Position numbers and translations under genes: made by a program | Notes under the pieces: model-generated | The model's database searches: none | What the model saw: the letters and a program-made list of their open reading frames with translations, nothing else | Told to the model about the DNA's origin: nothing | Assembly (NCBI GenBank): GCA_015491735.1 | Contig: WFVH01000023.1 | Location: forward strand, 1 to 64,000 | From: Gammaproteobacteria bacterium | GTDB lineage: Bacteria; Pseudomonadota; Gammaproteobacteria; Thiohalospirales; Thiohalospiraceae | Reading direction: 5' to 3' | Length of the DNA: 64,000 bases | Shown here: piece after piece, positions 1 to 64,000 of the stretch | Numbering within the stretch: the first letter of the stretch is position 1 | How the letters are laid out: every line of letters begins with the position of its first letter

Positions 1-111
1 CAAAAAACAGAGGCAACTAACAAGGCGGAAAATGAGAGTTTACAACCCTAAATGGCCCTTTTTCAACACAGACATGGCGGATCTTGGGGGCTGGCCAAGC
101 AATCGTTAACC
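1..111 (-). repeat. Family A MITE, diverged and cut by window start
   Basis: This stretch matches the reverse complement of the complete family A copies at 41777-41928 and 55677-55828. The shared words run in the same order: AAGGCG, AAAATG-GAGTTTAC, TTTTTCAAC, ATGGCGGAT and a closing GTTAAC. It has many substitutions and its other end lies outside the window, so no target duplication can be tested. Confidence 0.55.
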
Positions 112-239
112 CGGTAACCAAACACCCCGGACTGCAAACAGGTTCGCCGTGTTGCGAAACACCAGACCAACAATCCGTTTTTTCGGGTGGGCAAGAGGGA
201 CATAATACTTACCTCCCGCACCCGGCCAGAAAATGGGGG

Positions 240-245
240 TATAAT
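240..245 (+). promoter_or_regulatory. Possible -10 box of the ycgN-like gene
   Basis: A perfect TATAAT lies 31 bases before the preferred ATG at 277, which would give a leader of about 25 bases. No convincing -35 box is seen at 16-18 bases upstream, so the call rests on the -10 match and its position alone. If it is real, the upstream in-frame starts at 187 and 244 could not be used. Confidence 0.35.
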
Positions 246-276
246 GGGCAAAACCAGGGTCGAGAGCAGTAATCTC

Positions 277-726
277 ATGCACACCGTTCCTTTCTGGCGC
301 AGCAAATCCCTTGACGAAATGACCCGCGAAGAGTGGGAATCATTGTGTGACCGCTGTGGAAGATGCTGCCTCTACAAACTGCAGGACGAAGAGAGCGGAA
401 AGATCTATTACACGAGTATTGTTTGCAGCCTGCTGGATTTCAGCACAGGCTGTTGCAGCCGTTATACGGAGCGTAGCCATTTGATGCCGGACTGTATTAC
501 ACTCTCCACCGCCAATATCCCGCAACTTCACTGGATGCCGTCGAGCTGCGCCTACCACCTGGTTGCCGAAGGAAAAGATTTGCCGGAATGGCATCCACTG
601 CGCAGCGGCACGCCGGACAGCGTCAAAAACGCCGGAATTTCAGTCTGCTCCTATGCGATACCGGATACAGAATTCAACAATCTGGACAAGGAGCTGGAGC
701 GGCATATCATCGAGTGGCTGGAGTAG
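277..726 (+). CDS. YcgN/UPF0260 family cysteine-cluster protein
   Basis: This 149-residue protein belongs to the UPF0260 (YcgN) family of small cytosolic proteins with a cysteine cluster that probably binds metal; the biochemical role is not established. The hallmark is visible as C24-x2-C27-x2-C30-C31, following the family opening VPFWRSKSLDEM and WESLCDRCGRCC. Further cysteines occur in the middle (VCS, GCC, PDC, SSCAYH). I chose ATG 277 because family members begin two or three residues before VPFW; in-frame starts at 187 and 244 would add an unrelated extension, and a TATAAT at 240 argues against them. The DUF423 gene follows after 3 bases, so the two are probably co-transcribed. Confidence 0.85.
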   Translation: MHTVPFWRSKSLDEMTREEWESLCDRCGRCCLYKLQDEESGKIYYTSIVCSLLDFSTGCCSRYTERSHLMPDCITLSTANIPQLHWMPSSCAYHLVAEGKDLPEWHPLRSGTPDSVKNAGISVCSYAIPDTEFNNLDKELERHIIEWLE

Positions 727-729
727 ATA

Positions 730-1110
730 ATGGGAAGGGTATTTCTGGCATTTGGGGCGATAAGCGGTTTTCTGAGCGTTGCACTGGGCGCTTTTGGCGC
801 ACACGGCCTGCGCAGCCAGCTTTCACCCCATTTACTGGGTGTTTTTCAAACCGGTGTGCAATACCAGATGTACCATGCGCTGGCGCTGCTGTTTATCGGA
901 CTTTGGGCGCAGCAAAACCCCCGGCTGCGCTATGTCAACTGGTCGGGATGGTTACTGCTGCTGGGAACCGTGCTGTTTTCCGGTAGCCTCTACCTGTTGG
1001 CAATCACCGGAATTTCCTCTCTAGGCATGATTACCCCGTTGGGAGGGGTCTGCTTTTTGGCTGGATGGATTGTCCTTGCCGTTGGCCTGATACTAACCCG
1101 AACATATTAA
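730..1110 (+). CDS. DUF423 family inner-membrane protein (YgdD-like)
   Basis: This 126-residue protein has four hydrophobic segments and the family opening of a first helix followed by GAFGAHGL and a YQMYHALALL segment, which mark DUF423 (YgdD in E. coli). The function of the family is unknown. The ATG at 730 follows GGAG with 6 bases between them; that ribosome site lies in the last codons of the upstream YcgN-like gene, suggesting coupled translation. The C-terminus ends in a membrane helix and a short RTY tail. The length is normal for the family. Confidence 0.85.
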   Translation: MGRVFLAFGAISGFLSVALGAFGAHGLRSQLSPHLLGVFQTGVQYQMYHALALLFIGLWAQQNPRLRYVNWSGWLLLLGTVLFSGSLYLLAITGISSLGMITPLGGVCFLAGWIVLAVGLILTRTY

Positions 1111-1207
1111 CCTGGCACTCAGCCGTTGTGTGTTTGCTCCTGGAAAGGCGTCGAAACGGTGCTGTAGCCCTGATGCCGAAGCAGTGACAAATTTTCGTTA
1201 ATAAAAA

Positions 1208-1242
1208 CGTCATGGAACCGGCGGAACGCCGGTTCCATGACG
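1208..1242 (-). terminator. Intrinsic terminator of sqr
   Basis: A perfect 16-bp inverted repeat (1208-1223 and 1227-1242) with a 3-base loop is followed, on the minus strand, by TTTTTATT. It lies 14 bases beyond the sqr stop codon. The structure is a textbook Rho-independent terminator for the minus strand. No matching T-run is present on the plus side, so it does not obviously stop the DUF423 transcript. Confidence 0.9.
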
Positions 1243-1255
1243 CACCACTTCGATC

Positions 1256-2527
1256 TCATTTCAGTTTGCCTATACCAACCATCTTGAGAATGTACTTTTC
1301 GAACACGGGTTCACTGGTTCCCTTTTTCATCTTTCTGATGAAATATTTCTCAAAAGCCTTCTTCGCCAGATGAACCCATCGGCCTTTTTTCATCCAGGCG
1401 ACATTACGCGGAGGGATTTGCGGCATAGCGACGAAAGCTGCACCGGTATCACCCATATCCGCCAGGCAGATTGCATTCCAGGTTGCCTGGGTAGAGGGCT
1501 GTTTGGCTTCCAGTACATCTCTTATGTTGTGGGCGACGGCAGTGGCCATCGATTCAATCATGTAGCCGGTTTTGGGCGCTCCGGTAGGAACCGGGGTGGC
1601 CTCCACCGGTGGAATGGCGATGCAGACCCCAACCGAATAGATATTGTTCCACTTCGGGTTACGCTGATACTCGTCCACTTTCACAAAACCACGGGGATTG
1701 ACCAGATCCTCCCCGACCTCCATGACCGGATCCACCCCTTTGAAGGCTGGCAGCATCATGGAGAAATTGAATGGCAACTCATGCTCCCCGGATGGGTTGC
1801 CCTGTTCGTCATGTTCGACGACATGCATGATGCCATCGTCTACCCTGGCCACCTTGGCGTTACAGATCCAGCGGATATGGCGGTGGCGAAGTTCAGATTC
1901 CATCATGCCTTTGGAATCACCTACCCCACCCAGCCCAAGATGACCGATGTAAGGCTCTGAAGTCACGAAGGTCATTGGTACCTGGTCCCGGATCTTCCGC
2001 TTACGCAAATCGGCATCCATAATAAAAGCGAACTCGTAGGCCGGACCAAAACAGGATGCCCCCTGGACGGCGCCAACCACAATCGGCCCCGGCCGTTCAA
2101 TGAATGCCTGCCAATTTTCGTAGGCCTTTTCGGCATGGTCTAGGGTACAGATAGAGCTGGTGAACCCTTCCGGGCCAGTGCCTTCAATCTCATCAAATGC
2201 CAGCTTGGGGCCGGTTGCAATCACCAGATAGTCATAATCGATTTCCCGATCATCGGCCAGCACAAGCCGATTGTCATCCGGCTTTATCCTGCTCACGCCA
2301 ACCGGAATGAAATCGATCCCTTTGGCGGTGACATAAGGCTCCAGCTTGAAGCTGACATCCTCCCGGTTCCGCCATCCAACAGCAACCCAGGGGTTCGACG
2401 GAACGAAATGAAAGGTGTCTGTGTTGGAAACAACGGTCACCTTGTGCTCTTTGCCCAGTATCTCACGAACCTCATAGGCGGTAGGCAACCCCCCGGTACT
2501 GGCCCCGACAATTACGATATGCGCCAT
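1256..2527 (-). CDS. sqr: Sulfide:quinone oxidoreductase
   Basis: This 423-residue flavoprotein oxidises sulfide to polysulfide or sulfane sulfur and passes electrons to the quinone pool at the inner membrane. An N-terminal FAD-binding motif (VIVGASTGG) is present. Three cysteines lie at C127 (SICTLDH), C159 (GASCFGP) and C354 (AICLADMG). From memory these match the redox and polysulfide-binding cysteines C128, C160 and C356 of the Acidithiobacillus ferrooxidans enzyme, offset by one or two. The C-terminal part has the conserved IPPVEATPVPTG and KTGYMIESM segments and a basic amphipathic tail fit for membrane binding. The ATG follows a strong AAAGGAG site. It is transcribed away from the RND efflux operon and ends at a strong hairpin terminator. 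Energy from sulfide, or sulfide detoxification, is the expected role. Confidence 0.93.
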   Translation of the reverse strand: MAHIVIVGASTGGLPTAYEVREILGKEHKVTVVSNTDTFHFVPSNPWVAVGWRNREDVSFKLEPYVTAKGIDFIPVGVSRIKPDDNRLVLADDREIDYDYLVIATGPKLAFDEIEGTGPEGFTSSICTLDHAEKAYENWQAFIERPGPIVVGAVQGASCFGPAYEFAFIMDADLRKRKIRDQVPMTFVTSEPYIGHLGLGGVGDSKGMMESELRHRHIRWICNAKVARVDDGIMHVVEHDEQGNPSGEHELPFNFSMMLPAFKGVDPVMEVGEDLVNPRGFVKVDEYQRNPKWNNIYSVGVCIAIPPVEATPVPTGAPKTGYMIESMATAVAHNIRDVLEAKQPSTQATWNAICLADMGDTGAAFVAMPQIPPRNVAWMKKGRWVHLAKKAFEKYFIRKMKKGTSEPVFEKYILKMVGIGKLK

Positions 2528-2653
2528 GAAACTGATCTCCTTTACTCTGATTCAGGAACTGTCATGCATCTTTTGGGCCATATGTAAACGGCCCCGGGAC
2601 GTACCACTCGATAGACTTCATGTACCAACGGGCAAAAATGTTTGCTCAAGGCG

Positions 2654-2682
2654 TTGACAATATGTAAAAGTGTTCATATCAT
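2654..2682 (+). promoter_or_regulatory. Sigma-70 promoter of the efflux operon
   Basis: TTGACA at 2654-2659 and TATCAT at 2677-2682 are separated by exactly 17 bases, close to the ideal sigma-70 arrangement. The first gene of the TolC-adaptor-RND operon starts about 35 bases downstream of the -10 box. The spacer and the -10 box are covered by an inverted repeat, consistent with repression by steric exclusion. Confidence 0.75.
2660..2679. promoter_or_regulatory. Likely operator for the ArsR/BigR-type repressor
   Basis: The 20 bases have arms ATATGTA and TTCATAT around a 6-base centre, an imperfect inverted repeat with 6 of 7 arm positions matched. It begins directly after the -35 box and runs into the -10 box. 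ArsR-family repressors of the BigR/YgaV/SqrR group bind AT-rich inverted repeats of this size over promoters, and such a regulator gene closes this operon. The half-site ATATGTAAA recurs at 2580-2588 in the sqr leader. Binding is inferred. Confidence 0.55.
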
Positions 2683-2717
2683 CATAATGCAATGAACCAC
2701 GAGAAGGAGTGACGGTA

Positions 2718-4079
2718 GTGTCTGTCTTCACAAGCAGTACGATGACTCGATTGATCATGCCATTGATTTTCCTGAACTCGATGCCGGTATTTTCTGCCCA
2801 GGATCCATCGGTGGTGGATTTTCCCGCCGCAGTGCGAATGGCAATGGTTCACAACCCGGAGCTGGCCGCCAGTGGCGAACAGGTTCAGACGGCCAGGGCA
2901 CAGCAACGGGCCGCCAGCAGTGGTTTGCTGCCGCGTCTCGACCTGAACGTGGAGGCGTCACGCACCAACGCCCCGCTCGGAGTTTTTGCCGGCAAGCTGT
3001 CGCAACAGCGGGTCGCCGCGACGGACTTTTCCCCTGCCTTGCTCAACGCTCCGGATGATTTCGACAACGTCAGAACCGCGGTCAAACTGAGCTGGCCGGT
3101 TTGGCAAGGTGGGGCGCTTCGGGCTGGCAAACGGCAGGCGGCGTCCGCGCTGGAGGCAGCTTCATACAGCCATGATATGCGCCAACAGAAACTGACCCTG
3201 GATGTGTTGACCGCCTATACCGGTGTTCATGAAGCAAAAGCGCAACTCAGAGCGAGCCAGGAGGCGCTCCAGGCGGCGCAGCAGCATGCCGGAATAAGCC
3301 GTGCCCAGCGGGATCAGGGTATGGCGGTCGACAGTGACGTGATGGCGGCAGAGGTTCACCGGTTGAATGCCGCGGTACAGCTGCATCGCGCCGAAAATGC
3401 CGCAGCGGATGCGTTGGATCAGCTGCGCGTACTGCTGAACATGGATCTGGAGCAACCGTTGACACTCGGTGCGATACCGCAGATTCCCGCGCTTCCCGAC
3501 GATCTGAGAACCCTCCAGCAGCGGACGTTGGAATCCCACCCGGATCTGCTGGCGCTGGAGGCCAGCCTGAAAGCCCGGCAGGCCGGGATCCGTGTCAAAC
3601 AGGCCGCATTCTATCCCTCCGTACAGTTGATGGCACAGCAAGAGTGGAACGACACCCGTCTGGCATTGGAAAACGACAACACCCTGGTGGCCGGCGTCAT
3701 CCATCTCAACCTGTTTGCCGGCGGAGCAGACAAGGCTGCAGTGGATGGCGCCAGGGCACAGGTCAACCGGCTGCAGTACCAGTTGGAAGCGGCCCGGCGC
3801 GCCTACCGTGCAGAAGTAGCGCGTGCCTGGCGGGGCCGTACAGAGGCCCGCTCCCGCGCCGAGGCACAGATCGAGGCGGAGCGGCAGGCTGCCGAAGCGC
3901 TGCGCATCACGGAGCTGCGTTACAAGGCCGGACTGGAGCGCACCGTTGATCTGTTGCAGGCCCAGGCCCGTCTGGATGCCGCCCGGGCACAACGTATTCA
4001 CACCGATTTCGAACGTATTTTGGCTGAAGCCCGCTTGCGCATAGCAGCAGGGCTGTTGCTTTTGGAGGATATTCTATGA
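2718..4079 (+). CDS. TolC-family outer membrane efflux protein
   Basis: This protein of about 453 residues forms the outer-membrane channel of a tripartite efflux pump. It has an N-terminal hydrophobic signal segment ending near VFSAQD and then two long heptad-rich helical halves typical of TolC-family proteins (for example the AKAQLRASQEALQAAQQH and LRYKAGLERTVDLLQAQARL-like regions near residues 175-200 and 395-415). I chose GTG 2718 because AAGGAG at 2703-2708 lies 9 bases before it; a GTG at 2709 directly abuts that site. The gene is first in an operon with the adaptor and RND permease and overlaps the adaptor by 4 bases (ATGA). The substrate is not shown by sequence. Confidence 0.85.
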   Translation: MSVFTSSTMTRLIMPLIFLNSMPVFSAQDPSVVDFPAAVRMAMVHNPELAASGEQVQTARAQQRAASSGLLPRLDLNVEASRTNAPLGVFAGKLSQQRVAATDFSPALLNAPDDFDNVRTAVKLSWPVWQGGALRAGKRQAASALEAASYSHDMRQQKLTLDVLTAYTGVHEAKAQLRASQEALQAAQQHAGISRAQRDQGMAVDSDVMAAEVHRLNAAVQLHRAENAAADALDQLRVLLNMDLEQPLTLGAIPQIPALPDDLRTLQQRTLESHPDLLALEASLKARQAGIRVKQAAFYPSVQLMAQQEWNDTRLALENDNTLVAGVIHLNLFAGGADKAAVDGARAQVNRLQYQLEAARRAYRAEVARAWRGRTEARSRAEAQIEAERQAAEALRITELRYKAGLERTVDLLQAQARLDAARAQRIHTDFERILAEARLRIAAGLLLLEDIL

Positions 4080-5206
4080 ACCTGAAACAGCTGTTCCGGA
4101 CAGGTATTCCATTGTCGGCCCGGCAACCAAAATCCGGGACACTCGGATATGGGGCCGCCGGGTTGGTCTTGTCGGTCATCCTGCTGACCGGGTGTTCCGG
4201 CAGTGAGCAAACCGGGGCCTCTGAATCGCCGGATGAAATCAAGGCCAGCGTAATGACGGTGACGCCCCAGCCGGTTCCGGTATTCTACAACAGCAGCGGC
4301 GTCGTGGTTTCCGAGCAGCGGGTAACCATCACCTCCCGCCTGTCCGGCTATATCCGTGATCTTTCAGTAAATGAAGGGGATCGGGTCAAGGCGGGACAGG
4401 TGCTGTTCCGGGTCGACCCGGTGGATGCCCGCTCCCAGCAGGAATCTGCCCGGGCGGCGCTGGTTCAGGCCGAAGCGGATCTCGCCGATGCCGAATCCGA
4501 CCGGCGGCGTTTTGAGACGCTGTTCGAACAGGGGGCTGTATCCCGGCGCCAGTTGGACAAGGCCCGACTGCGGGTAAAGGTGGCGCGGAGTGCGGTAAAA
4601 CAGGCAAAGGCCGCCTTGCGCAGCGCGAGTAACCAGCTCACCTATGCCGAGGTGCGCGCGCCTGCGAACGGCATCGTGGTGCGCAAACTGAAACGCAATG
4701 GCGATCTCGCCACACCGGGGGCGCCGGTATTGACCATGGAGAACCCCGACAACCTGGTCGTGGATACCCATGTGGACGAGGCCAATATCAACCATGTCCA
4801 GGTGGGAGACAAGGTGCAACTGCGCTTTCCTGCTTTCGATAAACAGCTCACCGGCGAGGTACTGCAGGTGGTTGGGGCCGCCGATCCGGTAGCGCACAAT
4901 TTTCTGGTCAAGATTGCGCTGCCGGCTGAGGTCAACGTTCTGGCGGGAGCCTATGTGAAAGTGCGCTTTACCGTTGCCACCCGGGAGGCGTTGATGCTGC
5001 CGGAAGAAGCGCTGTTCAGCCGTGGCGATCTGCCCGCGGTTTATATCGTGGATGAGCAGCATATCGCCCACTACCGGCTGGTGCGGCTGGGCCAGAAATA
5101 CAATGGCCAGTATGAAGTCACCGCCGGGTTGAGCGCCGGAGCAAAGGTGGTAACCGGCGCAGAAGGCGTGCTGCGCAGCGGCATGCGGATTGTGGCGGGG
5201 GAATGA
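4076..5206 (+). CDS. RND efflux periplasmic adaptor (HlyD/AcrA family lipoprotein)
   Basis: This 376-residue membrane-fusion protein links the RND pump to the TolC channel. A hydrophobic stretch ends in the lipobox LLTGC, with the lipidated cysteine at residue 40, so the N-terminal extension is longer than usual. The order of domains is typical: a lipoyl half (SRLSGYIRDLSVNEGDRVKAGQ), a coiled-coil hairpin (residues about 125-185), the second lipoyl half (YAEVRAPANGIVVRKL), then beta-barrel and membrane-proximal domains ending at GMRIVAGE. Start and stop both overlap neighbouring genes by 4 bases, so the three pump genes are translationally coupled. Confidence 0.88.
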   Translation: MNLKQLFRTGIPLSARQPKSGTLGYGAAGLVLSVILLTGCSGSEQTGASESPDEIKASVMTVTPQPVPVFYNSSGVVVSEQRVTITSRLSGYIRDLSVNEGDRVKAGQVLFRVDPVDARSQQESARAALVQAEADLADAESDRRRFETLFEQGAVSRRQLDKARLRVKVARSAVKQAKAALRSASNQLTYAEVRAPANGIVVRKLKRNGDLATPGAPVLTMENPDNLVVDTHVDEANINHVQVGDKVQLRFPAFDKQLTGEVLQVVGAADPVAHNFLVKIALPAEVNVLAGAYVKVRFTVATREALMLPEEALFSRGDLPAVYIVDEQHIAHYRLVRLGQKYNGQYEVTAGLSAGAKVVTGAEGVLRSGMRIVAGE

Positions 5207-8200
5207 GCGCCATGAACGAACAACAGACCCACGAACTCAACATCGCTGGCCGGCTCGGCAAGGCGGCGATGAACAGTACGCTGACGCCACTGATCAGTGT
5301 GCTGATATTCCTGATCGGGGTGGTAGCGCTTTTCATCACCCCCCGAGAGGAGAATCCGCAGATCGATGTCCCGGCCGCCAATGTATTCGTGCGCATGGAG
5401 GGGGCCAGTCCCGCCGAGGTGCTGAACAAGGTGGTTCGCCCGCTGGAGTCCGTACTGCGCGAGATGAGCGCTGTCGAACACACCTACGGTATGGCGCAGG
5501 ATTCGCTTGCTATCGTTACTGTTCAGTTTGAGGTGGGTGAAGACAAGGAAGAGAGTCTGGTCAAACTCTACGACCGGCTGATGCACAACCTGGATCGCAT
5601 CCCGCCGGGAGCCAGTCAGCCGCTGGTAAAACCGGTGGATGTGGATGATGTACCGATTGTGGTACTGACGCTGTCCAGTGACGAACTGGATGATATGGCG
5701 CTGAAACGCCTGGCCGAACGGGTCAGGGAGCAGCTGGTGCCGCTCGATGGCGTCAGTGTGACCGATATTGTGGGCGGACGGGATCGGCAGATCAGTATCC
5801 AGATCGATCCGGTACGTCTCGGCGCCTACCGGATCCCGCTGGATCGCCTGCAGCAGGTTCTGCAGGGCGCCAACGCCGGTGGCCCGGTAGGTGAGCTGGT
5901 GGGAGATAACCAGGTCGCCCGCGTCTGGCTGCAAGGCTATCTGAAATCGGTGGAGGATGTAGGGGCGCTGGTAGTTGGTGAGTGGGAAGGTAGCCCCATA
6001 TTCCTGCGTGATGTGGCCACACTTCACGATGGTCCCGCCGAGGTGGACTCTCTGCACCGGATCGGTTTTGGCCCCGGGCATGACGCGAACGCCGCCGCGG
6101 AACCACAGCGCCCGGCCGTCTCCATCAGCCTGGCAAAAAAACGCGGAACCAACGCCGTATTCGTTGCCGAACGTATTCTGGAGAAAGTTGAAACGCTGAA
6201 GGAGGATTTCATTCCCGGCAATGTTACCGTCACCGTTACCCGCGACTCGGGGGAGCGGGCCAATGATGCGGTCAACATACTCATCGAGCATCTGGGTATC
6301 GCCATCGGCTCGGTCATCATCATCTTGTTGCTGTTCCTGGGCTGGCGCGAGGCGGCCATTGTTACCTTGAACATTCCCCTGATCCTGTTCGTGGTGTTCG
6401 CCGCTGGCCTGCTGGCTGATCAGACCATTAACCGCATCACCCTGTTCGCCCTGATTCTGGCGCTGGGGCTGCTGGTGGATGACGCTATCGTGGTGGTGGA
6501 GAATATTCACCGTCACCTGCACAAAGGGGTACACAGCCTCAAGGAGAAAGCGCGGGTGATTATCGAAGCGACCAATGAAACCGGCAAACCAACCATTATC
6601 GCCACTTTTGCGGTCATTCTGGCATTCATCCCGATGGCCTTCGTAACCGGCATGATGGGACCCTACATGGCTCCCATTCCATTCAATACACCGGTGGCAA
6701 TGCTGGCCTCATTGATCATTGCCTACATGGTGACACCCTGGATTGCACAACGCTGGATGCCATGCAGGATAACCGAACCCGCCATGGAAGAGCGGGATGC
6801 CAATCAGAAAGACTGGATTCACCGGCTTTACTACCGTCTGGCACTCCCGCTGGTGGAAGGAACCTGGCAGCGCTGGGTACTGTTCTTCGTCGTACTGCTG
6901 ATGATGATCGGAGCCCTGTTGCAGCCCGCCTGGCAGTTCATGCGCCCGTCGGGGATAGGCGGGCCAATGACACCGGGCACCGTGGAGCTGAAAATGCTGC
7001 CCAAGGGTAACAAAAACACGTTCAACATCACCATTGACATGCCGGAAGGCACTCCACTGGAGATGACCGATGGCATCGCCAGGGAGGTGGCGGATGTGCT
7101 GCGAGTCTATCCCTATGTGACCGACTACGAAACCTTCGTCGGCCAGGCCGGACCGGTGGATTTCAACGGTATGCTGCGCGGCTCGGTGTTGCGCCGGGGT
7201 TCGCATCTGGCCGAGCTTCGGGTCAATCTGACCGACAAGCTCGAACGCAGTATCAAATCCGACGCCATCGTGCTGGAACTGCGTGAAAAGCTGCGCCCGC
7301 TGATGAAAGCGTATCCACAGGCCAATATCAAACTGGTCGAGGATCCACCTGGTCCGCCGGTGCGCGCCACGGTGCTGGCGGAGCTTTACGGCCCCGAGTC
7401 AGACAAATTGGCGGAGCTGGTACAGAAAGTCCGCAGTGAGTTCGAGCAGACCTATGATCTGGTGGATATCGACGACTCGCTGGGTGACGACCAGGTGGAA
7501 TACCGCATCGAAGTGGATAAAGAGAAGGCCGCTCGGCTGGGAATCTCCACGGCGCAGGTGATGCAGACTATCGGCTCTTTTCTGGGAGGCTTCGATCTGG
7601 GGGCTGTGCATGACGAAAACGAGCGGCATCCGGTCAAGATCCATGTCCGGCTACCCCGCGAACATCGGGTGCATCTCTCGGATCTCGGCCAGATCTATAT
7701 CAGTGACCGTGAGGGGCGGCCCGTCTCCCTGGGTTCACTGGCCGAGATTTTTGAAGTGACCGCATCGAAACCGGTCTACACCAAGGACGGTCATAGGGTG
7801 GCCTATGTATCGGCTGAGCCGATGCGGGGTTCCCAGGTCTACCCATTGCTGGATCTGGATGGGCGGCTGGATGGAATGGATCTGGGCGCAGCCGGTCAAT
7901 TGACCACCGCCGGACTGAAGTTTGTATCCGTACAACCGGATGACACCTATAACTACCAGCTTCTCTGGGACGGGGAAATGCGCCTCACCCTGGATGTATT
8001 CCGCGATCTGGGCTCGGCGTTCATCGTGGCGCTGGTGCTTATCTACCTGCTGCTGGTGGCCTACTACGCCAACTTCCAGACGCCGTTGCTGGTGATGGGG
8101 GCCATTCCGCTTACCATGATCGGTATCTTTCCCGGACACTGGATCATGCAGCAGCCGTTCACAGCCACCTCGATGATCGGCATGATCGCCCTGGCGGGGA

Positions 8201-8505
8201 TCGTGGTGCGCAACTCGCTGCTGTTGATAGATTTTATCATCGACTATCGCGCCAGGGGGCATGATGTGAAAACCGCTGTACTGGAGGCAGGCGCAGTGCG
8301 TACCCGGCCTATCCTGCTGACAGCGCTGGCGGTTATTGCGGGCACCTCCATCATGATAAGTGATCCGGTATTTGGCGGACTCGGAATTTCGATGGCCTTC
8401 GGCACCCTGGCTTCGACCGTGTTGACGCTGTTCGTCATCCCGCTGGCCTACTACCGGTGGCAGCGCAACAAACCGCTGCTTAAAGAAGAGCGTTGTGAAA
8501 TTTGA
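5203..8505 (+). CDS. RND efflux permease (AcrB/AcrD/AcrF-like)
   Basis: This 1100-residue inner-membrane proton antiporter is the motor of the tripartite pump. The sequence shows the two-fold RND layout: a first helix, a large periplasmic loop, a block of six helices, then a repeat of that pattern. The adjacent acidic pair D426-D427 in LGLLVDDAIVVVEN lies in the helix that carries the proton-relay aspartates in this family. The last helix block (ALVLIYLLLVAYY to VLTLFVIPLAYY) is also complete. It is somewhat longer than AcrB. The substrate cannot be told from sequence; position beside sqr and an ArsR-type sulfur or metal sensor suggests a compound linked to sulfide or thiol stress. Confidence 0.9.
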   Translation: MSAMNEQQTHELNIAGRLGKAAMNSTLTPLISVLIFLIGVVALFITPREENPQIDVPAANVFVRMEGASPAEVLNKVVRPLESVLREMSAVEHTYGMAQDSLAIVTVQFEVGEDKEESLVKLYDRLMHNLDRIPPGASQPLVKPVDVDDVPIVVLTLSSDELDDMALKRLAERVREQLVPLDGVSVTDIVGGRDRQISIQIDPVRLGAYRIPLDRLQQVLQGANAGGPVGELVGDNQVARVWLQGYLKSVEDVGALVVGEWEGSPIFLRDVATLHDGPAEVDSLHRIGFGPGHDANAAAEPQRPAVSISLAKKRGTNAVFVAERILEKVETLKEDFIPGNVTVTVTRDSGERANDAVNILIEHLGIAIGSVIIILLLFLGWREAAIVTLNIPLILFVVFAAGLLADQTINRITLFALILALGLLVDDAIVVVENIHRHLHKGVHSLKEKARVIIEATNETGKPTIIATFAVILAFIPMAFVTGMMGPYMAPIPFNTPVAMLASLIIAYMVTPWIAQRWMPCRITEPAMEERDANQKDWIHRLYYRLALPLVEGTWQRWVLFFVVLLMMIGALLQPAWQFMRPSGIGGPMTPGTVELKMLPKGNKNTFNITIDMPEGTPLEMTDGIAREVADVLRVYPYVTDYETFVGQAGPVDFNGMLRGSVLRRGSHLAELRVNLTDKLERSIKSDAIVLELREKLRPLMKAYPQANIKLVEDPPGPPVRATVLAELYGPESDKLAELVQKVRSEFEQTYDLVDIDDSLGDDQVEYRIEVDKEKAARLGISTAQVMQTIGSFLGGFDLGAVHDENERHPVKIHVRLPREHRVHLSDLGQIYISDREGRPVSLGSLAEIFEVTASKPVYTKDGHRVAYVSAEPMRGSQVYPLLDLDGRLDGMDLGAAGQLTTAGLKFVSVQPDDTYNYQLLWDGEMRLTLDVFRDLGSAFIVALVLIYLLLVAYYANFQTPLLVMGAIPLTMIGIFPGHWIMQQPFTATSMIGMIALAGIVVRNSLLLIDFIIDYRARGHDVKTAVLEAGAVRTRPILLTALAVIAGTSIMISDPVFGGLGISMAFGTLASTVLTLFVIPLAYYRWQRNKPLLKEERCEI

Positions 8506-8582
8506 TTTTGTTTGATGACGAGTGGCCCGGCAATACCGATATTCGTGTCTTCGGCATCGTCGGGAAGATGGCAAGAACATCC

Positions 8583-8604
8583 GGAACCCACCGGGTTCCC
8601 CGGT
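8583..8604 (+). terminator. Possible internal terminator or attenuator
   Basis: GGAACCC and GGGTTCC (8583-8589, 8593-8599) form a 7-bp stem with a 3-base loop, followed by CCGG and TTTTT. It lies in the 130-base gap between the RND permease gene and the DUF2892 gene. It would lower transcription of DUF2892 and the ArsR gene relative to the pump genes. No separate promoter was recognised after it. Confidence 0.5.
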
Positions 8605-8635
8605 TTTTCCAAGACAGTAACGCGGAGGTGATATC

Positions 8636-8872
8636 ATGACTATTGAACGTCTTATTCGAATTATCGCAGGCAGCTTTATCCTGCTTTCCCTGTTTTTGGC
8701 CTGGTCCGTCAATAACATACCGTTTTTCGATGGGCCCAACTGGCTGTGGTTTACCGCTTTCATCGGCGCCAATCTACTGCAATCCGGTTTTACCCGCTGG
8801 TGTCTGATGGCGCAAATTCTCGCAAAGCTTGGGATTCCCTCTGGCTGCGTGGAAAGTGGCAGCAAGTGCTAA
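8636..8872 (+). CDS. DUF2892 (YgaP-like) small membrane protein
   Basis: This 78-residue protein has two hydrophobic segments (residues about 8-28 and 36-56) and ends in a Cys-containing tail. It matches the DUF2892 type, which forms the C-terminal membrane part of E. coli YgaP, a rhodanese co-transcribed with the ArsR-type regulator YgaV. Here only the membrane part exists, without a rhodanese domain. Cysteines occur near the end (RWCLMAQ, SGCVESGSKC). The start is an ATG after GGAGGTGATATC, a strong ribosome site. The ArsR gene follows 16 bases later. A role in sulfur handling at the membrane is inferred only from this context. Confidence 0.7.
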   Translation: MTIERLIRIIAGSFILLSLFLAWSVNNIPFFDGPNWLWFTAFIGANLLQSGFTRWCLMAQILAKLGIPSGCVESGSKC

Positions 8873-8888
8873 GCTGCCGGTTAGACAG

Positions 8889-9185
8889 ATGGAATCGATA
8901 GAAGGAAAGGACATTCAGGCAGCAGCGGAAGGATTGAAGGCTATTGCTCACAGCACACGTCTGGAAGTCTTGTGCCGGCTGCAAAAAGAACCAATGACGG
9001 TAAACGAACTGGTTGAGGCGACCGGCGCAACCCAGTCCAATCTGTCCCATCACCTTGCTAAAATGCGGGCAATGGGACTGGTGACAACCGAGCGCCAGGG
9101 AAACTGTATCCACTACTCCCTGGCGCACCCGGGTTACTCCGATTTGATACAGGTACTGCGCGATATTTATTGCACCGACCGGTAA
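8889..9185 (+). CDS. ArsR/SmtB-family repressor, BigR/SqrR/YgaV-like
   Basis: This 98-residue winged-helix regulator has the recognition region TQSNLSHHLAKMRAMGLV at residues 48-65. It keeps two cysteines in the positions that define the persulfide-responsive BigR/SqrR/YgaV group: C29 in RLEVLCRL and C95 in DIYCTDR; a third cysteine, C73 (GNCIHY), is extra. In that group the cysteine pair forms a disulfide or tetrasulfide link on exposure to reactive sulfur, releasing DNA. I chose ATG 8889 over a TTG at 8829, which would overlap DUF2892 and add an unusual extension. It is the last gene of the efflux operon, which probably gives autoregulation through the inverted repeat at 2660-2679. Confidence 0.85.
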   Translation: MESIEGKDIQAAAEGLKAIAHSTRLEVLCRLQKEPMTVNELVEATGATQSNLSHHLAKMRAMGLVTTERQGNCIHYSLAHPGYSDLIQVLRDIYCTDR

Positions 9186-9455
9186 ACGAATCGGGGCAGA
9201 TTACCGCTCTGAACACCGTTGCGCGTCAATCCCTGTAACTACTCAGCGAGTTGCGTTCACGATCCTCTTTCAATGCAGAAATGGCGGATTTCAGGGGGGT
9301 GGCAGAGTCGTTACCACCCCCATTTTGCCAAGAGGAGAACCCCGCGGATGAAGGCGGCCCAGACAAACAACTGCGCCGGCGTTCGGAACAGCCAGTCTTC
9401 ACCCCGGATCTCCTCTCATTGGGCGGCACAAGCGCTTGAACGCGAGTGGTAACAG
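9186..9455. other. Non-coding DNA between arsR-like gene and repeats
   Basis: Apart from the short family A repeat at 9235-9314, no gene with family features or a good ribosome site is seen here. Short open frames on both strands (for example 9219-9452 plus and 9226-9429 minus) run through repeat DNA and show no recognisable protein. No clear terminator for the efflux operon is visible. Confidence 0.5.
9235..9314 (-). repeat. Family A MITE, short diverged copy
   Basis: The ends GTAACTACTCAGC and GTCGTTAC resemble the family A terminal repeats, and the inside has CAATGCAGAAATGGCGGATTTCAGGGG as in the reverse complement of the full copies. About half of the full element is missing. No 8-base target duplication is left. 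Confidence 0.5.
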
Positions 9456-9634
9456 CTAGTACTCCGTCAAGGTGATAACTTGGGATGCAGCGTCCCTGTG
9501 GTGTTTCGCGGCAAGGCGCAGTGCGCAGGCAATGGTTGCCCCCTTGTCAAGCACTGCAACGCCGCAGCGGAACGCCGCCATGGACGCTGACAGACCAGCT
9601 GAATCCTAATTTATTACCTTGAAAGAGTACTAGC
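9456..9634. repeat. Family C repeat, 179-bp copy with inverted ends
   Basis: The ends are GCTAGTACTCCGTCAAGG and CCTTGAAAGAGTACTAGC, imperfect inverted repeats of about 30 bp. The core of about 100 bp (CGTCCCTGTGGTGTTTC onward) is nearly the same as the reverse complement of 60030-60130 in the larger copy. The right end overlaps the stop codon of the outer-membrane barrel gene at 9630-9632. Confidence 0.75.
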
Positions 9635-10238
9635 GGAGATAGTACCTGATCCCCAGCGACAACATATCCAAATCGCCAAACTCGAAACTGCCCTTCACCG
9701 CAAACCGGGGATTGATTTGATATAGAACCCCTGGGGAGAAGGTCAAATCATTGTCGAACAAACTGTTGTAGCTGACATCGGCATTTACCTCGAAATCGGC
9801 CTGCGGCTCAAAACGCAGCCGGACGCCCAGGCGAATACCATTGTCGTCCGTCTCGTGTTTGATATTCCGCTGCTCAGACTGCTCGGCGTTGCCCTGCATC
9901 AACGAGGCGTGGAACATCAGATCACTTTTTTCAAAGTTCTTCAGCTGATAATGGTACCCCCCGCCGACGGATACCACCTTGTAGTCGAGGTCACTGCCAT
10001 ACCTTGAGTGGCTGGCAAACAGATACTGTCCCATAATATTCCAGTTTGGCCTGATATCGAACGAAACGCCAGCCAGGAGTCCATTGAAGCCACCATCCAT
10101 GTCGACATACTCGATCTCGGCGTAACTGTAGGAAAACCAGGAGGGAATCACCCGGCTGAAGCTGAAATCGGCAGCGCTGACGGTCGTAGAAAAAACCGAC
10201 AGGAGAATACCGGCAGCACCCAGGTTGTTTTGGTTCAT
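9630..10238 (-). CDS. Outer-membrane beta-barrel protein, unassigned
   Basis: This 202-residue protein has a signal peptide ending near TVSAADF and then alternating polar/apolar strands (LAGVSFDIRPNWNIMGQYLF, VVSVGGGYHYQL, GIRLGVRLRF, FEVNADVSYN, FAVKGSFEFG). This is the pattern of a small barrel of about eight strands. I cannot assign a named family or function. The last residues are GIRYYLR. Barrels normally end on an aromatic residue, and the stop codon here is contributed by the end of a family C repeat, so the natural last residues may have been changed by insertion. No neighbour on the same strand suggests an operon; hemL lies 340 bases upstream. Confidence 0.7.
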   Translation of the reverse strand: MNQNNLGAAGILLSVFSTTVSAADFSFSRVIPSWFSYSYAEIEYVDMDGGFNGLLAGVSFDIRPNWNIMGQYLFASHSRYGSDLDYKVVSVGGGYHYQLKNFEKSDLMFHASLMQGNAEQSEQRNIKHETDDNGIRLGVRLRFEPQADFEVNADVSYNSLFDNDLTFSPGVLYQINPRFAVKGSFEFGDLDMLSLGIRYYLR

Positions 10239-10273
10239 TCTAGCTCACTCCTTCCATTCGGAAAAATACTGGC

Positions 10274-10479
10274 CACTACTCAGCCATTGAAATCCAGCCG
10301 TTCTGCATTGGAAAACCGCCGGTTACACCAGACAGCACGTTCCACTGCCGCAGAACCCAGGGATATGCAGGTGTGGAGCCACCGCTTGTAAACCCATACT
10401 TTCCGCCTCGAACTGACAAATACCGGGGGTAGTCCGGGCTGGTTGCCTCCAGACAGGGCAATTCACCAGGCAGTAACAA
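10274..10479 (+). repeat. Family A MITE, strongly diverged with internal insert
   Basis: The left part CTACTCAGC...TGAAATCC-GCC-TTCTGC and the right part TTGTAAACCCATACTTTCCGCC, then CGAACTGACAAAT, follow the order of the full family A copies. About 65 unrelated bases lie between the two halves. It fills most of the gap between the barrel gene and hemL (10239-10581). Nothing else is recognised in that gap. Confidence 0.4.
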
Positions 10480-10581
10480 ATATTGTTCAAACTGTAAAAC
10501 TTGCCCTCATCCGAATTCGGCCACCAAGGCCATCTGAACGGCAATCAGCGGATTGCATCCGTCTTCATTAACCCGGTGGCA

Positions 10582-11865
10582 TTACAACGTGGACAAAACC
10601 TTCTCTGCCGCAGTGATTGTAGCATCGAGATCATCATCACTGTGGGCGCTGGAGACAAAACCGGCCTCAAATGCAGAAGGAGCCAGATAGACCCCCTCGT
10701 TCAGCATACCGTGGAAAAAAAGATTGAAGCGATCCGCGTTACACCGCTCCACCACCTGAGTATAACGGGTGATCTCTTTTTCTTCCGTAAAAAACAGTCC
10801 AAACATGCCTCCCACCCTGTTGGCCGCCATGGGGATCCCGGTCCGCACCGCCACCGCCAGAACACCATCAACCAGCCGCCGGGTCTTGTGGGCCAGTTGC
10901 GTGTAGAATTCGAGCTGGCTGATTATATCCAGTGTAGCCAGGCCTGCCGCCATCGCTACGGGATTACCAGACAGAGTACCCGCCTGATAGATTGGCCCAA
11001 GCGGTGCGATCTGCTCCATAATCTCCTTTTTTCCACCAAAGGCGCCCACTGGCATCCCGCCACCGATCACCTTCCCCAGCGTCGTCAAATCCGGCTCAAT
11101 GCCATAGTGAGACTGGGCACCGCCCAGCGCGACACGAAACCCGGTCATCACCTCATCGAAGATCAACACACTACCGTACTGATCACAAACCTCGCGCAAC
11201 CCTTCCAGAAAGCCGTCAACGGGGGGGATGCAATTCATATTGCCGGCCACGGGTTCGACAATGATACAGGCTACCTGCCCGCCTACTTTGGCAAAAGCTT
11301 CATGGACGGCGTCGATGTCATTGTAGGCAAGAGTCAAGGTATGCTCAGCCAAAGCGGCCGGCACCCCGGGAGAGCTGGGAATACCCAACGTCAACGCGCC
11401 CGAGCCTGCCTTGACCAGCAGTGAATCGGAATGGCCATGATAACACCCCTCAAACTTGACGATCTTGTCACGCCCGGTAAATCCCCGCGCCAGGCGGATA
11501 GCACTCATGGTCGCCTCCGTGCCGGAGTTGACCATGCGCACCAAATCCATTGAAGGCACCAGTTCGCAGACCCGATCGGCCATCGCTGTCTCCAGCACGG
11601 TAGGAGCCCCGAAACTGAGTCCTTTGCGGGCGGTTTCCAGCACGGCGTGAATCACCGCGGGATGCGCATGACCGGCGATCATCGGCCCCCAGGAGCCAAC
11701 GTAATCGATATAGCGTTTTCCACTTTCCGAGTAGAGATAAGCACCTTCTGCCCGTTCAAAAAAAACCGGCTCGCCACCAACACCACGAAAAGCCCGTACC
11801 GGAGAGTTGACTCCACCGGGGATATGTCGTTGCGCCTGTTGAAACAGTTCATGTGAATGTTGCAT
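10582..11865 (-). CDS. hemL: Glutamate-1-semialdehyde 2,1-aminomutase
   Basis: This PLP enzyme converts glutamate-1-semialdehyde to 5-aminolevulinate in the C5 route of haem and sirohaem synthesis. At 427 residues it has the family's normal length. K265 in [18 protein letters not shown] is the PLP-binding lysine, DEVMTGFR (237-244) holds the cofactor aspartate, and the opening [10 protein letters not shown] is typical. I chose ATG 11865, which follows AAAGGAAATAACA; a longer frame to 11916 adds residues not found in the family. The thiE stop lies 2 bases before it, so hemL is likely co-transcribed with thiD-thiE. Confidence 0.97.
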
Positions 11866-11867
11866 TG

Positions 11868-12545
11868 TTATTTCCTTTGAGGATTTCTGGTCGTTAAAAC
11901 AGCTTTCTGTGGCCATGGTTGTCGAACCGCAAGCCGATGTCGACGAAAAAGCTGAGCATAGGAGCGCGCTGCGGCCCTGATGTCCGGCTGCCCGAACAGG
12001 CCATCGACCACTGCCAGGGCATCTGCTCCTGCTTGAATCAAGCTTCCGCCATTGTTGGGAGAGATTCCGCCAATCGCTACAATCGGTATATGTAACGACC
12101 GTCTGGCACGATGCAGCAGCGCCGGCGAAGCACGTACGGCATCTGGCTTGGTAGACGAAGGAAAGAAGCTTCCAAACGCAACATAATCAGCCCCTCGCTC
12201 TTCCGCCAGCAGCGCCAATTCCAAACGATTATAGCAAGAGATACCAATGACAGCCGCCGGACCAAGCTTCTGCCGCGCTTCCTGCAACGCGACATCTTCT
12301 GCCCCCAGATGCACCCCGTCTGCACCTGCGGCATAAGCCAGCTCCACATCGTCATTGACCAAAAAGGGAACGCCATATCTCTTGCACAGCGCCTTCAGCG
12401 CCAGCGCCGCCGCCATTCGGCTGTCGGAATCGGATGACTTGTCCCGGTATTGAACCACTCGGGCACCACCATCAAGCACTTGCTCCACCCGTGCGGCAAT
12501 CTCCCCGTCCGTTGCGGCAGTGACAGCATACAGACCGTTGATCAA
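11868..12545 (-). CDS. thiE: Thiamine-phosphate synthase
   Basis: This 225-residue TIM-barrel enzyme joins HMP diphosphate and thiazole phosphate to make thiamine phosphate. Family motifs seen are QYRDKSSDS near the N-terminus, [21 protein letters not shown] in the middle, and [13 protein letters not shown] near the C-terminus. I chose a TTG at 12545: it follows GGAG at 6 bases and overlaps the thiD stop as TTGA, whereas the longer frame to 12716 runs through thiD. The protein is slightly longer than the usual 210 residues because of a basic tail. Confidence 0.93.
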
Positions 12546-13351
12546 CGGCCACTCCGTTTCTTGACCCAATAATAGCGATTCGGCAGATACTGCCCCATCC
12601 CCGGCCGGCAACCATCCCGCAATGCCTTCCAGGTATAGTCCTGGGCCTCCTGCACCGCGCTCAGAGGTTCGTTCCCCTGTGCGAGTAGAGCGGCGGCGCT
12701 GGCAGCCAGGGTGCATCCGGAGCCGTGATAATCATGCCGGAGACGCGGCCATTGCCAGCTATCCAGTTTGCGCCTGTTGGAGTACAGGCTGTTCTCGATC
12801 ATGGGCGTGTTTTCGTGGGTTCCCGTGATCAACACATAGTCACACCCATACCCTTCCAACGCCTGGGCGCAGGCGTCGAGACTGTCGGCCTCGGGAGCCA
12901 GCAACCGCGCTTCGTGGCTGTTCGGGGTAAGAAGTGTGGTCTGCGGAAACAGCAAAGTGAGCATCGCCTGCCTCAGCGACGCATCTGCCAGCTCGGCACC
13001 GCCACCGGCCACCAGCACTGGATCCAGCACGACAGGAATACCCGCATAGTCACTCAGCAGCGTGTGAACCACCTCTGCATTCTCGACGCTGCCAAGCATC
13101 CCCAACTTGAAAGCACTGACCGGCATGTCTTCGAGTACGGCGCGCGCCTGTTCCACCACCATACGGCCAGCAACCGGCTCACATGACAACACATTGGTGG
13201 TGTCCTGCACCGTCAAGGCGGTAATCACCGGCGCCAGGCGGCAGCCCATGCTGGCTACCGCCTCACTGTCGGCAAGGATACCCGCCCCACCCGTTGGATC
13301 ACTGCCGGAAAAGGCCATCACCACAGGGGGGGTGCAAGTTTCAACGGTCAT
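12542..13351 (-). CDS. thiD: Hydroxymethylpyrimidine/phosphomethylpyrimidine kinase
   Basis: This 269-residue ribokinase-fold enzyme phosphorylates HMP and HMP phosphate in thiamine synthesis. It opens with FSGSDPTGGAGILAD, which binds substrate, and has DPVLVAGGGAELAD and the C-terminal YHGSGCTLAASAAALLAQG anion-hole and catalytic region. It overlaps thiE by 4 bases (TTGA). Together thiD, thiE and hemL form a minus-strand unit of cofactor genes. Confidence 0.96.
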   Translation of the reverse strand: MTVETCTPPVVMAFSGSDPTGGAGILADSEAVASMGCRLAPVITALTVQDTTNVLSCEPVAGRMVVEQARAVLEDMPVSAFKLGMLGSVENAEVVHTLLSDYAGIPVVLDPVLVAGGGAELADASLRQAMLTLLFPQTTLLTPNSHEARLLAPEADSLDACAQALEGYGCDYVLITGTHENTPMIENSLYSNRRKLDSWQWPRLRHDYHGSGCTLAASAAALLAQGNEPLSAVQEAQDYTWKALRDGCRPGMGQYLPNRYYWVKKRSGR

Positions 13352-13393
13352 GACGCGGTTTCCAGATGGCAGATCCTCTTCCGAACCCGGAGG

Positions 13394-14098
13394 TTATAAC
13401 GGTGACTGCTGTTTCAGCCTCTCCAGTTCCGGATCATTTTTCTTGATCTTGACGATTTTCGCCACACCGGTATCAACGCCGATATAAGGCGCCGCCGCCG
13501 TGGCCAGCACCGGCATGAGCGTACGGAGATCGTTACTCCTGGCCGTCGTGGAGACGGTGGTTTTCCATAGCGTTTTCATCTCTTTTGGTGCAACCCCACT
13601 CCGGTAGCGTTTTGCTTCCAGAACGGCGTAACTGGTATACAGGGTATAACTGCGGGTAGCGACATCGACACCCACCATGCGCCGATATACCGGTGTGGTA
13701 ATGGTACGGGTCGAACGGGTGGCTTCTCCCCCCTCGTCTTTTGTCTCCACATAGACGATGGTATCACCGCCAAACCAGTCATAGATGGGACTCGAAGTCG
13801 TGTACTGCACCCTCTTTCCGGGACTCACTCCATAGCTGAAGTAGATTGCAACGGCCGCGTTATCCTCCTTGCTCTCGCTAAATCCCCGCTGTTTCAGGAC
13901 GGAGCGGAAATAGCTGCTGAATTCGCGAAAGTAGAGATCATCCTGTGGCACACCCTGCATGCCGCTATACCATCTGTAGGTTTTATCGGTTGAGTTCCCG
14001 GGGGAAACGATAGAATCGACCTTGACCGGGATAGTCGAACTGCACCCCACCGCCAGCAAGCTGGCAACCAATACGGCAACAGCGGCAACAATACGCAT
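13394..14098 (-). CDS. DUF4136-type lipoprotein
   Basis: This 234-residue protein has a signal peptide with lipobox LAVGC (lipidated C19), so it is a probable outer-membrane or periplasmic lipoprotein. The body (SIVSPGNSTDKTYRWYSG onward, YFSYGVSPGK, RTITTPVYRRMVGV) resembles the DUF4136 type of uncharacterised lipoproteins; I am not certain of the family. ATG 14098 follows AGGTGA, while an upstream in-frame start at 14122 would spoil the signal peptide. It stands alone between thiD and gatB on the same strand. Confidence 0.65.
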   Translation of the reverse strand: MRIVAAVAVLVASLLAVGCSSTIPVKVDSIVSPGNSTDKTYRWYSGMQGVPQDDLYFREFSSYFRSVLKQRGFSESKEDNAAVAIYFSYGVSPGKRVQYTTSSPIYDWFGGDTIVYVETKDEGGEATRSTRTITTPVYRRMVGVDVATRSYTLYTSYAVLEAKRYRSGVAPKEMKTLWKTTVSTTARSNDLRTLMPVLATAAAPYIGVDTGVAKIVKIKKNDPELERLKQQSPL

Positions 14099-14150
14099 AA
14101 CGATCACCTGCACCTCAACCACAACACTAAATGTTGGACTGTTCAGTAAG

Positions 14151-15587
14151 TTAGGAGTTCAGCTTCTCCTTGAGCAGTTGGTTCAACTGCGCGGGATTGG
14201 CCTTGCCCTGGGTAGCCTTCATCACCTGACCAACGAAGAATCCCAGCAGTTTATCCTTTCCGGCCCGGTATTGATTCACCTGTTCGGGATTTGCCGCCAG
14301 CACTTCATCAATGGCCTGTTCAATTGCGCCGGTGTCGGTAATCTGCTTGAGGCCTCTTTTCTCAATGATGCTATCCGCATCACCTTCACCCTCCCACATC
14401 GCCTCAAACACCTGTTTGGCTATTTTGCCGGACAGGGTGTTGTCGGCAATCCGGCGAATCAGGCCACCCAGCATGCGGGCGTTGACGGGGCAGGCTCCAA
14501 TCTCGAGGCCGTCCCTGTTCAGGGCAGCGGCAAAATCACCCATCACCCAGTTGGCGGCAAGCCTGGTTTCCCCGCCAGAGCTCTTTTCCACTGCCTCGTA
14601 GAAATCAGCCAGTTCCCGGCTGGAGGTAAGCACGGCGGCGTCATAGCTTGTCAGACCATATTCGAACATGAAGCGCTCTTTTTTGCTGTCTGGCAGCTCG
14701 GGCAACAGGGCGCGAATCTCTTCGAGCCAGGCAGTGTCCACATGCAGCGGCAGTAAATCCGGATCGGGAAAATAGCGATAGTCCATCGCCTCCTCCTTGC
14801 TGCGCATGGACCGGGTCTCCCCCCTGGCCGCGTCATACAGGCGTGTCTCCTGAACAACCGTCTCCCCTCTTTCAAGCAGATCTATCTGCCGCTCAATCTC
14901 GAAATTTATCGCTCGCTCCACGAAGCGAAACGAATTGATATTTTTGATTTCAGCGCGCGTGCCAAGTCTCTTCTCGCCAACGGGACGCACCGAAACGTTG
15001 GCATCACAGCGGAAAGACCCCTCCTGCATGTTTCCATCGCAGATCTCCAGGTAGCGCACCAGCGAGCGAAGTTTCTTCATATAGGCGACAGCCTCCCTGG
15101 CAGAACGAAGATCCGGCTCGGAGACAATCTCGAGCAGCGGGGTGCCGGCCCGGTTGAGATCGATACCGGTCATGCCGTGAAAATCCTCGTGCAACGACTT
15201 CCCCGCATCCTCTTCGAGATGGGCGCGGGTAATGCCAATGGTCTTGGTGCCGCCATCTTCCAGTTCGATAATCAACCGCCCTTTGCTGACAACAGGCAGC
15301 TCATACTGGCTGATCTGATACCCCTTGGGGAGGTCGGGATAAAAGTAGTTTTTGCGCGCAAACACGGAACGCTGCGCAATCTCGGCATCCACCGCCAGGC
15401 CAAACAGGCAGGCCATGCGTACCGCCTCCCGGTTCAATACCGGCAATACGCCTGGCAGACCGAGATCGACGGCGCAGGCCTGGGTATTCGGCTCAGCACC
15501 ATAGGCGGTGGCCGCGCCGGAAAAAATCTTGCTCCTGGTGGCAAGTTGGGCATGGATCTCCAACCCGATAACTGTTTCCCATTCCAT
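14151..15587 (-). CDS. gatB: Aspartyl/glutamyl-tRNA amidotransferase subunit B
   Basis: This 478-residue subunit binds misacylated Glu-tRNA(Gln) or Asp-tRNA(Asn) and phosphorylates the aminoacyl group for amidation. Signature stretches are [15 protein letters not shown] at the start, [28 protein letters not shown] and the C-terminal YqeY-like tail domain from about residue 330. ATG 15587 follows AAAGGG and lies 11 bases after the gatA stop. It is the last gene of a gatC-gatA-gatB operon. Confidence 0.97.
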
Positions 15588-15597
15588 AACTGGCCCT

Positions 15598-17055
15598 TTA
15601 ATCTGCAAACGGTTGTGGGGCGCGCAAATGCCAGTCGGTCACCTGCTGGAAGCGGTGCGCAACATTGAGCAGCCGCGCCTCGTTGAAATAGTTGCCGATG
15701 ATCTGCAACCCCACCGGCCGCGAACCAACAAACCCAGCAGGTATCGACAGGCCTGGCAGACCGGCGAGATTCACCGCAATGGTGTAAATGTCCGACAGAT
15801 ACATGGAAACCGGATCGCTGCTCTTCTCACCCAGATTGAAAGCAACCGTTGGCGAGGTTGGCCCCATAATCACGTCCACCTCTTCGAATGCCTTGGCGAA
15901 ATCATCGCTGATAAGATGGCGGAGTTGCTGGGCCTTGAGGTAGTAGGCATCATAATAGCCTGCGGACAATGCATAGGTTCCGATCATGATCCGGCGCTTC
16001 ACTTCGGCGCCAAACCCCTCGCCGCGGGAACGTTTATAGAGATCTTCCAGATCCACCGCATTTTCGCAACGGTAGCCAAAGCGCACACCGTCAAAGCGGG
16101 ACAGGTTGGAGGAGCATTCAGCCGGTGCAATGACATAGTAGGTGGGTACCGCGAGGCCGGTATTGGGCAGGGAGATTGCTTTTACCTCTGCGCCCAGCTT
16201 CCGGTATTCGTCGACAGCCGCATCGATAATCCTGGCCACTTCCGTATCCAGGCCGTCGGAAAAATACTCTTCGGGAAGACCGATTTTCAAACCGGCAAGC
16301 GTTTCATCGAGTGTTGCCCCATAGTCGGGGACCGTCTGTTCCGCGCTGGTGGAGTCACGTTCATCAAAACCGGCGATGACGTTGAGCAGCAGAGCAGCAT
16401 CTTCAGCAGAGCGGGCCATCACGCCGCCTTGATCCAGACTGGATGCAAAAGCGATCATGCCAAAGCGCGACACCCGGCCATAGGTCGGTTTCAAACCGGT
16501 AATACCGCACAGCGAAGCAGGTTGGCGAATGGAGCCTCCCGTATCGGTCGCGGTGGCCACGGGCGTGAGACGGGCTGCCACGGCGGCGGCCGATCCGCCT
16601 GACGAACCACCCGGCACCGCTTCCCGGTCCCAGGGGTTATGCACCGGGCCATAATAGCTGGTCTCGTTGGAAGATCCCATGGCAAACTCATCCATGTTGG
16701 TCTTGCCCAGCATCACCATGCCTGCGCCACTGCAGCGCTCCACCACCCCGGCATCGTACGGGGCGATAAAGTTGTCCAACATACGGGAGCCACAGCTCGT
16801 CCTGATTCCGTCCGTGCAAAAAATATCCTTTTGCGCCAGGGGAATCCCGGTTAGCGAGACGGCATCTCCGTTGGCCAGGGCCTGATCGGCTGCCTGCGCC
16901 TGCTGCAGGGCATAGTCCGCACAGACGGTGATGAAGCTGTTTATCTGCCCGTCGTAACGGGCGATACGGTCCAGAAAATACCGCGTCAACTCGACGCTGG
17001 AGAACTCCTTCGCCCTGAGTCCAGCCGCCAGTTCGGTAAGGGTCTTGTCATGCAT
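15598..17055 (-). CDS. gatA: Aspartyl/glutamyl-tRNA amidotransferase subunit A
   Basis: This 485-residue amidase releases ammonia from glutamine for tRNA-dependent amidation. The catalytic Lys-Ser-Ser triad is visible as K76 (LAQKDIF), S151 ([11 protein letters not shown]) and S175 ([12 protein letters not shown]). Its presence with gatB and gatC means that Gln-tRNA or Asn-tRNA, or both, is made by the indirect route in this organism. It lies between gatC (9-base gap) and gatB (10-base gap). Confidence 0.98.
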
Positions 17056-17064
17056 CTTGATTTC

Positions 17065-17352
17065 CTATTCAATCACTTTTGGCACCAGATAGAGTCCGGC
17101 CTCTACCTGGGGAGCAATCTGCTGAAACTTGTCGCGCTGGTTGGTTTCAGTCACCTCATCGGCACGTAACCGCTGCGCCATCTGCAATGGATGCGCCATT
17201 GGTTGCACCCCCCCGGTATCCACCTGGTTCATCTGTTCCACCAGTTCGAGGATAACAGACAGATCCCGGGCATAGCGGGACACATCGTCAGGATCGATTT
17301 CAAGCCGCGCCAGGTGGGCAATTTTTTCGATATCCGTTTTTTCCAGCGACAT
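17065..17352 (-). CDS. gatC: Aspartyl/glutamyl-tRNA amidotransferase subunit C
   Basis: This 95-residue protein stabilises the GatA-GatB pair. The N-terminal [12 protein letters not shown] and the C-terminal LRADEVTE region are typical of the family. I chose ATG 17352 because GGAG lies 8 bases before it and the protein then has the normal length; an upstream start at 17376 would put that ribosome site inside the gene. It is first in the gatCAB operon, divergent from mltB. Confidence 0.93.
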
Positions 17353-17424
17353 AAGCGATACTCCATCACAGGGCATGGCCCCATCAAATCAGCATAAGTT
17401 ATCATATTATCGGCCTGGCAACTA

Positions 17425-17460
17425 TTGACCCGGCAACGATATATGTCGCATTCAGGATAA
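17425..17460 (+). repeat. Family B repeat, single left end
   Basis: TTGACCCGGCAAC and the following ATATGTCG-ATTCAG match the left arm of the large palindrome at 22398-22558 with a few changes. No right end is found within the gatC-mltB gap, so this is a solo end or a decayed copy. It lies in the divergent promoter region of gatC and mltB. Confidence 0.45.
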
Positions 17461-17581
17461 CCGCCAGAGCGATAGCACGCAGCGATATGAATGTGCTTTA
17501 ATATCTCCAACCGCTGATAAAGCCGGTTTCGAGATGGATCAACCCCCGATCTTCCACTGACAACCGACAGGCCGAACAATC

Positions 17582-18583
17582 ATGAAAAAACGTTTTTTTC
17601 ATCTACCAGCCATCCTGATTGCCACCTTGACCCTGCTGCCGGCGCCCAGGGCGCCGGCAGCGGAGAAGCTGACCGACAACCCCGATCTGCACACCTTCAT
17701 CAACAGAATGGTTGAACAGCACCAGTTCAACGGCAAGCGCCTCGTCCAGCTATTCAAGCAGGCTGAACTGCGGCCAGAGATTGTCGCGGCAATGAGCAGA
17801 CCCGCCGAAGCCAAACCCTGGTATCAGTATCGCCCTATCTTTCTCACCGAGAAGCGCATCGAGGGAGGCGTCGCCTTTTGGGATGAACATGCGGACACAC
17901 TGGCTAAAGCCGAACTGGAGTATGGCGTACCTGCGGAGATCATCGTTGCTATCATTGGCGTGGAAACCCGCTACGGCAGGTACACCGGAAGGCACCGGGT
18001 AATCGACGCCCTCACCACGCTCGCTTTCGACTATCCTCCACGCAGCAAGTTTTTCACCAGTGAACTGGAGCAGTATCTGCTGATGACCCGTGAAGAGCAG
18101 ATCGATCCACTCAGTCTTAAAGGCTCCTATGCGGGGGCCATGGGCATTCCGCAGTTCATCTCCAGCAGCTACCGCAGCTACGCCGTTGATTTCGATGATG
18201 ACGGCCACCGGAATCTCTGGGATAATCCCGCCGACGCCATCGGGAGTGTCGCCAACTATTTCAAACAACATCACTGGAAACCCAGGGAACCTGTTACCCT
18301 GCAGACCGGGGTCTCTGGAAACAGGTACCGGGAGCTGGTGAAAAAAGGGATGAAACCGCAGGTTCCCCTGACCGGGTTTCCCGATTTCGGCGTTCAGGTT
18401 CCTGACCACCTGGAAAAGGATCAGCCTGCCAGCCTGCTGGAGCTGGAAACCGAAGGCATACCGGAATTCTGGATAGGTTTACACAACTTTTACGTCATAA
18501 CCCGTTATAATCGCAGCCCGCTGTATGCCATGGCAGTATATCAACTGAGCAACGAGATAAGAGATCGACGGGAACAGAGATAG
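17582..18583 (+). CDS. mltB: Lytic murein transglycosylase B
   Basis: This 333-residue periplasmic enzyme cleaves glycan strands of peptidoglycan with formation of 1,6-anhydro ends. A signal peptide precedes PAAEKL. The catalytic glutamate is E128 in IIGVETRYGRYTG, and the fold motifs SYAGAMGIPQFISSSYRSYAVDFDDDG and DAIGSVANYFKQHHW are present. No lipobox cysteine is seen, so unlike E. coli MltB it is probably soluble in the periplasm. The next gene starts directly after its stop. Confidence 0.94.
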   Translation: MKKRFFHLPAILIATLTLLPAPRAPAAEKLTDNPDLHTFINRMVEQHQFNGKRLVQLFKQAELRPEIVAAMSRPAEAKPWYQYRPIFLTEKRIEGGVAFWDEHADTLAKAELEYGVPAEIIVAIIGVETRYGRYTGRHRVIDALTTLAFDYPPRSKFFTSELEQYLLMTREEQIDPLSLKGSYAGAMGIPQFISSSYRSYAVDFDDDGHRNLWDNPADAIGSVANYFKQHHWKPREPVTLQTGVSGNRYRELVKKGMKPQVPLTGFPDFGVQVPDHLEKDQPASLLELETEGIPEFWIGLHNFYVITRYNRSPLYAMAVYQLSNEIRDRREQR

Positions 18584-19438
18584 ATGGTTCAGACCCCAAG
18601 GCGGCCGTGGACGGCAAGACATGGAAGAGGAAGCCTCCTGCTCTTCACGTGGCTGCTGAGCGCCTGTGGCACGTTTGAAAAAGACAGCGCCCCCTCGGGG
18701 AAAATTGATATCTCCAGCATTCCGGACGCTGTTCCCAAGGCGGAGCCGCGCAGCAAATACGGTAATCCAGGCTCCTATGAAGTCAATGGGCAGTTCTACT
18801 ATGTTCTCGATAGCAGTGATGGCTATTTTGAGCGGGGAACGGCATCCTGGTATGGCAAGAAATTTCATGGCAGGCGAACCTCCAGTGGTGAGATCTATGA
18901 TGTTTTTGCCATGACCGCCGCGCACCGAACACTGCCGCTGCCCACCTATGTCCAGGTAACCAATCTGGAGAACGGCCGCACCGTGGTGGTCAAAATCAAC
19001 GACCGGGGGCCTTTTCACGGCAACCGGCTGATTGATTTATCCTATGCGGCAGCAGCCAGGCTGGACATGTTGCGCAAGGGTACGGCGCCGGTGGAAATAA
19101 GAGCCATCACCCCACCTTTGCCTTTGGCCAACGCCTCCAGCGATGGAATCCGTGCTCCGGCGACAGTGGAACCGGGGGTGACGGAGACCCCATCCAGGGC
19201 TGCCCGGTTCTACGTCCAGACCGGTGCATTTGGCAACCAGCGGAATGCTGAAATGCTGAGATCAACCCTGATAAAGGGGGGAGCGGACAACACCCACATC
19301 CAGCAGCGCACCGCCGTCAACGGGCGAGCCGTCTATAGAGTTCGCGTAGGCCCGCTGACCAGCAGGGAAGAGGCGATGCGGTTAAAACAACGATTGGCCG
19401 CTGAGGGCATCGGCAGCCCCCACATTGTCACTGAATAG
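18584..19438 (+). CDS. rlpA: Septal ring lytic transglycosylase / rare lipoprotein A
   Basis: This 284-residue lipoprotein (lipobox LLSAC, C28) has a double-psi beta-barrel domain at about residues 80-165, with GTASWYGKKFHGRRTSSGE and KINDRGPFHGNRLIDLS, followed by a C-terminal SPOR domain at about 208-284 (FYVQTGAFGNQRNAEML). In the family it binds and cuts denuded glycan at the septum. The ATG abuts the mltB stop codon with no gap, so translation is coupled. The gene order mltB-rlpA-dacA is the common gammaproteobacterial one. Confidence 0.95.
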   Translation: MVQTPRRPWTARHGRGSLLLFTWLLSACGTFEKDSAPSGKIDISSIPDAVPKAEPRSKYGNPGSYEVNGQFYYVLDSSDGYFERGTASWYGKKFHGRRTSSGEIYDVFAMTAAHRTLPLPTYVQVTNLENGRTVVVKINDRGPFHGNRLIDLSYAAAARLDMLRKGTAPVEIRAITPPLPLANASSDGIRAPATVEPGVTETPSRAARFYVQTGAFGNQRNAEMLRSTLIKGGADNTHIQQRTAVNGRAVYRVRVGPLTSREEAMRLKQRLAAEGIGSPHIVTE

Positions 19439-19451
19439 GTTTTCCGGAAAA

Positions 19452-20612
19452 ATGCATATTTTCAATCCCTCGATACCCTTTGCTGTACGGCTTTCCCTTC
19501 TGCTTTTGCTGTGGCTCGCAGGGGTTGGCGCCCACGCAGAGGCGCTGATACCCTCTCCTCCCAAGCTGGCTGCCAAAAGCTATGTGTTGATGGATTTTAA
19601 CAGCGGGCGGTTCATCGTGGAGAACAAACCAGACGAGCGGATGGATCCCGCCAGCCTTACCAAGATAATGACCGCTTATGTCATCTTCAGCGAGCTGAAA
19701 AACAACAACATCCAATCTGACGACCAGGTGTATATCAGCGAAAAGGCCTGGCGAACCGAAGGCTCCCGCATGTTCGTGGAGGTGGACAAAACAGTTCCGC
19801 TGGCAGAGCTGCTCAAGGGGTTGGTTATCCAGTCCGGCAATGATGCCAGCGTTGCCCTGGCCGAGCATGTCGCTGGCAGTGAGGAGGCCTTTGCTTCATT
19901 GATGAACAAGCACGCCAAACGGCTGGGAATGAACAACACCCATTTCGTCAACGCCACCGGCCTGCCGGACAAGGAGCACTTCACCACCGCCCATGATCTG
20001 GCGCTGCTCGCGCAGGCGCTGATTCGCGATTTTCCCGAGCAATACAAACTAAACTCCGAAAAGGAGTACCGCTATAACGGTATCACGCAATACAACCGCA
20101 ACAAGCTGCTGTGGCGCGATGCCTCCGTGGATGGAGTGAAAACCGGCCACACGAAGGCAGCGGGCTACTGCCTGGTCGCCTCTGCCAAACGCGATGGGAT
20201 GCGCCTGATATCGGTAGTGATGAATACAACCAGCGAAAAAGCCCGTGCGACCGAAAGCCAGAAACTGCTCAAGTACGGATTTCGTTTCTTCAGCACCCAT
20301 CAGCTTTATGAGGCCAACAAACCGCTGACCAAACTGCCTGTCTGGAAAGGAGAAAGCGATGAACTCCCCCTTGGCTTGACCAAACCGCTCTACGTCACGA
20401 TTCCGCGCGGGGAGTATGATAATCTCAAGGCGACCATGAAGGTGGATGAAACCGTTGTCGCGCCGGTGGCGCCAGGCCGGGAACTTGGCACTGTAAATGT
20501 CGTTCTGGATGGCAAACAGATCGCCCAGCAACCACTAATCTCCCTCAAAGCCGTTGCAGAAGGCGGCCTGTTTACCCGTATCAGAGATAGTATCTTGATG
20601 TTTTTCCAATGA
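19452..20612 (+). CDS. dacA: D-alanyl-D-alanine carboxypeptidase (PBP5/6 type)
   Basis: This 386-residue periplasmic enzyme trims the terminal D-Ala of peptidoglycan stem peptides. The three active-site motifs are S68-L-T-K71, S128-G-N130 and K230-T-G232. A signal peptide ends near GAHAEAL, and the C-terminus ends in an amphipathic helix (FTRIRDSILMFFQ) that anchors PBP5 enzymes to the inner membrane. I chose ATG 19452; a TTG at 19425 lies within rlpA and lacks a better ribosome site. The stop overlaps the dat start. Confidence 0.95.
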   Translation: MHIFNPSIPFAVRLSLLLLLWLAGVGAHAEALIPSPPKLAAKSYVLMDFNSGRFIVENKPDERMDPASLTKIMTAYVIFSELKNNNIQSDDQVYISEKAWRTEGSRMFVEVDKTVPLAELLKGLVIQSGNDASVALAEHVAGSEEAFASLMNKHAKRLGMNNTHFVNATGLPDKEHFTTAHDLALLAQALIRDFPEQYKLNSEKEYRYNGITQYNRNKLLWRDASVDGVKTGHTKAAGYCLVASAKRDGMRLISVVMNTTSEKARATESQKLLKYGFRFFSTHQLYEANKPLTKLPVWKGESDELPLGLTKPLYVTIPRGEYDNLKATMKVDETVVAPVAPGRELGTVNVVLDGKQIAQQPLISLKAVAEGGLFTRIRDSILMFFQ

Positions 20613-21484
20613 AAAACAGAAACAGCGTCTATCTGAACGGCGAGTTTCTCCCCCTTGCAGAAGCCAAGATCTCGGTACTGGATCGCGGATTCATCTTTGG
20701 TGATGGCGTTTATGAGGTCATCCCCTGCTACGGACGGCGGCCATTTCGATTGGCCGAACATCTGACCCGGCTGCAGCACAGTCTGGATGCAATAAAACTC
20801 ACCAACCCATTGAACGCTGCCGAATGGGAAAAACTGCTGCTGCAGCTGATAACCCGTTGCGATGCGGAAGATCAATCCCTCTATCTGCAGATCACCCGCG
20901 GCACCGCCAGCCGTGACCACGGTTTTCCGGCCAATACACCGCCGACTGTATTTGCCATGAGCAATCCGCTGAAACCGCCGGCACCTGCGCTACTGGAGCG
21001 GGGGGCCTCGGCAATCACCCTGGATGACATCCGCTGGCGCTATTGTCACATCAAAGCCATCTCCCTGCTGCCCAACGTCCTGCTGCGCCAGCAGGCGCTG
21101 GAGGCCGACGCGGACGAGGCCATTCTGCTGCGCGACGGAGGGGCAACCGAGGGGGCGGCCAGCAACCTGTTTATCGTCAGGAACGGCACCCTCATCACCC
21201 CACCGAAAGACAACCGGCTGCTGCCGGGGATTACCCGTGACCTGGTACTGGAGCTGGCCGAGGCCGCCAACATTCCCTGCCGGGAACAGGGTATTCCTGA
21301 AGCGGAGCTGCGCAGTGCTGACGAGATCTGGCTGACCAGCTCCACCAAGGAGATCCTGCCTGTTACCCGTCTCGACAGCGCGCCGGTCGGGGATGGTGTA
21401 CCGGGTCCGCTGTGGCAGCAGATGCACCAGCGCTACCAGCAGTACAAACAGCATCTGCGCGATGGTGGCGAAACAGACCACTGA
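20609..21484 (+). CDS. dat: D-amino-acid (D-alanine) aminotransferase
   Basis: This 291-residue fold-type IV PLP enzyme transfers amino groups between D-amino acids and 2-oxo acids. The cofactor lysine is K149 in RYCHIKAISLLPNVL, and the start VLDRGFIFGDGVYEVIP and the region ATEGAASNLFIV are typical of D-alanine aminotransferase rather than IlvE. It overlaps dacA by 4 bases (ATGA). Clustering with the carboxypeptidase gene points to recycling or supply of D-amino acids for the wall. Confidence 0.92.
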   Translation: MKNRNSVYLNGEFLPLAEAKISVLDRGFIFGDGVYEVIPCYGRRPFRLAEHLTRLQHSLDAIKLTNPLNAAEWEKLLLQLITRCDAEDQSLYLQITRGTASRDHGFPANTPPTVFAMSNPLKPPAPALLERGASAITLDDIRWRYCHIKAISLLPNVLLRQQALEADADEAILLRDGGATEGAASNLFIVRNGTLITPPKDNRLLPGITRDLVLELAEAANIPCREQGIPEAELRSADEIWLTSSTKEILPVTRLDSAPVGDGVPGPLWQQMHQRYQQYKQHLRDGGETDH

Positions 21485-21491
21485 TCCGCCG

Positions 21492-21758
21492 ATGACAGAC
21501 CAGGACTCCCCGCTCAGCTTCCCCTGCGACTTCCCCATCAAGGTGATGGGGCGCACCAGCGATACCCTCGAGGCAGAGGTCAGGACAATCATCGATCGCC
21601 ATACCACCGAAACCGCGCAGCTTGAGATCACCACGCGCCTCAGCAAGGGCGGAAAATACAGCTCAATCACCATCCGGCTGCGGGCAGACAGCCGTCAGCA
21701 ACTGGATGCCATCTACCGGGATCTGACCGCCTGCGAACAGGTACTGATGGCGCTATGA
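21492..21758 (+). CDS. ybeD: YbeD/DUF493 family protein
   Basis: This 88-residue protein has the DUF493 opening FPCDFPIKVMG and the ferredoxin-like alternation of strands and helices (YSSITIRLRADSRQQLDAIYRDL). The family is often located between dacA and lipB and may be regulatory; the role is not settled. I chose ATG 21492; an earlier in-frame start at 21393 runs through dat. It ends overlapping lipB by 4 bases. Confidence 0.9.
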   Translation: MTDQDSPLSFPCDFPIKVMGRTSDTLEAEVRTIIDRHTTETAQLEITTRLSKGGKYSSITIRLRADSRQQLDAIYRDLTACEQVLMAL

Positions 21759-22396
21759 GCCAGCCGCTGCCCGATCTGACTCACCTGCCACAGCTTGAAG
21801 TCCGTCAACTGGGCCTGCGGGAGTACACCCGCATCTGGGAGAAGATGCGCGACTTTACCGCCCGGCGCGACAGCAGCACCAGCGATGAACTCTGGCTGGT
21901 ACAACATCCCCCGGTGTTCACCCTGGGAACCAACGGCAAAGAGCATCATATCCTGAACGCCGGCTATATTCCGGTGGTAAGAACCGACCGGGGGGGTCAG
22001 GTCACCTATCACGGGCCAGGCCAGCTGATTGCCTACCTGATGATCGATCTAAAGCGGCGCCGATGGGGGATACGGCAGCTGGTGACAGCAATGGAACAGA
22101 GTATCATCGATCTGCTGGCGGAATATCAGGTCAAGGGAGAGACCCGCCATGATGCGCCGGGGGTCTATGTTGCCGGCGCGAAGATCGCGGCACTGGGACT
22201 GCGGGTACGGCGCGGCTGCTCCTATCACGGACTCAGCCTCAATGTTGATATGGATCTGACCCCTTTTGAGCGCATCAATCCCTGCGGTTACGAACAGATG
22301 GAGGTAACCAGCCTGCGCGAGCTGGGGTTGAATCTGTCAACCATAGAGCTGGAACTGATGCTGCCCCACTACATAATTCGCAATCTTCAACAATAA
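21755..22396 (+). CDS. lipB: Octanoyl-[acyl-carrier-protein]:protein N-octanoyltransferase
   Basis: This 213-residue enzyme moves the octanoyl group from ACP to lipoyl domains, the first step of lipoate assembly. The catalytic pair is K143 (GAKIAALG) and C177 (INPCGYEQM), and RGGQVTYHGPGQLIAY (79-94) is the family signature. It overlaps ybeD as ATGA. The usual next gene, lipA, is missing here; a 161-bp palindrome starts 2 bases after the stop codon. Confidence 0.96.
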   Translation: MSQPLPDLTHLPQLEVRQLGLREYTRIWEKMRDFTARRDSSTSDELWLVQHPPVFTLGTNGKEHHILNAGYIPVVRTDRGGQVTYHGPGQLIAYLMIDLKRRRWGIRQLVTAMEQSIIDLLAEYQVKGETRHDAPGVYVAGAKIAALGLRVRRGCSYHGLSLNVDMDLTPFERINPCGYEQMEVTSLRELGLNLSTIELELMLPHYIIRNLQQ

Positions 22397-22397
22397 C

Positions 22398-22558
22398 TAT
22401 TAACCCGGCCACATAATATGTCGTATTCAGAGTCTCAGGCCTCTCCCCTGTCAAGGCGCGTACCGCCGGCAAGGGTCGTTCCCCTGGCAAGGCACGCAAC
22501 GCCGAGAGGGGAGAGGCCTGAGACTCTGAATACGATATATTATGTGGCCGGGTTAATA
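22398..22558. repeat. Family B repeat, 161-bp near-perfect palindrome
   Basis: The outer 52 bases at each end (TATTAACCCGGCCAC... and ...GTGGCCGGGTTAATA) are inverted copies with one mismatch. The centre of 57 bases has several GGCAAGG-like words. The end sequence recurs at 17425, 25314, 31855 and perhaps 40827, so it is a dispersed family and not a unique hairpin. At this place, just after lipB, its RNA would fold into a very long stem and could stop or protect the lipB transcript. Confidence 0.85.
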
Positions 22559-22575
22559 AACACCAGGTACCTGCC

Positions 22576-23286
22576 ATGAACAGAACCACCGAACCACTGC
22601 ACATCGCCTACTTTTCAGATGTATTGTGCATCTGGGCATACACTGCACAGATCAGGATTGACGAACTCAAACAGCGCTTCGGTCCGCAAATCCAAATCAG
22701 CTACCACTTCATCCCCATCTTCGGCTGCACCGAACAGCGTATCGGCGAAGGCTGGAAAGAGAAAGGAGGATATGCCGGATTTGGACAGCATGTAGTCGAG
22801 GTCTGTAAAGGATTTCCTCACGTGGAGATCACCCCGGAAATCTGGAGCAAAAACGTTCCCAAAAGCTCCGCCAGCGCCCACCTTTTCCTGAAAGCGGTAC
22901 AGCTGCTGGAACAACTGGGGGAGATCAGTCCGGAACCGATCGCCTCCTTCGATGGACGCAGCCTGTTCGAGCAGGCGATCTGGCAGTTACGGCTGGCATT
23001 CTTCCGCGATATGAAGGATGTAGGCAGTGCAGATTGCCAGATGGCCCTGGCGGAGGAACTGGGACTGCCGCGCAACTCTCTGCTGAAACTGCTGCATGAC
23101 GGCTCCGCAATGGCCGCCCTGTGCAGCGATCTCAAGCTGCGCGATGACTTCAAGGTGGAAGGCAGCCCGACCTATATATTCAACGAGGGGCGGCAGAAAC
23201 TGTACGGCAATGTAGGTTACAAAATCCTCGAGGCAAACATCAAAGAGCTACTGGAACGTCCCGAGGGGCTGGCAAGCTGGTGTTGA
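22576..23286 (+). CDS. DsbA-like thioredoxin-fold protein (FrnE/HCCA isomerase type)
   Basis: This 236-residue protein looks like the cytosolic DsbA-like group that includes 2-hydroxychromene-2-carboxylate isomerase and FrnE. The opening strand AYFSDVLCIWAY has a single cysteine (C18) where FrnE-type proteins have CPWC, so dithiol oxidoreductase activity is unlikely in this form. The C-terminal KVEGSPTYIFNEGRQKLYGNVGY matches the cis-Pro region of the fold. No signal peptide is seen. A GST-kappa-like transferase or isomerase is possible. The ABC exporter genes follow 22 bases later. Confidence 0.7.
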   Translation: MNRTTEPLHIAYFSDVLCIWAYTAQIRIDELKQRFGPQIQISYHFIPIFGCTEQRIGEGWKEKGGYAGFGQHVVEVCKGFPHVEITPEIWSKNVPKSSASAHLFLKAVQLLEQLGEISPEPIASFDGRSLFEQAIWQLRLAFFRDMKDVGSADCQMALAEELGLPRNSLLKLLHDGSAMAALCSDLKLRDDFKVEGSPTYIFNEGRQKLYGNVGYKILEANIKELLERPEGLASWC

Positions 23287-23308
23287 CCAAACGGCCGGCG
23301 GTCCGCTG

Positions 23309-24187
23309 ATGCCACCCCTTCTGCAGATACAGGACCTGGTCAAGCACTACAAGGATGTGCAGGCGGTACGCGGTGTCAGTTTCACGGTCGAGCGTGGCAG
23401 CTGTTTCGGTCTGCTCGGTCCCAACGGTGCCGGCAAAACCACCACAGTTGAGATGCTGGAGGGGATCACCGCCGCTACCAGCGGTGAAATCATCTACCAG
23501 GGCCTCCCGCTGGGAGACAGATTTCGCTATGAAGCGGGGATCATGTTCCAGACCACCGCTCTGCAGGATTTCATCACCGTACGGGAAACAGTGAAGCTGT
23601 TTCAACGCCTGTATGACAAAACCCTGCCCGTAGAGGAGCTGGTCGAGCGCTGCGCCCTGCATGAGTTTCTGGACCGTGACACCCGCAAGCTCTCCGGCGG
23701 CCAGCGCCAGCGCCTGCTGCTGGCGCTGGCACTGATCAACGATCCTGAAATTCTGTTTCTGGATGAGCCGACCACGGGCCTGGATCCGCAGGCGCGCCGC
23801 AATTTCTGGGAGCTGGTGCATGGCATAAAGAAGCAGGGGAAGACCGTTATCCTCACCACACACTACATGGAAGAGGCCTACGAGCTGTGCGATAAAATCA
23901 TCATCATGGATCATGGAAAAATCATTGCGGAAGGAACTCCGCAACAACTTCTGGCCCAGCATTTTTCAGATGTGGTCGCCATACTTCCCACGACCGAACT
24001 CGCCAACAGGGAGCTGCCAATGCCGGTTATAAAAAATGGCGACAGCTGTGAGATTATCACCCACGATGTTGATCAGACTATTCAGCAGCTGATCGACGCC
24101 GGTGTATCGCTTGCTCACCTGCGCATCCGCGAGCGCACCCTTGATGACCTGTTTCTGCAGCTGACCGGCAAGGAGCTGCGCACATGA
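23309..24187 (+). CDS. ABC-2 type exporter, ATP-binding protein
   Basis: This 292-residue ATPase has Walker A GPNGAGKT (37-44), signature LSGGQ (128-132), Walker B LFLDEP (149-154) and the switch histidine in LTTHYMEEAYELCDKI. A C-terminal extension of about 70 residues is typical of drug, sodium or polysaccharide exporters of the DRA/CcmA class. The stop overlaps the permease start by 4 bases. The exported compound is unknown. Confidence 0.9.
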   Translation: MPPLLQIQDLVKHYKDVQAVRGVSFTVERGSCFGLLGPNGAGKTTTVEMLEGITAATSGEIIYQGLPLGDRFRYEAGIMFQTTALQDFITVRETVKLFQRLYDKTLPVEELVERCALHEFLDRDTRKLSGGQRQRLLLALALINDPEILFLDEPTTGLDPQARRNFWELVHGIKKQGKTVILTTHYMEEAYELCDKIIIMDHGKIIAEGTPQQLLAQHFSDVVAILPTTELANRELPMPVIKNGDSCEIITHDVDQTIQQLIDAGVSLAHLRIRERTLDDLFLQLTGKELRT

Positions 24188-25230
24188 AAACGGCCCCGGC
24201 CCAGAGAATAAAAAACTTCCGCTTTAAACACTTTTTTGCTGTTCTGGCGGCAAGAAATATCGAGTTTTTTCGTGACCGGGCCGCGCTGGCCTGGAATATT
24301 CTGTTTCCCGTTCTTATCGTGGCCGGATTCGCCTTTGCCTTTTCCACGGACAAGATCGATCTGTACAAGGTTGGGGTCTATGGCGCGCAGACCGCGGATA
24401 AAAAGCAGCAGAGCGGTTTTCTCGCCACGGAACATATCCAGTTTATTCCGATAACCGACCTGCAACCCGCCCTTGTCAGGCTGGAACGTCACCAACTGGA
24501 CATGCTGTTCGATCCGGAACAAAAACGTTACTGGATCAACGAGGAGTCACCGCGCGGCTATCTGCTGGAAAGAATTCTGCGGGGCACCGCAGCACAAACT
24601 GAATTCAGCAAACAGAGCGTCACCGGCAAGGCAATCCGCTACGTGGACTGGCTGATCCCCGGCATACTGGCTATGAACATGATGTTCAGCGCCCTGTTCG
24701 GCATCGGCTATGTGATCGTGCGTTACCGTAAAAACGGCGTACTGAAACGGCTCAAGGCCACTCCACTCAGCGCCCTTGAATTTCTCACTGCACAGATCGC
24801 ATCCCGGCTCTGGCTGATCATGGCCATCACCACCTTCGTGTTTGCCGGAACCAATCTGTTCGTGGATTTCGCCATGTTCGGTTCCTGGCTGGATCTGTTC
24901 ATCATCTTTACCCTTGGCACCATCAGCATGATCAGCCTGGGTCTGCTGATAGCCGCCCGTCTCTCCAGCGAAGAGCTGGCCGCTGGTCTGCTCAACCTGA
25001 TCAGCTGGCCGATGATCTTTCTGTCCGGTGTCTGGTTTTCGCTGGAAGGCTCACCACCTGTCATCCAGCAACTGGCGCAACTGCTGCCACTGACGCACCT
25101 TGTCGATGGTGCCCGGGCAATCATGATCGATGGCGCAAACCTGATCGACATCGCCCCCCAACTGGGGGTGCTGACCTTGATGAGTCTGCTCTTTACTGCT
25201 GTCGGCGCTGCGAGTTTCCGTTGGGAATAA
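24184..25230 (+). CDS. ABC-2 type exporter, permease
   Basis: This 348-residue membrane protein has one N-terminal helix, a periplasmic domain of about 120 residues, and a five-helix C-terminal block (IPGILAMNMMFSALFGIGYVIV through LGVLTLMSLLFTAVGAASF), the ABC-2 plan. The conserved stretch RYRKNGVLKRLKATPLSALEFL lies in the first cytosolic loop. It pairs with the ATPase encoded just before it. The genes converge on pgaD. Confidence 0.9.
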   Translation: MKTAPAQRIKNFRFKHFFAVLAARNIEFFRDRAALAWNILFPVLIVAGFAFAFSTDKIDLYKVGVYGAQTADKKQQSGFLATEHIQFIPITDLQPALVRLERHQLDMLFDPEQKRYWINEESPRGYLLERILRGTAAQTEFSKQSVTGKAIRYVDWLIPGILAMNMMFSALFGIGYVIVRYRKNGVLKRLKATPLSALEFLTAQIASRLWLIMAITTFVFAGTNLFVDFAMFGSWLDLFIIFTLGTISMISLGLLIAARLSSEELAAGLLNLISWPMIFLSGVWFSLEGSPPVIQQLAQLLPLTHLVDGARAIMIDGANLIDIAPQLGVLTLMSLLFTAVGAASFRWE

Positions 25231-25313
25231 CCTCTTCCAATTCCGCGCAGACTCCAGACGCCAAATCCGGTATTTTCCGGAGTCAATCCACCTGGTAACA
25301 AGTTAAATCCGCT

Positions 25314-25335
25314 TTAACCCGGCCACGTACGGATT
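25314..25335. repeat. Family B repeat end
   Basis: TTAACCCGGCCAC is identical to the left end of the palindrome at 22398-22558. No opposite end was found nearby, so it is a solo end. It abuts the pgaD stop codon at 25334. Confidence 0.4.
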
Positions 25336-25873
25336 AGCAAGACAACCGGCAAAGCGCTCCCTCGTCCAAACACCCGGAGCCGCTTTCCGGTCGGGCCTTG
25401 ACCGCCCGGCAACTGGCTGGCTGCAAGTTGGTAACGAACGGTTTTCTTACCTCGACGTCGGAAACATCTCCCTCTTCCGTCAAACGGATAATCATCTGTC
25501 CGGAACAGTGCCAGTTTTCCAGTTCATCCGCCCCCACGCCGAAGTGGCGAGCCAGCTCGTTTCGGTAAACGACACCCAACTGCTCCTGGCGCTTGCTGCG
25601 GCGATCCAAAAACATATTGTAGATAACCCACAACTCCATGCCGAGCATGACGATGCCGGCAAAAAGCAGAATCGGGAAAATCAACCAAAGATATTCCGTG
25701 GACGTTGTCGATGCAAGCCATGGAAACTCCAGCCCCATCAGAGACGCCAACGGAGCGGCAAGGGGTAACATCAGATAAACCCAAAAACACCAGAAAAACA
25801 GGGTGAGTCCCCCTTGAACAAGCATGCGCACCGGACCTTGGCGGCGAGAGTTTTCAATAATCAGCGAATTCAC
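25334..25873 (-). CDS. pgaD: PgaD-like subunit of the PNAG synthase
   Basis: This 179-residue protein has two membrane helices (about 20-42 and 65-87) and a cytosolic part, like PgaD, which binds PgaC and is needed for c-di-GMP-activated polymer synthesis. It overlaps pgaC by 4 bases and is the last gene of the pga operon. The final 30 residues (after KPFVTNLQ) are Cys- and Arg-rich and unlike the rest; the reading frame stops in a family B repeat end, so the tail could be a secondary extension. Confidence 0.8.
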   Translation of the reverse strand: MNSLIIENSRRQGPVRMLVQGGLTLFFWCFWVYLMLPLAAPLASLMGLEFPWLASTTSTEYLWLIFPILLFAGIVMLGMELWVIYNMFLDRRSKRQEQLGVVYRNELARHFGVGADELENWHCSGQMIIRLTEEGDVSDVEVRKPFVTNLQPASCRAVKARPESGSGCLDEGALCRLSC

Positions 25874-27123
25874 GGACGTACTCCTCTGTCAGGGCTGACC
25901 CAGGTCGCGCGTTTGCCGCGCGGCCTCAGCAAAGCCTTTGGCACAGCGACGGCCAGGGTCAACATGTTAATCAACCAATAAACCAGTGGATACCACAGCA
26001 TCCAGTAGTAAAGCCTTCCCAGGCCTTTTTCATAACGCCCGTCGATATAGAAACTCACGGCAAACTGGATAAGGCAGGTTATCCCCAGCAGCAAACTGGC
26101 GGATCCCGGCATCATGGACAACGAGACCGTTTCAGCAATTTGCGGAACAAATTGCGCCAGCAGCCAGATAAAAAACAGAACGACAAGGGTATAGGCCCAC
26201 AATACGCTAACCAGATACTCCAGACATAACGGCCACATGCGCCGCTGGCGAAAGGTCAGGATCTCTGGCAGATAACGGGTGAACACCTCGACACCACCCT
26301 GGGCCCAGCGCAAACGCTGCCGCCACAGGCCTTTGAGCGTCTCGGGCATCAAAATCCAGCACAGGGCATTGGATTCGAAACGGATATCCCATCCCTGCAG
26401 TTGCAACTTCCAGCTAACATCAATGTCTTCGGTAATGGCATCCATGCTCCAGTAGTCCACCTGCTGCAAAGCAGATTTCCGAAACCCGGCCACAACGCCT
26501 GAAACGGTGAACACCCGGCCGTAAATGCGTTGGGCCCGCTTGATAAGCCCAACGATGGAGGAAAACTCACCTACCTGGATTTTGCCCAGCAGAGTAGAAC
26601 GTGTACGCACCCGGGGATTTCCGGTAACCGCACCCACACGGCTGCTGGCAACAAAATGCTTCATTATCCAGCCGGTTGCATTGGCATCCAGCAACGCATC
26701 ACCATCGATACAGATCAGAAATTCATGCGGTGACGCCATGGCGCCCATCCGCAAGGCAGTGGGCTTCCCCTGGTTCTCCGCCAGGTGAACCACCCGTAAG
26801 CGCCGGTACTGTCTGCCCAGTTCATCCAGAAGCGCGGCCGTGCCGTCGGTGCTGCCATCATCGATGGCGATGATCTCGAACTCGGGGTAGTTCTGGTTGT
26901 CCAGCGCCGCGATTGTTTCGCGCAGATTCTCACCTTCGTTGTGGCAGGGAACCAGCAAGCTCACAGCGGGATAATCTGTCATGTCATCCAGCCCTTCGGC
27001 TCCAAGAGGGCGGCCATGCTCCCACTGAATGTAATACAGTACTCCACCCACCATCCACACGTACGCCATGGACAGCGGGTAGAAGTAGGCAAAGGCCAGC
27101 GCAAAACCAAGATAGCTCTCCAT
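25870..27123 (-). CDS. pgaC: Poly-beta-1,6-N-acetylglucosamine synthase
   Basis: This 417-residue inner-membrane GT2 glycosyltransferase polymerises UDP-GlcNAc into PNAG. The catalytic features are D88-D89 (AIDDGSTDGTA), D140-G-D142 (CIDGDALLDANA), T231-E-D233 and Q269-RLRW-273. Two helices flank the N-terminus and three to four follow the catalytic domain. ATG 27123 follows AAAGGAG; an in-frame start at 27174 lies inside pgaB and lacks one. Confidence 0.96.
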   Translation of the reverse strand: MESYLGFALAFAYFYPLSMAYVWMVGGVLYYIQWEHGRPLGAEGLDDMTDYPAVSLLVPCHNEGENLRETIAALDNQNYPEFEIIAIDDGSTDGTAALLDELGRQYRRLRVVHLAENQGKPTALRMGAMASPHEFLICIDGDALLDANATGWIMKHFVASSRVGAVTGNPRVRTRSTLLGKIQVGEFSSIVGLIKRAQRIYGRVFTVSGVVAGFRKSALQQVDYWSMDAITEDIDVSWKLQLQGWDIRFESNALCWILMPETLKGLWRQRLRWAQGGVEVFTRYLPEILTFRQRRMWPLCLEYLVSVLWAYTLVVLFFIWLLAQFVPQIAETVSLSMMPGSASLLLGITCLIQFAVSFYIDGRYEKGLGRLYYWMLWYPLVYWLINMLTLAVAVPKALLRPRGKRATWVSPDRGVRP

Positions 27124-27125
27124 GG

Positions 27126-29099
27126 CTACTTCTCCTTTGGAATGAATTTCAAGGATATCTCTGGACGAATCCACTCAACTGCTGGCCGCCCCGCTATAAA
27201 GTCGTCGGGATAATAGCCGTAATTGAGGGCGCCATTGCGCTGCAGCAGACGCATCTGTTCCGCCAATGTCTTCGCATCTACCGGCGTCCCGCTTCGCCAG
27301 TCAACGCTCTGCAGCTCAAACACCGTCTTGTCCAGCGCACCGGGAATGGCGGCGATGCGGCTTACCAGTTTTTTCAGCCAGGCGTTCGGGTTTTTGGCCT
27401 TTTCCATATAAGGCATTGCCATCACCGCCGTATAGTCATAGTGTTTCAGAAACACCTCCATCGACTGGGCAAACCAGGTTTCGGCATCGGGATTCATCAC
27501 CACTGCTGCATACATGTTGCGCGCTGTTTTGATCCGGGAGCGATACAAACGGGCGCGCTCGGTCAACGCATCGGTCCATTGGGCCAGGGCTTCGGTCTTG
27601 CGCAGGGACCAGCGCCTGAAAAGCTCGGGATCGTCCCGAATTGTTTTGATATCTGCCGGCATTTTCCACTGTTGCCGGTAGACCGGCAGCGCCCACTGAC
27701 TGGCATCTTCGAAGTCACTCAGATAGGCATCATCATGAAAAACAAGCCCCTCAAAATAGGCGTGCTTGGCCAGATCTTCGTAAATATCACCTACGAAACG
27801 TAATGCCTGCCCGTTGAAAGGCGACAGACGCCGGTAACTCCCGGCTTCCGGTTTGCGGGAAGGCCAGGCGGCCACACGCGCATCGGCCAACGGGTGATCC
27901 GGCGGCAGATCGTAGGCCAGCACCGGCAGCCAGGCGTAGACCTTGACTCCGACGCGCGTATACAACTGCCAGGCCACGCGGTTGAAGAGATCGGCGCGCA
28001 TGGGCAAATGGCGATTGGGAAAATAGAGAGCGTCCGCATTACCATCACCGTCGGGATCAGCGAACGCCTGCAGATACACCGTATTGACCCCCATCGCCTT
28101 GACGCGGTCCAGGAGTCTGTCCAGATTCTTCTCCTGCTGCCGGGGATTGGCGTCGTAGACATAATCGAGATCCAGGTGCATAACACGCACCGGTTCAACC
28201 GGAGGCTTGTTGTGATTGTTTATCTGCCAGACAAAATTCTCCAGATTGGTGCCGTGGCCAATAAGCAGACGGCCAACGCTACCGAGATTTCCAATGTCCA
28301 CTTTTTTGCTATCGAGTGTCAGCGTGATTGGCATACCCACTTCACGCGCAATATCAATGGTGGTCTGGCTGTATGCACCGTACGGCCATACCATCACCCG
28401 CGGCCTGGTTCCTGTCTTTCGCGCAATCAAGTCGGAGTTGCGCTGCAGATCGCTTCGAATACGCTGGCGGTACTGCTCATCACTCTCGTACTGGCCTGTT
28501 TTGACGCTGTAGCGCCGCGTCACCGCGGCTGGCTGGCTGTTTCCCTGCGGATTGGCGAGAACACCGTGGTGAAGATCATAACTGTGGGAAGCAACCTCTA
28601 CCCGCCCGGAATCGACCATCTCACGAATTTCGGCCCAGCGCAGAAAATAGTCGCGGGGCACCAGGTCGCTTCCATAGAGAACTTTTTCAGCCAAGGGTGT
28701 TTCCTGCCAACGCCCCACTACGGCGATCACTGCATAAAACCCGAATGCACGTAACAGTGGATAGACCTGTTTGTACATCCCGCGATAGCCATCATCAAAG
28801 GTGAGCAGAACAGCCTTGTCCGGCAGGGGGCGCTCTCCCCGCCGGGCGGCCAGCAGATCATCGATGTTTACCGACACATATCCATGCTCCTTGAGCCAGG
28901 AGAACTGTTTCGCCAGCTCCGAGGTATCCATTGACATAGCCTTGAAATCCTTCCGGCGTTCCGGGGCATGATCGACTTCATGATAGGAGAGCACGATAAG
29001 CTCTGCCCCGGCTCCCGGCGCTACCATCAACAGGAGAAACAGTATTGGCCAGTGACAGCCTGCTATCCGGTATCCCGCACTTTTATTTTGCCTGCTCAT
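27126..29099 (-). CDS. pgaB: Poly-beta-1,6-GlcNAc N-deacetylase
   Basis: This 657-residue protein partly deacetylates PNAG for export and cleaves it. The N-terminal CE4 deacetylase domain has TFDDGY (100-105) and the metal histidines H172 and H177 in SHSYDLHHG. The C-terminal half from about residue 290 is a glycoside-hydrolase-like barrel (LDLDYVYDANPRQQEKNL, VYLQAFADPDGDG). The signal segment ends APGAGAEL without a lipobox cysteine, unlike lipidated E. coli PgaB. I chose ATG 29099; a TTG at 29105 that overlaps the pgaA stop as TTGA is also possible. Confidence 0.95.
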   Translation of the reverse strand: MSRQNKSAGYRIAGCHWPILFLLLMVAPGAGAELIVLSYHEVDHAPERRKDFKAMSMDTSELAKQFSWLKEHGYVSVNIDDLLAARRGERPLPDKAVLLTFDDGYRGMYKQVYPLLRAFGFYAVIAVVGRWQETPLAEKVLYGSDLVPRDYFLRWAEIREMVDSGRVEVASHSYDLHHGVLANPQGNSQPAAVTRRYSVKTGQYESDEQYRQRIRSDLQRNSDLIARKTGTRPRVMVWPYGAYSQTTIDIAREVGMPITLTLDSKKVDIGNLGSVGRLLIGHGTNLENFVWQINNHNKPPVEPVRVMHLDLDYVYDANPRQQEKNLDRLLDRVKAMGVNTVYLQAFADPDGDGNADALYFPNRHLPMRADLFNRVAWQLYTRVGVKVYAWLPVLAYDLPPDHPLADARVAAWPSRKPEAGSYRRLSPFNGQALRFVGDIYEDLAKHAYFEGLVFHDDAYLSDFEDASQWALPVYRQQWKMPADIKTIRDDPELFRRWSLRKTEALAQWTDALTERARLYRSRIKTARNMYAAVVMNPDAETWFAQSMEVFLKHYDYTAVMAMPYMEKAKNPNAWLKKLVSRIAAIPGALDKTVFELQSVDWRSGTPVDAKTLAEQMRLLQRNGALNYGYYPDDFIAGRPAVEWIRPEISLKFIPKEK

Positions 29100-29101
29100 T
29101 T

Positions 29102-31537
29102 TCAAAATCTTGCGTAAACATTTATGAATCCACGGGTGGTATATTGCTGCTCGCCGTCATAGACGGGACGAGTCCGGCTGATGCCATAACTCAAACCAAG
29201 CCGGCGGCTAAAACTCCAATGGTGTTCATAACCCACCCGCCATGTTGGCCTGGTATCAAAACCTTGCTGGGCGGTTGCACCCACGCCAACAAGCAGGCGT
29301 TGATGCAGGGACTTTTCATACCGGCGCCAGGTCTGCCACTGATTGTTCAGCGCCAACTCCATGCTGGTCTGCCCGGCGGGATTGAAGTAGGCCGCACCCC
29401 GTTTACTGTTGGTTTGGCGATACGCAGTCAATTCGCCATCCAGTTGATAACGCAACCCTGTGAACAGACGCTGGCGCCCGAACGCTGTCAGAATATTGCG
29501 GCGGTTTCCATCATCGAAGCCCATACGGCGAGCCGATAGCCCAACGCTGCGGCTCTCATGGAAACGATATTCCGTACCCATCTCGAACGACCAGGCCTCG
29601 ACCCCGGAAAGTTCGGCCTGCAAAGGGGTCTCCAAGCTGAAACTGTCCAGGGCCAGCCGACCCTTCCAGTGGTCAGAAAACGACCAGTCGCCAAAAAAGG
29701 AAAGAGCCGCCGATCCATCTCCATCGCTGATGCTACCGCGGAGGACCACATCCCGGCCGCGATAGTCCAGTCCGGCCGCTATTCGATTCCGGCTGGCTGT
29801 CTGTCCAAAAAAATCCGCTTCGCTATGAGACAGGAACAAAAAAGGGCGCAGTCCCGGCTGATAAGGCTTGTCATAGTAATATCCCTCAACCGCCAGTTCG
29901 CTGCTCCCCTGGTAAAGAGCAGAACTGGATCGGCCTGCGTTTACTCCAAGCCACACTTCCCGCATGTCACGAACGCCAACATCCCGAGCCAGTTCCTGCA
30001 CATGGGGGTCATCACGATGGTGCAACAGCAGGGAGTCCAGTATTGCATCGGTTTCAACCACCTCTCCCCGTGTATAGGCCACGCGACCAACACCGGTACG
30101 GGCACCCGGGTTTTCCGGATCCCGGGCCAATACAATCCGATATTCACTCAAAGCCTGCCGTGGCCACCCCCGCCACAAAGCAACACCGGCAAATGCGTTT
30201 CTAACATCCGGATCGGCAGGTGCCTGCATGAGCAGCGAACGAAGTTCGCGCTCGGCATTTTCGAGTTTTCCAACATACGCCCGCGCTTGGGCGGCAACGG
30301 TTCGGGCGTACAGCTTGTCGGCGCTCCAGTCCCAGTCATTTCCACCTGGCCGCCACGTCCGGTCTGGCAACGAGGCCGCCAGTTGATCGATGTGGGCAAG
30401 CGAACGCTCATACTGCCCGGATTCCAGGTATGCATAGTACAGCGCATATTGAGCATCCAGATCACCGGGATACCCCTTTACTGCCTTTTCCAGCAACAAA
30501 ACAGCCTGCTCCGGCTGGCGCAGAGAAAGATAGGCCTCCCCGGCAGCCGCCAAAACATAGGGCGGAAACTGTTTGACTCCGTCACCGGTCAGCTGCTCGT
30601 ACAGCATCACCGCCTCACGCATGAAGCGCCGGTTCCGGTAGGCATTGACAAGCTCAAAGCGATTGCGAAGCGCGGCTACTCCCGTTTTATCTTTCATTTG
30701 CTGATAACGGCTCCGCAGTAACGCGATGGCCTTGTCCGTATCCTGATGCCGGTCAGCAGGATTCACTGTCGGAAGCCGCCCCCAGCGAACAACCGTCGCC
30801 GCATAATTTCCAGCTATCATCTCCCGCTCTTTCGCAGTAAACAATCCGCTCTCTCTTTGCAGCAGCCGCACCGCTTCATCGGTCGCCCCCAGACGCATCA
30901 GGTTCAGAATCCTGCCCCGACGGGCCGCCCGGTGAGCAGGATCTCTCCTCAGCACGCGGTCATAGAGACCGATGGCCCCAGCAAAATCCCTGTCCATTTC
31001 TTTCACATAGGCGAACGCCTCAAGCAACTCGATGGAACCGGGCTCGGACTTCAACAGAACTTTCATCTGATCTTCGGCATCGGCCGCATAGCCAGCCTCC
31101 GCCAGACTCAGCGCCAGGCCAAGACGGGCCTGCCGCTTTTCTTTACCTCGCTTCAGGGCAATGCGATAGACCTCGATCGCCAGCTCCGGCTGTTGCCGGT
31201 TACGCGCCGACTTGCCGATTGCCATCAGAACATATCCTGGCGCCTGCTTGAGATTGATGCCTGGCAACTGCGCCAACACTTCCACATCACGTCCCGCCCA
31301 GGCAAGCACGCTGATATAGTCATGTCGAAAGCGTCTCTGTGAGGGGTAAGCCGCGACCAGCGCCGACAAACGTTGCAGTGCCGGTTCATACTGCCCTCGA
31401 CGGGCCAATGCTACCGCCGCACGATGCTCCACCGACGGGGTATCCTGCAACGGTGGGCCAGAAGCAGAGGCAACCGGCACGGTATTGCAAAAAAAGAACC
31501 CGGCAACGATAGCGAGAATAGTGATCCGGTCGTTCAT
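29102..31537 (-). CDS. pgaA: PNAG export outer-membrane porin
   Basis: This 811-residue protein guides and exports partly deacetylated PNAG. After a signal peptide (cut near SASGPP) it has a long superhelix of tetratricopeptide repeats to about residue 500, then a C-terminal 16-strand-type barrel ending in GFINVYARF with a terminal phenylalanine. The start at ATG 31537 gives a normal signal peptide; a TTG at 31561 would add eight residues. It is the first gene of pgaABCD. The product is a biofilm matrix, usually controlled by c-di-GMP. Confidence 0.95.
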   Translation of the reverse strand: MNDRITILAIVAGFFFCNTVPVASASGPPLQDTPSVEHRAAVALARRGQYEPALQRLSALVAAYPSQRRFRHDYISVLAWAGRDVEVLAQLPGINLKQAPGYVLMAIGKSARNRQQPELAIEVYRIALKRGKEKRQARLGLALSLAEAGYAADAEDQMKVLLKSEPGSIELLEAFAYVKEMDRDFAGAIGLYDRVLRRDPAHRAARRGRILNLMRLGATDEAVRLLQRESGLFTAKEREMIAGNYAATVVRWGRLPTVNPADRHQDTDKAIALLRSRYQQMKDKTGVAALRNRFELVNAYRNRRFMREAVMLYEQLTGDGVKQFPPYVLAAAGEAYLSLRQPEQAVLLLEKAVKGYPGDLDAQYALYYAYLESGQYERSLAHIDQLAASLPDRTWRPGGNDWDWSADKLYARTVAAQARAYVGKLENAERELRSLLMQAPADPDVRNAFAGVALWRGWPRQALSEYRIVLARDPENPGARTGVGRVAYTRGEVVETDAILDSLLLHHRDDPHVQELARDVGVRDMREVWLGVNAGRSSSALYQGSSELAVEGYYYDKPYQPGLRPFLFLSHSEADFFGQTASRNRIAAGLDYRGRDVVLRGSISDGDGSAALSFFGDWSFSDHWKGRLALDSFSLETPLQAELSGVEAWSFEMGTEYRFHESRSVGLSARRMGFDDGNRRNILTAFGRQRLFTGLRYQLDGELTAYRQTNSKRGAAYFNPAGQTSMELALNNQWQTWRRYEKSLHQRLLVGVGATAQQGFDTRPTWRVGYEHHWSFSRRLGLSYGISRTRPVYDGEQQYTTRGFINVYARF

Positions 31538-31854
31538 CAATAAATAGCCATGAAGATTCAAGAAAAAATTTCCACTTTATCCATTTCCAGCAAGTTCATT
31601 ACATAATAAATTTATGTTTTTCCCCGTTGCCTTCTGTCCTTTCTTGTTAACACGCCAGCCGCAACGAATTGGTTCCTTTTTTTCAAAAAACAGTTGAATA
31701 CAGTGTGTTTGACCTTGTTAAGTAATAGCCAGCCCCAAGGCGTGCTGGCGCCGGCAGACAAGATCTCCTGTCAAAGCACCACAGCACCGCAAAAGACCGC
31801 CTAATCGCAGGCCCAACGATGTTGTCGCATCCTCTCTCAATCAACGGATATTTA

Positions 31855-31956
31855 TTAACCCGGCAACACTGCAGCTTGTATTCAGCTGGCGCGTGACGCC
31901 TTGATCTGGAGAGCGCTTGAAGTCCTGAACACCAATCCACAGGGTTGCCGGGTTAA
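31855..31956. repeat. Family B repeat, 102-bp copy
   Basis: The ends TTAACCCGGCAAC and GTTGCCGGGTTAA are perfect inverted repeats of 13 bases, and the pairing extends weakly into the next bases (CTG / CAG). The centre is not shared with the 161-bp copy. It lies about 320 bases upstream of pgaA. Confidence 0.7.
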
Positions 31957-32371
31957 CAAAAACAAATGATCTAAACCAGCATTCGGAACAGAGAGAAAAC
32001 AGGGGAAAACCGCCCGGATTTAACGAGGGGGAGAGTATAAATCGTTTTCAAAAAAAGAAAAGAGAGCTGGCTCACAGTTCCCCACGACGAACCGCCAGGC
32101 AAAAAATACATTCTCAGTGTATCTGGCAAGAGAATCGGCCGACAAAACAAGAACCTGAGGCAACAGGTTGGAATTTTCAGCTTGCAGGAAAAAGAAGAAG
32201 CGAGATTTATGCAGCCAATTTTATTGTTGAAAAATGACAGTTATTTTTCTTTTCAACAGACGGCTTCGGGGAGAACAAAAGAAATGCACTATATGTGAAA
32301 TTTATATGATTATTAATTTATTTGTTCGGATTCGTTGTTGACGGTTCAGCGACTGCAACACAAATTTCATG
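31957..32371. other. AT-rich region upstream of pgaABCD
   Basis: The whole gap between pgaA and purA is 955 bases; this part has no open frame with coding features and is distinctly richer in A and T than the surroundings, most of all at 32280-32340. It may hold the pga promoter or a non-coding RNA. No riboswitch or promoter could be named with confidence. Confidence 0.4.
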
Positions 32372-32489
32372 GTAGCCATTCCGCAGGGTATGAAACAAGC
32401 CGGTTACTGTTCAAATTGCCCCTGAAATCCGCCATTTCTGCGATGAACGCCTTGAACTGACGGATTTCAGGGGCGAGCTGAATCGTTAC
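32372..32489 (-). repeat. Family A MITE, 118-bp older copy
   Basis: The inside (GAAACAAGCCGGTTACTGTTCA, CCCCTGAAATCCGCCATTTCTG, CTTGAACTGACGGATTTCAGGGGC) matches the reverse complement of the full copies, and the ends GTAGCCATTC and GAATCGTTAC are decayed. The flanking octamers ATTTCATG and GTTTCATT agree at 6 of 8 positions. It ends 3 bases before the purA stop codon. Confidence 0.75.
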
Positions 32490-32492
32490 GTT

Positions 32493-34989
<2,497 letters not shown>

Positions 34990-34999
34990 AGTCAAACAG

Positions 35000-35188
35000 T
35001 CAGTTCTTGATCAAGAAAACCAGCCCCAGACCCAGCAGCATGCTGAGCAAGCCTCCGATACGTAACATGCGATCTTCCAGGTTCGCCATCTGCATCACGG
35101 CGCGGCGATACCCCCGCGGATTGACGAACGGCAGAATCCCTTCGATAACCAGCACCAGGGCTGCCGCCGTCAACAGATCATGCCACAT
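35000..35188 (-). CDS. DUF2065 (YjeT-like) small membrane protein
   Basis: This 62-residue protein has two hydrophobic helices around a short basic loop (FVNPRGYRRAVMQM), the pattern of DUF2065. The family is regularly located next to hflC and may assist the HflKC complex, but the role is unproven. It lies 15 bases after the hflC stop and 10 bases before hisZ. Confidence 0.88.
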   Translation of the reverse strand: MWHDLLTAAALVLVIEGILPFVNPRGYRRAVMQMANLEDRMLRIGGLLSMLLGLGLVFLIKN

Positions 35189-35203
35189 TCAAATGTATCC
35201 TGC

Positions 35204-36097
35204 TCACTCGGAAGCACTGTCTTTCCGGATCTCGCCCCGGGCATCTTTGAAGTACCGGAAAAAATCCGAATCCGGCTTGACAATCAGAACATCCTCTTTG
35301 CTCCGGAATGTATTTCGATAAGCATCCATACTGTGATAGAACGAGTAAAACTCCGGATCCTTTTCATAGGCTCTGGCATAAATCTCCGCAGCCTTGGCAT
35401 CACCTTCACCCCGAATACGCTCTGACTCGCTATATGCCTCGGCAAGGATCACTGTACGCTGGCGATCCGCGTCGGCGCGGATGCGTTCCGCTGCTTCCGC
35501 CCCCCGGGAGCGCAACTCCTTGGCTACCCGCGTCCGTTCGGCGCGCATCCGTTGATAGACTGAATTGCTGACTTCCGGAGGCAGATCGATACGCTTGATA
35601 CGCACGTCAACAACCTCAACACCAAAAACCCTTGCATGACGATTGGCCGTCTCCTGCACCAAATCCATTATCTTGGCCCGCTCGCCGGAGACCACCTCTT
35701 GAATCGTCCGTTTGGCAAATTCAGCCAGCATGCCATCGTTAATGATGCGGGACAGCCGCTGCAAAGCCTGACTCTCCTGCCCGCCCACAGCGGTGTAGTA
35801 TCGGCGTACATCGCTGATACGCCACTCCACAAAATAGTCGACATTGACGTTCTTCTTCTCACTGGTGAGAAAAAACTCCGGTCGTGCATCCAGTGGCAAT
35901 ATCCGCCGATCAAACTTGCGTACGTTATTGATCAGCGGCATTTTCATATGCAGGCCAGGCTCGTAGTCCGAGCGGGTGATCTCTCCCAACCGGAACAGAA
36001 TGGCATATTCGCGCTCATCCACGGTAAACAGGGACATCGACAGCAATATCCCCGCCCCCAACAGGACAACCAGCGAAACTGTCTTGTAGGTACCCAT
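35204..36097 (-). CDS. hflC: FtsH modulator HflC
   Basis: This 297-residue band-7/SPFH protein, with one N-terminal membrane helix and a large periplasmic domain, forms a complex with HflK around the FtsH protease. Characteristic segments are VDEREYAILFRLGEI, DARPEFFLTSEKKNV and the helical MRAERTRVAKELRSRGAEAA region. Its ATG overlaps the hflK stop by one base (TGATG), so translation is coupled. Confidence 0.97.
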   Translation of the reverse strand: MGTYKTVSLVVLLGAGILLSMSLFTVDEREYAILFRLGEITRSDYEPGLHMKMPLINNVRKFDRRILPLDARPEFFLTSEKKNVNVDYFVEWRISDVRRYYTAVGGQESQALQRLSRIINDGMLAEFAKRTIQEVVSGERAKIMDLVQETANRHARVFGVEVVDVRIKRIDLPPEVSNSVYQRMRAERTRVAKELRSRGAEAAERIRADADRQRTVILAEAYSESERIRGEGDAKAAEIYARAYEKDPEFYSFYHSMDAYRNTFRSKEDVLIVKPDSDFFRYFKDARGEIRKDSASE

Positions 36098-37278
36098 CAG
36101 CGCACCTCCCTGCTGCGTAAGTTATCTCGCATACGTTTGGTTTTCTCTTTGGTGGCAGAAGCGGGGGCCGACAACAACGGAGGCTGCGGCAGCGCCAACT
36201 CACCTCCGTTGAAACCGGAGACCGGCAGCGGCCGTTTCATCATCTGATCCAGTGGCAGATAGAGCAGATTATTGCCACCATCCACATCTATCATCAGGGT
36301 GGTGCTGCGCCCCATGACGGACTCTATCGCATCGATGTAGAGACGCTTGCGCGTAACCTCTGGAGATTTTTCGTACTCAGCCAGCACACTCTCGAACCTG
36401 CTTGCTTCACCTTGCGCATCGGCAATGACCTTTGCCTTATAGGCATTCGCCTCCTCGATACGCCGCGCCGCAGCACCCCGCGCCCTGGGCAGGATATCGT
36501 TGGAGTAGGCTTCAGCTTCATTTTTCAGGCGCTGCTCGTCTTCCCGCGCCTTGACTGCATCGGCGAAAGCATCCTGAACCTGTTCGGGCGCTTGCGCTTT
36601 CTGCATGTTGACGCTGGTCAACTCCAGCCCAACCTGGTAGTGATCCAGTATCTGCTGCAACAGCGTCATCGTACTGGCGGCGATTTCGGTTCGTCCGGTA
36701 GTAATCACCTTGTCGAGCGTGCTTTTCCCAACCACTTCACGAATGGCGCTTTCCGCCGCCTGGCGCAGAACGACATCGGGATCGCGAACATTGAACAGAT
36801 AGTTCCGGGCATCCTTGACCTTATATTGCAGGGAAAATTTCAACTCAATGATATTTTCATCCTGGGTCAGCATTACCGACTCCCCGGTTTCGCCAAAGCC
36901 CAGCTCGACACTGCGGATCTGATCGACATTGATCTTTTCGACTTTTTGAATAAAACGGGCATGCCAGTGCGGACCCGGGCCGGTAATATCCTTGAAGGCG
37001 CCGAACTGGGTAACGATACCCCGCCGCCCCTCGTCGACGATGTAGATTCCTGACAACGCCCAGATTACCAGCAGCACCGCAATGACGATGCCGATACCCA
37101 TTGGACCTGCCTGAGGGAGTCCGCCTTCTCCACCACCGCCTCCGCCGCGCCCCCCGAAAAGGCCGCCGAACTTTTCCTGCAGTTTCTTCAACATTTCATC
37201 GAGGTCGGGTGGACCCTGTTCGCTTCCACCTCCCCAAGGATCTTTTCCCTTGGAACCTCCTGGTTCATTCCAGGCCAT
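36097..37278 (-). CDS. hflK: FtsH modulator HflK
   Basis: This 393-residue band-7/SPFH protein is the partner of HflC. It has the typical Gly-rich N-terminal tail (GGLFGGRGGGGGGEGG at about 37-52), one membrane helix (62-80), the SPFH domain and a long coiled coil. The ATG follows GGAG at 8 bases. Length and layout are normal. Confidence 0.97.
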   Translation of the reverse strand: MAWNEPGGSKGKDPWGGGSEQGPPDLDEMLKKLQEKFGGLFGGRGGGGGGEGGLPQAGPMGIGIVIAVLLVIWALSGIYIVDEGRRGIVTQFGAFKDITGPGPHWHARFIQKVEKINVDQIRSVELGFGETGESVMLTQDENIIELKFSLQYKVKDARNYLFNVRDPDVVLRQAAESAIREVVGKSTLDKVITTGRTEIAASTMTLLQQILDHYQVGLELTSVNMQKAQAPEQVQDAFADAVKAREDEQRLKNEAEAYSNDILPRARGAAARRIEEANAYKAKVIADAQGEASRFESVLAEYEKSPEVTRKRLYIDAIESVMGRSTTLMIDVDGGNNLLYLPLDQMMKRPLPVSGFNGGELALPQPPLLSAPASATKEKTKRMRDNLRSREVR

Positions 37279-37300
37279 TTATAGACTCCGCTCGTTTTGG

Positions 37301-38638
37301 TTAATGTAATAAACGCCGATCCCCGCAAACCTCAATCGCTGGCGAAGAGGTGTCGGTAACAACTTCCACGTTTTCAAAACCCTTCTGCCGCGTCAACAGC
37401 TCCCGATGCCTTGCATCCACCCGGATCATCAGTAGCCAGGCTCCGGTGTTTTCGATCTTTTCATCTATAACGGATCGCCACTCATAGAGCAGGGCCCGCA
37501 ACCGGCCTTCTGTTGGAGGAATACGCAACCCCAACTCCGTCTGTGCCGTAGCCAGCCGTTTTGCAATGGCCGCGCGGAGCAATTGCATCCCTTCGCCGCT
37601 AACCGCCGACAACCAGACACGCCGCACCTGTCCGCACTCATCATGTTCACTGCGCGGCGTCACATTATCCAGCAAATCGATTTTATTATAAACCTCAATC
37701 CGGGGCACCTTTTCGGCTCCTATCTCTTTCAGCACCAGCTCAACCTGTTCCATCTTTTCGTGGCGCTCGGGATCGTTCGCGTCAACAATGTGCAGTAATA
37801 ACTGCGCATCCCGGCTCTCCTGCAGGGTGGAGCGGAATGCAGCGACCAGATCGTGAGGCAGATGACGAATAAAGCCGACGGTATCCGCCAACACCACGGA
37901 GCGGTTATCCGGCAACTCAAGCTGTCTGAGCGTCGGATCCAGTGTGGCGAACAGCTGATCGGCTGCATACACTCCGGCGCGGGTAAGCCGATTGAACAGT
38001 GTGGATTTGCCGGCATTGGTATAACCCACCACGGACACTGTAGCAACTTCCGCACGGTGCCGGGAGCGGCGCCCTTGCTCCCGCTGGTGATCAACCTTTT
38101 TCAGGCGGCGGGTGAGATGTTTGATCCGCTCTCCCAAGAGGCGGCGGTCGGTTTCGAGTTGCGTCTCTCCCGGACCCCGGAGGCCGATCCCTCCCTTTTG
38201 CCGCTCGAGATGGGTCCAACCGCGCACCAGACGGGTGGACATGTGCCGCAACTGGGCCAGCTCCACCTGCAGCTTGCCTTCATGGGTGCGGGCGCGCTGG
38301 GCAAAAATATCCAGAATCAGGCTGGTGCGGTCCAGAACCCGGCACTTTAGCAGCCGTTCCAGATTACGCTCCTGGGCCGGTGACAGGGCATGATTGAACA
38401 GCACCAGGTCGATCCGGCCATCCGACTCCAGCAACAGCCGAATCTCTTCGGCCTTACCGGTACCAATAAAGTATTTGGGATCAGGGACGCGCCGCCCCCC
38501 CCTGACGACAGTAACCGGAACAGCCCCGGAAGCCTCGACAAGCTCCCTGAACTCATCGAGACCTTCCCGCTGTTTTTCATCCGGAAAATCGAGATGAACC
38601 AGAACCGCACGTTCACCCCCCTGGGGACGCTCAAACAA
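37301..38638 (-). CDS. hflX: GTPase HflX
   Basis: This 445-residue ribosome-splitting GTPase has the HflX N-terminal domain with GIGLRGPGETQLETDRR (150-166), a helical hairpin, and the G domain: G1 GYTNAGKS (205-212), the G3 DTVGF region and NKIDLL. The start codon is TTG at 38638. This is supported by GAGGTGG six bases upstream, which overlaps the hfq stop. So hfq and hflX are coupled. Confidence 0.96.
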   Translation of the reverse strand: MFERPQGGERAVLVHLDFPDEKQREGLDEFRELVEASGAVPVTVVRGGRRVPDPKYFIGTGKAEEIRLLLESDGRIDLVLFNHALSPAQERNLERLLKCRVLDRTSLILDIFAQRARTHEGKLQVELAQLRHMSTRLVRGWTHLERQKGGIGLRGPGETQLETDRRLLGERIKHLTRRLKKVDHQREQGRRSRHRAEVATVSVVGYTNAGKSTLFNRLTRAGVYAADQLFATLDPTLRQLELPDNRSVVLADTVGFIRHLPHDLVAAFRSTLQESRDAQLLLHIVDANDPERHEKMEQVELVLKEIGAEKVPRIEVYNKIDLLDNVTPRSEHDECGQVRRVWLSAVSGEGMQLLRAAIAKRLATAQTELGLRIPPTEGRLRALLYEWRSVIDEKIENTGAWLLMIRVDARHRELLTRQKGFENVEVVTDTSSPAIEVCGDRRLLH

Positions 38639-38649
38639 ACGATGCCACC

Positions 38650-38907
38650 TCAGGTGTTACCTGGCATTGCACTCCCTTCTTCAGAAGGCACGACCGGCAA
38701 CCGAACGTTCCTCGCAGGAACAACGGTCGAAATTGCATGCTTGTATACCATTTGATTGACCGTGTTTTTCAGCAACACGACGAATTGGTCGAAAGATTCG
38801 ATTTGCCCCTGAAGCTTGATACCGTTGACCAGGTAAATAGAGACGGGCACCCGCTCCTTGCGCAGGGCATTCAAATAAGGATCTTGTAATGCTTGGCCTT
38901 TAGCCAT
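38650..38907 (-). CDS. hfq: RNA chaperone Hfq
   Basis: This 85-residue Sm-like protein pairs small RNAs with mRNAs. The Sm1 and Sm2 motifs are intact ([21 protein letters not shown] and [10 protein letters not shown]). The C-terminal tail after residue 70 is short (about 15 residues), much shorter than in E. coli, as in many non-enteric gammaproteobacteria. ATG 38907 follows AAAGGAG at 7 bases; an upstream start at 38955 is not supported. Confidence 0.98.
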
Positions 38908-38988
38908 GCGAATACTCCTTTTTGTTATATAGTGTTCAAAAAAGCCAACCACCAAATAGCACTTCCGGTCGCTTTCGACTGTCCCTGT

Positions 38989-39957
38989 CTACCAGCGAGT
39001 ATAGCATACCCGATTTCTCCGAATGGTGTTGGCCGTCAATAACTTCAATAACTGTGGATAAATGTCACCGCTCCCGGCATCCAGCCACTGAGCATCCTTC
39101 TCTGCGCGAAGCCAGGTCAACTGCCGCCTGGCCAATCGACGAGTAGCAACGATAGCACGTTCCACCATGGTCTGGTAATCATATTCACCTTCCAGATAAG
39201 CTCTCGCTTGCCGGTATCCGACAGCGCGCATGGCAGGAAGTTCTGCATGAATATCACTGCGCCGGAAAAGTTGCTCTACCTCATCGATAAACCCCTTGTC
39301 GAGCATCAATTGAAAGCGCTTCTCGATCCGCCGATGCAACTCCTCCCGCCGTATCGGGGCGACAACAGCTTTTATTACCCGGTAAGGAAAAACCCTGTTT
39401 CGCCGGGCGCGAAAATGTTCACTCATACCCCGCCCGGTTAAATAGTATATCTCCAGAGCGCGCTGAATCCGCTGGGGATCATTGGGATGAATGCGCCTGG
39501 CCGCCTCTGCATCAACCTGAGCCAGCCGTGCATGCAGGGTCGCCCACCCAAAGCGCTCCGCTTTAGCCTCCAGTTCCAGCCTCAGTACCGGATCGGCAGC
39601 CGGCAACTCCGAAATCCCATACTGCAGGGTTCGGAAATATAACATGGTCCCCCCCACCAGCAAGGGGATCTTACCAGCAGAATTGACTTTTATCATCTCT
39701 CTGATGGCGTCTTCCCGGAAGCGCGCTGCAGAATAGGGATCAACGGGATCACAAATGTCGATAAGCCGATGAGGGATTCTTTTCAGAATCTCGTTAGACG
39801 GCTTGGCAGTACCGATATCCATACCCCGATAGACCATTGCCGAGTCCACACTGATAATTTCACAAGGGAGATCGTTGACCAGCCGCAGCGCCAGATCCGA
39901 TTTGCCAGAAGCCGTTGGCCCCATAAGGAATAGAGCAGGAGGTAGTGATTCGGCCAC
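38989..39957 (-). CDS. miaA: tRNA dimethylallyltransferase
   Basis: This 322-residue enzyme adds the isopentenyl group to A37 of tRNAs that read codons starting with U. The P-loop is GPTASGKS (13-20); SVDSAMVYRGMDIGTAKPS and GGTMLYFR are family signatures. The start codon is GTG at 39957, immediately after the truA stop codon. In many relatives mutL lies upstream; here truA does. Confidence 0.97.
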   Translation of the reverse strand: MAESLPPALFLMGPTASGKSDLALRLVNDLPCEIISVDSAMVYRGMDIGTAKPSNEILKRIPHRLIDICDPVDPYSAARFREDAIREMIKVNSAGKIPLLVGGTMLYFRTLQYGISELPAADPVLRLELEAKAERFGWATLHARLAQVDAEAARRIHPNDPQRIQRALEIYYLTGRGMSEHFRARRNRVFPYRVIKAVVAPIRREELHRRIEKRFQLMLDKGFIDEVEQLFRRSDIHAELPAMRAVGYRQARAYLEGEYDYQTMVERAIVATRRLARRQLTWLRAEKDAQWLDAGSGDIYPQLLKLLTANTIRRNRVCYTRW

Positions 39958-40734
39958 TTATAGCTGTACAAACGCTGGCCGGGAGGGAATGCCAAACTGA
40001 TCCGGATAGAGAACGTGAGTAAGATACAGGCCGTAAGGTACCGCAGTCACCCCACCCTGTTTGCGATCCCGCGCCTCCAGGATTTCATGCGCCCAAACGG
40101 GAGGCCGTTCCCCCGAACCGATGGTCATCAGCACGCCTGCGATGTTACGCACCATATGATGCAGAAAACCGTTTGCCTCAATATCGATACTTATCATCTC
40201 TCCCTGCCGGCTTATATTCAAGGAGTGAATGGTTCGCACCGGGTTGCTGGCCTGGCAGGCAACCGCTCGATAGGCATTAAAATCATGCTCTCCCATCAAG
40301 TAGCCAGCAGCCTCCGACATCAGCCGCTCATCCAGTGGCCGATAGGCCCAGGCTACCCGCCTGGCCAGAAAAGTGGGGCGGACGGCACGATTGAATATCA
40401 AATACCGGTAACGGCGCCGCCGGGCAGTAAAACGGGCGTGGAAAACGCCGGATACCGGCTTTGCCCATCGAATCACGACATCTTTTGGCAGATTGGCGTT
40501 GGCGCCAAAAACCCAGGAACGCTCGCTTCGTTGTGCCCTGGTATCGAAGTGAACAACCTGGCCGGTCGCATGGACACCGGTATCCGTACGGCCTGCGCAA
40601 ACAATCCTCACCGGATGATTGGCCACTTTGGCCAGGGCGTGCTCCACTACACCCTGGACAGTTTTTTGCTGCGGCTGCTTCTGCCAACCGGAGTAACCGC
40701 AACCACAATATTCAACACCCAACGCTATCCGCAT
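39958..40734 (-). CDS. truA: tRNA pseudouridine(38-40) synthase
   Basis: This 258-residue enzyme makes pseudouridine at positions 38-40 of the tRNA anticodon stem. The catalytic aspartate is D51 in CAGRTDTGVHATGQV. GVEYCGCGYSGWQKQP at the N-terminus and FLHHMVRNIAGVL near the C-terminus are typical. It abuts miaA with no gap, giving a pair of tRNA-modification genes. Confidence 0.97.
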   Translation of the reverse strand: MRIALGVEYCGCGYSGWQKQPQQKTVQGVVEHALAKVANHPVRIVCAGRTDTGVHATGQVVHFDTRAQRSERSWVFGANANLPKDVVIRWAKPVSGVFHARFTARRRRYRYLIFNRAVRPTFLARRVAWAYRPLDERLMSEAAGYLMGEHDFNAYRAVACQASNPVRTIHSLNISRQGEMISIDIEANGFLHHMVRNIAGVLMTIGSGERPPVWAHEILEARDRKQGGVTAVPYGLYLTHVLYPDQFGIPSRPAFVQL

Positions 40735-40826
40735 ATCGATAAAATTCAGCGGCGCGCTTTTTGCTCCCGCTGGAACGCCACTTTAGCCATTAAATCCTGA
40801 AATCCCCGGAGATGTTACCGGATGCT

Positions 40827-40860
40827 GTTAACCCGGGAACCCAGTATATCGGATTAACGG
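40827..40860. repeat. Possible family B repeat end
   Basis: GTTAACCCGGGAACCCAGTA resembles the family B left end. It lies in the 265-base gap between truA and the EcfT gene, where GTTAAC also occurs at 41000; that could be a decayed opposite end. The call is weak. No gene is seen in 40735-40999. Confidence 0.25.
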
Positions 40861-40999
40861 CGGTTGAAGAGACACGGGTGGGTGCGAGACAAGGCAAAAG
40901 CGGCAAAAAAACGCGGCGCACATGACGGCGCATGCGCATTTTGGGCCGCATGGAGTTAACGCAGAATTGTGGCGCATGAGTCTTTTTCAACAGCCTGTG

Positions 41000-41680
41000 T
41001 TAACGATAGAGGAGGCTCCCGCCAAATAGCATGGTCAATATAACAGGATACAACCACTGAAGACAGGGTGGCCACTCCTGCTCGACAACATTCATCGACC
41101 TGGAAGGGAGCGTTTCAGCACGATGGATGATGGCCTGGAACAGTCCGGCCATGGCGCATGCAACACGCGAAATTTTTCTTCCTTCTACCGAGAACGTTCT
41201 CATCTGCTGCTGCAGCAAAGCCTGAATCTCATCGACGCTATCCAGAACCAGCACCATTCTCAGCGCAAGGCGATCCCTCTCCAACCCGAAGAGGCTTAGA
41301 GGCCCCACAAGCCACCGGATAGCGCCAATCAGCTCTTCCCGGCTGGTCGTGTGCAAAAGCAGGTTGACCAGAACGACGATCAGCGCCAATGTTGCAATGC
41401 GCAACGCCGCCTCCCCCACACCTTCAGTTGTAGGAGAATACTCCTGCAGCAGCGGAACAAGCGGCACACCGGGAGTAAACCACAAATAGGTCACTGCAAT
41501 GGAGATAAAGAGCCAGCGCATACGGCGCAACATCTTCCAGGCAGAACGAAGATCGAAGCGGATGCCGTAAAGATAGAGGAAGACAAATATCATCAGGGCA
41601 GACACGATAACGTCCACGCGAGCCTGCGTAAGAAACAGCGCAAACAGCAGAAAACAGACAATTTTAATGACGGGGTGCAT
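41000..41680 (-). CDS. EcfT/CbiQ-family transmembrane protein, orphan
   Basis: This 226-residue membrane protein has about five hydrophobic helices and the soluble coupling region of the energy-coupling factor T component (LERDRLALRMVLVLDSVDEI and a basic RGFS-like stretch). ECF importers also need ATPases (EcfA) and a substrate-binding S component; neither lies in this window. ATG 41680 gives a normal N-terminus (MHPVIKIVCF); an in-frame TTG at 41722 is possible. The gene sits between fimV and truA. A biotin or metal transporter subunit is possible. Confidence 0.65.
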   Translation of the reverse strand: MHPVIKIVCFLLFALFLTQARVDVIVSALMIFVFLYLYGIRFDLRSAWKMLRRMRWLFISIAVTYLWFTPGVPLVPLLQEYSPTTEGVGEAALRIATLALIVVLVNLLLHTTSREELIGAIRWLVGPLSLFGLERDRLALRMVLVLDSVDEIQALLQQQMRTFSVEGRKISRVACAMAGLFQAIIHRAETLPSRSMNVVEQEWPPCLQWLYPVILTMLFGGSLLYR

Positions 41681-41776
41681 CTTGCCGGAGTCTACGGATA
41701 AATTCACAAGCAACGACCTCAACCCGGCTTACCCCTGTAAACCGCCGTTTCTCCGCAGAAAAATGATTATTGGCTT

Positions 41777-41928
41777 GTAACTATTCAGCTCACCCCTGAA
41801 ATCCGCCATTTCCGCGTTGAAAAAGGGTCATTTACACGCGTAAACTCCCATTTTTCGCCTTGAACTGACGAATTTCAGGGGCAATCTGAACAGTTACCGG
41901 CTTGTTTCATACGATGCTGAATAGTTAC
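41777..41928 (+). mobile_element. Family A MITE, complete 152-bp copy (IS66-like ends)
   Basis: The ends GTAACTATTCAGC and GCTGAATAGTTAC are perfect inverted repeats of 13 bases. The flanks are perfect 8-bp direct repeats ATTGGCTT (41769-41776 and 41929-41936). The element encodes nothing and contains an inner pair of CCCCTGAAAT / ATTTCAGGGG words. GTAA ends and 8-bp duplications are typical of the IS66 family. It lies between the EcfT gene and fimV; the rest of that gap (41937-42082) holds no gene. Confidence 0.9.
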
Positions 41929-42082
41929 ATTGGCTTACTGTAAGCTCTCGTATCTTCGCTTTGAAGCGCCCCCCCGAGGCAATCCGCGCAGTTACTTCCC
42001 AATCGTACAAACCCGTGGGGGGATGGATTCGCTACATCTCAATCCGAGCTAAAACAGCTGATTCCCGAACATCAACGGCCGC

Positions 42083-44950
42083 TCACCGACCACCCGCTTC
42101 GGAGATCTGCCCCAACAGTTCGGCAGCTTTCTGTTTTTGGGTTCTATCCCCTTCCTCATTCACTTCATCAAGAATGTTACGGGCAGCCTCCGCATCCCCC
42201 ATTTCGATATAGGCCTTGGCAAGATCCAGCTTGGTACCAATCTCATCGACATCATCAAGCAGTTCATCATCCTCCGACATCGCATCGTATTCACTAAGCG
42301 CCGGGAAGGACTGCTCCTCAATTTCATCAAGCTGCTCATCCAGCTCAAGCAGTTCATCTTCGCTTTCCGATGCAAACGATTCATGTTCGGATGACAGCTG
42401 ATTGGCGATATTTTCAGCTTCGGACGCCAGCTCTTCAATCGCTTCCGCCTCGCCGAGCGGGGATTCACTTGCTTCCTCACCTCCGCCTCGCGGAGTAAAG
42501 GCAAGTACTTCTCCGTTCGCATCCGCCCCCTCTTCCGGCTCGACAGAATCTTCGGAACTCGCAACCTGACGGGCTTCGATGGCATCTGAGAGATTGAAGT
42601 CGATATCCTCCTCCACCTCCGGTTTGCCACCCTGATCATCAAGGATCTCCTCCTCCATGTGGAAAGTCCGGGATGTCTCATCCGTTTCATCTATCTGGAA
42701 CTCCACGTCCCAGGCACCATCGGAAGGTTGCTCATCATCCTCCTGCCCGGTTCCGGAACCAACCGGCGCCACAGTGTCAGTGGATGCGTCTCCCAGCACT
42801 TCGCCAATAAGCTGATCTTCATCGTCTTTTTTCAGTGACGATTCGCGAAGCTCGCTCTCGATATCATCCCACTCTCCGGAGTGGGCCGCCCCGTCGGCAG
42901 ACCCGGAAGAAAACCCGCTATCGCCCCCCACTTCATCCCCAAAAGCCGGCGCACTGCTGAACAGGGCATGCGCTGGTATCAGTGCAGCCCCCATGGCGGC
43001 GACCTTGCTCCAGCGGACCGGATCCGAACCGCGCGTCAGGCTGTGAAGCGCTTCCGCCTCACGCGAGAACCCTTCCTTGTTTTTCATTTCATAATGAATT
43101 TCCAGAAGACGATAACGATAGTCCTCATTATCCGGTTCTCTTTGAATGGCGTCGGTCAGCTGCGCTACGGCGGCCGCATGCTTGCCGGCATCCACATGGG
43201 CATCGACCTGGGACAAAACCGTTTCCCCTGGCTCAGTAACAGCGCTGCCCGTTGCGGCTTCTTCAGAGGGAAACGCTGCCCTGTCTTCCGCTGCGACCAG
43301 CGTAGCCATCGCCCGCTTCTCTTCGCTACGGCGCCGGAACATTAACCATGACCATGCCAGCAGCAAAAGAATCACGCCGCCAAGAACACCCATCAACTGA
43401 GGGCTGCGATTGAGTTTCGCCATCAACCCCTCTTCCGCTCCCTCCGCTTCGCCGGCCAGCCCGGCAGCGTTGGCGTCCGCCACTTTCTGCTGCATGGCAG
43501 CCAGTTCGGTATCCTTGACGGAAACCACCCGCTGTGCACTGGCAATCTGCTCTTCAAGAGCGGCCAGCTTCTCTCTCAGCACCTGATTCTGGGCGCTGCC
43601 GGCGCCGCTCTTCTCTATCTCGGCCAGAATCTCATCCCGCATGGCCTGGAGTTCACCCGCGCTCTTGGCCGCAAGACTCTCCCCTTCTGCCACTTCGCCC
43701 TCGGCGCTTCCCGCACTGTCGGCCACCGCCGGGGCAGCCGGCTCGATCTCATCCGGGCTGACCAGTGTCAACTGCGGGCCGTCTTGCGCAGGCGCCGAGG
43801 CATCGGCGGTTTCTCCGGGGCCGGCATCCGCTTCGGCCACACCTGTATCCTCGCCCTGCGTAACCACGTTTTTCGCCAGCATCTGCTTGTAGTCCTGCCA
43901 TGCACGATACTGCTGCCAAAACTCGTTTCTCGCCGTGGTCTTGTCGATGGCCGAGAGTTCGGCCTCATCTTCAATCCGCAGAATAGAGCCGCTCTTAAGG
44001 TTATTCAGATTATCCTTGATGAAAGCAGACGGGTTGTTGTAGAAGAGCGCCATCATCACCTGATAGACACTCACCGACCGGTCACCCCGCATCTGCTCGG
44101 CTATCGACCACAAGGTATCCCCCTGTTCGACCGAGTAGGTCAGCGGGGCAAATACGTCAGCAACAACCTCGTTACCGACAGACACATCGTCCACATCAAC
44201 GAACGGCTCCCCCTGTCCGGGCGAAACCACCGGCTCTGTTTCAGCAATGGGCAGCTCGGCCTCTTCATCGAAAACCGGCTCGATCACTTCGGGCGCAGGC
44301 TCGAGCAGCCCCTCTTCCGCCACCGGTGGCAACACCTCCGGCAGAGGTTCTGGTTCGATAATCTCCGGTTCGATGATTTCAGGCTCGACGATCTCCGGCG
44401 CAATCAGCCCTTCATCATCGACTGGCGGTAACGCTGGCTCTACGACAGCAGGAGGCTCCGGTGCATCCGGCACGACAGGAGGCGCAGCAATCGCCGGCTC
44501 TGTCGCCGAGACGACGGGCGCCTCGATAATGGGGGTATCCTCCCCTGTCAGTTCGGGCGGATCGAGTAACACCGTGTACTCGCGCAATACCCGGCCACGT
44601 CCCCAGTTGGCCTCGATCAAAAAATTGAGATACGGGTCATGAATTGGTTCCGGAGTGGTAATGCGGATAGCCGCACCGCCGGCAGGTTTCTCTATCACCT
44701 CGAAAGAAAGCAGTTTGACAGCTGCGGCGGGCTTGATTCCTACCCGGGCAAAATCTTCGCTGGAAGCCAGTCTTACCTGCAAGGAATCAAGAACAGACCT
44801 GCTGGCGGAGGTCAGCGCGATCTCCGCATCAAAAGGCTCCTCCAGGGACGAGCGCACCTTGATATCACCAAGCCCGAGCGCATAGGCTCCGGCGGGCAAC
44901 ATAAAAAGCAGGACAAGCAATGTCCGAATCATTCCCTTTGTAACAGCCAT
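42083..44950 (-). CDS. fimV: FimV/HubP-type polar hub protein
   Basis: This 955-residue inner-membrane protein organises cell poles and type IV pilus or chemosensory assembly in gammaproteobacteria. Parts in order: signal peptide ending near GAYALGL, FimV N-terminal domain (LGDIKVRSSLEEPFDAEI), a Pro/Glu-rich stretch with tandem EPEII repeats near 186-203, a LysM peptidoglycan-binding domain (about 271-326), a coiled coil, a membrane helix (about 527-547), an acidic cytosolic region and the conserved C-terminal FimV domain (LDLAKAYIEMGDAEAARNIL). ATG 44950 fits the signal peptide; the frame is open to 45007. Confidence 0.94.
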   Translation of the reverse strand: MAVTKGMIRTLLVLLFMLPAGAYALGLGDIKVRSSLEEPFDAEIALTSASRSVLDSLQVRLASSEDFARVGIKPAAAVKLLSFEVIEKPAGGAAIRITTPEPIHDPYLNFLIEANWGRGRVLREYTVLLDPPELTGEDTPIIEAPVVSATEPAIAAPPVVPDAPEPPAVVEPALPPVDDEGLIAPEIVEPEIIEPEIIEPEPLPEVLPPVAEEGLLEPAPEVIEPVFDEEAELPIAETEPVVSPGQGEPFVDVDDVSVGNEVVADVFAPLTYSVEQGDTLWSIAEQMRGDRSVSVYQVMMALFYNNPSAFIKDNLNNLKSGSILRIEDEAELSAIDKTTARNEFWQQYRAWQDYKQMLAKNVVTQGEDTGVAEADAGPGETADASAPAQDGPQLTLVSPDEIEPAAPAVADSAGSAEGEVAEGESLAAKSAGELQAMRDEILAEIEKSGAGSAQNQVLREKLAALEEQIASAQRVVSVKDTELAAMQQKVADANAAGLAGEAEGAEEGLMAKLNRSPQLMGVLGGVILLLLAWSWLMFRRRSEEKRAMATLVAAEDRAAFPSEEAATGSAVTEPGETVLSQVDAHVDAGKHAAAVAQLTDAIQREPDNEDYRYRLLEIHYEMKNKEGFSREAEALHSLTRGSDPVRWSKVAAMGAALIPAHALFSSAPAFGDEVGGDSGFSSGSADGAAHSGEWDDIESELRESSLKKDDEDQLIGEVLGDASTDTVAPVGSGTGQEDDEQPSDGAWDVEFQIDETDETSRTFHMEEEILDDQGGKPEVEEDIDFNLSDAIEARQVASSEDSVEPEEGADANGEVLAFTPRGGGEEASESPLGEAEAIEELASEAENIANQLSSEHESFASESEDELLELDEQLDEIEEQSFPALSEYDAMSEDDELLDDVDEIGTKLDLAKAYIEMGDAEAARNILDEVNEEGDRTQKQKAAELLGQISEAGGR

Positions 44951-45030
44951 TCCTTTTTCCCCAGACTGAAAAATCATTTTCATACCAAAAAAATTGCAGC
45001 TGTGCATAGTGTTAGTGCTCTTAATATACC

Positions 45031-46053
45031 TTACAAATGCTTATCGGCCAATATTTCCGCCACTTGAACACTATTTAAGGCCGCCCCTTTACGCACATTG
45101 TCAGCTACAACCCACAGGTTCAATCCTCTTGGATGCGAGATATCCTCCCGGATGCGACCCACATAGACCGGATCGCAATCTGCCGCCTCCACAGCCGCCG
45201 TGGGATAGCCGTCCGGTTCACGCCTATCCACCACGGCGACACCCGGCGCCTTCTCCAGTAACCGGCGCGCCTCATCGGCGCGGATTTTCTGCCGGGTTTC
45301 GATGTGCAATGCCTCGGAATGGCCATAGAATACAGGAACACGGACGGCGGTGGGGTTGACCTGTATCACATTATCTTCAAAAATCTTCCGGGTTTCCCAG
45401 ACCATCTTCATCTCCTCCTTGGTGTAGCCGTTATCGAGGAACAGATCGATATGGGGAATGACGTTGAAGGCGATCTGTTTCGGATAGACCCTCGACTCGA
45501 CAGGTTTGGCGTTGAGCAGGTTGGCCGTCTGGGAGGCCAGCTCCTCAATGGCCTCCTTGCCGGTGCCGGATACCGCCTGATAGGTGGCGACATTGATCCG
45601 CTCGATTCCCACCGCATCGTGGATCGGCTTCAACGCAACCAGCATCTGGATGGTGGAGCAGTTGGGATTGGCGATAACGCCGCGCTCGCGGAAACCGGCG
45701 ATAGCGTGCGGATTCACCTCCGGCACCACCAGCGGAATGTCATCATCGTAACGGAAGTGAGAGGTGTTATCGATCACCACGCAACCCGCCTGCGCGGCCT
45801 TTGGCGCATATTCCGCAGAGACCGGGCCGCCCGCCGAGAACAGTCCAATCTGCGCCTTGGAGAAATCGAACCCGGCCAGGTCGCCAATGGTAACCGATCT
45901 CCCCTTGAACTGAACCCTTTTGCCAGCAGAGCGATGGCTGGCCAGGGGGTAAAGATTTCGTACCGGGAAATCCCGCTGCTCCAGGATGGCAATCATGGTC
46001 TCCCCGACAGCGCCGGTGGCGCCCACGACGGCAACATCAAACATTTTTCTCAT
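45031..46053 (-). CDS. asd: Aspartate-semialdehyde dehydrogenase
   Basis: This 340-residue enzyme reduces aspartyl phosphate to the semialdehyde for lysine, threonine, methionine and diaminopimelate. The catalytic cysteine is C132 in [10 protein letters not shown], with the NADP motif GATGAVG (11-17). It overlaps leuB by 4 bases (ATGA). The order leuC-leuD-leuB-asd-fimV is conserved in many gammaproteobacteria. Confidence 0.98.
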
Positions 46054-47138
46054 CGACTCTGCTCCAACAAGGCGGCAACCACCGCATCACCCATCTGCCC
46101 CGTGCTGACCCGCTGGCACCCTTCGCTGTATATATCCGCGGTGCGCAGCCCCAGCTCCAGTACCCGTTGCACTGCATTCTCAATCCGTTGCGCCAGCATC
46201 TGTTCACCCAGCGAGTAGCGCAACAGCATCGCCACCGACAAGATGGTCGCCAGTGGGTTGGCGACCTGCTGTCCGGCAATATCCGGGGCAGAACCGTGGA
46301 TCGGCTCGTACATACCCTTGTTCTGCTCATCCAGCGATGCCGACGGCAGCATGCCGATCGAACCGGTCAGCATGGCCGCTGCATCCGACAGGATATCGCC
46401 GAACATGTTGCCGGTGACCACCACATCGAACTGTTTCGGCGCCCGCACAAGCTGCATGGCGGCATTGTCCACATACATGTGGCTCAGATCCACCTGGGGA
46501 TAGTCCGCAGCCAGCGTCTGCATCACCTCCCGCCACAGCTCGGTACACTCCAGCACGTTAGCCTTGTCCACCGAGGTAACCCGGCGGTCACGCTGCATGG
46601 CGATCTCGAAAGCCACCTTGCCGATGCGGCGTATCTCGGACTCGGAATAGATCAGTGTGTTGTACCCTTGGCGCTCACCGCCAGCGAGGGTACGGACACC
46701 ACGCGGCTTGCCGAAATAGATCCCGCCGGTCAGCTCGCGCACAATCATGATATCCAGCCCGGACACCACCTCGGCCTTCAGGGTGGAGGCCGAGGCCAGC
46801 TGCGGATAGAGAACGGCCGGGCGCAGATTGGCAAACAGCTCCAGCGCTGCGCGGATCCCCAGCAGCCCCTTTTCCGGACGAACCGAAATATCCAGCGACT
46901 CCCATTTGGGGCCACCGACGGCGCCGAGCAGAACCGCATCTGCTGCACGGGCCAGATCCAGCGTTGCCTCGGGCAGCGGGTGACCGGTGGCATCATAGGC
47001 GGCGCCACCAATCAATCCCCGCTCCAGTTCGACAGCAAGGCCGAACGCCTGCCGCAATGCGTCCAGCACCTTGACCGCCTCGGCGACAATTTCCGGTCCA
47101 ATTCCGTCTCCGGGGAGAACAAGCAGTTTTTTTGTCAT
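46050..47138 (-). CDS. leuB: 3-Isopropylmalate dehydrogenase
   Basis: This 362-residue enzyme oxidises and decarboxylates 3-isopropylmalate in leucine synthesis. [11 protein letters not shown] at the start and [26 protein letters not shown] near residue 245 bind NAD and metal. It overlaps both leuD and asd by 4 bases, which shows tight coupling in the operon. Confidence 0.98.
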
Positions 47139-47785
47139 TGACCTACATCCATAAATAGCCAGGGAGCCTGCTCCTTGCGCCGCCGCTCGTACGCCCGGAT
47201 TTCATCGGCATACTGCAGGGTCAGACCGATCTCGTCCAGCCCGTTGAGCAGACAGCGCTTGCGGAAGGCATCGACTGAAAAGGGATAAACGGTGCCATCA
47301 GCTGTTGTTACCGTCTGCGCCGCCAGATCAACCTTGAGCCGGTAACCGGGTTGCGCTGCCACCGCTGTGAACAGCTGCTCCACTATATCCGCCGCCAGAA
47401 CAACGGGAAGAATGCCGTTCTTGAAGCAGTTATTATAAAAGATATCCGCAAAACCCGGCGCAATAATCACCCGGAAACCATAATCAAGCAGCGCCCAGGG
47501 GGCATGTTCCCGGCTGGAGCCGCAACCAAAATTGTCCCGGGCCAGCAGGATCTGCGCTCCTTGATAACGCGGCTGGTTGAGGACAAAATCCGGGTTCAAC
47601 GGCCGCGAGCTGTTGTCCATACCCGGCTCTCCACTGTCCAGATAACGCCACTCATCAAACAGGTTGGAGCCGAAGCCGCTGCGCTGAATCGATTTCAGAA
47701 ACTGTTTGGGGATGATGGCGTCGGTATCCACATTGGCCCGATCCAGTGGCGCGACGATGCCATCGAGGGTGCTGAATTTATCCAT
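47135..47785 (-). CDS. leuD: 3-Isopropylmalate dehydratase small subunit
   Basis: This 216-residue subunit carries the swivelling domain of the isopropylmalate isomerase. [14 protein letters not shown] and [20 protein letters not shown] are signatures. It pairs with LeuC, but a PEBP gene separates the two genes here. The gap to that gene is 36 bases. Confidence 0.98.
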
Positions 47786-47821
47786 GAGGTTATCTCTATA
47801 TAATATACGCTACAGGCTGAC

Positions 47822-48370
47822 TCAACGCGCGTAATAGGCAACCAATGAAGCCTTGGCCAGGGCGTTCCGGTTGAGCATAAACCCGACCAGCGCGGGCATG
47901 GCGTTACTATCCAGCTCCAGTTTGTCGACCTTGAGTGCGTAGACCGTAAAGAGATAACGGTGCGCACTATCCCCTTGTGGCGGGCAGGCGCCACCATAAC
48001 CGGCAACGCCAAAACTGGTTACGCTTTGTACCGCCCCCTTTGGCGCAAGCCCACTTTCGATATTCCCGGCGCCGGCCTTAAGCGAGGTAACATTTTTCGG
48101 AATATCGAAAATCAGCCAGTGCCACCAGCCGCTTCCGCTGGGGGCATCCGGATCATAGACCGTCACCGCAAAACTCCGGGTGCCCTCCGGCGCATTTTCC
48201 CATTTCAGTTGTGGTGAAATATTCTTTCCGTTACAGCCGAAACCGGAAAACACTTGCGCTTCCGACAGCTGGCCGCTGACATCACTGCTGAAGAGGGTAA
48301 AGCCTTCCGCCAAGACGGACTCTCCGATCAGCAACCACCCGCATACAATCACAAATGCAAGCTTTTTCAT
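47822..48370 (-). CDS. YbhB/YbcL-type PEBP family protein, secreted
   Basis: This 182-residue protein belongs to the Raf-kinase-inhibitor-like PEBP family. The ligand site motifs are seen as [21 protein letters not shown] and [18 protein letters not shown] signal peptide ending at SVLAEG sends it to the periplasm. Its function is unknown. Its start overlaps the leuC stop (ATGA), so it is an integral member of the leu operon between leuC and leuD, an unusual position. Confidence 0.9.
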
Positions 48371-49788
48371 CGTTGTTGCTCCTGTATTATCTGCCGGACA
48401 TCGATAAAATGCCCGGCCACCGCAGCCGCCGCCGCCATGGCGGGGCTTACCAGATGGGTACGCCCGCCCTGCCCCTGGCGCCCCTCAAAATTACGGTTGG
48501 AGGTGGAGGCGCAACGCTCGCCCGGCTCCAACCGGTCGGCATTCATTGCCAGGCACATCGAGCAGCCCGGCTCACGCCACTCGAAACCGGCATCAATAAA
48601 GATCCGATCCAGCCCCTCCTGCTCGGCCTGCTGTTTCACCAGACCGGAGCCAGGCACCACCAGTGCCTGGCGAATGCCGGCCGCTACCTTGCGGCCGCGC
48701 ACCACTTCTGCGGCTGCTCGCAGATCCTCAATCCGCCCATTGGTACAGGAACCGATGAATACCTTATCGGGCCGGATACCAGTAACCGGTTCTCCTGCTT
48801 GCAACCCCATATAAACCAGTGCGCGCTCCATCCCCTCCCGTTTGACCGGGTCGGACTCCAGCCGCGGATCAGGAACCGTACCGTCAACCGGCACAACCAT
48901 CTCCGGTGACGTTCCCCAGGTAACCTGCGGCCGGATGGTGGTGGCGTCGATAGACACCTCCCGATCGAACAACGCATCGGCATCACTGTGCAACTCACGC
49001 CAAGCGACAACAGCGCGCTCCCACATCTCGCCAGCAGGCGCCCAGGGCCGGCCCCTGACATACTCGATGGTCTTGTCATCCACCGCCACCATCCCGGCAC
49101 GGGCGCCAGCCTCGATCGCCATGTTGCACACCGTCATGCGCCCCTCCATGGAGAGATTCCGAATCGCTTCGCCGGCAAATTCGATGGCATAACCGGTACC
49201 CCCGGCAGTACCAATCTCGCCGATTACCGCCAGTACGATATCCTTGGCGGTCACACCCGCGCCCACCTTGCCATCAACAGTGACCCGCATGTTGTTCGAC
49301 TTCTTCTGCAGCAGACACTGGGTAGCCAGGACATGCTCCACCTCGGAGGTGCCGATACCATGCGCCAACGCGCCCAGGGCTCCATGCGTCGAGGTGTGGG
49401 AATCACCGCAGACGACGGTCATCCCCGGCAGGGTAGCCCCCTCTTCCGGACCGATGACGTGCACGATGCCCTGGCGTGGATCATCCATCCTGAATTCGGT
49501 AATGCCAAATTCGGCGCAGTTCCGATCCAGCGTCTCCACCTGCAACCGGGCAACGGGATCGGCGATGCCGCTGCCACGGCCCACCGTGGGCACATTGTGG
49601 TCCGGCGTTGCCAGAATGGTTCCGGTTCGCCAGGGCTTGCGGCCGGCCAGCCGCAACCCTTCGAAGGCCTGGGGCGAAGTTACCTCATGCACCAGATGGC
49701 GATCGATATAGATCAACGCCGTACCATCAGCATCGCTGCGCACCACATGAGCGTCCCACAATTTATCGTAAAGGGTTCTGCCTGGCAT
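48367..49788 (-). CDS. leuC: 3-Isopropylmalate dehydratase large subunit
   Basis: This 473-residue aconitase-family subunit holds the [4Fe-4S] cluster: the cysteines are in FIGSCTNGR and in [19 protein letters not shown] and [21 protein letters not shown] are further signatures. It is the first gene of the leuC-PEBP-leuD-leuB-asd operon and is divergent from a LysR gene, which likely regulates it. Confidence 0.98.
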
Positions 49789-49871
49789 CTTGCTTCTCCT
49801 CTGTTACAGGCCAAGTCTAGTACGACCGCACTCATTACACAAATTCATATTTTTTATGTATTCTATAAATC
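49789..49871. promoter_or_regulatory. leuC / LysR divergent control region
   Basis: This 83-base region is the only space between two divergent genes. Its right half, 49840-49868, is A+T-rich and has the short inverted repeat CATA-N5-TATG at 49845-49857. LysR proteins commonly bind such sites next to their own gene. No exact T-N11-A box is claimed. Confidence 0.4.
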
Positions 49872-50768
49872 ATGGATATACACAATCTACAGGCTTTTGT
49901 CGCCGTCGCCACTACCGGCTCTTTCTCCCGCGCCGCGGAGCAGCTCTGCCTGACCCAGCCGGCGGTAAGCAAACGGATCACGGCCCTCGAGCAACAGTTG
50001 GGGGCTCGCCTGTTCGATCGCATCGGGCGGCAGATCACACTTACCGAAGCGGGCCAAATGCTGTGGCCGCGAGCCGGCCATATTCTGGCGGAAATGGAAG
50101 ACAGCCGCCGCGCCATCGCAAATCTTGACCGCGCCACCACAGGCCGCCTCGGCATCGGCACCAGCCATCATATCGGCCTGCACCGCCTGCCGCCGGTACT
50201 GCGCACGTTCACAGCAAACTATCCTGATGTCGTGCTGGATCTGCACTTCATGGACTCCGAAGCGGCCTGCCAGGCGGTGGAACGGGGGGAGCTGGAGCTG
50301 GGGATCGTCACCCTGCCGCCAACCCCCTCTCCCAACCTGCTTACCACCGCGATATGGGACGATCCCTTGAGCATTGTGGTCGACCATGAGCATCCACTGG
50401 CGGCCCGGAAGAGACGCAACGCCACCGTGCTGGCCGAGTATAGCGCCATCCTCCCGGCCCGGGGCACCTACACGCGCGAACTGCTGGAACGGGCGGTCAC
50501 GCCGCTGGATATCGAACTGCGCGTGGGCCTGTCCACCAACTACCTGGAGACCATCAAAATGATGGTTTCCGTCGGGTTGGGCTGGAGCATTTTGCCACAA
50601 ACCATGGTGGATAAAGCTATCCGGGCAATACCCATAACCGGCTTTCAACTGCAGCGCACCCTTGGCGTAGTGAGCCACACCGGACGCACCCAATCCAACG
50701 CAGCCAGAGCACTGGTCGAGCAACTGTTATCGAGGTGCTCTCTGTCCGGCGGCACTCCTGTCTACTGA
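49872..50768 (+). CDS. LysR-family transcriptional regulator
   Basis: This 298-residue regulator has the N-terminal winged helix-turn-helix (FVAVATTGSFSRAAEQLCLTQPAVSKRITALEQQLG) and a C-terminal periplasmic-binding-like effector domain. Divergent placement next to leuC suggests control of leucine synthesis, perhaps with an isopropylmalate-like effector; this is inferred. It is not LeuO by any motif I can point to. Confidence 0.9.
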   Translation: MDIHNLQAFVAVATTGSFSRAAEQLCLTQPAVSKRITALEQQLGARLFDRIGRQITLTEAGQMLWPRAGHILAEMEDSRRAIANLDRATTGRLGIGTSHHIGLHRLPPVLRTFTANYPDVVLDLHFMDSEAACQAVERGELELGIVTLPPTPSPNLLTTAIWDDPLSIVVDHEHPLAARKRRNATVLAEYSAILPARGTYTRELLERAVTPLDIELRVGLSTNYLETIKMMVSVGLGWSILPQTMVDKAIRAIPITGFQLQRTLGVVSHTGRTQSNAARALVEQLLSRCSLSGGTPVY

Positions 50769-50900
50769 GTCCAGCAGCGATATCGATTGAACCTATTGAA
50801 AGACAAATTGACAAAGGAGGTTGCAAAACCGATCCTGCTCGGCAGGAATGGCGAGCATATCAAGGGAAAACTGAATAAGTACACAAAAGGGTTATTACAT

Positions 50901-51000
50901 GTAACTATTCAGCATAGTATGAAACAAGCCGGTAACTGTTCAGATTGCCCCTGAAATTCGCCTTGAACTGACGACTTGCAGGGGTGAGCTGAATAGTTAC
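50901..51000 (-). mobile_element. Family A MITE, 100-bp deletion copy (IS66-like ends)
   Basis: The copy is inverted relative to those at 41777 and 55677 and lacks about 50 internal bases. The ends GTAACTATTCAGC and GCTGAATAGTTAC are intact, and the 8-bp flanks TATTACAT (50893-50900 and 51001-51008) are perfect direct repeats. It ends 18 bases before the glutaredoxin start codon, thus in that gene's promoter region. Confidence 0.9.
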
Positions 51001-51018
51001 TATTACATTATATAAAGC

Positions 51019-51405
51019 ATGAGACTCGTTATCCGATATTTCTTTAAAGGCGTTCGCGCCCTCCTCGGCCCGATTCTGTTGGCAGCTGACCGGCTGACCG
51101 CGCCGCGCGGCATCAGGCGCGACCCGCAAACACAGCAGCACATCGATGCGCTGACAAAAAGCCTCGCCCTATACCACTTTCCTACCTGCCCGTTCTGCAT
51201 CAAAACACGGCGCACCATCAAACGCCTGTCACTCAACATCGAAACCCGTGATGCCAAAAATGATACCGTCAACCGTCGGGAGCTGCTGAACGGTGGCGGA
51301 GAAATCAAGGTTCCCTGCCTCCGGATCAGTAAAGAAGGAGGCAGCGAGGAGTGGCTGTACGAATCAGACGAAATCATCAGATATCTGCAAACACGTTTTT
51401 CATAG
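51019..51405 (+). CDS. Glutaredoxin-like protein with N-terminal extension
   Basis: This 128-residue protein has a thioredoxin fold with the redox motif C57-P-F-C60 in LYHFPTCPFCIKTRR, the cis-Pro region KVPCLRI and a glutathione-binding type end YESDEIIRYL. The first 48 residues hold a partly hydrophobic segment (VRALLGPILLAADRL) that may anchor it at the membrane. It converges on the GshB-like gene, but a MITE separates it from any upstream promoter. A role in glutathione-dependent thiol exchange is inferred. Confidence 0.85.
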   Translation: MRLVIRYFFKGVRALLGPILLAADRLTAPRGIRRDPQTQQHIDALTKSLALYHFPTCPFCIKTRRTIKRLSLNIETRDAKNDTVNRRELLNGGGEIKVPCLRISKEGGSEEWLYESDEIIRYLQTRFS

Positions 51406-51444
51406 CCCCGGATCCAAACGGAATAAATACTCCACGACCTGCCA

Positions 51445-51479
51445 CCTTCTCCCCTACCCCTTCCCCCGGCTGGAGAAGG
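51445..51479. terminator. Possible hairpin between convergent genes
   Basis: CCTTCTCC and GGAGAAGG form an 8-bp perfect stem with a 19-base loop rich in C. It lies between the stops of the glutaredoxin and the ATP-grasp genes, where a two-way terminator would be expected. There is no T-run, so a REP-like function is also possible. Confidence 0.4.
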
Positions 51480-51540
51480 GTCTGGACAGGGGTTAACCAA
51501 GCCAACGCCCGGATATTCGGAGCGGTTGCCAAACCCGGCC

Positions 51541-52593
51541 CTATAACACGGCAATCTCCCGGTTACTGAGGCGATGGTAGTAGCGGCGCATCTGTGCCAC
51601 TTTCTTCTCCAGAGCATGGGTTATCAGCCGGCTGAAATGTACTCCGCTAAAGCGTTCGGCACTGTATAACCCCCCGGGACTGAAGACATTTATCTCCATC
51701 AGTTTGTTACCCACGATATCCAGCCCCGCCAGAAACATTCCATCCCGTATCAATTTAGGGCGCACGGCCTCCGCCAGTTGCAGTATGGCCTCGTCCACCG
51801 AAGCCGGATGGGAAACCGCCCCGGCAGTCATGTTGTTGCGCATATCACCATCACCCGGTCGACGAGCGCGACGAAACAGAGCGTATTTCCCCTGATACTG
51901 CAGTGGTTCACCGTTCATCAAAAAAAGCCGCGTATCACCCTTTGCCGCCTCGGGAAGATACTCCTGCGCCACCACATAGTCTTCGGCGGATATCGCTTCG
52001 ATCATCTGGTTGATATTGGCCTGTTCATCTGGGCGAACCAGAAACACATTGTGTCCACCGGAACCGGATAGCGGTTTGAGAACCGCGTAACCGCCAAGGT
52101 TTTTGATAAACAGCTTAATCTCCTGGCTATCCCGGGTAATCAAGGTACGGGGCCGGACCTGCTCCGGAAAATACTGCAGGTACATCTTGTTCATCGCCTG
52201 CGCCAGACCATCGGGGTCGTTGAGCACAATCACCCCGTGGCGCATCGCCAATCGGGAAAAATTGACCCCGGCCAGCCGGGCCCACGGGCGCTTGATGACA
52301 TCCTCTGCCGGATCATTTCGCAACAGCAGAACATCCAGCTCTTCCAGCGCAATCCCTCTGATCCGGGCGTCAGGCCCGCGCAGCCGGTTAAGATAGGCAC
52401 TGGTGCTTCGGTATCGCCGCAGCGGAACAGAGTACGCCCGCGCATGGGCGTTTTCATCAGGACCACAGGCGAAATCGGCCACGCCCATGTACCATACTTC
52501 GTGGCCCAGATTGGTGGCAGCCATGGCCAGATGGGTGGTGGTGTAGTCATCCATCTCCGTGTTGATGCTGTTTACCACAATCCCGAGTTTCAC
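51541..52593 (-). CDS. GshB-like ATP-grasp ligase
   Basis: This 350-residue enzyme has the fold of glutathione synthetase: N-terminal domain opening KLGIVVNSINTEMDDYTT, ATP-grasp lysine K173 in VLKPLSGSGGHN, Gly-rich loop 177-181, D220 and R222 (GDTRLFLMNGEP), and the metal ligands E300 and N302 (MEINVFSPGG). It may be the cell's glutathione synthetase. However, it is the last gene of an operon with a QEGLA metallopeptidase and an amidohydrolase, so ligation of an amino acid to another peptide substrate is equally possible. The start is GTG at 52593, directly after the stop of the upstream gene. Confidence 0.85.
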   Translation of the reverse strand: MKLGIVVNSINTEMDDYTTTHLAMAATNLGHEVWYMGVADFACGPDENAHARAYSVPLRRYRSTSAYLNRLRGPDARIRGIALEELDVLLLRNDPAEDVIKRPWARLAGVNFSRLAMRHGVIVLNDPDGLAQAMNKMYLQYFPEQVRPRTLITRDSQEIKLFIKNLGGYAVLKPLSGSGGHNVFLVRPDEQANINQMIEAISAEDYVVAQEYLPEAAKGDTRLFLMNGEPLQYQGKYALFRRARRPGDGDMRNNMTAGAVSHPASVDEAILQLAEAVRPKLIRDGMFLAGLDIVGNKLMEINVFSPGGLYSAERFSGVHFSRLITHALEKKVAQMRRYYHRLSNREIAVL

Positions 52594-54474
52594 CTATACC
52601 CCCTCCTCGAGCAGCGTCAGCAGCGAAGGTTGCCGACGCAACCGGGCCAGCCTCTCTTTTGCTTCTTCCTTCTGCAGATAATGGGGACGCAACGGCGCAG
52701 GCTCAAGAACGCGGCGCCACCGCAACTCTTCGATGAGCGGCAGATGCTCCAGAGCAATCTTGCCAAGTAACAGCGGCTCAAGCTCTCCGCCCTCCCCCAG
52801 GTGGTCCAGCAGCTCCACCAGGCCGCGAAGATAGACCGCATCCTTGGTAAAGCCACCACCACGGAAGACCCGCATGGCGATAAGGAAAGCGCTGTATTCC
52901 GAAAAGCCCCCATTTGCGTTCAGTTCACGAAACGTTTCAACAAAATCCGCGCCGTCACTCAGACAATGCACGGCAATGACCCGGCCCGCCAGCAGGCGCA
53001 TACGATGGCCGTCCAACCCTCCCGCCAGATACTCCGAGAGCACCGCAAGCCCCTCCTGCAACGCTTCATAACCCGCCAGTCCCGCTTGCAGTTGCCGAAA
53101 AGGCTGATAACCACCGTTGTGCCAGGTCACAACGTGGGTGCCAACCTCATGAGCCAACGCGGCAGCAACCCTGCCTGCGGGTACGCGAACATCCGCACCA
53201 ATCAGCAGATCCCCTCTGGAAACCATCAAGCCGGAGATATCCTGACGCACCTCCAGACGAGCGGAAAAATCCGCATACTGTCGCCGGTACTGTTCAATTT
53301 CCCGGCGGGCGCGGGCAGCAAAAGCCGCTGCGTCCAGTACGGGCGCTTCCGGATCCGCATGAATGGGCGGCAGCTGTTCCAGTAGCTGCCTTGCCTGTTG
53401 CAGCAGCGGCTCATCCACCTCACCGTAAATCTGCTGACTGCCATGGAAAAAACGCCGCGTACCCCGATCAGCAATCAAGGTAATCTGTCGATCAAGCTCC
53501 TCCCGTTTGGCAGAGAAAATGACCGCGAGCGTCGGATCTTCAATCCGCTCCAGCGGAATCCCGTACAAACGCCGTTTCAATTGCGCCGGCTGCAGCGGAC
53601 GGGGCCGGTAGTGAAACTCTGGCGGCCGCGCGAAGCGGGCCTCCTTGAACGCTTTCCAGGCAGCAGCCACATTGACTGGTGTAACGTGCAACAGAATATC
53701 AAAACCACGACTGATCGCTGCCAGAGCGACATCTGATTCCTGCACTACCGGCGTCATGGCGTGACGCCCCAACTCATGATAATGAGTCGGCCGGTGGCGA
53801 GTGTAGCTGTGCGAAAAGGTGTAGAAGGTTTTCTTCAGTACCCGCCCCAGGTCTTGACGGAACTGTTCCAGTACGAAGGGAAACAGCACACCCGTGCCGG
53901 CATCCCGATACAGTGGCGGTACGCCAAGGCCGAGCAGCAGACACTCCACTTTACCGTTTGCAGGACAGGGCAAAGGCGGTAGTCCCGGTGGTGCGGGCCG
54001 CTCCTGGTAATCCACCGTTACCTGTAACGCGGTTTCATCTACCTGCACGCCGAGCAGGCTGTTCTCCAGCGTTTCCAGCAACGCCGACGGCGTATTGCTG
54101 GCCGGGGCGACAACATGAAACACGGGCTGCTCCATCGGCCGGCTCTCCTCCGTCCAGATCTCCAGCAGCATAAATGCGCCAAACGCGGCCCCCTGGATTT
54201 GCACAATCTCCTGAACGAGTCCCGCAACCCAGCGGTACCGTTCCGGTTCACCTGCAGCAAGCAGATAAGAGGCCTCACCCAGCAGCAACGATTTGGTTCC
54301 GGGATCAGCCCGCTGTGCAGGCCGCCGATAGACACAAAGAAAAGGGAGACGGCGGTCAATGTGCAGCCGTCCCCACCCTGGCAGCCTGCGCCTGACCCAG
54401 CTATTTTCCCGCAAGGGCTTGCTGACAGAGGCGATAAAAGTCCCGTCTGCCACCGCGTCCTGCTGCCTGTTCAC
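52594..54474 (-). CDS. QEGLA-motif (DUF1704) metallopeptidase-like protein
   Basis: This 626-residue protein matches the so-called flavohemoglobin expression-modulating QEGLA motif family. The zinc motif is H442-E-V-G-T-H447, and the third-ligand glutamate is E474 in Q473-EGLA. This arrangement is shared with the eukaryotic MATCAP tyrosine carboxypeptidases, so carboxypeptidase activity is a fair inference. The first 240 residues form a separate domain of unknown fold. The GTG start overlaps the amidohydrolase stop by 4 bases (GTGA). No signal peptide is seen, so it acts in the cytosol. Confidence 0.88.
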   Translation of the reverse strand: MNRQQDAVADGTFIASVSKPLRENSWVRRRLPGWGRLHIDRRLPFLCVYRRPAQRADPGTKSLLLGEASYLLAAGEPERYRWVAGLVQEIVQIQGAAFGAFMLLEIWTEESRPMEQPVFHVVAPASNTPSALLETLENSLLGVQVDETALQVTVDYQERPAPPGLPPLPCPANGKVECLLLGLGVPPLYRDAGTGVLFPFVLEQFRQDLGRVLKKTFYTFSHSYTRHRPTHYHELGRHAMTPVVQESDVALAAISRGFDILLHVTPVNVAAAWKAFKEARFARPPEFHYRPRPLQPAQLKRRLYGIPLERIEDPTLAVIFSAKREELDRQITLIADRGTRRFFHGSQQIYGEVDEPLLQQARQLLEQLPPIHADPEAPVLDAAAFAARARREIEQYRRQYADFSARLEVRQDISGLMVSRGDLLIGADVRVPAGRVAAALAHEVGTHVVTWHNGGYQPFRQLQAGLAGYEALQEGLAVLSEYLAGGLDGHRMRLLAGRVIAVHCLSDGADFVETFRELNANGGFSEYSAFLIAMRVFRGGGFTKDAVYLRGLVELLDHLGEGGELEPLLLGKIALEHLPLIEELRWRRVLEPAPLRPHYLQKEEAKERLARLRRQPSLLTLLEEGV

Positions 54475-55304
54475 AGTCTGTTCAGCTCCTCAATCACCCC
54501 CGGAACGGTAGAGGCTATTGCATCCTGAACCGCCTTGACCAGAACCGGATCAGCCTTGCCGGTCCATTCATCCATGTAAAACTTTTTCACCTCAATGGCC
54601 AGGGCGCAACCCGTCTCCGGAAAATGGCTGTGTACCCAGCCGGGAAAGTAGCGCCCCTTGAAAACCACATTTTCACCAACGCTGAGATGACGGTCCGGGA
54701 AATCATACTCCTGTATATCACGCAGGAACCGCTCCACTACAGGCGCCCAACGCTTGCGATCCATGGTGCCTGTCCCGAGATTGATATCAGGGTGAGTCGC
54801 GGGATCGGCAGGGAGGGCATCAGGCCCCTGCCGCCGGTGGTTATAAGCGTGCAGGTCATACACCACAAAATGACCGTAGCGCCGCACCATTCCTGTCAGA
54901 AATTTTTCCAGCTCCTGGTAGAACGCGTTATATTCAGCCAGCGAACGTTCAATCATTGCGTTAGTGGGTGTGTTTTTCCATACCTTCAGGTTCCAGGCAT
55001 CCTCCGGCCGCAGATAGACCGCTTCATGTTTTGCCCGGTTCAGATCAACCTCAAAACGCGAGCGTGCAGGAATTATCCAGTTAGGCGCAACCGTAGTCCA
55101 CTGATCAGTATAGGGATCCTCCTCCCGCAGGCGGGCCGCCTCATCCAACGCCGTCAGCTCGAGCAGCTCAGGCCGTAACAGGTGCCCGGAATGGAGAGCC
55201 GTGGCAAAAAGAACCCCTTCCCCCTTATGTTCATACCACAAGGGAATCTGATCGGAACCCTCGACTACCTCAACATCGCGGATGCGCCCGCTATCATCAT
55301 TCAT
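54471..55304 (-). CDS. N-formylglutamate amidohydrolase-like protein
   Basis: This 277-residue protein is of the N-formylglutamate amidohydrolase (HutG2) fold. Likely metal and substrate residues lie in ATALHSGH (34-41), RSRFEVDLNRAK (81-92) and DLHAYNHRR (150-158). No hut gene is nearby, so histidine breakdown is unlikely. The neighbours suggest it cleaves an amide or amino-acid bond in a peptide-like product. It lies 38 bases after the small Cys-rich gene and overlaps the QEGLA gene. Confidence 0.82.
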   Translation of the reverse strand: MNDDSGRIRDVEVVEGSDQIPLWYEHKGEGVLFATALHSGHLLRPELLELTALDEAARLREEDPYTDQWTTVAPNWIIPARSRFEVDLNRAKHEAVYLRPEDAWNLKVWKNTPTNAMIERSLAEYNAFYQELEKFLTGMVRRYGHFVVYDLHAYNHRRQGPDALPADPATHPDINLGTGTMDRKRWAPVVERFLRDIQEYDFPDRHLSVGENVVFKGRYFPGWVHSHFPETGCALAIEVKKFYMDEWTGKADPVLVKAVQDAIASTVPGVIEELNRL

Positions 55305-55342
55305 TACGATAACCAGATGGCCAGGAAAAGCAGCGCCGCAAG

Positions 55343-55588
55343 TCAGACGTTATCCGGATCGCACTCACCCTGCCGTATCCAGATACCATAATCACAACGC
55401 AACAACGATTCCCCGCTGCACAGGTAGCTTCCGTTGGGGTAACTGATATTGTTGAAGTAACAGTACGGATCTCCGGGGACCTCCTGCTTGAGCACTTCAA
55501 ATTCATCGCTCTCCTCATCCGCGATGGGAGAGTTTTTCAACTCCGGATCCGGGGCGCCAACCTGGCGCACATGTGCTCGTCTATCCAT
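55343..55588 (-). CDS. Small Cys-rich protein, unknown; possible peptide substrate
   Basis: This 81-residue protein has a charged, acidic N-terminal half without predicted structure (residues 1-40) and a compact C-terminal half with C43, C57, C65 and C76, aromatic residues (YCYFNN, GIWIRQGEC) and the end DPDNV. The C-terminal spacing resembles DUF1496-like small domains, though I am unsure. ATG 55588 follows GGGGGAG at 3 bases; a GTG at 55603 would contain that ribosome site. It is first in the four-gene operon with the ATP-grasp, peptidase and amidohydrolase genes. It has no signal peptide. It may be the substrate of these enzymes or a binding partner. Confidence 0.7.
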   Translation of the reverse strand: MDRRAHVRQVGAPDPELKNSPIADEESDEFEVLKQEVPGDPYCYFNNISYPNGSYLCSGESLLRCDYGIWIRQGECDPDNV

Positions 55589-55676
55589 ATCTCCCCCTTT
55601 CACCCAAGGGCAATAGCCGGCGGCAAGCCTCTATAATCAAAGATAGCAAATGCACAAACATTTGCAGAAACTCAGG

Positions 55677-55828
55677 GTAACTATTCAGCTCACCCCTGAA
55701 ATCCGCCATTTCTGCGTTGAAAAATGGTCATTTACACGCGTAAACTCCCATTTTTCGCCTTGAACTGACGAATTTCAGGGGCGATCTGAACAGTTACCGG
55801 ACTGTTTCATACTATGCTGAATAGTTAC
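55677..55828 (+). mobile_element. Family A MITE, complete 152-bp copy (IS66-like ends)
   Basis: The sequence is nearly identical to the copy at 41777-41928 and has the same length. It has the same 13-bp inverted ends, and its 8-bp flanks AACTCAGG (55669-55676 and 55829-55836) are perfect direct repeats. It lies about 90 bases upstream of the small Cys-rich gene's start and could influence that operon's promoter. Confidence 0.92.
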
Positions 55829-56171
55829 AACTCAGGAAGAAAAACCGGAACCGCTCCCCGGACAGCAGCCTGATTATCAATCTGACAACGACTTATCCAT
55901 CATCCGGATTCCAAAAGCGAGGCTACGGGGGCATTGCAAAAAAAATGTGAAAGCCACCCCATTTTTCAATGAAACAGCCGTTTCAAGCAGGAATTCACCA
56001 TTTTATCATCTTGCTCTCTGATGTATCCTGCTCAAGGTGCGGTCAACTCGGCAACACAGCAGGCATGTATTTTGTTGGTGCTCCTGGCGCCCTCGCTCAA
56101 ACCCACCGGAGCCCGTGGCATCTATTCACTCCGGTGACGATCTACCGGATCAACGATAACGGGAACGTACT
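55829..56171. other. Non-coding DNA upstream of rnd
   Basis: No gene is supported in these 343 bases. A plus-strand frame at 55969-56217 overlaps the rnd start, lacks a ribosome site and encodes nothing recognisable. The rnd promoter is expected here but no clear box pair was seen. Confidence 0.4.
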
Positions 56172-57353
56172 GTGCAGGAACTCTATATCGATAGTACCGG
56201 ACAACTGGATGAGTTGATACCCCGGATACGCGCCAGCTCCTGGCTTGCATTGGATACAGAGTTTATTCGGGAAAGAACATATTACCCCCGCCTGTGTCTC
56301 CTTCAGCTGGCCAATGACAAGCTCGTTGCGTGTATCGACCCCCTTGCCCTGCCAAATCTCGAAAAACTGCTCGATGTCATCTACGATCCAGATATCACCA
56401 AGGTATTCCATGCCGGTCGTCAGGATCTGGAGATTTTCTACCACCTCAGAGAAGAGCTTCCAGGCCCCTTGTTTGATACGCAGATCGCGGCCGCGCTGCT
56501 GGGGTATGGCGACCAGGTTGGATATGGCGCTCTGGTGAAAGAGATGCTGGATGTCGAGCTGGCCAAGACTCACAGCCGCACCAACTGGTCACAACGCCCC
56601 CTGGAACCGGAACAGCTTCACTATGCCGCCGACGATGTACGCTATCTCCGGGATATTTATCTACGTCAGTTGCAAACGCTGGAGAGCATGGGGCGGCTGG
56701 AGTGGCTGGCGGCTGACTTCGCTGTTCTTGCTGATCCCGGTACCTATCGTAACGACGCCAACGACGCCTGGAAACGCATTCGCGGACACCAGCATCTCAA
56801 AGGCGCCCAGTTGGCAACGTTACAAACCATTGCCGCCTGGCGCGAAAAACTGGCGCGCCAACTCGACAAGCCCCGTAAATGGTTACTGCGCGACGAACTC
56901 CTGCTGGAGCTGGCCCGCCGGCAACCCCGCGATCATCAGGCACTGACAAAGATCCGCGGTCTGGAGGCTGGCATTCAACGCCGCTATGGAGATGAAATCA
57001 TTGCCCTGATACGCAAGGCGAAAGAGCTGCCGGCCGAACAATGGCCACGGACAGAAAAACGAAGCAAATTGACTCCGGAACAGGTGATCATCACCAATAT
57101 AATGATGGAGCTGGTGCGGCTTATCGCGAAAAACAACAAAATCAGTCCGTCCTGCCTGGTCACCCGCAAGGAGTTGGAGAAAATCGTCAATGGGAAAAGT
57201 GATTCTCCGCTTATGCGGGGCTGGCGGGCTGAACTGTGCGGGAACCTACTCCGCGCCTTTCTCGATGGGCAACTCCAACTGAAAATCGAACAAGGACAAC
57301 TGAAATATCTTTTCAGCCAGGAGCTGCCCGCGTCACAGCCCGGGAAAGCATAA
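56172..57353 (+). CDS. rnd: Ribonuclease D
   Basis: This 393-residue 3'-5' exonuclease helps to mature tRNA 3' ends. DEDDy catalytic residues are seen as D28 and E30 (LALDTEF), D in HAGRQDLEIF, and the Y-x3-D of HYAADDVRYL. HRDC domains follow from about residue 205. The start is GTG at 56172, with GGGA about 8 bases upstream. The DUF5658 gene follows 3 bases later. Confidence 0.95.
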   Translation: MQELYIDSTGQLDELIPRIRASSWLALDTEFIRERTYYPRLCLLQLANDKLVACIDPLALPNLEKLLDVIYDPDITKVFHAGRQDLEIFYHLREELPGPLFDTQIAAALLGYGDQVGYGALVKEMLDVELAKTHSRTNWSQRPLEPEQLHYAADDVRYLRDIYLRQLQTLESMGRLEWLAADFAVLADPGTYRNDANDAWKRIRGHQHLKGAQLATLQTIAAWREKLARQLDKPRKWLLRDELLLELARRQPRDHQALTKIRGLEAGIQRRYGDEIIALIRKAKELPAEQWPRTEKRSKLTPEQVIITNIMMELVRLIAKNNKISPSCLVTRKELEKIVNGKSDSPLMRGWRAELCGNLLRAFLDGQLQLKIEQGQLKYLFSQELPASQPGKA

Positions 57354-57356
57354 GCC

Positions 57357-57803
57357 ATGAGTTATACAGAACAGCGCCGCCAACCGGACCGCCGCCAGCA
57401 GTTCCACCCCTTCAGCATACACGCCTTGAATGGCAGACGAACCCGGCAGCGGCGAAAGCGGGACAACCTGTCCAAAATCCATGAAACAGACATTTATCCG
57501 GAAAGGTTGTTTTTCGTTACCGTTATCATTCTTTTTCTTTGCGCCCTGGATGCTCACAACACCTTGATAATACTGAGCCTCGGCGGCACTGAAATCAATC
57601 CGCTGATGGATTATCTTATCCAGACGGATCTCCACCTGTTTATTGCGGGGAAATTTGCGCTAACCGGCCTGGGTATTCTGCTTTTCGTCGGTTATCACCA
57701 TGTGCTTTTGTGGAAATGGGTCAGGGTTCGTTATATTCTTTATGCATTGCTGGTTATTTACCTATTGTTGATCGGGTATCAGTGGATACTACTGGCAAAA
57801 TGA
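57357..57803 (+). CDS. DUF5658-like small membrane protein
   Basis: This 148-residue protein has an N-terminal Arg-rich tail (residues 1-40) and three hydrophobic helices, with the pattern ALDAHNTLIILSLGGTEINPLMDYL of DUF5658 proteins. The function is unknown. It overlaps nnr by 4 bases (ATGA) and lies between rnd and nnr, thus in one transcript with them. Confidence 0.75.
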   Translation: MSYTEQRRQPDRRQQFHPFSIHALNGRRTRQRRKRDNLSKIHETDIYPERLFFVTVIILFLCALDAHNTLIILSLGGTEINPLMDYLIQTDLHLFIAGKFALTGLGILLFVGYHHVLLWKWVRVRYILYALLVIYLLLIGYQWILLAK

Positions 57804-59263
57804 CGATCTCCTGCAACCTTTACCGGGCGGAACAGGTGCGAGAGCTGGATCGCATGGCGATAGCACAGTTTGACATCCCCGGATTTGAACTGATGAAACG
57901 AGCCGGCTGCGCGGCGTTTGAGCAACTGCGCGCACGCTGGCCGGAAAGCCAGCAAATCGCCGTACTGTGCGGCGCGGGCAACAATGGCGGTGACGGGTTT
58001 ATACTTGCCCACCGCGCCCAGGAGGCCGGCATGAGCGTCACCGTATACCAGGTAGGCGATACCGGAAAAGCGACAGCAGACGCAATGCTGGCAAAACGGC
58101 AGGCTGAACAACTTGGCGTCGTTGCAGAAACCTGGCGCCAGCAAGCTCTGGATTCATTCGACGTAATAGTGGATGCGATGTTGGGTACGGGACTGAAAGG
58201 AACGGTGACCGAACCGTGGGCCGGAGCCATCGAGGCAATAAACAGCAGTGGAGTGCCTGTTCTGGCAATGGATATCCCGACCGGACTGGCAGCCGATACC
58301 GGTTCGCTGCTGGGTGCAGCGGTAAAAGCGCACATGACCGTCTCGTTTATCGCGCTCAAACAGGGTTTATATACTGCTGAAGGCCCCGAGTTTTGTGGCG
58401 ACATCCGGCTGGAACGGCTGAATGTTCCGGAGCAAATCTACCAGGCTGTCCCTCCCGCCGCCACGTTGCTGAAGCATGTTCGGCGGCTTCCGCCGCGACG
58501 CCGTACGGCCCATAAAGGGGAGTTTGGCCATGTCGTGATAATCGGGGGCGACTATGGCATGAGCGGCGCTGCAAGGCTGGCGGGGGAAGCCGCACTGCGC
58601 ACGGGCGCCGGATTGGTAAGCATAGCCACCCGCCGCTCTCACGCTGCCTTGCTCAATCTGTCACGGCCCGAATTGATGTGCCATGGCGTAGAACAAGCCG
58701 ACGAACTCCAACCCCTGTTGAAACGGGCTACCGTGGTTGTCGCCGGGCCGGGGATGGGCCAGCGGCGCTGGGGACAATCCCTGCTAAAAGCGGCGCTTGG
58801 CGCCGGACTGCCGCTGGTGGTGGATGCCGATGCCCTCAACCTTCTGGCCAAAACCCCCCACATACGTAACGACTGGATCCTCACCCCACATCCCGGTGAA
58901 GCAGCCCGCCTGTTGCGCTCGACACCAGCAGAGGTTCAGGCGGATCGATTCGCAGCAGTAAAAACGCTGCGAAACCGGTATGGGGGCGTCTGCGTATTGA
59001 AAGGCGCCGGAACGGTGGTTCTCGCCCCGAACAGCAACCCGGAGATCTGCGCAGCTGGAAACCCTGGTATGGCCAGTGGTGGTATGGGAGACGTTTTGAG
59101 CGGCATCATTGGCTCCCTGCTGGCTCAGCATCGCTCTCCGGCGGAAGCGGCATCTCAAGGGGTGCTGATTCATGCCCTGGCGGCAGATCGGGCCGCTATC
59201 GCCGGAGAAAGGGGGCTGTTGGCAAGTGACTTAATGCCTCAGCTGCGTAAACTGATAAACTAA
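57800..59263 (+). CDS. nnr: Bifunctional NAD(P)H-hydrate epimerase/dehydratase
   Basis: This 487-residue enzyme repairs hydrated NAD(P)H. The N-terminal epimerase part (about 1-215) has CGAGNNGGDGF and DAMLGTGLKG; the C-terminal ADP-dependent dehydratase part has HKGEFGHVVIIGGDYGMSGAA, VDADALNLL, LTPHPGEAARLL and AGNPGMASGGMGDVLSG. ATG 57800 overlaps the upstream stop; the frame open to 57710 is not coding. It ends TAATG with tsaE. Confidence 0.97.
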   Translation: MTISCNLYRAEQVRELDRMAIAQFDIPGFELMKRAGCAAFEQLRARWPESQQIAVLCGAGNNGGDGFILAHRAQEAGMSVTVYQVGDTGKATADAMLAKRQAEQLGVVAETWRQQALDSFDVIVDAMLGTGLKGTVTEPWAGAIEAINSSGVPVLAMDIPTGLAADTGSLLGAAVKAHMTVSFIALKQGLYTAEGPEFCGDIRLERLNVPEQIYQAVPPAATLLKHVRRLPPRRRTAHKGEFGHVVIIGGDYGMSGAARLAGEAALRTGAGLVSIATRRSHAALLNLSRPELMCHGVEQADELQPLLKRATVVVAGPGMGQRRWGQSLLKAALGAGLPLVVDADALNLLAKTPHIRNDWILTPHPGEAARLLRSTPAEVQADRFAAVKTLRNRYGGVCVLKGAGTVVLAPNSNPEICAAGNPGMASGGMGDVLSGIIGSLLAQHRSPAEAASQGVLIHALAADRAAIAGERGLLASDLMPQLRKLIN

Positions 59264-59721
59264 TGGTCACAGAGATCTTCGTTGAAAACGAAGAGGCGAT
59301 GCTAACCTTCGGCAAACAGTTGGCTGCCGAACTTCAACAAGGCGCCATCGTTTTTCTGTTGGGAGAACTCGGGGCGGGAAAGACGACGCTCGTACGCGGT
59401 TTTTTGCGCGCCCGAGGGTATAAGGGCACAGTAAAAAGCCCAACCTTTACCTTGATGGAACCCTATGAGCTGGATGGACAAAAAATATACCACTTCGATT
59501 TGTACCGGCTATCCCATCCTGATGAGCTTGAATACATGGGGATACGTGACTATTTCGATAACCAGGCCATCTGCTTCATAGAGTGGCCGGAGCATGGCGC
59601 TGGCCTCTTGCCGGATCCCGTCCTGAAAATCCATATCCTGCACCAGGATTGCAGTCGCCTGTTACGGTTGGAAACGTCTGAATCCGGATTGAGAAGCCTG
59701 ATAAACAAGACCACTGTTTAG
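59263..59721 (+). CDS. tsaE: tRNA threonylcarbamoyladenosine biosynthesis ATPase TsaE
   Basis: This 152-residue P-loop ATPase is needed with TsaB, TsaC and TsaD for t6A37 in tRNA. Walker A is GELGAGKT (34-41); SPTFTLMEPYE and HFDLYRL are signatures. It overlaps nnr by one base. In many gammaproteobacteria amiB and mutL come next, but here a family C repeat and then minC follow. Confidence 0.96.
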   Translation: MVTEIFVENEEAMLTFGKQLAAELQQGAIVFLLGELGAGKTTLVRGFLRARGYKGTVKSPTFTLMEPYELDGQKIYHFDLYRLSHPDELEYMGIRDYFDNQAICFIEWPEHGAGLLPDPVLKIHILHQDCSRLLRLETSESGLRSLINKTTV

Positions 59722-59827
59722 CCCGGTAACAACCGATCCTCCACTGTGTGGAAAAACACCCCAGGCACCGGCAAAATACCACCGCCGCTTACTTCCACAG
59801 CACCAGCATTTTGTATCAACACCTGGC

Positions 59828-60158
59828 ACTCTTTCAAGGTAATAAATCAGGATTCAGTTGGTCTGTCAGCATTCAGGACAAGACGCTCCTCGCGGCGAAT
59901 GGCCGTCGCCCTTTGCGAGAGGAGTACCAACCCACCGGAGTGGATTGGGAGCGCGAAGCGACCCCGAAGGGGTGGAATACAGGGATGTATTCCATCAACG
60001 CCGCCGTGGACGCTGACAGGCCAACCCTTCGAGCGTCCCTGTGGTGTTCCGCTGCGGCGTTGCAGCGCTTGAAAAGGGAACAACCCTTGCCTGCGCACTG
60101 CGCCTTGCCGTGAAACACCACAGGGACGCTGAGTCCTGATTTATTACCTTGAAAGAGT
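59828..60158. repeat. Family C repeat, 331-bp copy with inverted ends
   Basis: The ends ACTCTTTCAAGGTAATAAAT and ATTTATTACCTTGAAAGAGT are inverted repeats that continue to about 30 bases with one mismatch. An inner inverted pair GCGTCCCTGTGGTGTT / AACACCACAGGGACGC occupies the right half (about 60033-60129), the part shared with the copy at 9456-9634. It encodes nothing recognisable. It lies between tsaE and minC; the rest of the gap (59722-59827, 60159-60378) holds no gene. Confidence 0.85.
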
Positions 60159-60378
60159 ACTAGCAACTCAAAACAGGGAGGCTCCAGATCTGTACGGCAA
60201 CCTGACTGCCATTGATATAGATAATCGTATAGAATACATTACGAAAATCGCTCGATAGAAGCCGGTTGTACTGGCGGGCGCTGGCGGCGCGAACAGCTAC
60301 CTCGAGAATCGGTAGAAGTTGCAGACGGCAATCGCTAATACATGCTATCATTTTGTGAAACACGCAGGGGATCGACGA

Positions 60379-61140
60379 TTGGGGACAAGCACGAAAACAG
60401 CTGGAGAAACTCTGGACAAGCAAGAAAAAACCGCGGCCGTCGAGCTGAAAGGGGCTGTGTTTACCCTGCCTGTACTGAAGTTACACAGTACCGACCTGCC
60501 TGCGATAGAGCATGAACTGAAAGTTCATCTTGCGCGCGGACTCAATTTCTTCAAACACGCCCCGCTCGTTATCGATCTTGAAGCCATCGATGAGCAACAA
60601 GGGAGAAAGCTGGATTTCACCGCGATAGTGTCCGCCTTGCACCGCATGCAACTGTTTGTGGTTGGCGTACGCAATACCAACCCGGAACAGGCAAAACGTG
60701 CGCTTGCCGCCGGAATGGCTGTATTGAAGGGAGGAATAGCGCAAGAAGATATTTCATCCGGGAAAAACACTTCTGCACCCCCTCCCGCCACATCGAAAAC
60801 ATTATCCGCGGAGACAACCAAAGTTATCCACCAGCCCGTCCGTTCCGGGCAGCAAATCTACGCGAAAGGCTGTGATCTGATTGTTCTCTCCTCCGTCAAT
60901 GTTGGGGCCGAGGTTATCGCCGATGGGAATATCCATGTATATGGCTCCCTGCGCGGCCGTGCCTTGGCTGGCGTTTCCGAAAATGCCAATGCACGTATTT
61001 TTGCGCAGGTAATGGAGCCAGAGTTGGTAGCCATTGCCGGTAACTATCAAGTATTTGATGAACCAAACGCCTCCAACCTGTATGGCAAGGCGGCCCAAAT
61101 CCACCTGGATAACAACCGGCTTGTCATTGCCCCCATATAG
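60379..61140 (+). CDS. minC: Septum site-determining protein MinC
   Basis: This protein of about 253 residues inhibits FtsZ assembly away from mid-cell. The N-terminal domain begins VELKGAVFTLPVLKL and the C-terminal beta-helix has GGAEVIADGNIHVYGSLRGRALAG-like stretches with IFAQVMEPELVAIAG. The start is uncertain: I chose TTG 60379 because AGGGG lies 9 bases upstream. GTG 60355 and TTG 60319 are in frame but lack a ribosome site. It is first in minCDE. Confidence 0.94.
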   Translation: MGTSTKTAGETLDKQEKTAAVELKGAVFTLPVLKLHSTDLPAIEHELKVHLARGLNFFKHAPLVIDLEAIDEQQGRKLDFTAIVSALHRMQLFVVGVRNTNPEQAKRALAAGMAVLKGGIAQEDISSGKNTSAPPPATSKTLSAETTKVIHQPVRSGQQIYAKGCDLIVLSSVNVGAEVIADGNIHVYGSLRGRALAGVSENANARIFAQVMEPELVAIAGNYQVFDEPNASNLYGKAAQIHLDNNRLVIAPI

Positions 61141-61175
61141 AAAATTTCGATGCACATTTCAGAAAGGAGATCGTT

Positions 61176-61985
61176 TTGTCTAAAGTGATAGTTGTAACAT
61201 CAGGCAAGGGCGGGGTTGGTAAAACGACTACCAGCGCGAGCTTCGCAGCGGGGCTGGCCAACCGCGGACACCGAACAGTCGTCATTGATTTCGATATTGG
61301 GTTACGCAATCTTGATCTGGTCATGGGGTGTGAACGGCGGGTCGTCTACGACTTCGTGAACGTAATAAATGACGAAGCCACGCTCAAACAGGCGTTGATT
61401 CGGGACAAAAGCGACAATAATCTCCATATCCTGCCTGCTTCCCAAACAAGGGATAAAGACGCTTTTACAGAAGAGAAGGTTGGCAAAGTCATTGACGAAC
61501 TCAGGGAGGACTTCGACTATATCGTTTGTGACTCGCCTGCCGGAATTGAGAAAGGGGCGCTGATGGCGCTTTTTTATGCAGACGAAGCACTCATCGTCAC
61601 CAACCCGGAAATCTCTTCGGTAAGAGACTCCGATCGCATTCTTGGCATGCTGTCCGCCAAGTCACAGCGCGCCATTCAAGGAGAGGAGCCCATAAAGGAG
61701 CATCTTGTCGTTACCCGTTACTCACCTAACCGGGCAGAAAGTGGCGAGATGCTCAGCCTCGACGACATTCAGGAGCTGCTGGGTATCGATCTTATCGGCG
61801 TCATCCCCGAATCCGAAGCTGTCCTGCAAGCATCGAACTCGGGGGTTCCTGTCATTCGGGATGAACAAAGCAAAAGTGGACAAGCCTATCAAGACATGGT
61901 GGCCCGCTTTTTGGGCGAGGATATTCCCATGCGTTTTCTCGAAGCCGAGAAAAAAGGGTTTCTGAAACGTTTTTTTGGAGCTTAG
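61176..61985 (+). CDS. minD: Septum site-determining ATPase MinD
   Basis: This 269-residue ATPase places MinC on the membrane and oscillates with MinE. The deviant Walker A is GKGGVGKTT at residues 10-18, DFDIGLRNLD and CDSPAGIEKGA follow, and the C-terminal amphipathic membrane helix is EKKGFLKRFFGA. The start codon is TTG at 61176, with a strong AGAAAGGAG site 6 bases before it. Confidence 0.98.
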   Translation: MSKVIVVTSGKGGVGKTTTSASFAAGLANRGHRTVVIDFDIGLRNLDLVMGCERRVVYDFVNVINDEATLKQALIRDKSDNNLHILPASQTRDKDAFTEEKVGKVIDELREDFDYIVCDSPAGIEKGALMALFYADEALIVTNPEISSVRDSDRILGMLSAKSQRAIQGEEPIKEHLVVTRYSPNRAESGEMLSLDDIQELLGIDLIGVIPESEAVLQASNSGVPVIRDEQSKSGQAYQDMVARFLGEDIPMRFLEAEKKGFLKRFFGA

Positions 61986-61989
61986 GTTT

Positions 61990-62277
61990 ATGTCTATCTT
62001 TGATTATTTCAAGCGCAAACCCACAAAGGCGACTGCAGCCATCGCAAAAGAGCGGCTGCACATTGTGATGGCCCATGAGCACCGGGTGGCAAACGGCCCC
62101 GACTATTTGCCCGCTCTGAGACGCGAATTAATGGAAGTCATCACCAAATACGTGCAGATTCAGCGGGAAGATATCAAGGTCAATCTGGAGCGGCACGGGG
62201 ATTGTGAAATTCTGGAACTGAATATTGCGCTCCCGGAAGAGGGTAAAGAAACGAAAGAGAAAATTGCAGCGCGCTAA
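61990..62277 (+). CDS. minE: Cell division topological factor MinE
   Basis: This 95-residue protein stimulates MinD ATPase and sets the MinCD oscillation. The N-terminal membrane-targeting MSIFDYFKRK, the MinD-binding AKERLHIVMAHEH and the topological domain YLPALRRELMEVITKYVQ are intact. ATG 61990 follows GGAG. It is the last gene of minCDE and converges on atpC. Confidence 0.97.
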   Translation: MSIFDYFKRKPTKATAAIAKERLHIVMAHEHRVANGPDYLPALRRELMEVITKYVQIQREDIKVNLERHGDCEILELNIALPEEGKETKEKIAAR

Positions 62278-62304
62278 ACCCGCGCGGACAGAAGCGCGAC
62301 AGTC

Positions 62305-62343
62305 AAAAAACCCTCCCTGTGCCCCCACCACCTAAACAGGGGG
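62305..62343 (-). terminator. Intrinsic terminator of the atp operon
   Basis: On the minus strand CCCTGT and ACAGGG pair (62336-62341 with 62315-62320), extendable to 8 pairs, and TTTTTT follows 4 bases later (62310-62305). It lies 18 bases beyond the atpC stop. The loop of 15 bases is large, so strength is uncertain. Confidence 0.5.
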
Positions 62344-62360
62344 AACAGGTGACCCGGTGG

Positions 62361-62786
62361 TTATCCGCCCATGCGTTTCCGCAAGCGCTGAATAGTCTGC
62401 AGCTGTGCAGCGGCTTCCGCCAGCTCTGCCTGGGCTTTCGCATAATCGATGTCGCTTTTCCTGTCTTTCAGCGCCTGTTCAGCCCGGTTTTTCGCCTCTA
62501 ACGCGGCGGCCTCATCCAGATCCTTTGCCCTCAACGCGGTATCGGACAAAATGGTAACCGTGTGGGGTTGAACCTCCAGCATACCACCGGAAACGTAAAA
62601 AAACTGCTCTTCCCCTTCACTAGTGGTAACCTTTACTTCCCCCGCTTGCAGCGTGGACAGGAAGGGGGCATGGCGCGGCATGATCCCCACCTCTCCCATC
62701 TCTGCGGGTGCAAGCAAAAATTCGGCAGAACCGGAAAAGATCTCCTGCTCGGCGCTGACGATATCAACATGCATGGTCATAGCCAT
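62361..62786 (-). CDS. atpC: F1-ATPase epsilon subunit
   Basis: This 141-residue subunit regulates the F1Fo ATP synthase. The N-terminal beta-sandwich has [21 protein letters not shown] and the middle has [20 protein letters not shown]. The C-terminal helical hairpin ends in [15 protein letters not shown] 62786 follows AGGA at 7 bases. It is the last gene of the atp operon, 16 bases after atpD. Confidence 0.97.
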
Positions 62787-62802
62787 ATACTATCCTCGCT
62801 CT

Positions 62803-64000
<1,198 letters not shown>

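Follow-up and report, generated by a model that had tools for sequence, protein, structure and literature searches.

The window, i.e. the whole 64,000-nucleotide stretch analysed here, carries what is probably a tripartite RND efflux operon that regulates itself, is induced by sulfane sulfur and forms part of a sulfide-detoxification regulon. The features that point to this can be read from the sequences: the gene content of the locus, a cysteine pair in the operon's own ArsR-family repressor, a conserved promoter-operator block, and a clade-wide linkage of the pump to sulfide and persulfide genes.

The sqr gene on the reverse strand and the TolC-adaptor-RND-DUF2892-ArsR operon on the forward strand (about 2709-9185) face away from each other (Table 1), a back-to-back layout that the sequence-only reading had described and that gene calls and profile matches bore out. 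The OEP channel, the HlyD/RND_mfp adaptor and the ACR_tran permease form a complete tripartite RND set within one operon; GTG 2718, preceded by AAGGAG at 2704-2709, is a likelier TolC start than 2709. The window SQR aligns over its full length with the Acidithiobacillus ferrooxidans enzyme, and its three active-site cysteines are all matched. No rhodanese, TauE or persulfide dioxygenase adjoins the operon in the window, with sqr its sole sulfur neighbour; the content of a bigR-type operon (persulfide dioxygenase, sulfurtransferase, and TauE together with the repressor) is thus lacking there, while relatives have it in part or whole. The permease scores below every curated NCBIfam RND cut-off, both of the multidrug models (NF033617, 473.6 versus 1250 bits; NF000282, 326.9 versus 1250; TIGR00915, 292.5 versus 940.35) and of the CzcA/CusA heavy-metal model TIGR00914 (271.7 versus 701.45); it is HAE-like, and its nearest, though distant, relatives are MdtB/OqxB-type pumps.

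Table 1. Features of the sqr and pump locus, in positions of the window
Feature	Position	Strand	Evidence or detail
Intrinsic terminator-like hairpin directly 3' of sqr	1207-1243	-	17 pairs, 11 GC, T-rich tail
sqr, sulfide:quinone oxidoreductase, nearest the A. ferrooxidans enzyme	1256-2527	-	3sz0, E 1.1e-163
Sigma-70-type pump promoter	2654-2682	+	TTGACA 2654-2659, 17-nt spacer, TATCAT 2677-2682; 11/12 consensus match
Predicted repressor operator ATATGTAAAAGTGTTCATAT (ATATGnA-N6-TnCATAT)	2660-2679		-35/-10 spacer and start of -10
Imperfect inverted repeat	2672-2697		arms 2672-2682/2687-2697, 82% complementary
TolC-family outer-membrane channel	2709-4079	+	OEP 174.7 bits
Periplasmic adaptor, HlyD/RND_mfp family	4076-5206	+	TIGR01730 230 bits, cut-off 94.9
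RND permease, 1100 aa, HAE-like	5203-8505	+	ACR_tran 527.7 bits
DUF2892/YgaP-like_TM small membrane protein	8636-8872	+	PF11127 55.6 bits
ArsR-family repressor, alpha2/alpha5 Cys pair C29/C95	8889-9185	+	open frame from TTG 8829

The last gene of the operon encodes a winged-helix protein (HTH_5 60.1 bits, cut-off 22), whose likely start is ATG 8889, because in the frame that opens at TTG 8829 the alignment with congeners mostly sets in near residue 20. Numbered from this ATG, C29 and C95 align with the cysteines of HlyU, YgaV and SqrR, and among the 28 ArsR proteins compared this alpha2/alpha5 pair was invariant (27/27 and 28/28) and the only invariant Cys. The persulfide-sensor pair claimed from the sequence alone is therefore as in BigR, SqrR, YgaV and HlyU. 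The structures matched by the window ArsR, 6o8k-6o8o and 13ct, are presumably those of SqrR. On the BigR model NF040642 it reached 60.2 bits, under the cut-off of 155, and E. coli YgaV was also under it (59.0), so that the miss excludes BigR proper only; the NF033788 'metalloregulator' cut-off was passed by both proteins. The sensor type first proposed for this ArsR hence agrees with comparative genomics, given the invariant pair and the score level with YgaV, which PMC9774250 describes as a sulfide-responsive repressor. The remark that DUF2892 occurs beside ygaV in E. coli was also right, since ygaP follows ygaV and YgaP holds a rhodanese domain plus PF11127.

Upstream of the pump, TTGACA was invariant and the -10 element read TATCAT or TATTAT in all four congeners holding the promoter stretch, and in the same 4/4 the conserved block consisted of the promoter and ATATGtAaaagtgTtCATAT at 2660-2679. 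This predicted site takes the form ATATGtA-N6-TtCATAT in the window and is placed between -35 and -10; genome-wide, ATATGWAN7CATAT has a single exact match in each of G000, G003 and G006, namely the pump site. An inverted repeat covering the operon promoter had been singled out earlier as the operator, but the repeat at 2672-2697 is probably not it, because its right arm (2687-2697) is not conserved in the congeners, and the conserved site is 2660-2679. Inspection by eye of at most 320 bases upstream of nine sqr copies showed no second operator copy in the genus, and an operator common to sqr and the pump is thus unsupported.

Within the genus, the pump and sqr were both present in six of the eight genomes and both absent in the remaining two, with an sqr copy 86-91% identical in 5/7 of the other genomes. 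They diverge in G000, G005 and G006, although in G005 a thioredoxin-TPR gene separates sqr from the pump operon and its operator. None of the eight genomes has a close persulfide dioxygenase, the best matches being partial and at 30-50%.

Outside the genus, 39 close pump loci were compared with 36 more distant ones. Rhodanese was linked in 12/26 and TauE in 9/26 of the close loci with at least 2.5 kb downstream, and SQR in 7/20 where the downstream flank reached 6.5 kb or more, versus 0/28, 0/28 and 0/23 of the distant loci. The linked SQR was of the A. ferrooxidans type in 6/7, that of L075 having been dropped from this class as a different type (32% identical). When congeners and Ghiorsea-like genomes were left aside, the close loci with enough flank held DUF2892 in 20/21, ArsR in 15/17, rhodanese in 12/19, TauE in 9/19 and SQR in 7/16, versus DUF2892 in 0/32 and ArsR in 1/28 of the distant ones. 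This survey of the closest RND homologues, suggested by the sequence-only reading, backs its view of the pump as a sulfide or persulfide regulon member and of sqr as a meaningful neighbour. Mariprofundus-type operons run ArsR-TolC-adaptor-RND-DUF2892-rhodanese(s), often plus TauE and SQR. Linked ArsR is missing at L073 and L074; ArsR and rhodanese are present and linked SQR is absent at L079, L090 and L100; and in three gammaproteobacteria (L092, L101, L106) the models used detected neither SQR nor rhodanese nor TauE up to 10 kb away. In the SQR tree the linked zetaproteobacterial and the own-genus SQRs form separate groups, so SQR linkage to the pump probably arose at least twice.

Ghiorsea-like genomes keep the orthologous ArsR (65-71%) away from the pump in 8/8, and there DUF2892 and rhodanese(s) come after it in 7/7 regions, with TauE in four and an MBL protein in three, of which the one tested matches ETHE1, a persulfide dioxygenase (E 1.6e-75). 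The palindrome ATTAG-N6-CTAAT stands at both the pump unit and the regulator unit in these genomes, with at most one mismatch in 7/7 regulator regions. Exact copies lie upstream of the pump operon in 13/30 close regions (shuffles: mean 0.03), for a motif picked by eye from the same regions as were counted and with 9 of the 13 being Ghiorsea-like. One-mismatch sites also occur about 310-320 bases upstream of SQR in the Zetaproteobacteria L085 and L087. The inner bases of the own-genus operator are unlike this family palindrome, which was not found within two mismatches near ygaV in E. coli.

By analogy with the known homologues, persulfide sensing and derepression by the window ArsR may proceed as follows. 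A dimer of this BigR/SqrR/YgaV-type repressor would occupy its predicted site and block the pump promoter; as the divergent SQR and other enzymes oxidise sulfide, persulfides or polysulfides would accumulate, which would bridge C29 and C95 and make the repressor release DNA; the five operon products, ArsR included, would then be made, and the pump may expel a reactive-sulfur product, or something sulfur-damaged, from the periplasm or outer leaflet.

As a first guess, the cargo might be a product of SQR, either polysulfide or hydrophobic S0. Since the pump in relatives lies inside, or shares its control site with, a sulfide-detoxification set, it probably helps cells to get rid of reactive sulfur; a dedicated RND exporter carrying SQR-made polysulfide or S8 from the periplasm out through TolC is a tentative and rather unlikely extension of this. 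It is quite possible that sulfane sulfur serves as signal only, for a general xenobiotic/multidrug or envelope-repair pump induced under sulfide stress and carrying no sulfur, much as MexAB-OprM is under MexR. The kinship of the HAE-like permease would allow this, and PMC11211675 describes MexR and MarR as sulfane-sulfur sensors that govern multidrug resistance. A general drug pump, however, would have no need to stay in a clade-specific operon alongside rhodanese, TauE and SQR, and the operator is kept at the pump even where the regulator sits elsewhere.

Efflux of metals, metalloids or organotin, with ArsR a classical metal sensor and sqr a chance neighbour, is improbable. The family, the NF033788 score (shared with YgaV) and an arsenite-methyltransferase-like gene that G003 and G004 hold within a few kb of sqr would fit it, but the alpha2/alpha5 pair is the sole invariant Cys, no ArsR/SmtB metal motif was seen, the permease falls far short on the CzcA/CusA model, and the neighbours in relatives are sulfur genes. 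Tributyltin, on the same side as the metal sensor, derepresses ygaVP according to PMC9774250. That sqr and the pump are neighbours by accident, the operon being a locally autoregulated pump with no tie to sulfide, appears very improbable: the lack of a visible operator copy at sqr and the three sulfur-gene-free gammaproteobacterial loci would agree with it, but SQR linkage recurs from separate SQR lineages, an orthologous regulator and the same palindrome occur at rhodanese/dioxygenase/TauE units, and pump and sqr are present or absent jointly in 8/8 genus genomes.

Taken as a probable sulfane-sulfur-inducible operon, the locus would add tripartite efflux to the genes under BigR-type sensing and supplies a predicted operator to seek. 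No RND pump is known to have been assigned the task of carrying zero-valent sulfur through the outer membrane. A direct candidate for S0 export is offered by a pump clade that has its operon, or its regulator and operator, in common with SQR, rhodaneses, TauE and a persulfide dioxygenase, and if the exporter reading is true, sulfide- and iron-oxidising bacteria would shed zero-valent sulfur outside rather than oxidise or store it. Cultured Mariprofundus strains, among them Mariprofundus sp. EBB-1 with the L078 operon, carry this pump clade, and the sulfur-export idea is thereby open to testing.

Among known systems, SqrR of Rhodobacter capsulatus is an ArsR protein with the same Cys pair and has sqr among the genes concerned; its operator is unlike that of the window, and it comes without a tripartite pump. 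YgaV-YgaP of E. coli likewise combines ArsR, YgaP-like_TM and rhodanese, and YgaV equals the window ArsR on the BigR model, but TM and rhodanese are fused, there is no pump, and the promoter stretch is without ATTAGN6CTAAT. The bigR operon of Xylella fastidiosa and Agrobacterium tumefaciens, according to PMC5823870, comprises a two-Cys ArsR acting on the promoter -10 region, a TauE-related transporter, persulfide dioxygenase and sulfurtransferase; the Ghiorsea-like regulator unit is very similar in content, whereas bigR lacks an RND pump and the window locus lacks TauE and dioxygenase. For two-Cys sulfane-sulfur (sHdrR-like) ArsR regulators, the accessible part of PMC12423496 (Mol Microbiol 2025) names sqr, rhodanese, TauE and RND, an association of the same kind as here, stated there in general terms only; because RND pumps are already listed among the suggested targets, calling a complete RND target unusual, as the sequence-only reading did, was too strong. 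Apart from that general sentence, the open-access literature, mostly at title and abstract level, gave no recognised description in which this pump clade occurs together with sqr or rhodanese, and the clade may be in Table S1 or Fig. S2 of that paper. In Pseudomonas aeruginosa the RND pump MexAB-OprM is controlled by MexR, a repressor that senses sulfane sulfur (PMC11211675), a layout like the one proposed here, but MexR is of the MarR family rather than ArsR and MexAB-OprM has no sulfur-gene operon. An ArsR-RND neighbourhood is thus already in print in general form, and at the present locus a dedicated tripartite pump would form part of a BigR-type sulfide-detoxification regulon.

The assembly holding the window comprises 2.43 Mb, and the records of its genus-mates are titled Gammaproteobacteria or Chromatiales. 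In the window, sqr on the minus strand diverges from a five-gene operon on the plus strand, of which the channel/adaptor and adaptor/permease junctions each overlap by 4 bases. Three cysteines of the SQR align with those of the Acidithiobacillus ferrooxidans enzyme, and the ArsR was aligned to HlyU, YgaV and SqrR through to the C-terminal Cys. The permease, HAE-like with an ACR_tran score of 527.7 bits, fell under all curated NCBIfam RND cut-offs, the heavy-metal one included, and its nearest solved structures, of the MdtB and OqxB type, are only distant. A small hairpin (GGAACCC-ACC-GGGTTCC, 8583-8599), a possible attenuator or processing site, sits in the 130 bases that separate RND from DUF2892.

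Genes of the divergent sqr-pump locus in the window, and thioredoxin-TPR genes beside sqr in two congeners
Feature	Position	Strand	Remark
sqr	1256-2527	-	SQR, full-length match to the A. ferrooxidans enzyme
TolC	2709-4079	+	outer-membrane channel
adaptor	4076-5206	+	periplasmic adaptor
RND permease	5203-8505	+	HAE-like
DUF2892	8636-8872	+	small gene between RND and ArsR
ArsR	end at 9185	+	last gene of the five-gene operon
thioredoxin-TPR gene	L166:4362-5270	-	beside sqr in G005; the copy covered by the scan
thioredoxin-TPR gene	L167:83-772	+	beside sqr in G004

The pump was found in six of the eight genus genomes and SQR of the window type in the same six; neither was found in G002 and G007, which are only 85% and 91% complete, respectively. 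In G000 and G006 the two units face directly away from each other. Between sqr and the operator of G005 lies, on the sqr strand, a thioredoxin-TPR gene that we take to be CnoX/YbbN-like, and the trx-sqr half of this arrangement is seen up to the contig end in G004; contigs of G001 are too short to display the arrangement. The pump and sqr contigs of G003 both end near these genes and may adjoin, because their first 14 bases are mutually reverse complementary. Related repeat-like sequence was also observed at their ends (L068:225-400 and L051:1-240), as though a repeat separating sqr from the pump had interrupted the assembly.

Relatives were collected by scanning named genomes with an alignment of five permeases, and the best 80 of 295 were divided into 44 close loci (L068-L109, L120 and L141; ≥63% permease identity) and 36 distant ones. 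Besides five congeners, the close loci belong mostly to Zetaproteobacteria (Mariprofundus, Ghiorsea), the rest being from other gammaproteobacteria; in a tree built from 42 chosen permeases, those of the close loci form a single group (35 rows, SH-like 100). Twelve were classed as Ghiorsea-like by title, tree or hand, including L093 and L097, whose records bear the title Mariprofundaceae and whose downstream sequence is too short for the DUF2892 and ArsR counts. Among the 27 remaining non-congener close loci of these best 80, counting those with enough flank, DUF2892 was linked in 20/21, ArsR in 15/17, rhodanese in 12/19 and TauE in 9/19, and SQR lay within 10 kb in 7/16, one of the seven (L075) being of another type. 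Adding the Ghiorsea-like loci gave 20/29, 15/25, 12/26, 9/26 and 7/20, respectively; the distant loci yielded 0/32, 1/28, 0/28, 0/28 and 0/23, with the rhodanese and TauE models built from the compared loci themselves, such that divergent forms could escape in the distant set. The array of Mariprofundus sp. EBB-1 runs ArsR-TolC-adaptor-RND-DUF2892-rhodanese-TauE-rhodanese-rhodanese-DUF302-Crp-SQR on a single strand. Five pump-linked zetaproteobacterial SQRs fell into one group (100/100) with that of L080 apart, and the own-genus SQRs grouped with that of G010, for which no link to a pump is known (94/95). Since the linked zetaproteobacterial and own-genus SQRs form separate groups, the SQR-pump linkage probably arose at least twice.

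Although the Ghiorsea-like pump loci have neither ArsR nor DUF2892 nearby (0/8 with enough flank), the palindrome ATTAGN6CTAAT precedes TolC in many of them; its strict form occurs once per genome in four of eight Ghiorsea-like genomes, at a place that the coordinates identify as the pump promoter. All eight encode elsewhere an ArsR that shares 65-71% identity with one from Mariprofundaceae. In the seven of these eight regions that were compared, some cut off by contig ends, DUF2892 and rhodanese(s) follow this ArsR in 7/7, TauE in 4/7 and an MBL protein in 3/7 (ETHE1-like in L193; 4chl, E 1.6e-75), and the palindrome (≤1 mismatch) stands just upstream of ArsR in 5/7 and anywhere in 7/7. A single regulator-operator pair thus seems to serve both the pump and a persulfide unit of bigR type. 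As for chance and INDEPENDENCE, 39 close loci were eligible, nine of them lacking upstream sequence; ATTAGN6CTAAT was found upstream in 13 of 30 exactly and in 18 with ≤1 mismatch (30 dinucleotide shuffles averaged 0.03 and 0.37), and in the distant set in 1/34 and 7/34 (shuffles 0.03 and 0.37). The motif was picked from the same close regions in which it was counted and nine of the 13 exact matches come from Ghiorsea-like loci, which lowers the effective number; the trans placement is a stronger argument than these counts. A one-mismatch copy also lies about 310-320 bases upstream of SQR at L085:11673 and L087:9248, before or within a second small membrane-protein gene, which suggests that sqr has its own operator copy there.

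Fourteen of the 36 distant loci (L110-L113, L115-L117, L119, L123, L126, L127, L132, L133 and L144) lack a full adaptor; its place between TolC and RND is taken by an open frame of ∼120-190 aa with a signal/lipobox-like start and only a C-terminal membrane-proximal-like domain; a tripartite pump with such a mini-adaptor would be odd. The predicted structure from L117 (pLDDT 83), whose input alignment contained the C-terminal portion of the adaptor in the window, matches the same portion of adaptors of the MexA/AcrA type (Foldseek E 4e-5). ATTAGN6CTAAT (≤1 mismatch) occurs in seven of the 14 and in none of the other distant loci. Genomes with these pumps carry another two-Cys ArsR in a different neighbourhood (L211-L215), adjoining a rhodanese-model match in L213-L215.

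In the window, the pump promoter reads TTGACA-17-TATCAT (first base 2654), and the four genus genomes with the stretch upstream of TolC (G000, G003, G005 and G006) conserve the block TTGACAATATG-A----TG--CATAT-ATCAT. The inverted repeat at 2672-2697 is probably not the operator, its right arm not being conserved in these four. The palindrome at 2660-2679 occupies the promoter spacer, so that a repressor bound there would block polymerase, and is our predicted operator. Its pattern ATATGWAN7CATAT is matched exactly just once per genome in G000, G003 and G006, always at the pump promoter, is present with one mismatch in G005, and matches once exactly in G002, elsewhere. The site shares the 20-base frame ATAT-N12-ATAT with the family palindrome, whereas the inner bases differ; the likely recognition helix reads SNLSHHL in own-genus ArsRs versus SNLSQHL in most others, a possible matched change of operator and regulator.

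Gene content, the conserved Cys pair, the conserved promoter-operator block and the clade-wide sulfur linkage are seen directly in the sequences. In homologous systems, polysulfide or persulfide releases two-Cys ArsR repressors (PMC5823870; PMC12423496). By a release step taken from these homologues, sulfane sulfur made by SQR and others would induce the pump, which would in turn clear a sulfur product or the damage that it does. SQR probably acts at the periplasmic face and would then release its product at the site from which RND pumps take their substrates; for this reason polysulfide/S0 is the cargo we favour, if only tentatively. That the pump merely follows the sulfane-sulfur signal and exports other things is a serious possibility, nearly as likely as polysulfide/S0 export or likelier.

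Parts of this picture are known: according to PMC12423496, two-Cys sulfane-sulfur ArsR regulators appear to act on nearby genes for sqr, pdo, rhodanese, TauE and RND, and control of an RND pump by sulfane sulfur is described for MexR (PMC11211675). A search of a library of open-access papers found nothing on this pump clade, its operon, operator or split regulon.

Follow-up and report, generated by a model that had tools for sequence, protein, structure and literature searches.

A predicted bacterial gene module joining a GshB-like ATP-grasp ligase, a QEGLA metallopeptidase and an N-formylglutamate amidohydrolase-like protein

Introduction

In Pseudomonas, the ATP-grasp glutamate ligase RimK is co-transcribed with RimB, a protease that reverses its product (PMC12239564), and relatives of the peptidase MATCAP remove the C-terminal tyrosine or glutamate from tubulin (PMC10499314). 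For the MATCAP/DUF1704 peptidases of bacteria, we found no function in the open-access literature. Likewise, the papers that we found on the "flavohemoglobin expression-modulating QEGLA motif protein" (TIGR02421, COG3930) describe neither a function nor a domain make-up. Genes of this type have been recorded beside presumed glutathione genes. In Photobacterium damselae, adjacent "GshB" and QEGLA genes were up 38- and 27-fold at 1% NaCl, that is, at low salt (PMC10308900), and in Vibrio vulnificus a "glutathione synthetase" gene and a COG3930 gene are direct neighbours, the pair VV2_1203/VV2_1204 being specific to clade 2 (PMC3091676).

Here we analyse a gammaproteobacterial locus in which a QEGLA gene is flanked by an ATP-grasp ligase gene and a gene for a protein resembling N-formylglutamate amidohydrolase (FGase), a gene set of which we found no description in open-access papers.

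Results

The window, by which we mean the whole 64,000-nucleotide stretch that was analysed, contains four minus-strand genes in a row. They comprise a small cysteine-containing protein (55343-55588; 81 residues from an ATG start, with the pattern VGAPDPEL...C...C...C...CDPDNx), a stand-alone FGase-like hydrolase (54471-55304; 277 residues), a QEGLA protein (52594-54474; 626 residues) and an ATP-grasp ligase (51541-52593; 350 residues). The small gene is separated from the FGase gene by 38 nt, the FGase and QEGLA genes overlap by 4 nt, and the QEGLA gene abuts the ligase gene without a gap. Open reading frame and family profile searches thus reproduced the coordinates, spacing and family assignments given in an earlier note on this DNA. 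No Rfam match to an RNA element was obtained at the locus. A link to phages or defence was considered and rejected, as there was no PADLOC match and the single PHROG match, to an S6-glutaminyl transferase, was marginal. A glutaredoxin/GST-N-like protein of 128 residues (51019-51405, plus strand) is encoded convergently with the module and shows no sign of belonging to it. Directly upstream of the small gene lies a MITE-like element of 153 bp (55677-55829) with perfect 13-nt terminal inverted repeats (GTAACTATTCAGC); a further copy occurs at 41777-41929 and partial copies at 32372-32433 and 50901-50962. At least 40 copies, many of them at contig ends, were scored at 97-98% identity in the 2.4-Mb genome, where a first look gave 317 candidates.

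The three larger genes form, by their distribution, a real conserved module. Among 370 genomes of the class, a full-length QEGLA protein was found in 15, the ligase in 16 and both in 15 (p = 8e-26), the sixteenth ligase genome (G260) having a partial ligase match only. Strong-scoring FGase relatives were identified in 12 of the 370 genomes, all 12 of which also encode QEGLA (p = 4e-20); these p-values ignore phylogeny, although the holders span 12 families. To look beyond the class, an alignment of QEGLA proteins was scanned against 84,980 species genomes, which yielded 80 best loci from about 12 phyla. These were chosen by similarity of the QEGLA protein and not by their neighbours; 77 were readable, and adjacency was counted from the locus table. 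The ligase gene lies within 1.5 kb of the QEGLA gene in 74 of the 77 and the FGase gene is its direct or near neighbour in 67, leaving about 13% of readable loci in which no FGase was recognisable. The order or strand of the genes differs in four loci (L066, L089, L099 and L102), where they still lie together, and the same triad occurs on rhizobial plasmids.

No conserved gene for a target protein accompanies the module. Near it, in subsets of the loci from different phyla, raw counts gave MscS-type channels (8 loci), sigma-54 regulators (7) and the magnesium transporters CorA (5) and MgtE (3). The mechanosensitive-channel genes lie within 7 kb of the module (L058, L070, L073, L093, L098, L109, L116 and L129).

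The QEGLA protein was recovered by the PF08014 (MATCAP) profile at 293 bits and by TIGR02421 at 339.1 bits, just above the cut-off of 338.65. Its peptidase domain (residues 275-613; 52636-53652, minus strand) has the HExxxH motif and downstream glutamate of the MATCAP/DUF1704 family, and H442, E443 and H447 (HEVGTH, 442-447) and E474 are invariant in 16 homologues. The AlphaFold2 model is confident (pLDDT 90.8), and its C-terminal part matches human MATCAP (7z6s) with a Foldseek probability of 1.0. Weaker matches to M14-like and phosphorylase/hydrolase-like folds and to Shewanella metallopeptidases were assigned to the N-terminal part of the model, from a table without aligned positions. The zinc site anticipated in the earlier note was thereby confirmed, but the protein is more than a single-domain peptidase: residues 1 to about 245 (53740-54474, minus strand) form a separate, degenerate FGase-like domain. 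A comparison of 97 such N-terminal domains with 80 FGases by hhalign gave a probability of 96.9 and an E-value of 1.8e-10 over 175 columns; the similarity is significant only with alignments of this size, small ones giving a probability of 0.9. The HxxH segment is missing from these domains, in the window as elsewhere; the window domain has also lost the histidine of the DxH motif, a position that is tryptophan in 77 of the 97. Because homology to FGases is combined with loss of the metal ligands, we interpret the QEGLA subunit as a MATCAP peptidase attached to an FGase domain that is dead by its sequence, and kept beside a live FGase. This domain make-up is a new finding of the present analysis; the pseudo-FGase domain is absent from the descriptions of TIGR02421/COG3930 that we found.

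The stand-alone FGase-like protein belongs to PF05013 (75.9 bits, cut-off 28.9) and retains the presumed metal and substrate residues H38, H41, R83, D87, N89, R90, H152, E238 and K241. Among the 80 FGases, the three histidines are kept in 79, 73 and 78, the glutamate in 79, and the asparagine-arginine pair in 78-79. A search by sequence found no solved structure for the FGase profile. There was no NCBIfam match that would identify the window protein as HutG, nor a hut operon setting; its partners in the window and in most relatives are the QEGLA and ATP-grasp genes. Elsewhere in the gammaproteobacteria, and on a Vibrio plasmid among others, an FGase domain is followed by a MATCAP domain in a single open reading frame (L048:1425-3428, L049:3217-5220, L050:6447-8438, L051:2055-4079 and L171:5314-7305). 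The FGase is intact in these fusion proteins and an ATP-grasp gene abuts the fused gene in L048-L050. Next to the Vibrio fusion, encoded on one plasmid, there is no ligase gene. We infer that the Photobacterium and V. vulnificus pairs are of this fused type. In three loci without an FGase, a hydrolase of the AstE/AspA type (M14-like) is encoded beside the ligase (L119:11007-11903, L125:10958-11857 and L128:9947-10936) and possibly replaces it. The FGase gene in one genome (G007, L037:8465-9399) is broken across two reading frames, a decayed or missequenced copy. Co-occurrence, adjacency and gene fusion together bear out the proposal of the earlier note that ATP-grasp, QEGLA and FGase form a functional unit.

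The ligase contains the GshB domains PF02955 and PF02951 and all eight GshB catalytic residues examined (K136, K173, R222, R252, N254, D292, E300 and N302), positions that are kept in nearly all of 103 ligase homologues. It belongs to the NF009110 (PRK12458) subfamily (413 bits, cut-off 408) and scores below both gshB equivalog cut-offs, with about 193 bits against 299 for TIGR01380 and 203 bits against 272 for NF003573. The RimK model gave 69 bits against a cut-off of 143, and the RimK Pfam profile 45 bits. A canonical gshB (448 bits, cut-off 299) adjoins gshA (PF08886) on contig 59 of the same genome, which is the second gshB that the earlier note had advised looking for, and the window ligase is therefore not the only gene of this kind. 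A separate canonical gshB was likewise present in 9 of 9 triad-bearing gammaproteobacteria tested. The suspicion that glutathione synthesis does not explain this gene set was thus well founded for the window's genome, given the sub-cut-off scores and the gshA-gshB pair elsewhere. In 12 genomes of Bacteroidota and Planctomycetota with the triad or the ligase-QEGLA pair, no canonical gshB scored above the cut-off. Since most of them have a PF04107 protein, the triad ligase may have a glutathione role in some of these lineages.

Tandem ligase genes occur in seven loci (L043, L044, L058, L073, L078, L080 and L096). They fall into separate, position-specific clades that are common to several species and therefore do not represent recent duplicates. 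The first tandem copy has lost the equivalents of the metal-binding residues D292, E300 and N302 in L043:2934-3980, L044:1445-2494 and L078:8845-9891, where the second copy is intact; by these residues, a dead/live pair of pseudo-ligase and ligase is possible in the three loci. The Planctomycetota have two or three tandem ligases, all copies of which look active by their residues. In Planctomycetes bacterium Pan216, one ligase gene (L082:8902-9948) is split by a stop and is a decayed or missequenced copy.

Comparison with two relatives of the genus showed the small gene to be genuine, with dN of about 0.11-0.13, dS above 1.1 and a dN/dS ratio of about 0.1. Its product had no family match above threshold, that to DUF1496 being sub-threshold, and its resemblance to a von Willebrand C-like fold was weak (E above 1). 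The family (e.g., L155:4579-4824 and L157:5453-5698) has four cysteines and fixed ends: VGAPDPEL lies near the start, and the protein finishes with CDPDNP. Two members have lost C57 and C76 together, which suggests pairing of C57 with C76 and of C43 with C65. Members were found in 47 of the 370 genomes, 39 of which lack the ligase, and the small protein is missing from 8 of the 16 genomes with the ligase. Both occur in 8 genomes where 2 would be expected (p = 2e-4 without phylogenetic correction), an excess that may reflect phylogeny. The small gene adjoins the module in this genus only and the two occur independently elsewhere; no widespread partner of the small protein recurs in the 17 neighbourhoods read outside triad loci. 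Nor is there another conserved short gene upstream of the FGase gene in the loci examined, where the earlier note expected one; the 70-residue reading frame found there in Sinorhizobium is unrelated.

A conserved four-gene system that includes the small protein was accordingly rejected, since small protein and ligase mostly occur apart. The earlier note had named as fatal to its proposal that the four genes would not stay together in relatives. This applies to the set of four, from which the small protein drops out, and not to the set of three. We regard the small protein as most likely a passenger, or else a partner specific to this lineage, and in either case outside the conserved module.

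Discussion

Our preferred hypothesis is that the triad consists of a ligase and a dedicated two-headed metallohydrolase that make and remove an amino-acid amide. The ATP-grasp enzyme would activate a carboxylate as an acyl-phosphate and couple this to an amino group, so that an acceptor gains an amino acid or a short chain. The stand-alone FGase-like subunit would contribute an M14-like site that is active, and the QEGLA protein a MATCAP carboxypeptidase site borne by a dead FGase copy. Because active and dead FGase domains are paired, and because FGase and MATCAP domains are fused in some species, the dead domain probably docks with the active FGase. Both metallohydrolases may act on the same type of bond, trimming or removing what the ligase adds in a writer/eraser arrangement like that of RimK/RimB or of the tubulin ligase and MATCAP. 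The target would probably be the C-terminus of a peptide or protein, probably under ionic or osmotic stress, in keeping with the low-salt induction in Photobacterium and with MscS, CorA and MgtE genes near some of the loci. Sequence shows that the module is conserved and independent of gshB, what its domains and fusions are and that its active sites are intact; we infer the shared product, the complex, the stress role and the type of acceptor, and put this reading at roughly 45%. Hydrolases in such a cluster can also serve precursor trimming or salvage instead of reversal, and the loci without an FGase, the plasmid fusion without a neighbouring ligase and the lack of a conserved target gene likewise count against this reading.

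A tentative but serious alternative is a small-molecule pathway, in which the ligase builds a small peptide-like metabolite such as a thiol, an osmolyte or a storage dipeptide, with the two hydrolases serving to process or recycle it. The ligase resembles GshB most closely and retains the GshB N-terminal domain, and the two or three intact tandem ligases of the Planctomycetota would suit stepwise building. The activity of FGase relatives on N-acyl amino acids also counts in its favour. The low-salt induction in Photobacterium could suit a small solute. Across phyla, however, the triad has no recurrent transporter, cofactor or tailoring gene beside it, and the MATCAP relatives that have been characterised to date act on the tails of proteins.

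One may also ask whether the writer/eraser hypothesis can be narrowed to a bacterial counterpart of tubulin tyrosination and detyrosination, in which the ATP-grasp enzyme would add C-terminal residues to a bacterial protein under ionic stress, and the MATCAP domain on its pseudo-FGase scaffold would remove them together with the active FGase. We regard so specific a version as unlikely.

That the ligase is a plain glutathione synthase isozyme with unrelated neighbours, as public annotation has it, is very improbable. The GshB-like fold with all its catalytic residues is as this would predict, and the triad ligase is the best GshB-like gene in the 12 Bacteroidota and Planctomycetota genomes tested. 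Against it stand the scores under both equivalog cut-offs, the additional canonical gshB in all nine gammaproteobacteria and the near-perfect coupling of the ligase to QEGLA and FGase. Furthermore, Parapedobacter luteus, one of the 12 genomes without a canonical gshB, has the triad and no match to any of three gamma-glutamylcysteine ligase families (PF04262, PF04107 and PF08886). Finally, the ribosomal-peptide pathway suggested in the earlier note, with the 81-residue protein as substrate or precursor, agrees with a co-directional small gene that precedes the module by at most 38 nt in three genomes of the genus, a fixed CDPDNP end and the modest co-occurrence with the ligase, but is hardly credible for a family that does not accompany the ligase in relatives and is conserved at both ends without a leader/variable-core pattern, in a unit lacking a transporter and a leader peptidase.

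The bacterial MATCAP/DUF1704 peptidases, which are common, are now linked in about 12 phyla with an FGase and one specific ligase, so that the role of the QEGLA proteins becomes directly testable by experiment; the pairing of active and dead FGase domains is a structural prediction that can be tested as well. The triad genes are routinely misnamed as genes for glutathione synthesis and histidine breakdown. Our findings suggest that many genes annotated as a second glutathione synthase encode something else, among them one that was highlighted under that name in a low-salt transcriptome (PMC10308900).

The triad resembles several known systems in part. Its ligase shares fold and catalytic residues with GshB, whereas its scores fall below the equivalog cut-offs, a canonical gshB is present elsewhere in the genome and its operon partners are different. 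The FGase-like protein matches HutG/N-formylglutamate amidohydrolase at the level of the family (PF05013), with the presumed metal ligands intact, but has no NCBIfam match and is tied to QEGLA and ATP-grasp genes. Like RimK/RimB, the triad combines an ATP-grasp ligase, here a distant homologue of RimK, with a dedicated peptidase. RimB, however, is an aspartic retropepsin, whereas the triad hydrolases are predicted zinc enzymes; RimK/RimB includes neither an FGase nor a MATCAP protein, and the triad, with its GshB-like ligase below the RimK cut-off and no retropepsin gene in the unit, does not belong to that system. The tubulin tyrosination cycle, with TTL and the MATCAP/TMCP detyrosinase, is similar in that its ligase is of the ATP-grasp superfamily and its peptidase is homologous to QEGLA, with the same HExxxH...E site. 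The triad differs from that cycle in being bacterial, in having a GshB-like ligase instead of TTL, and in the addition of an FGase and a pseudo-FGase.
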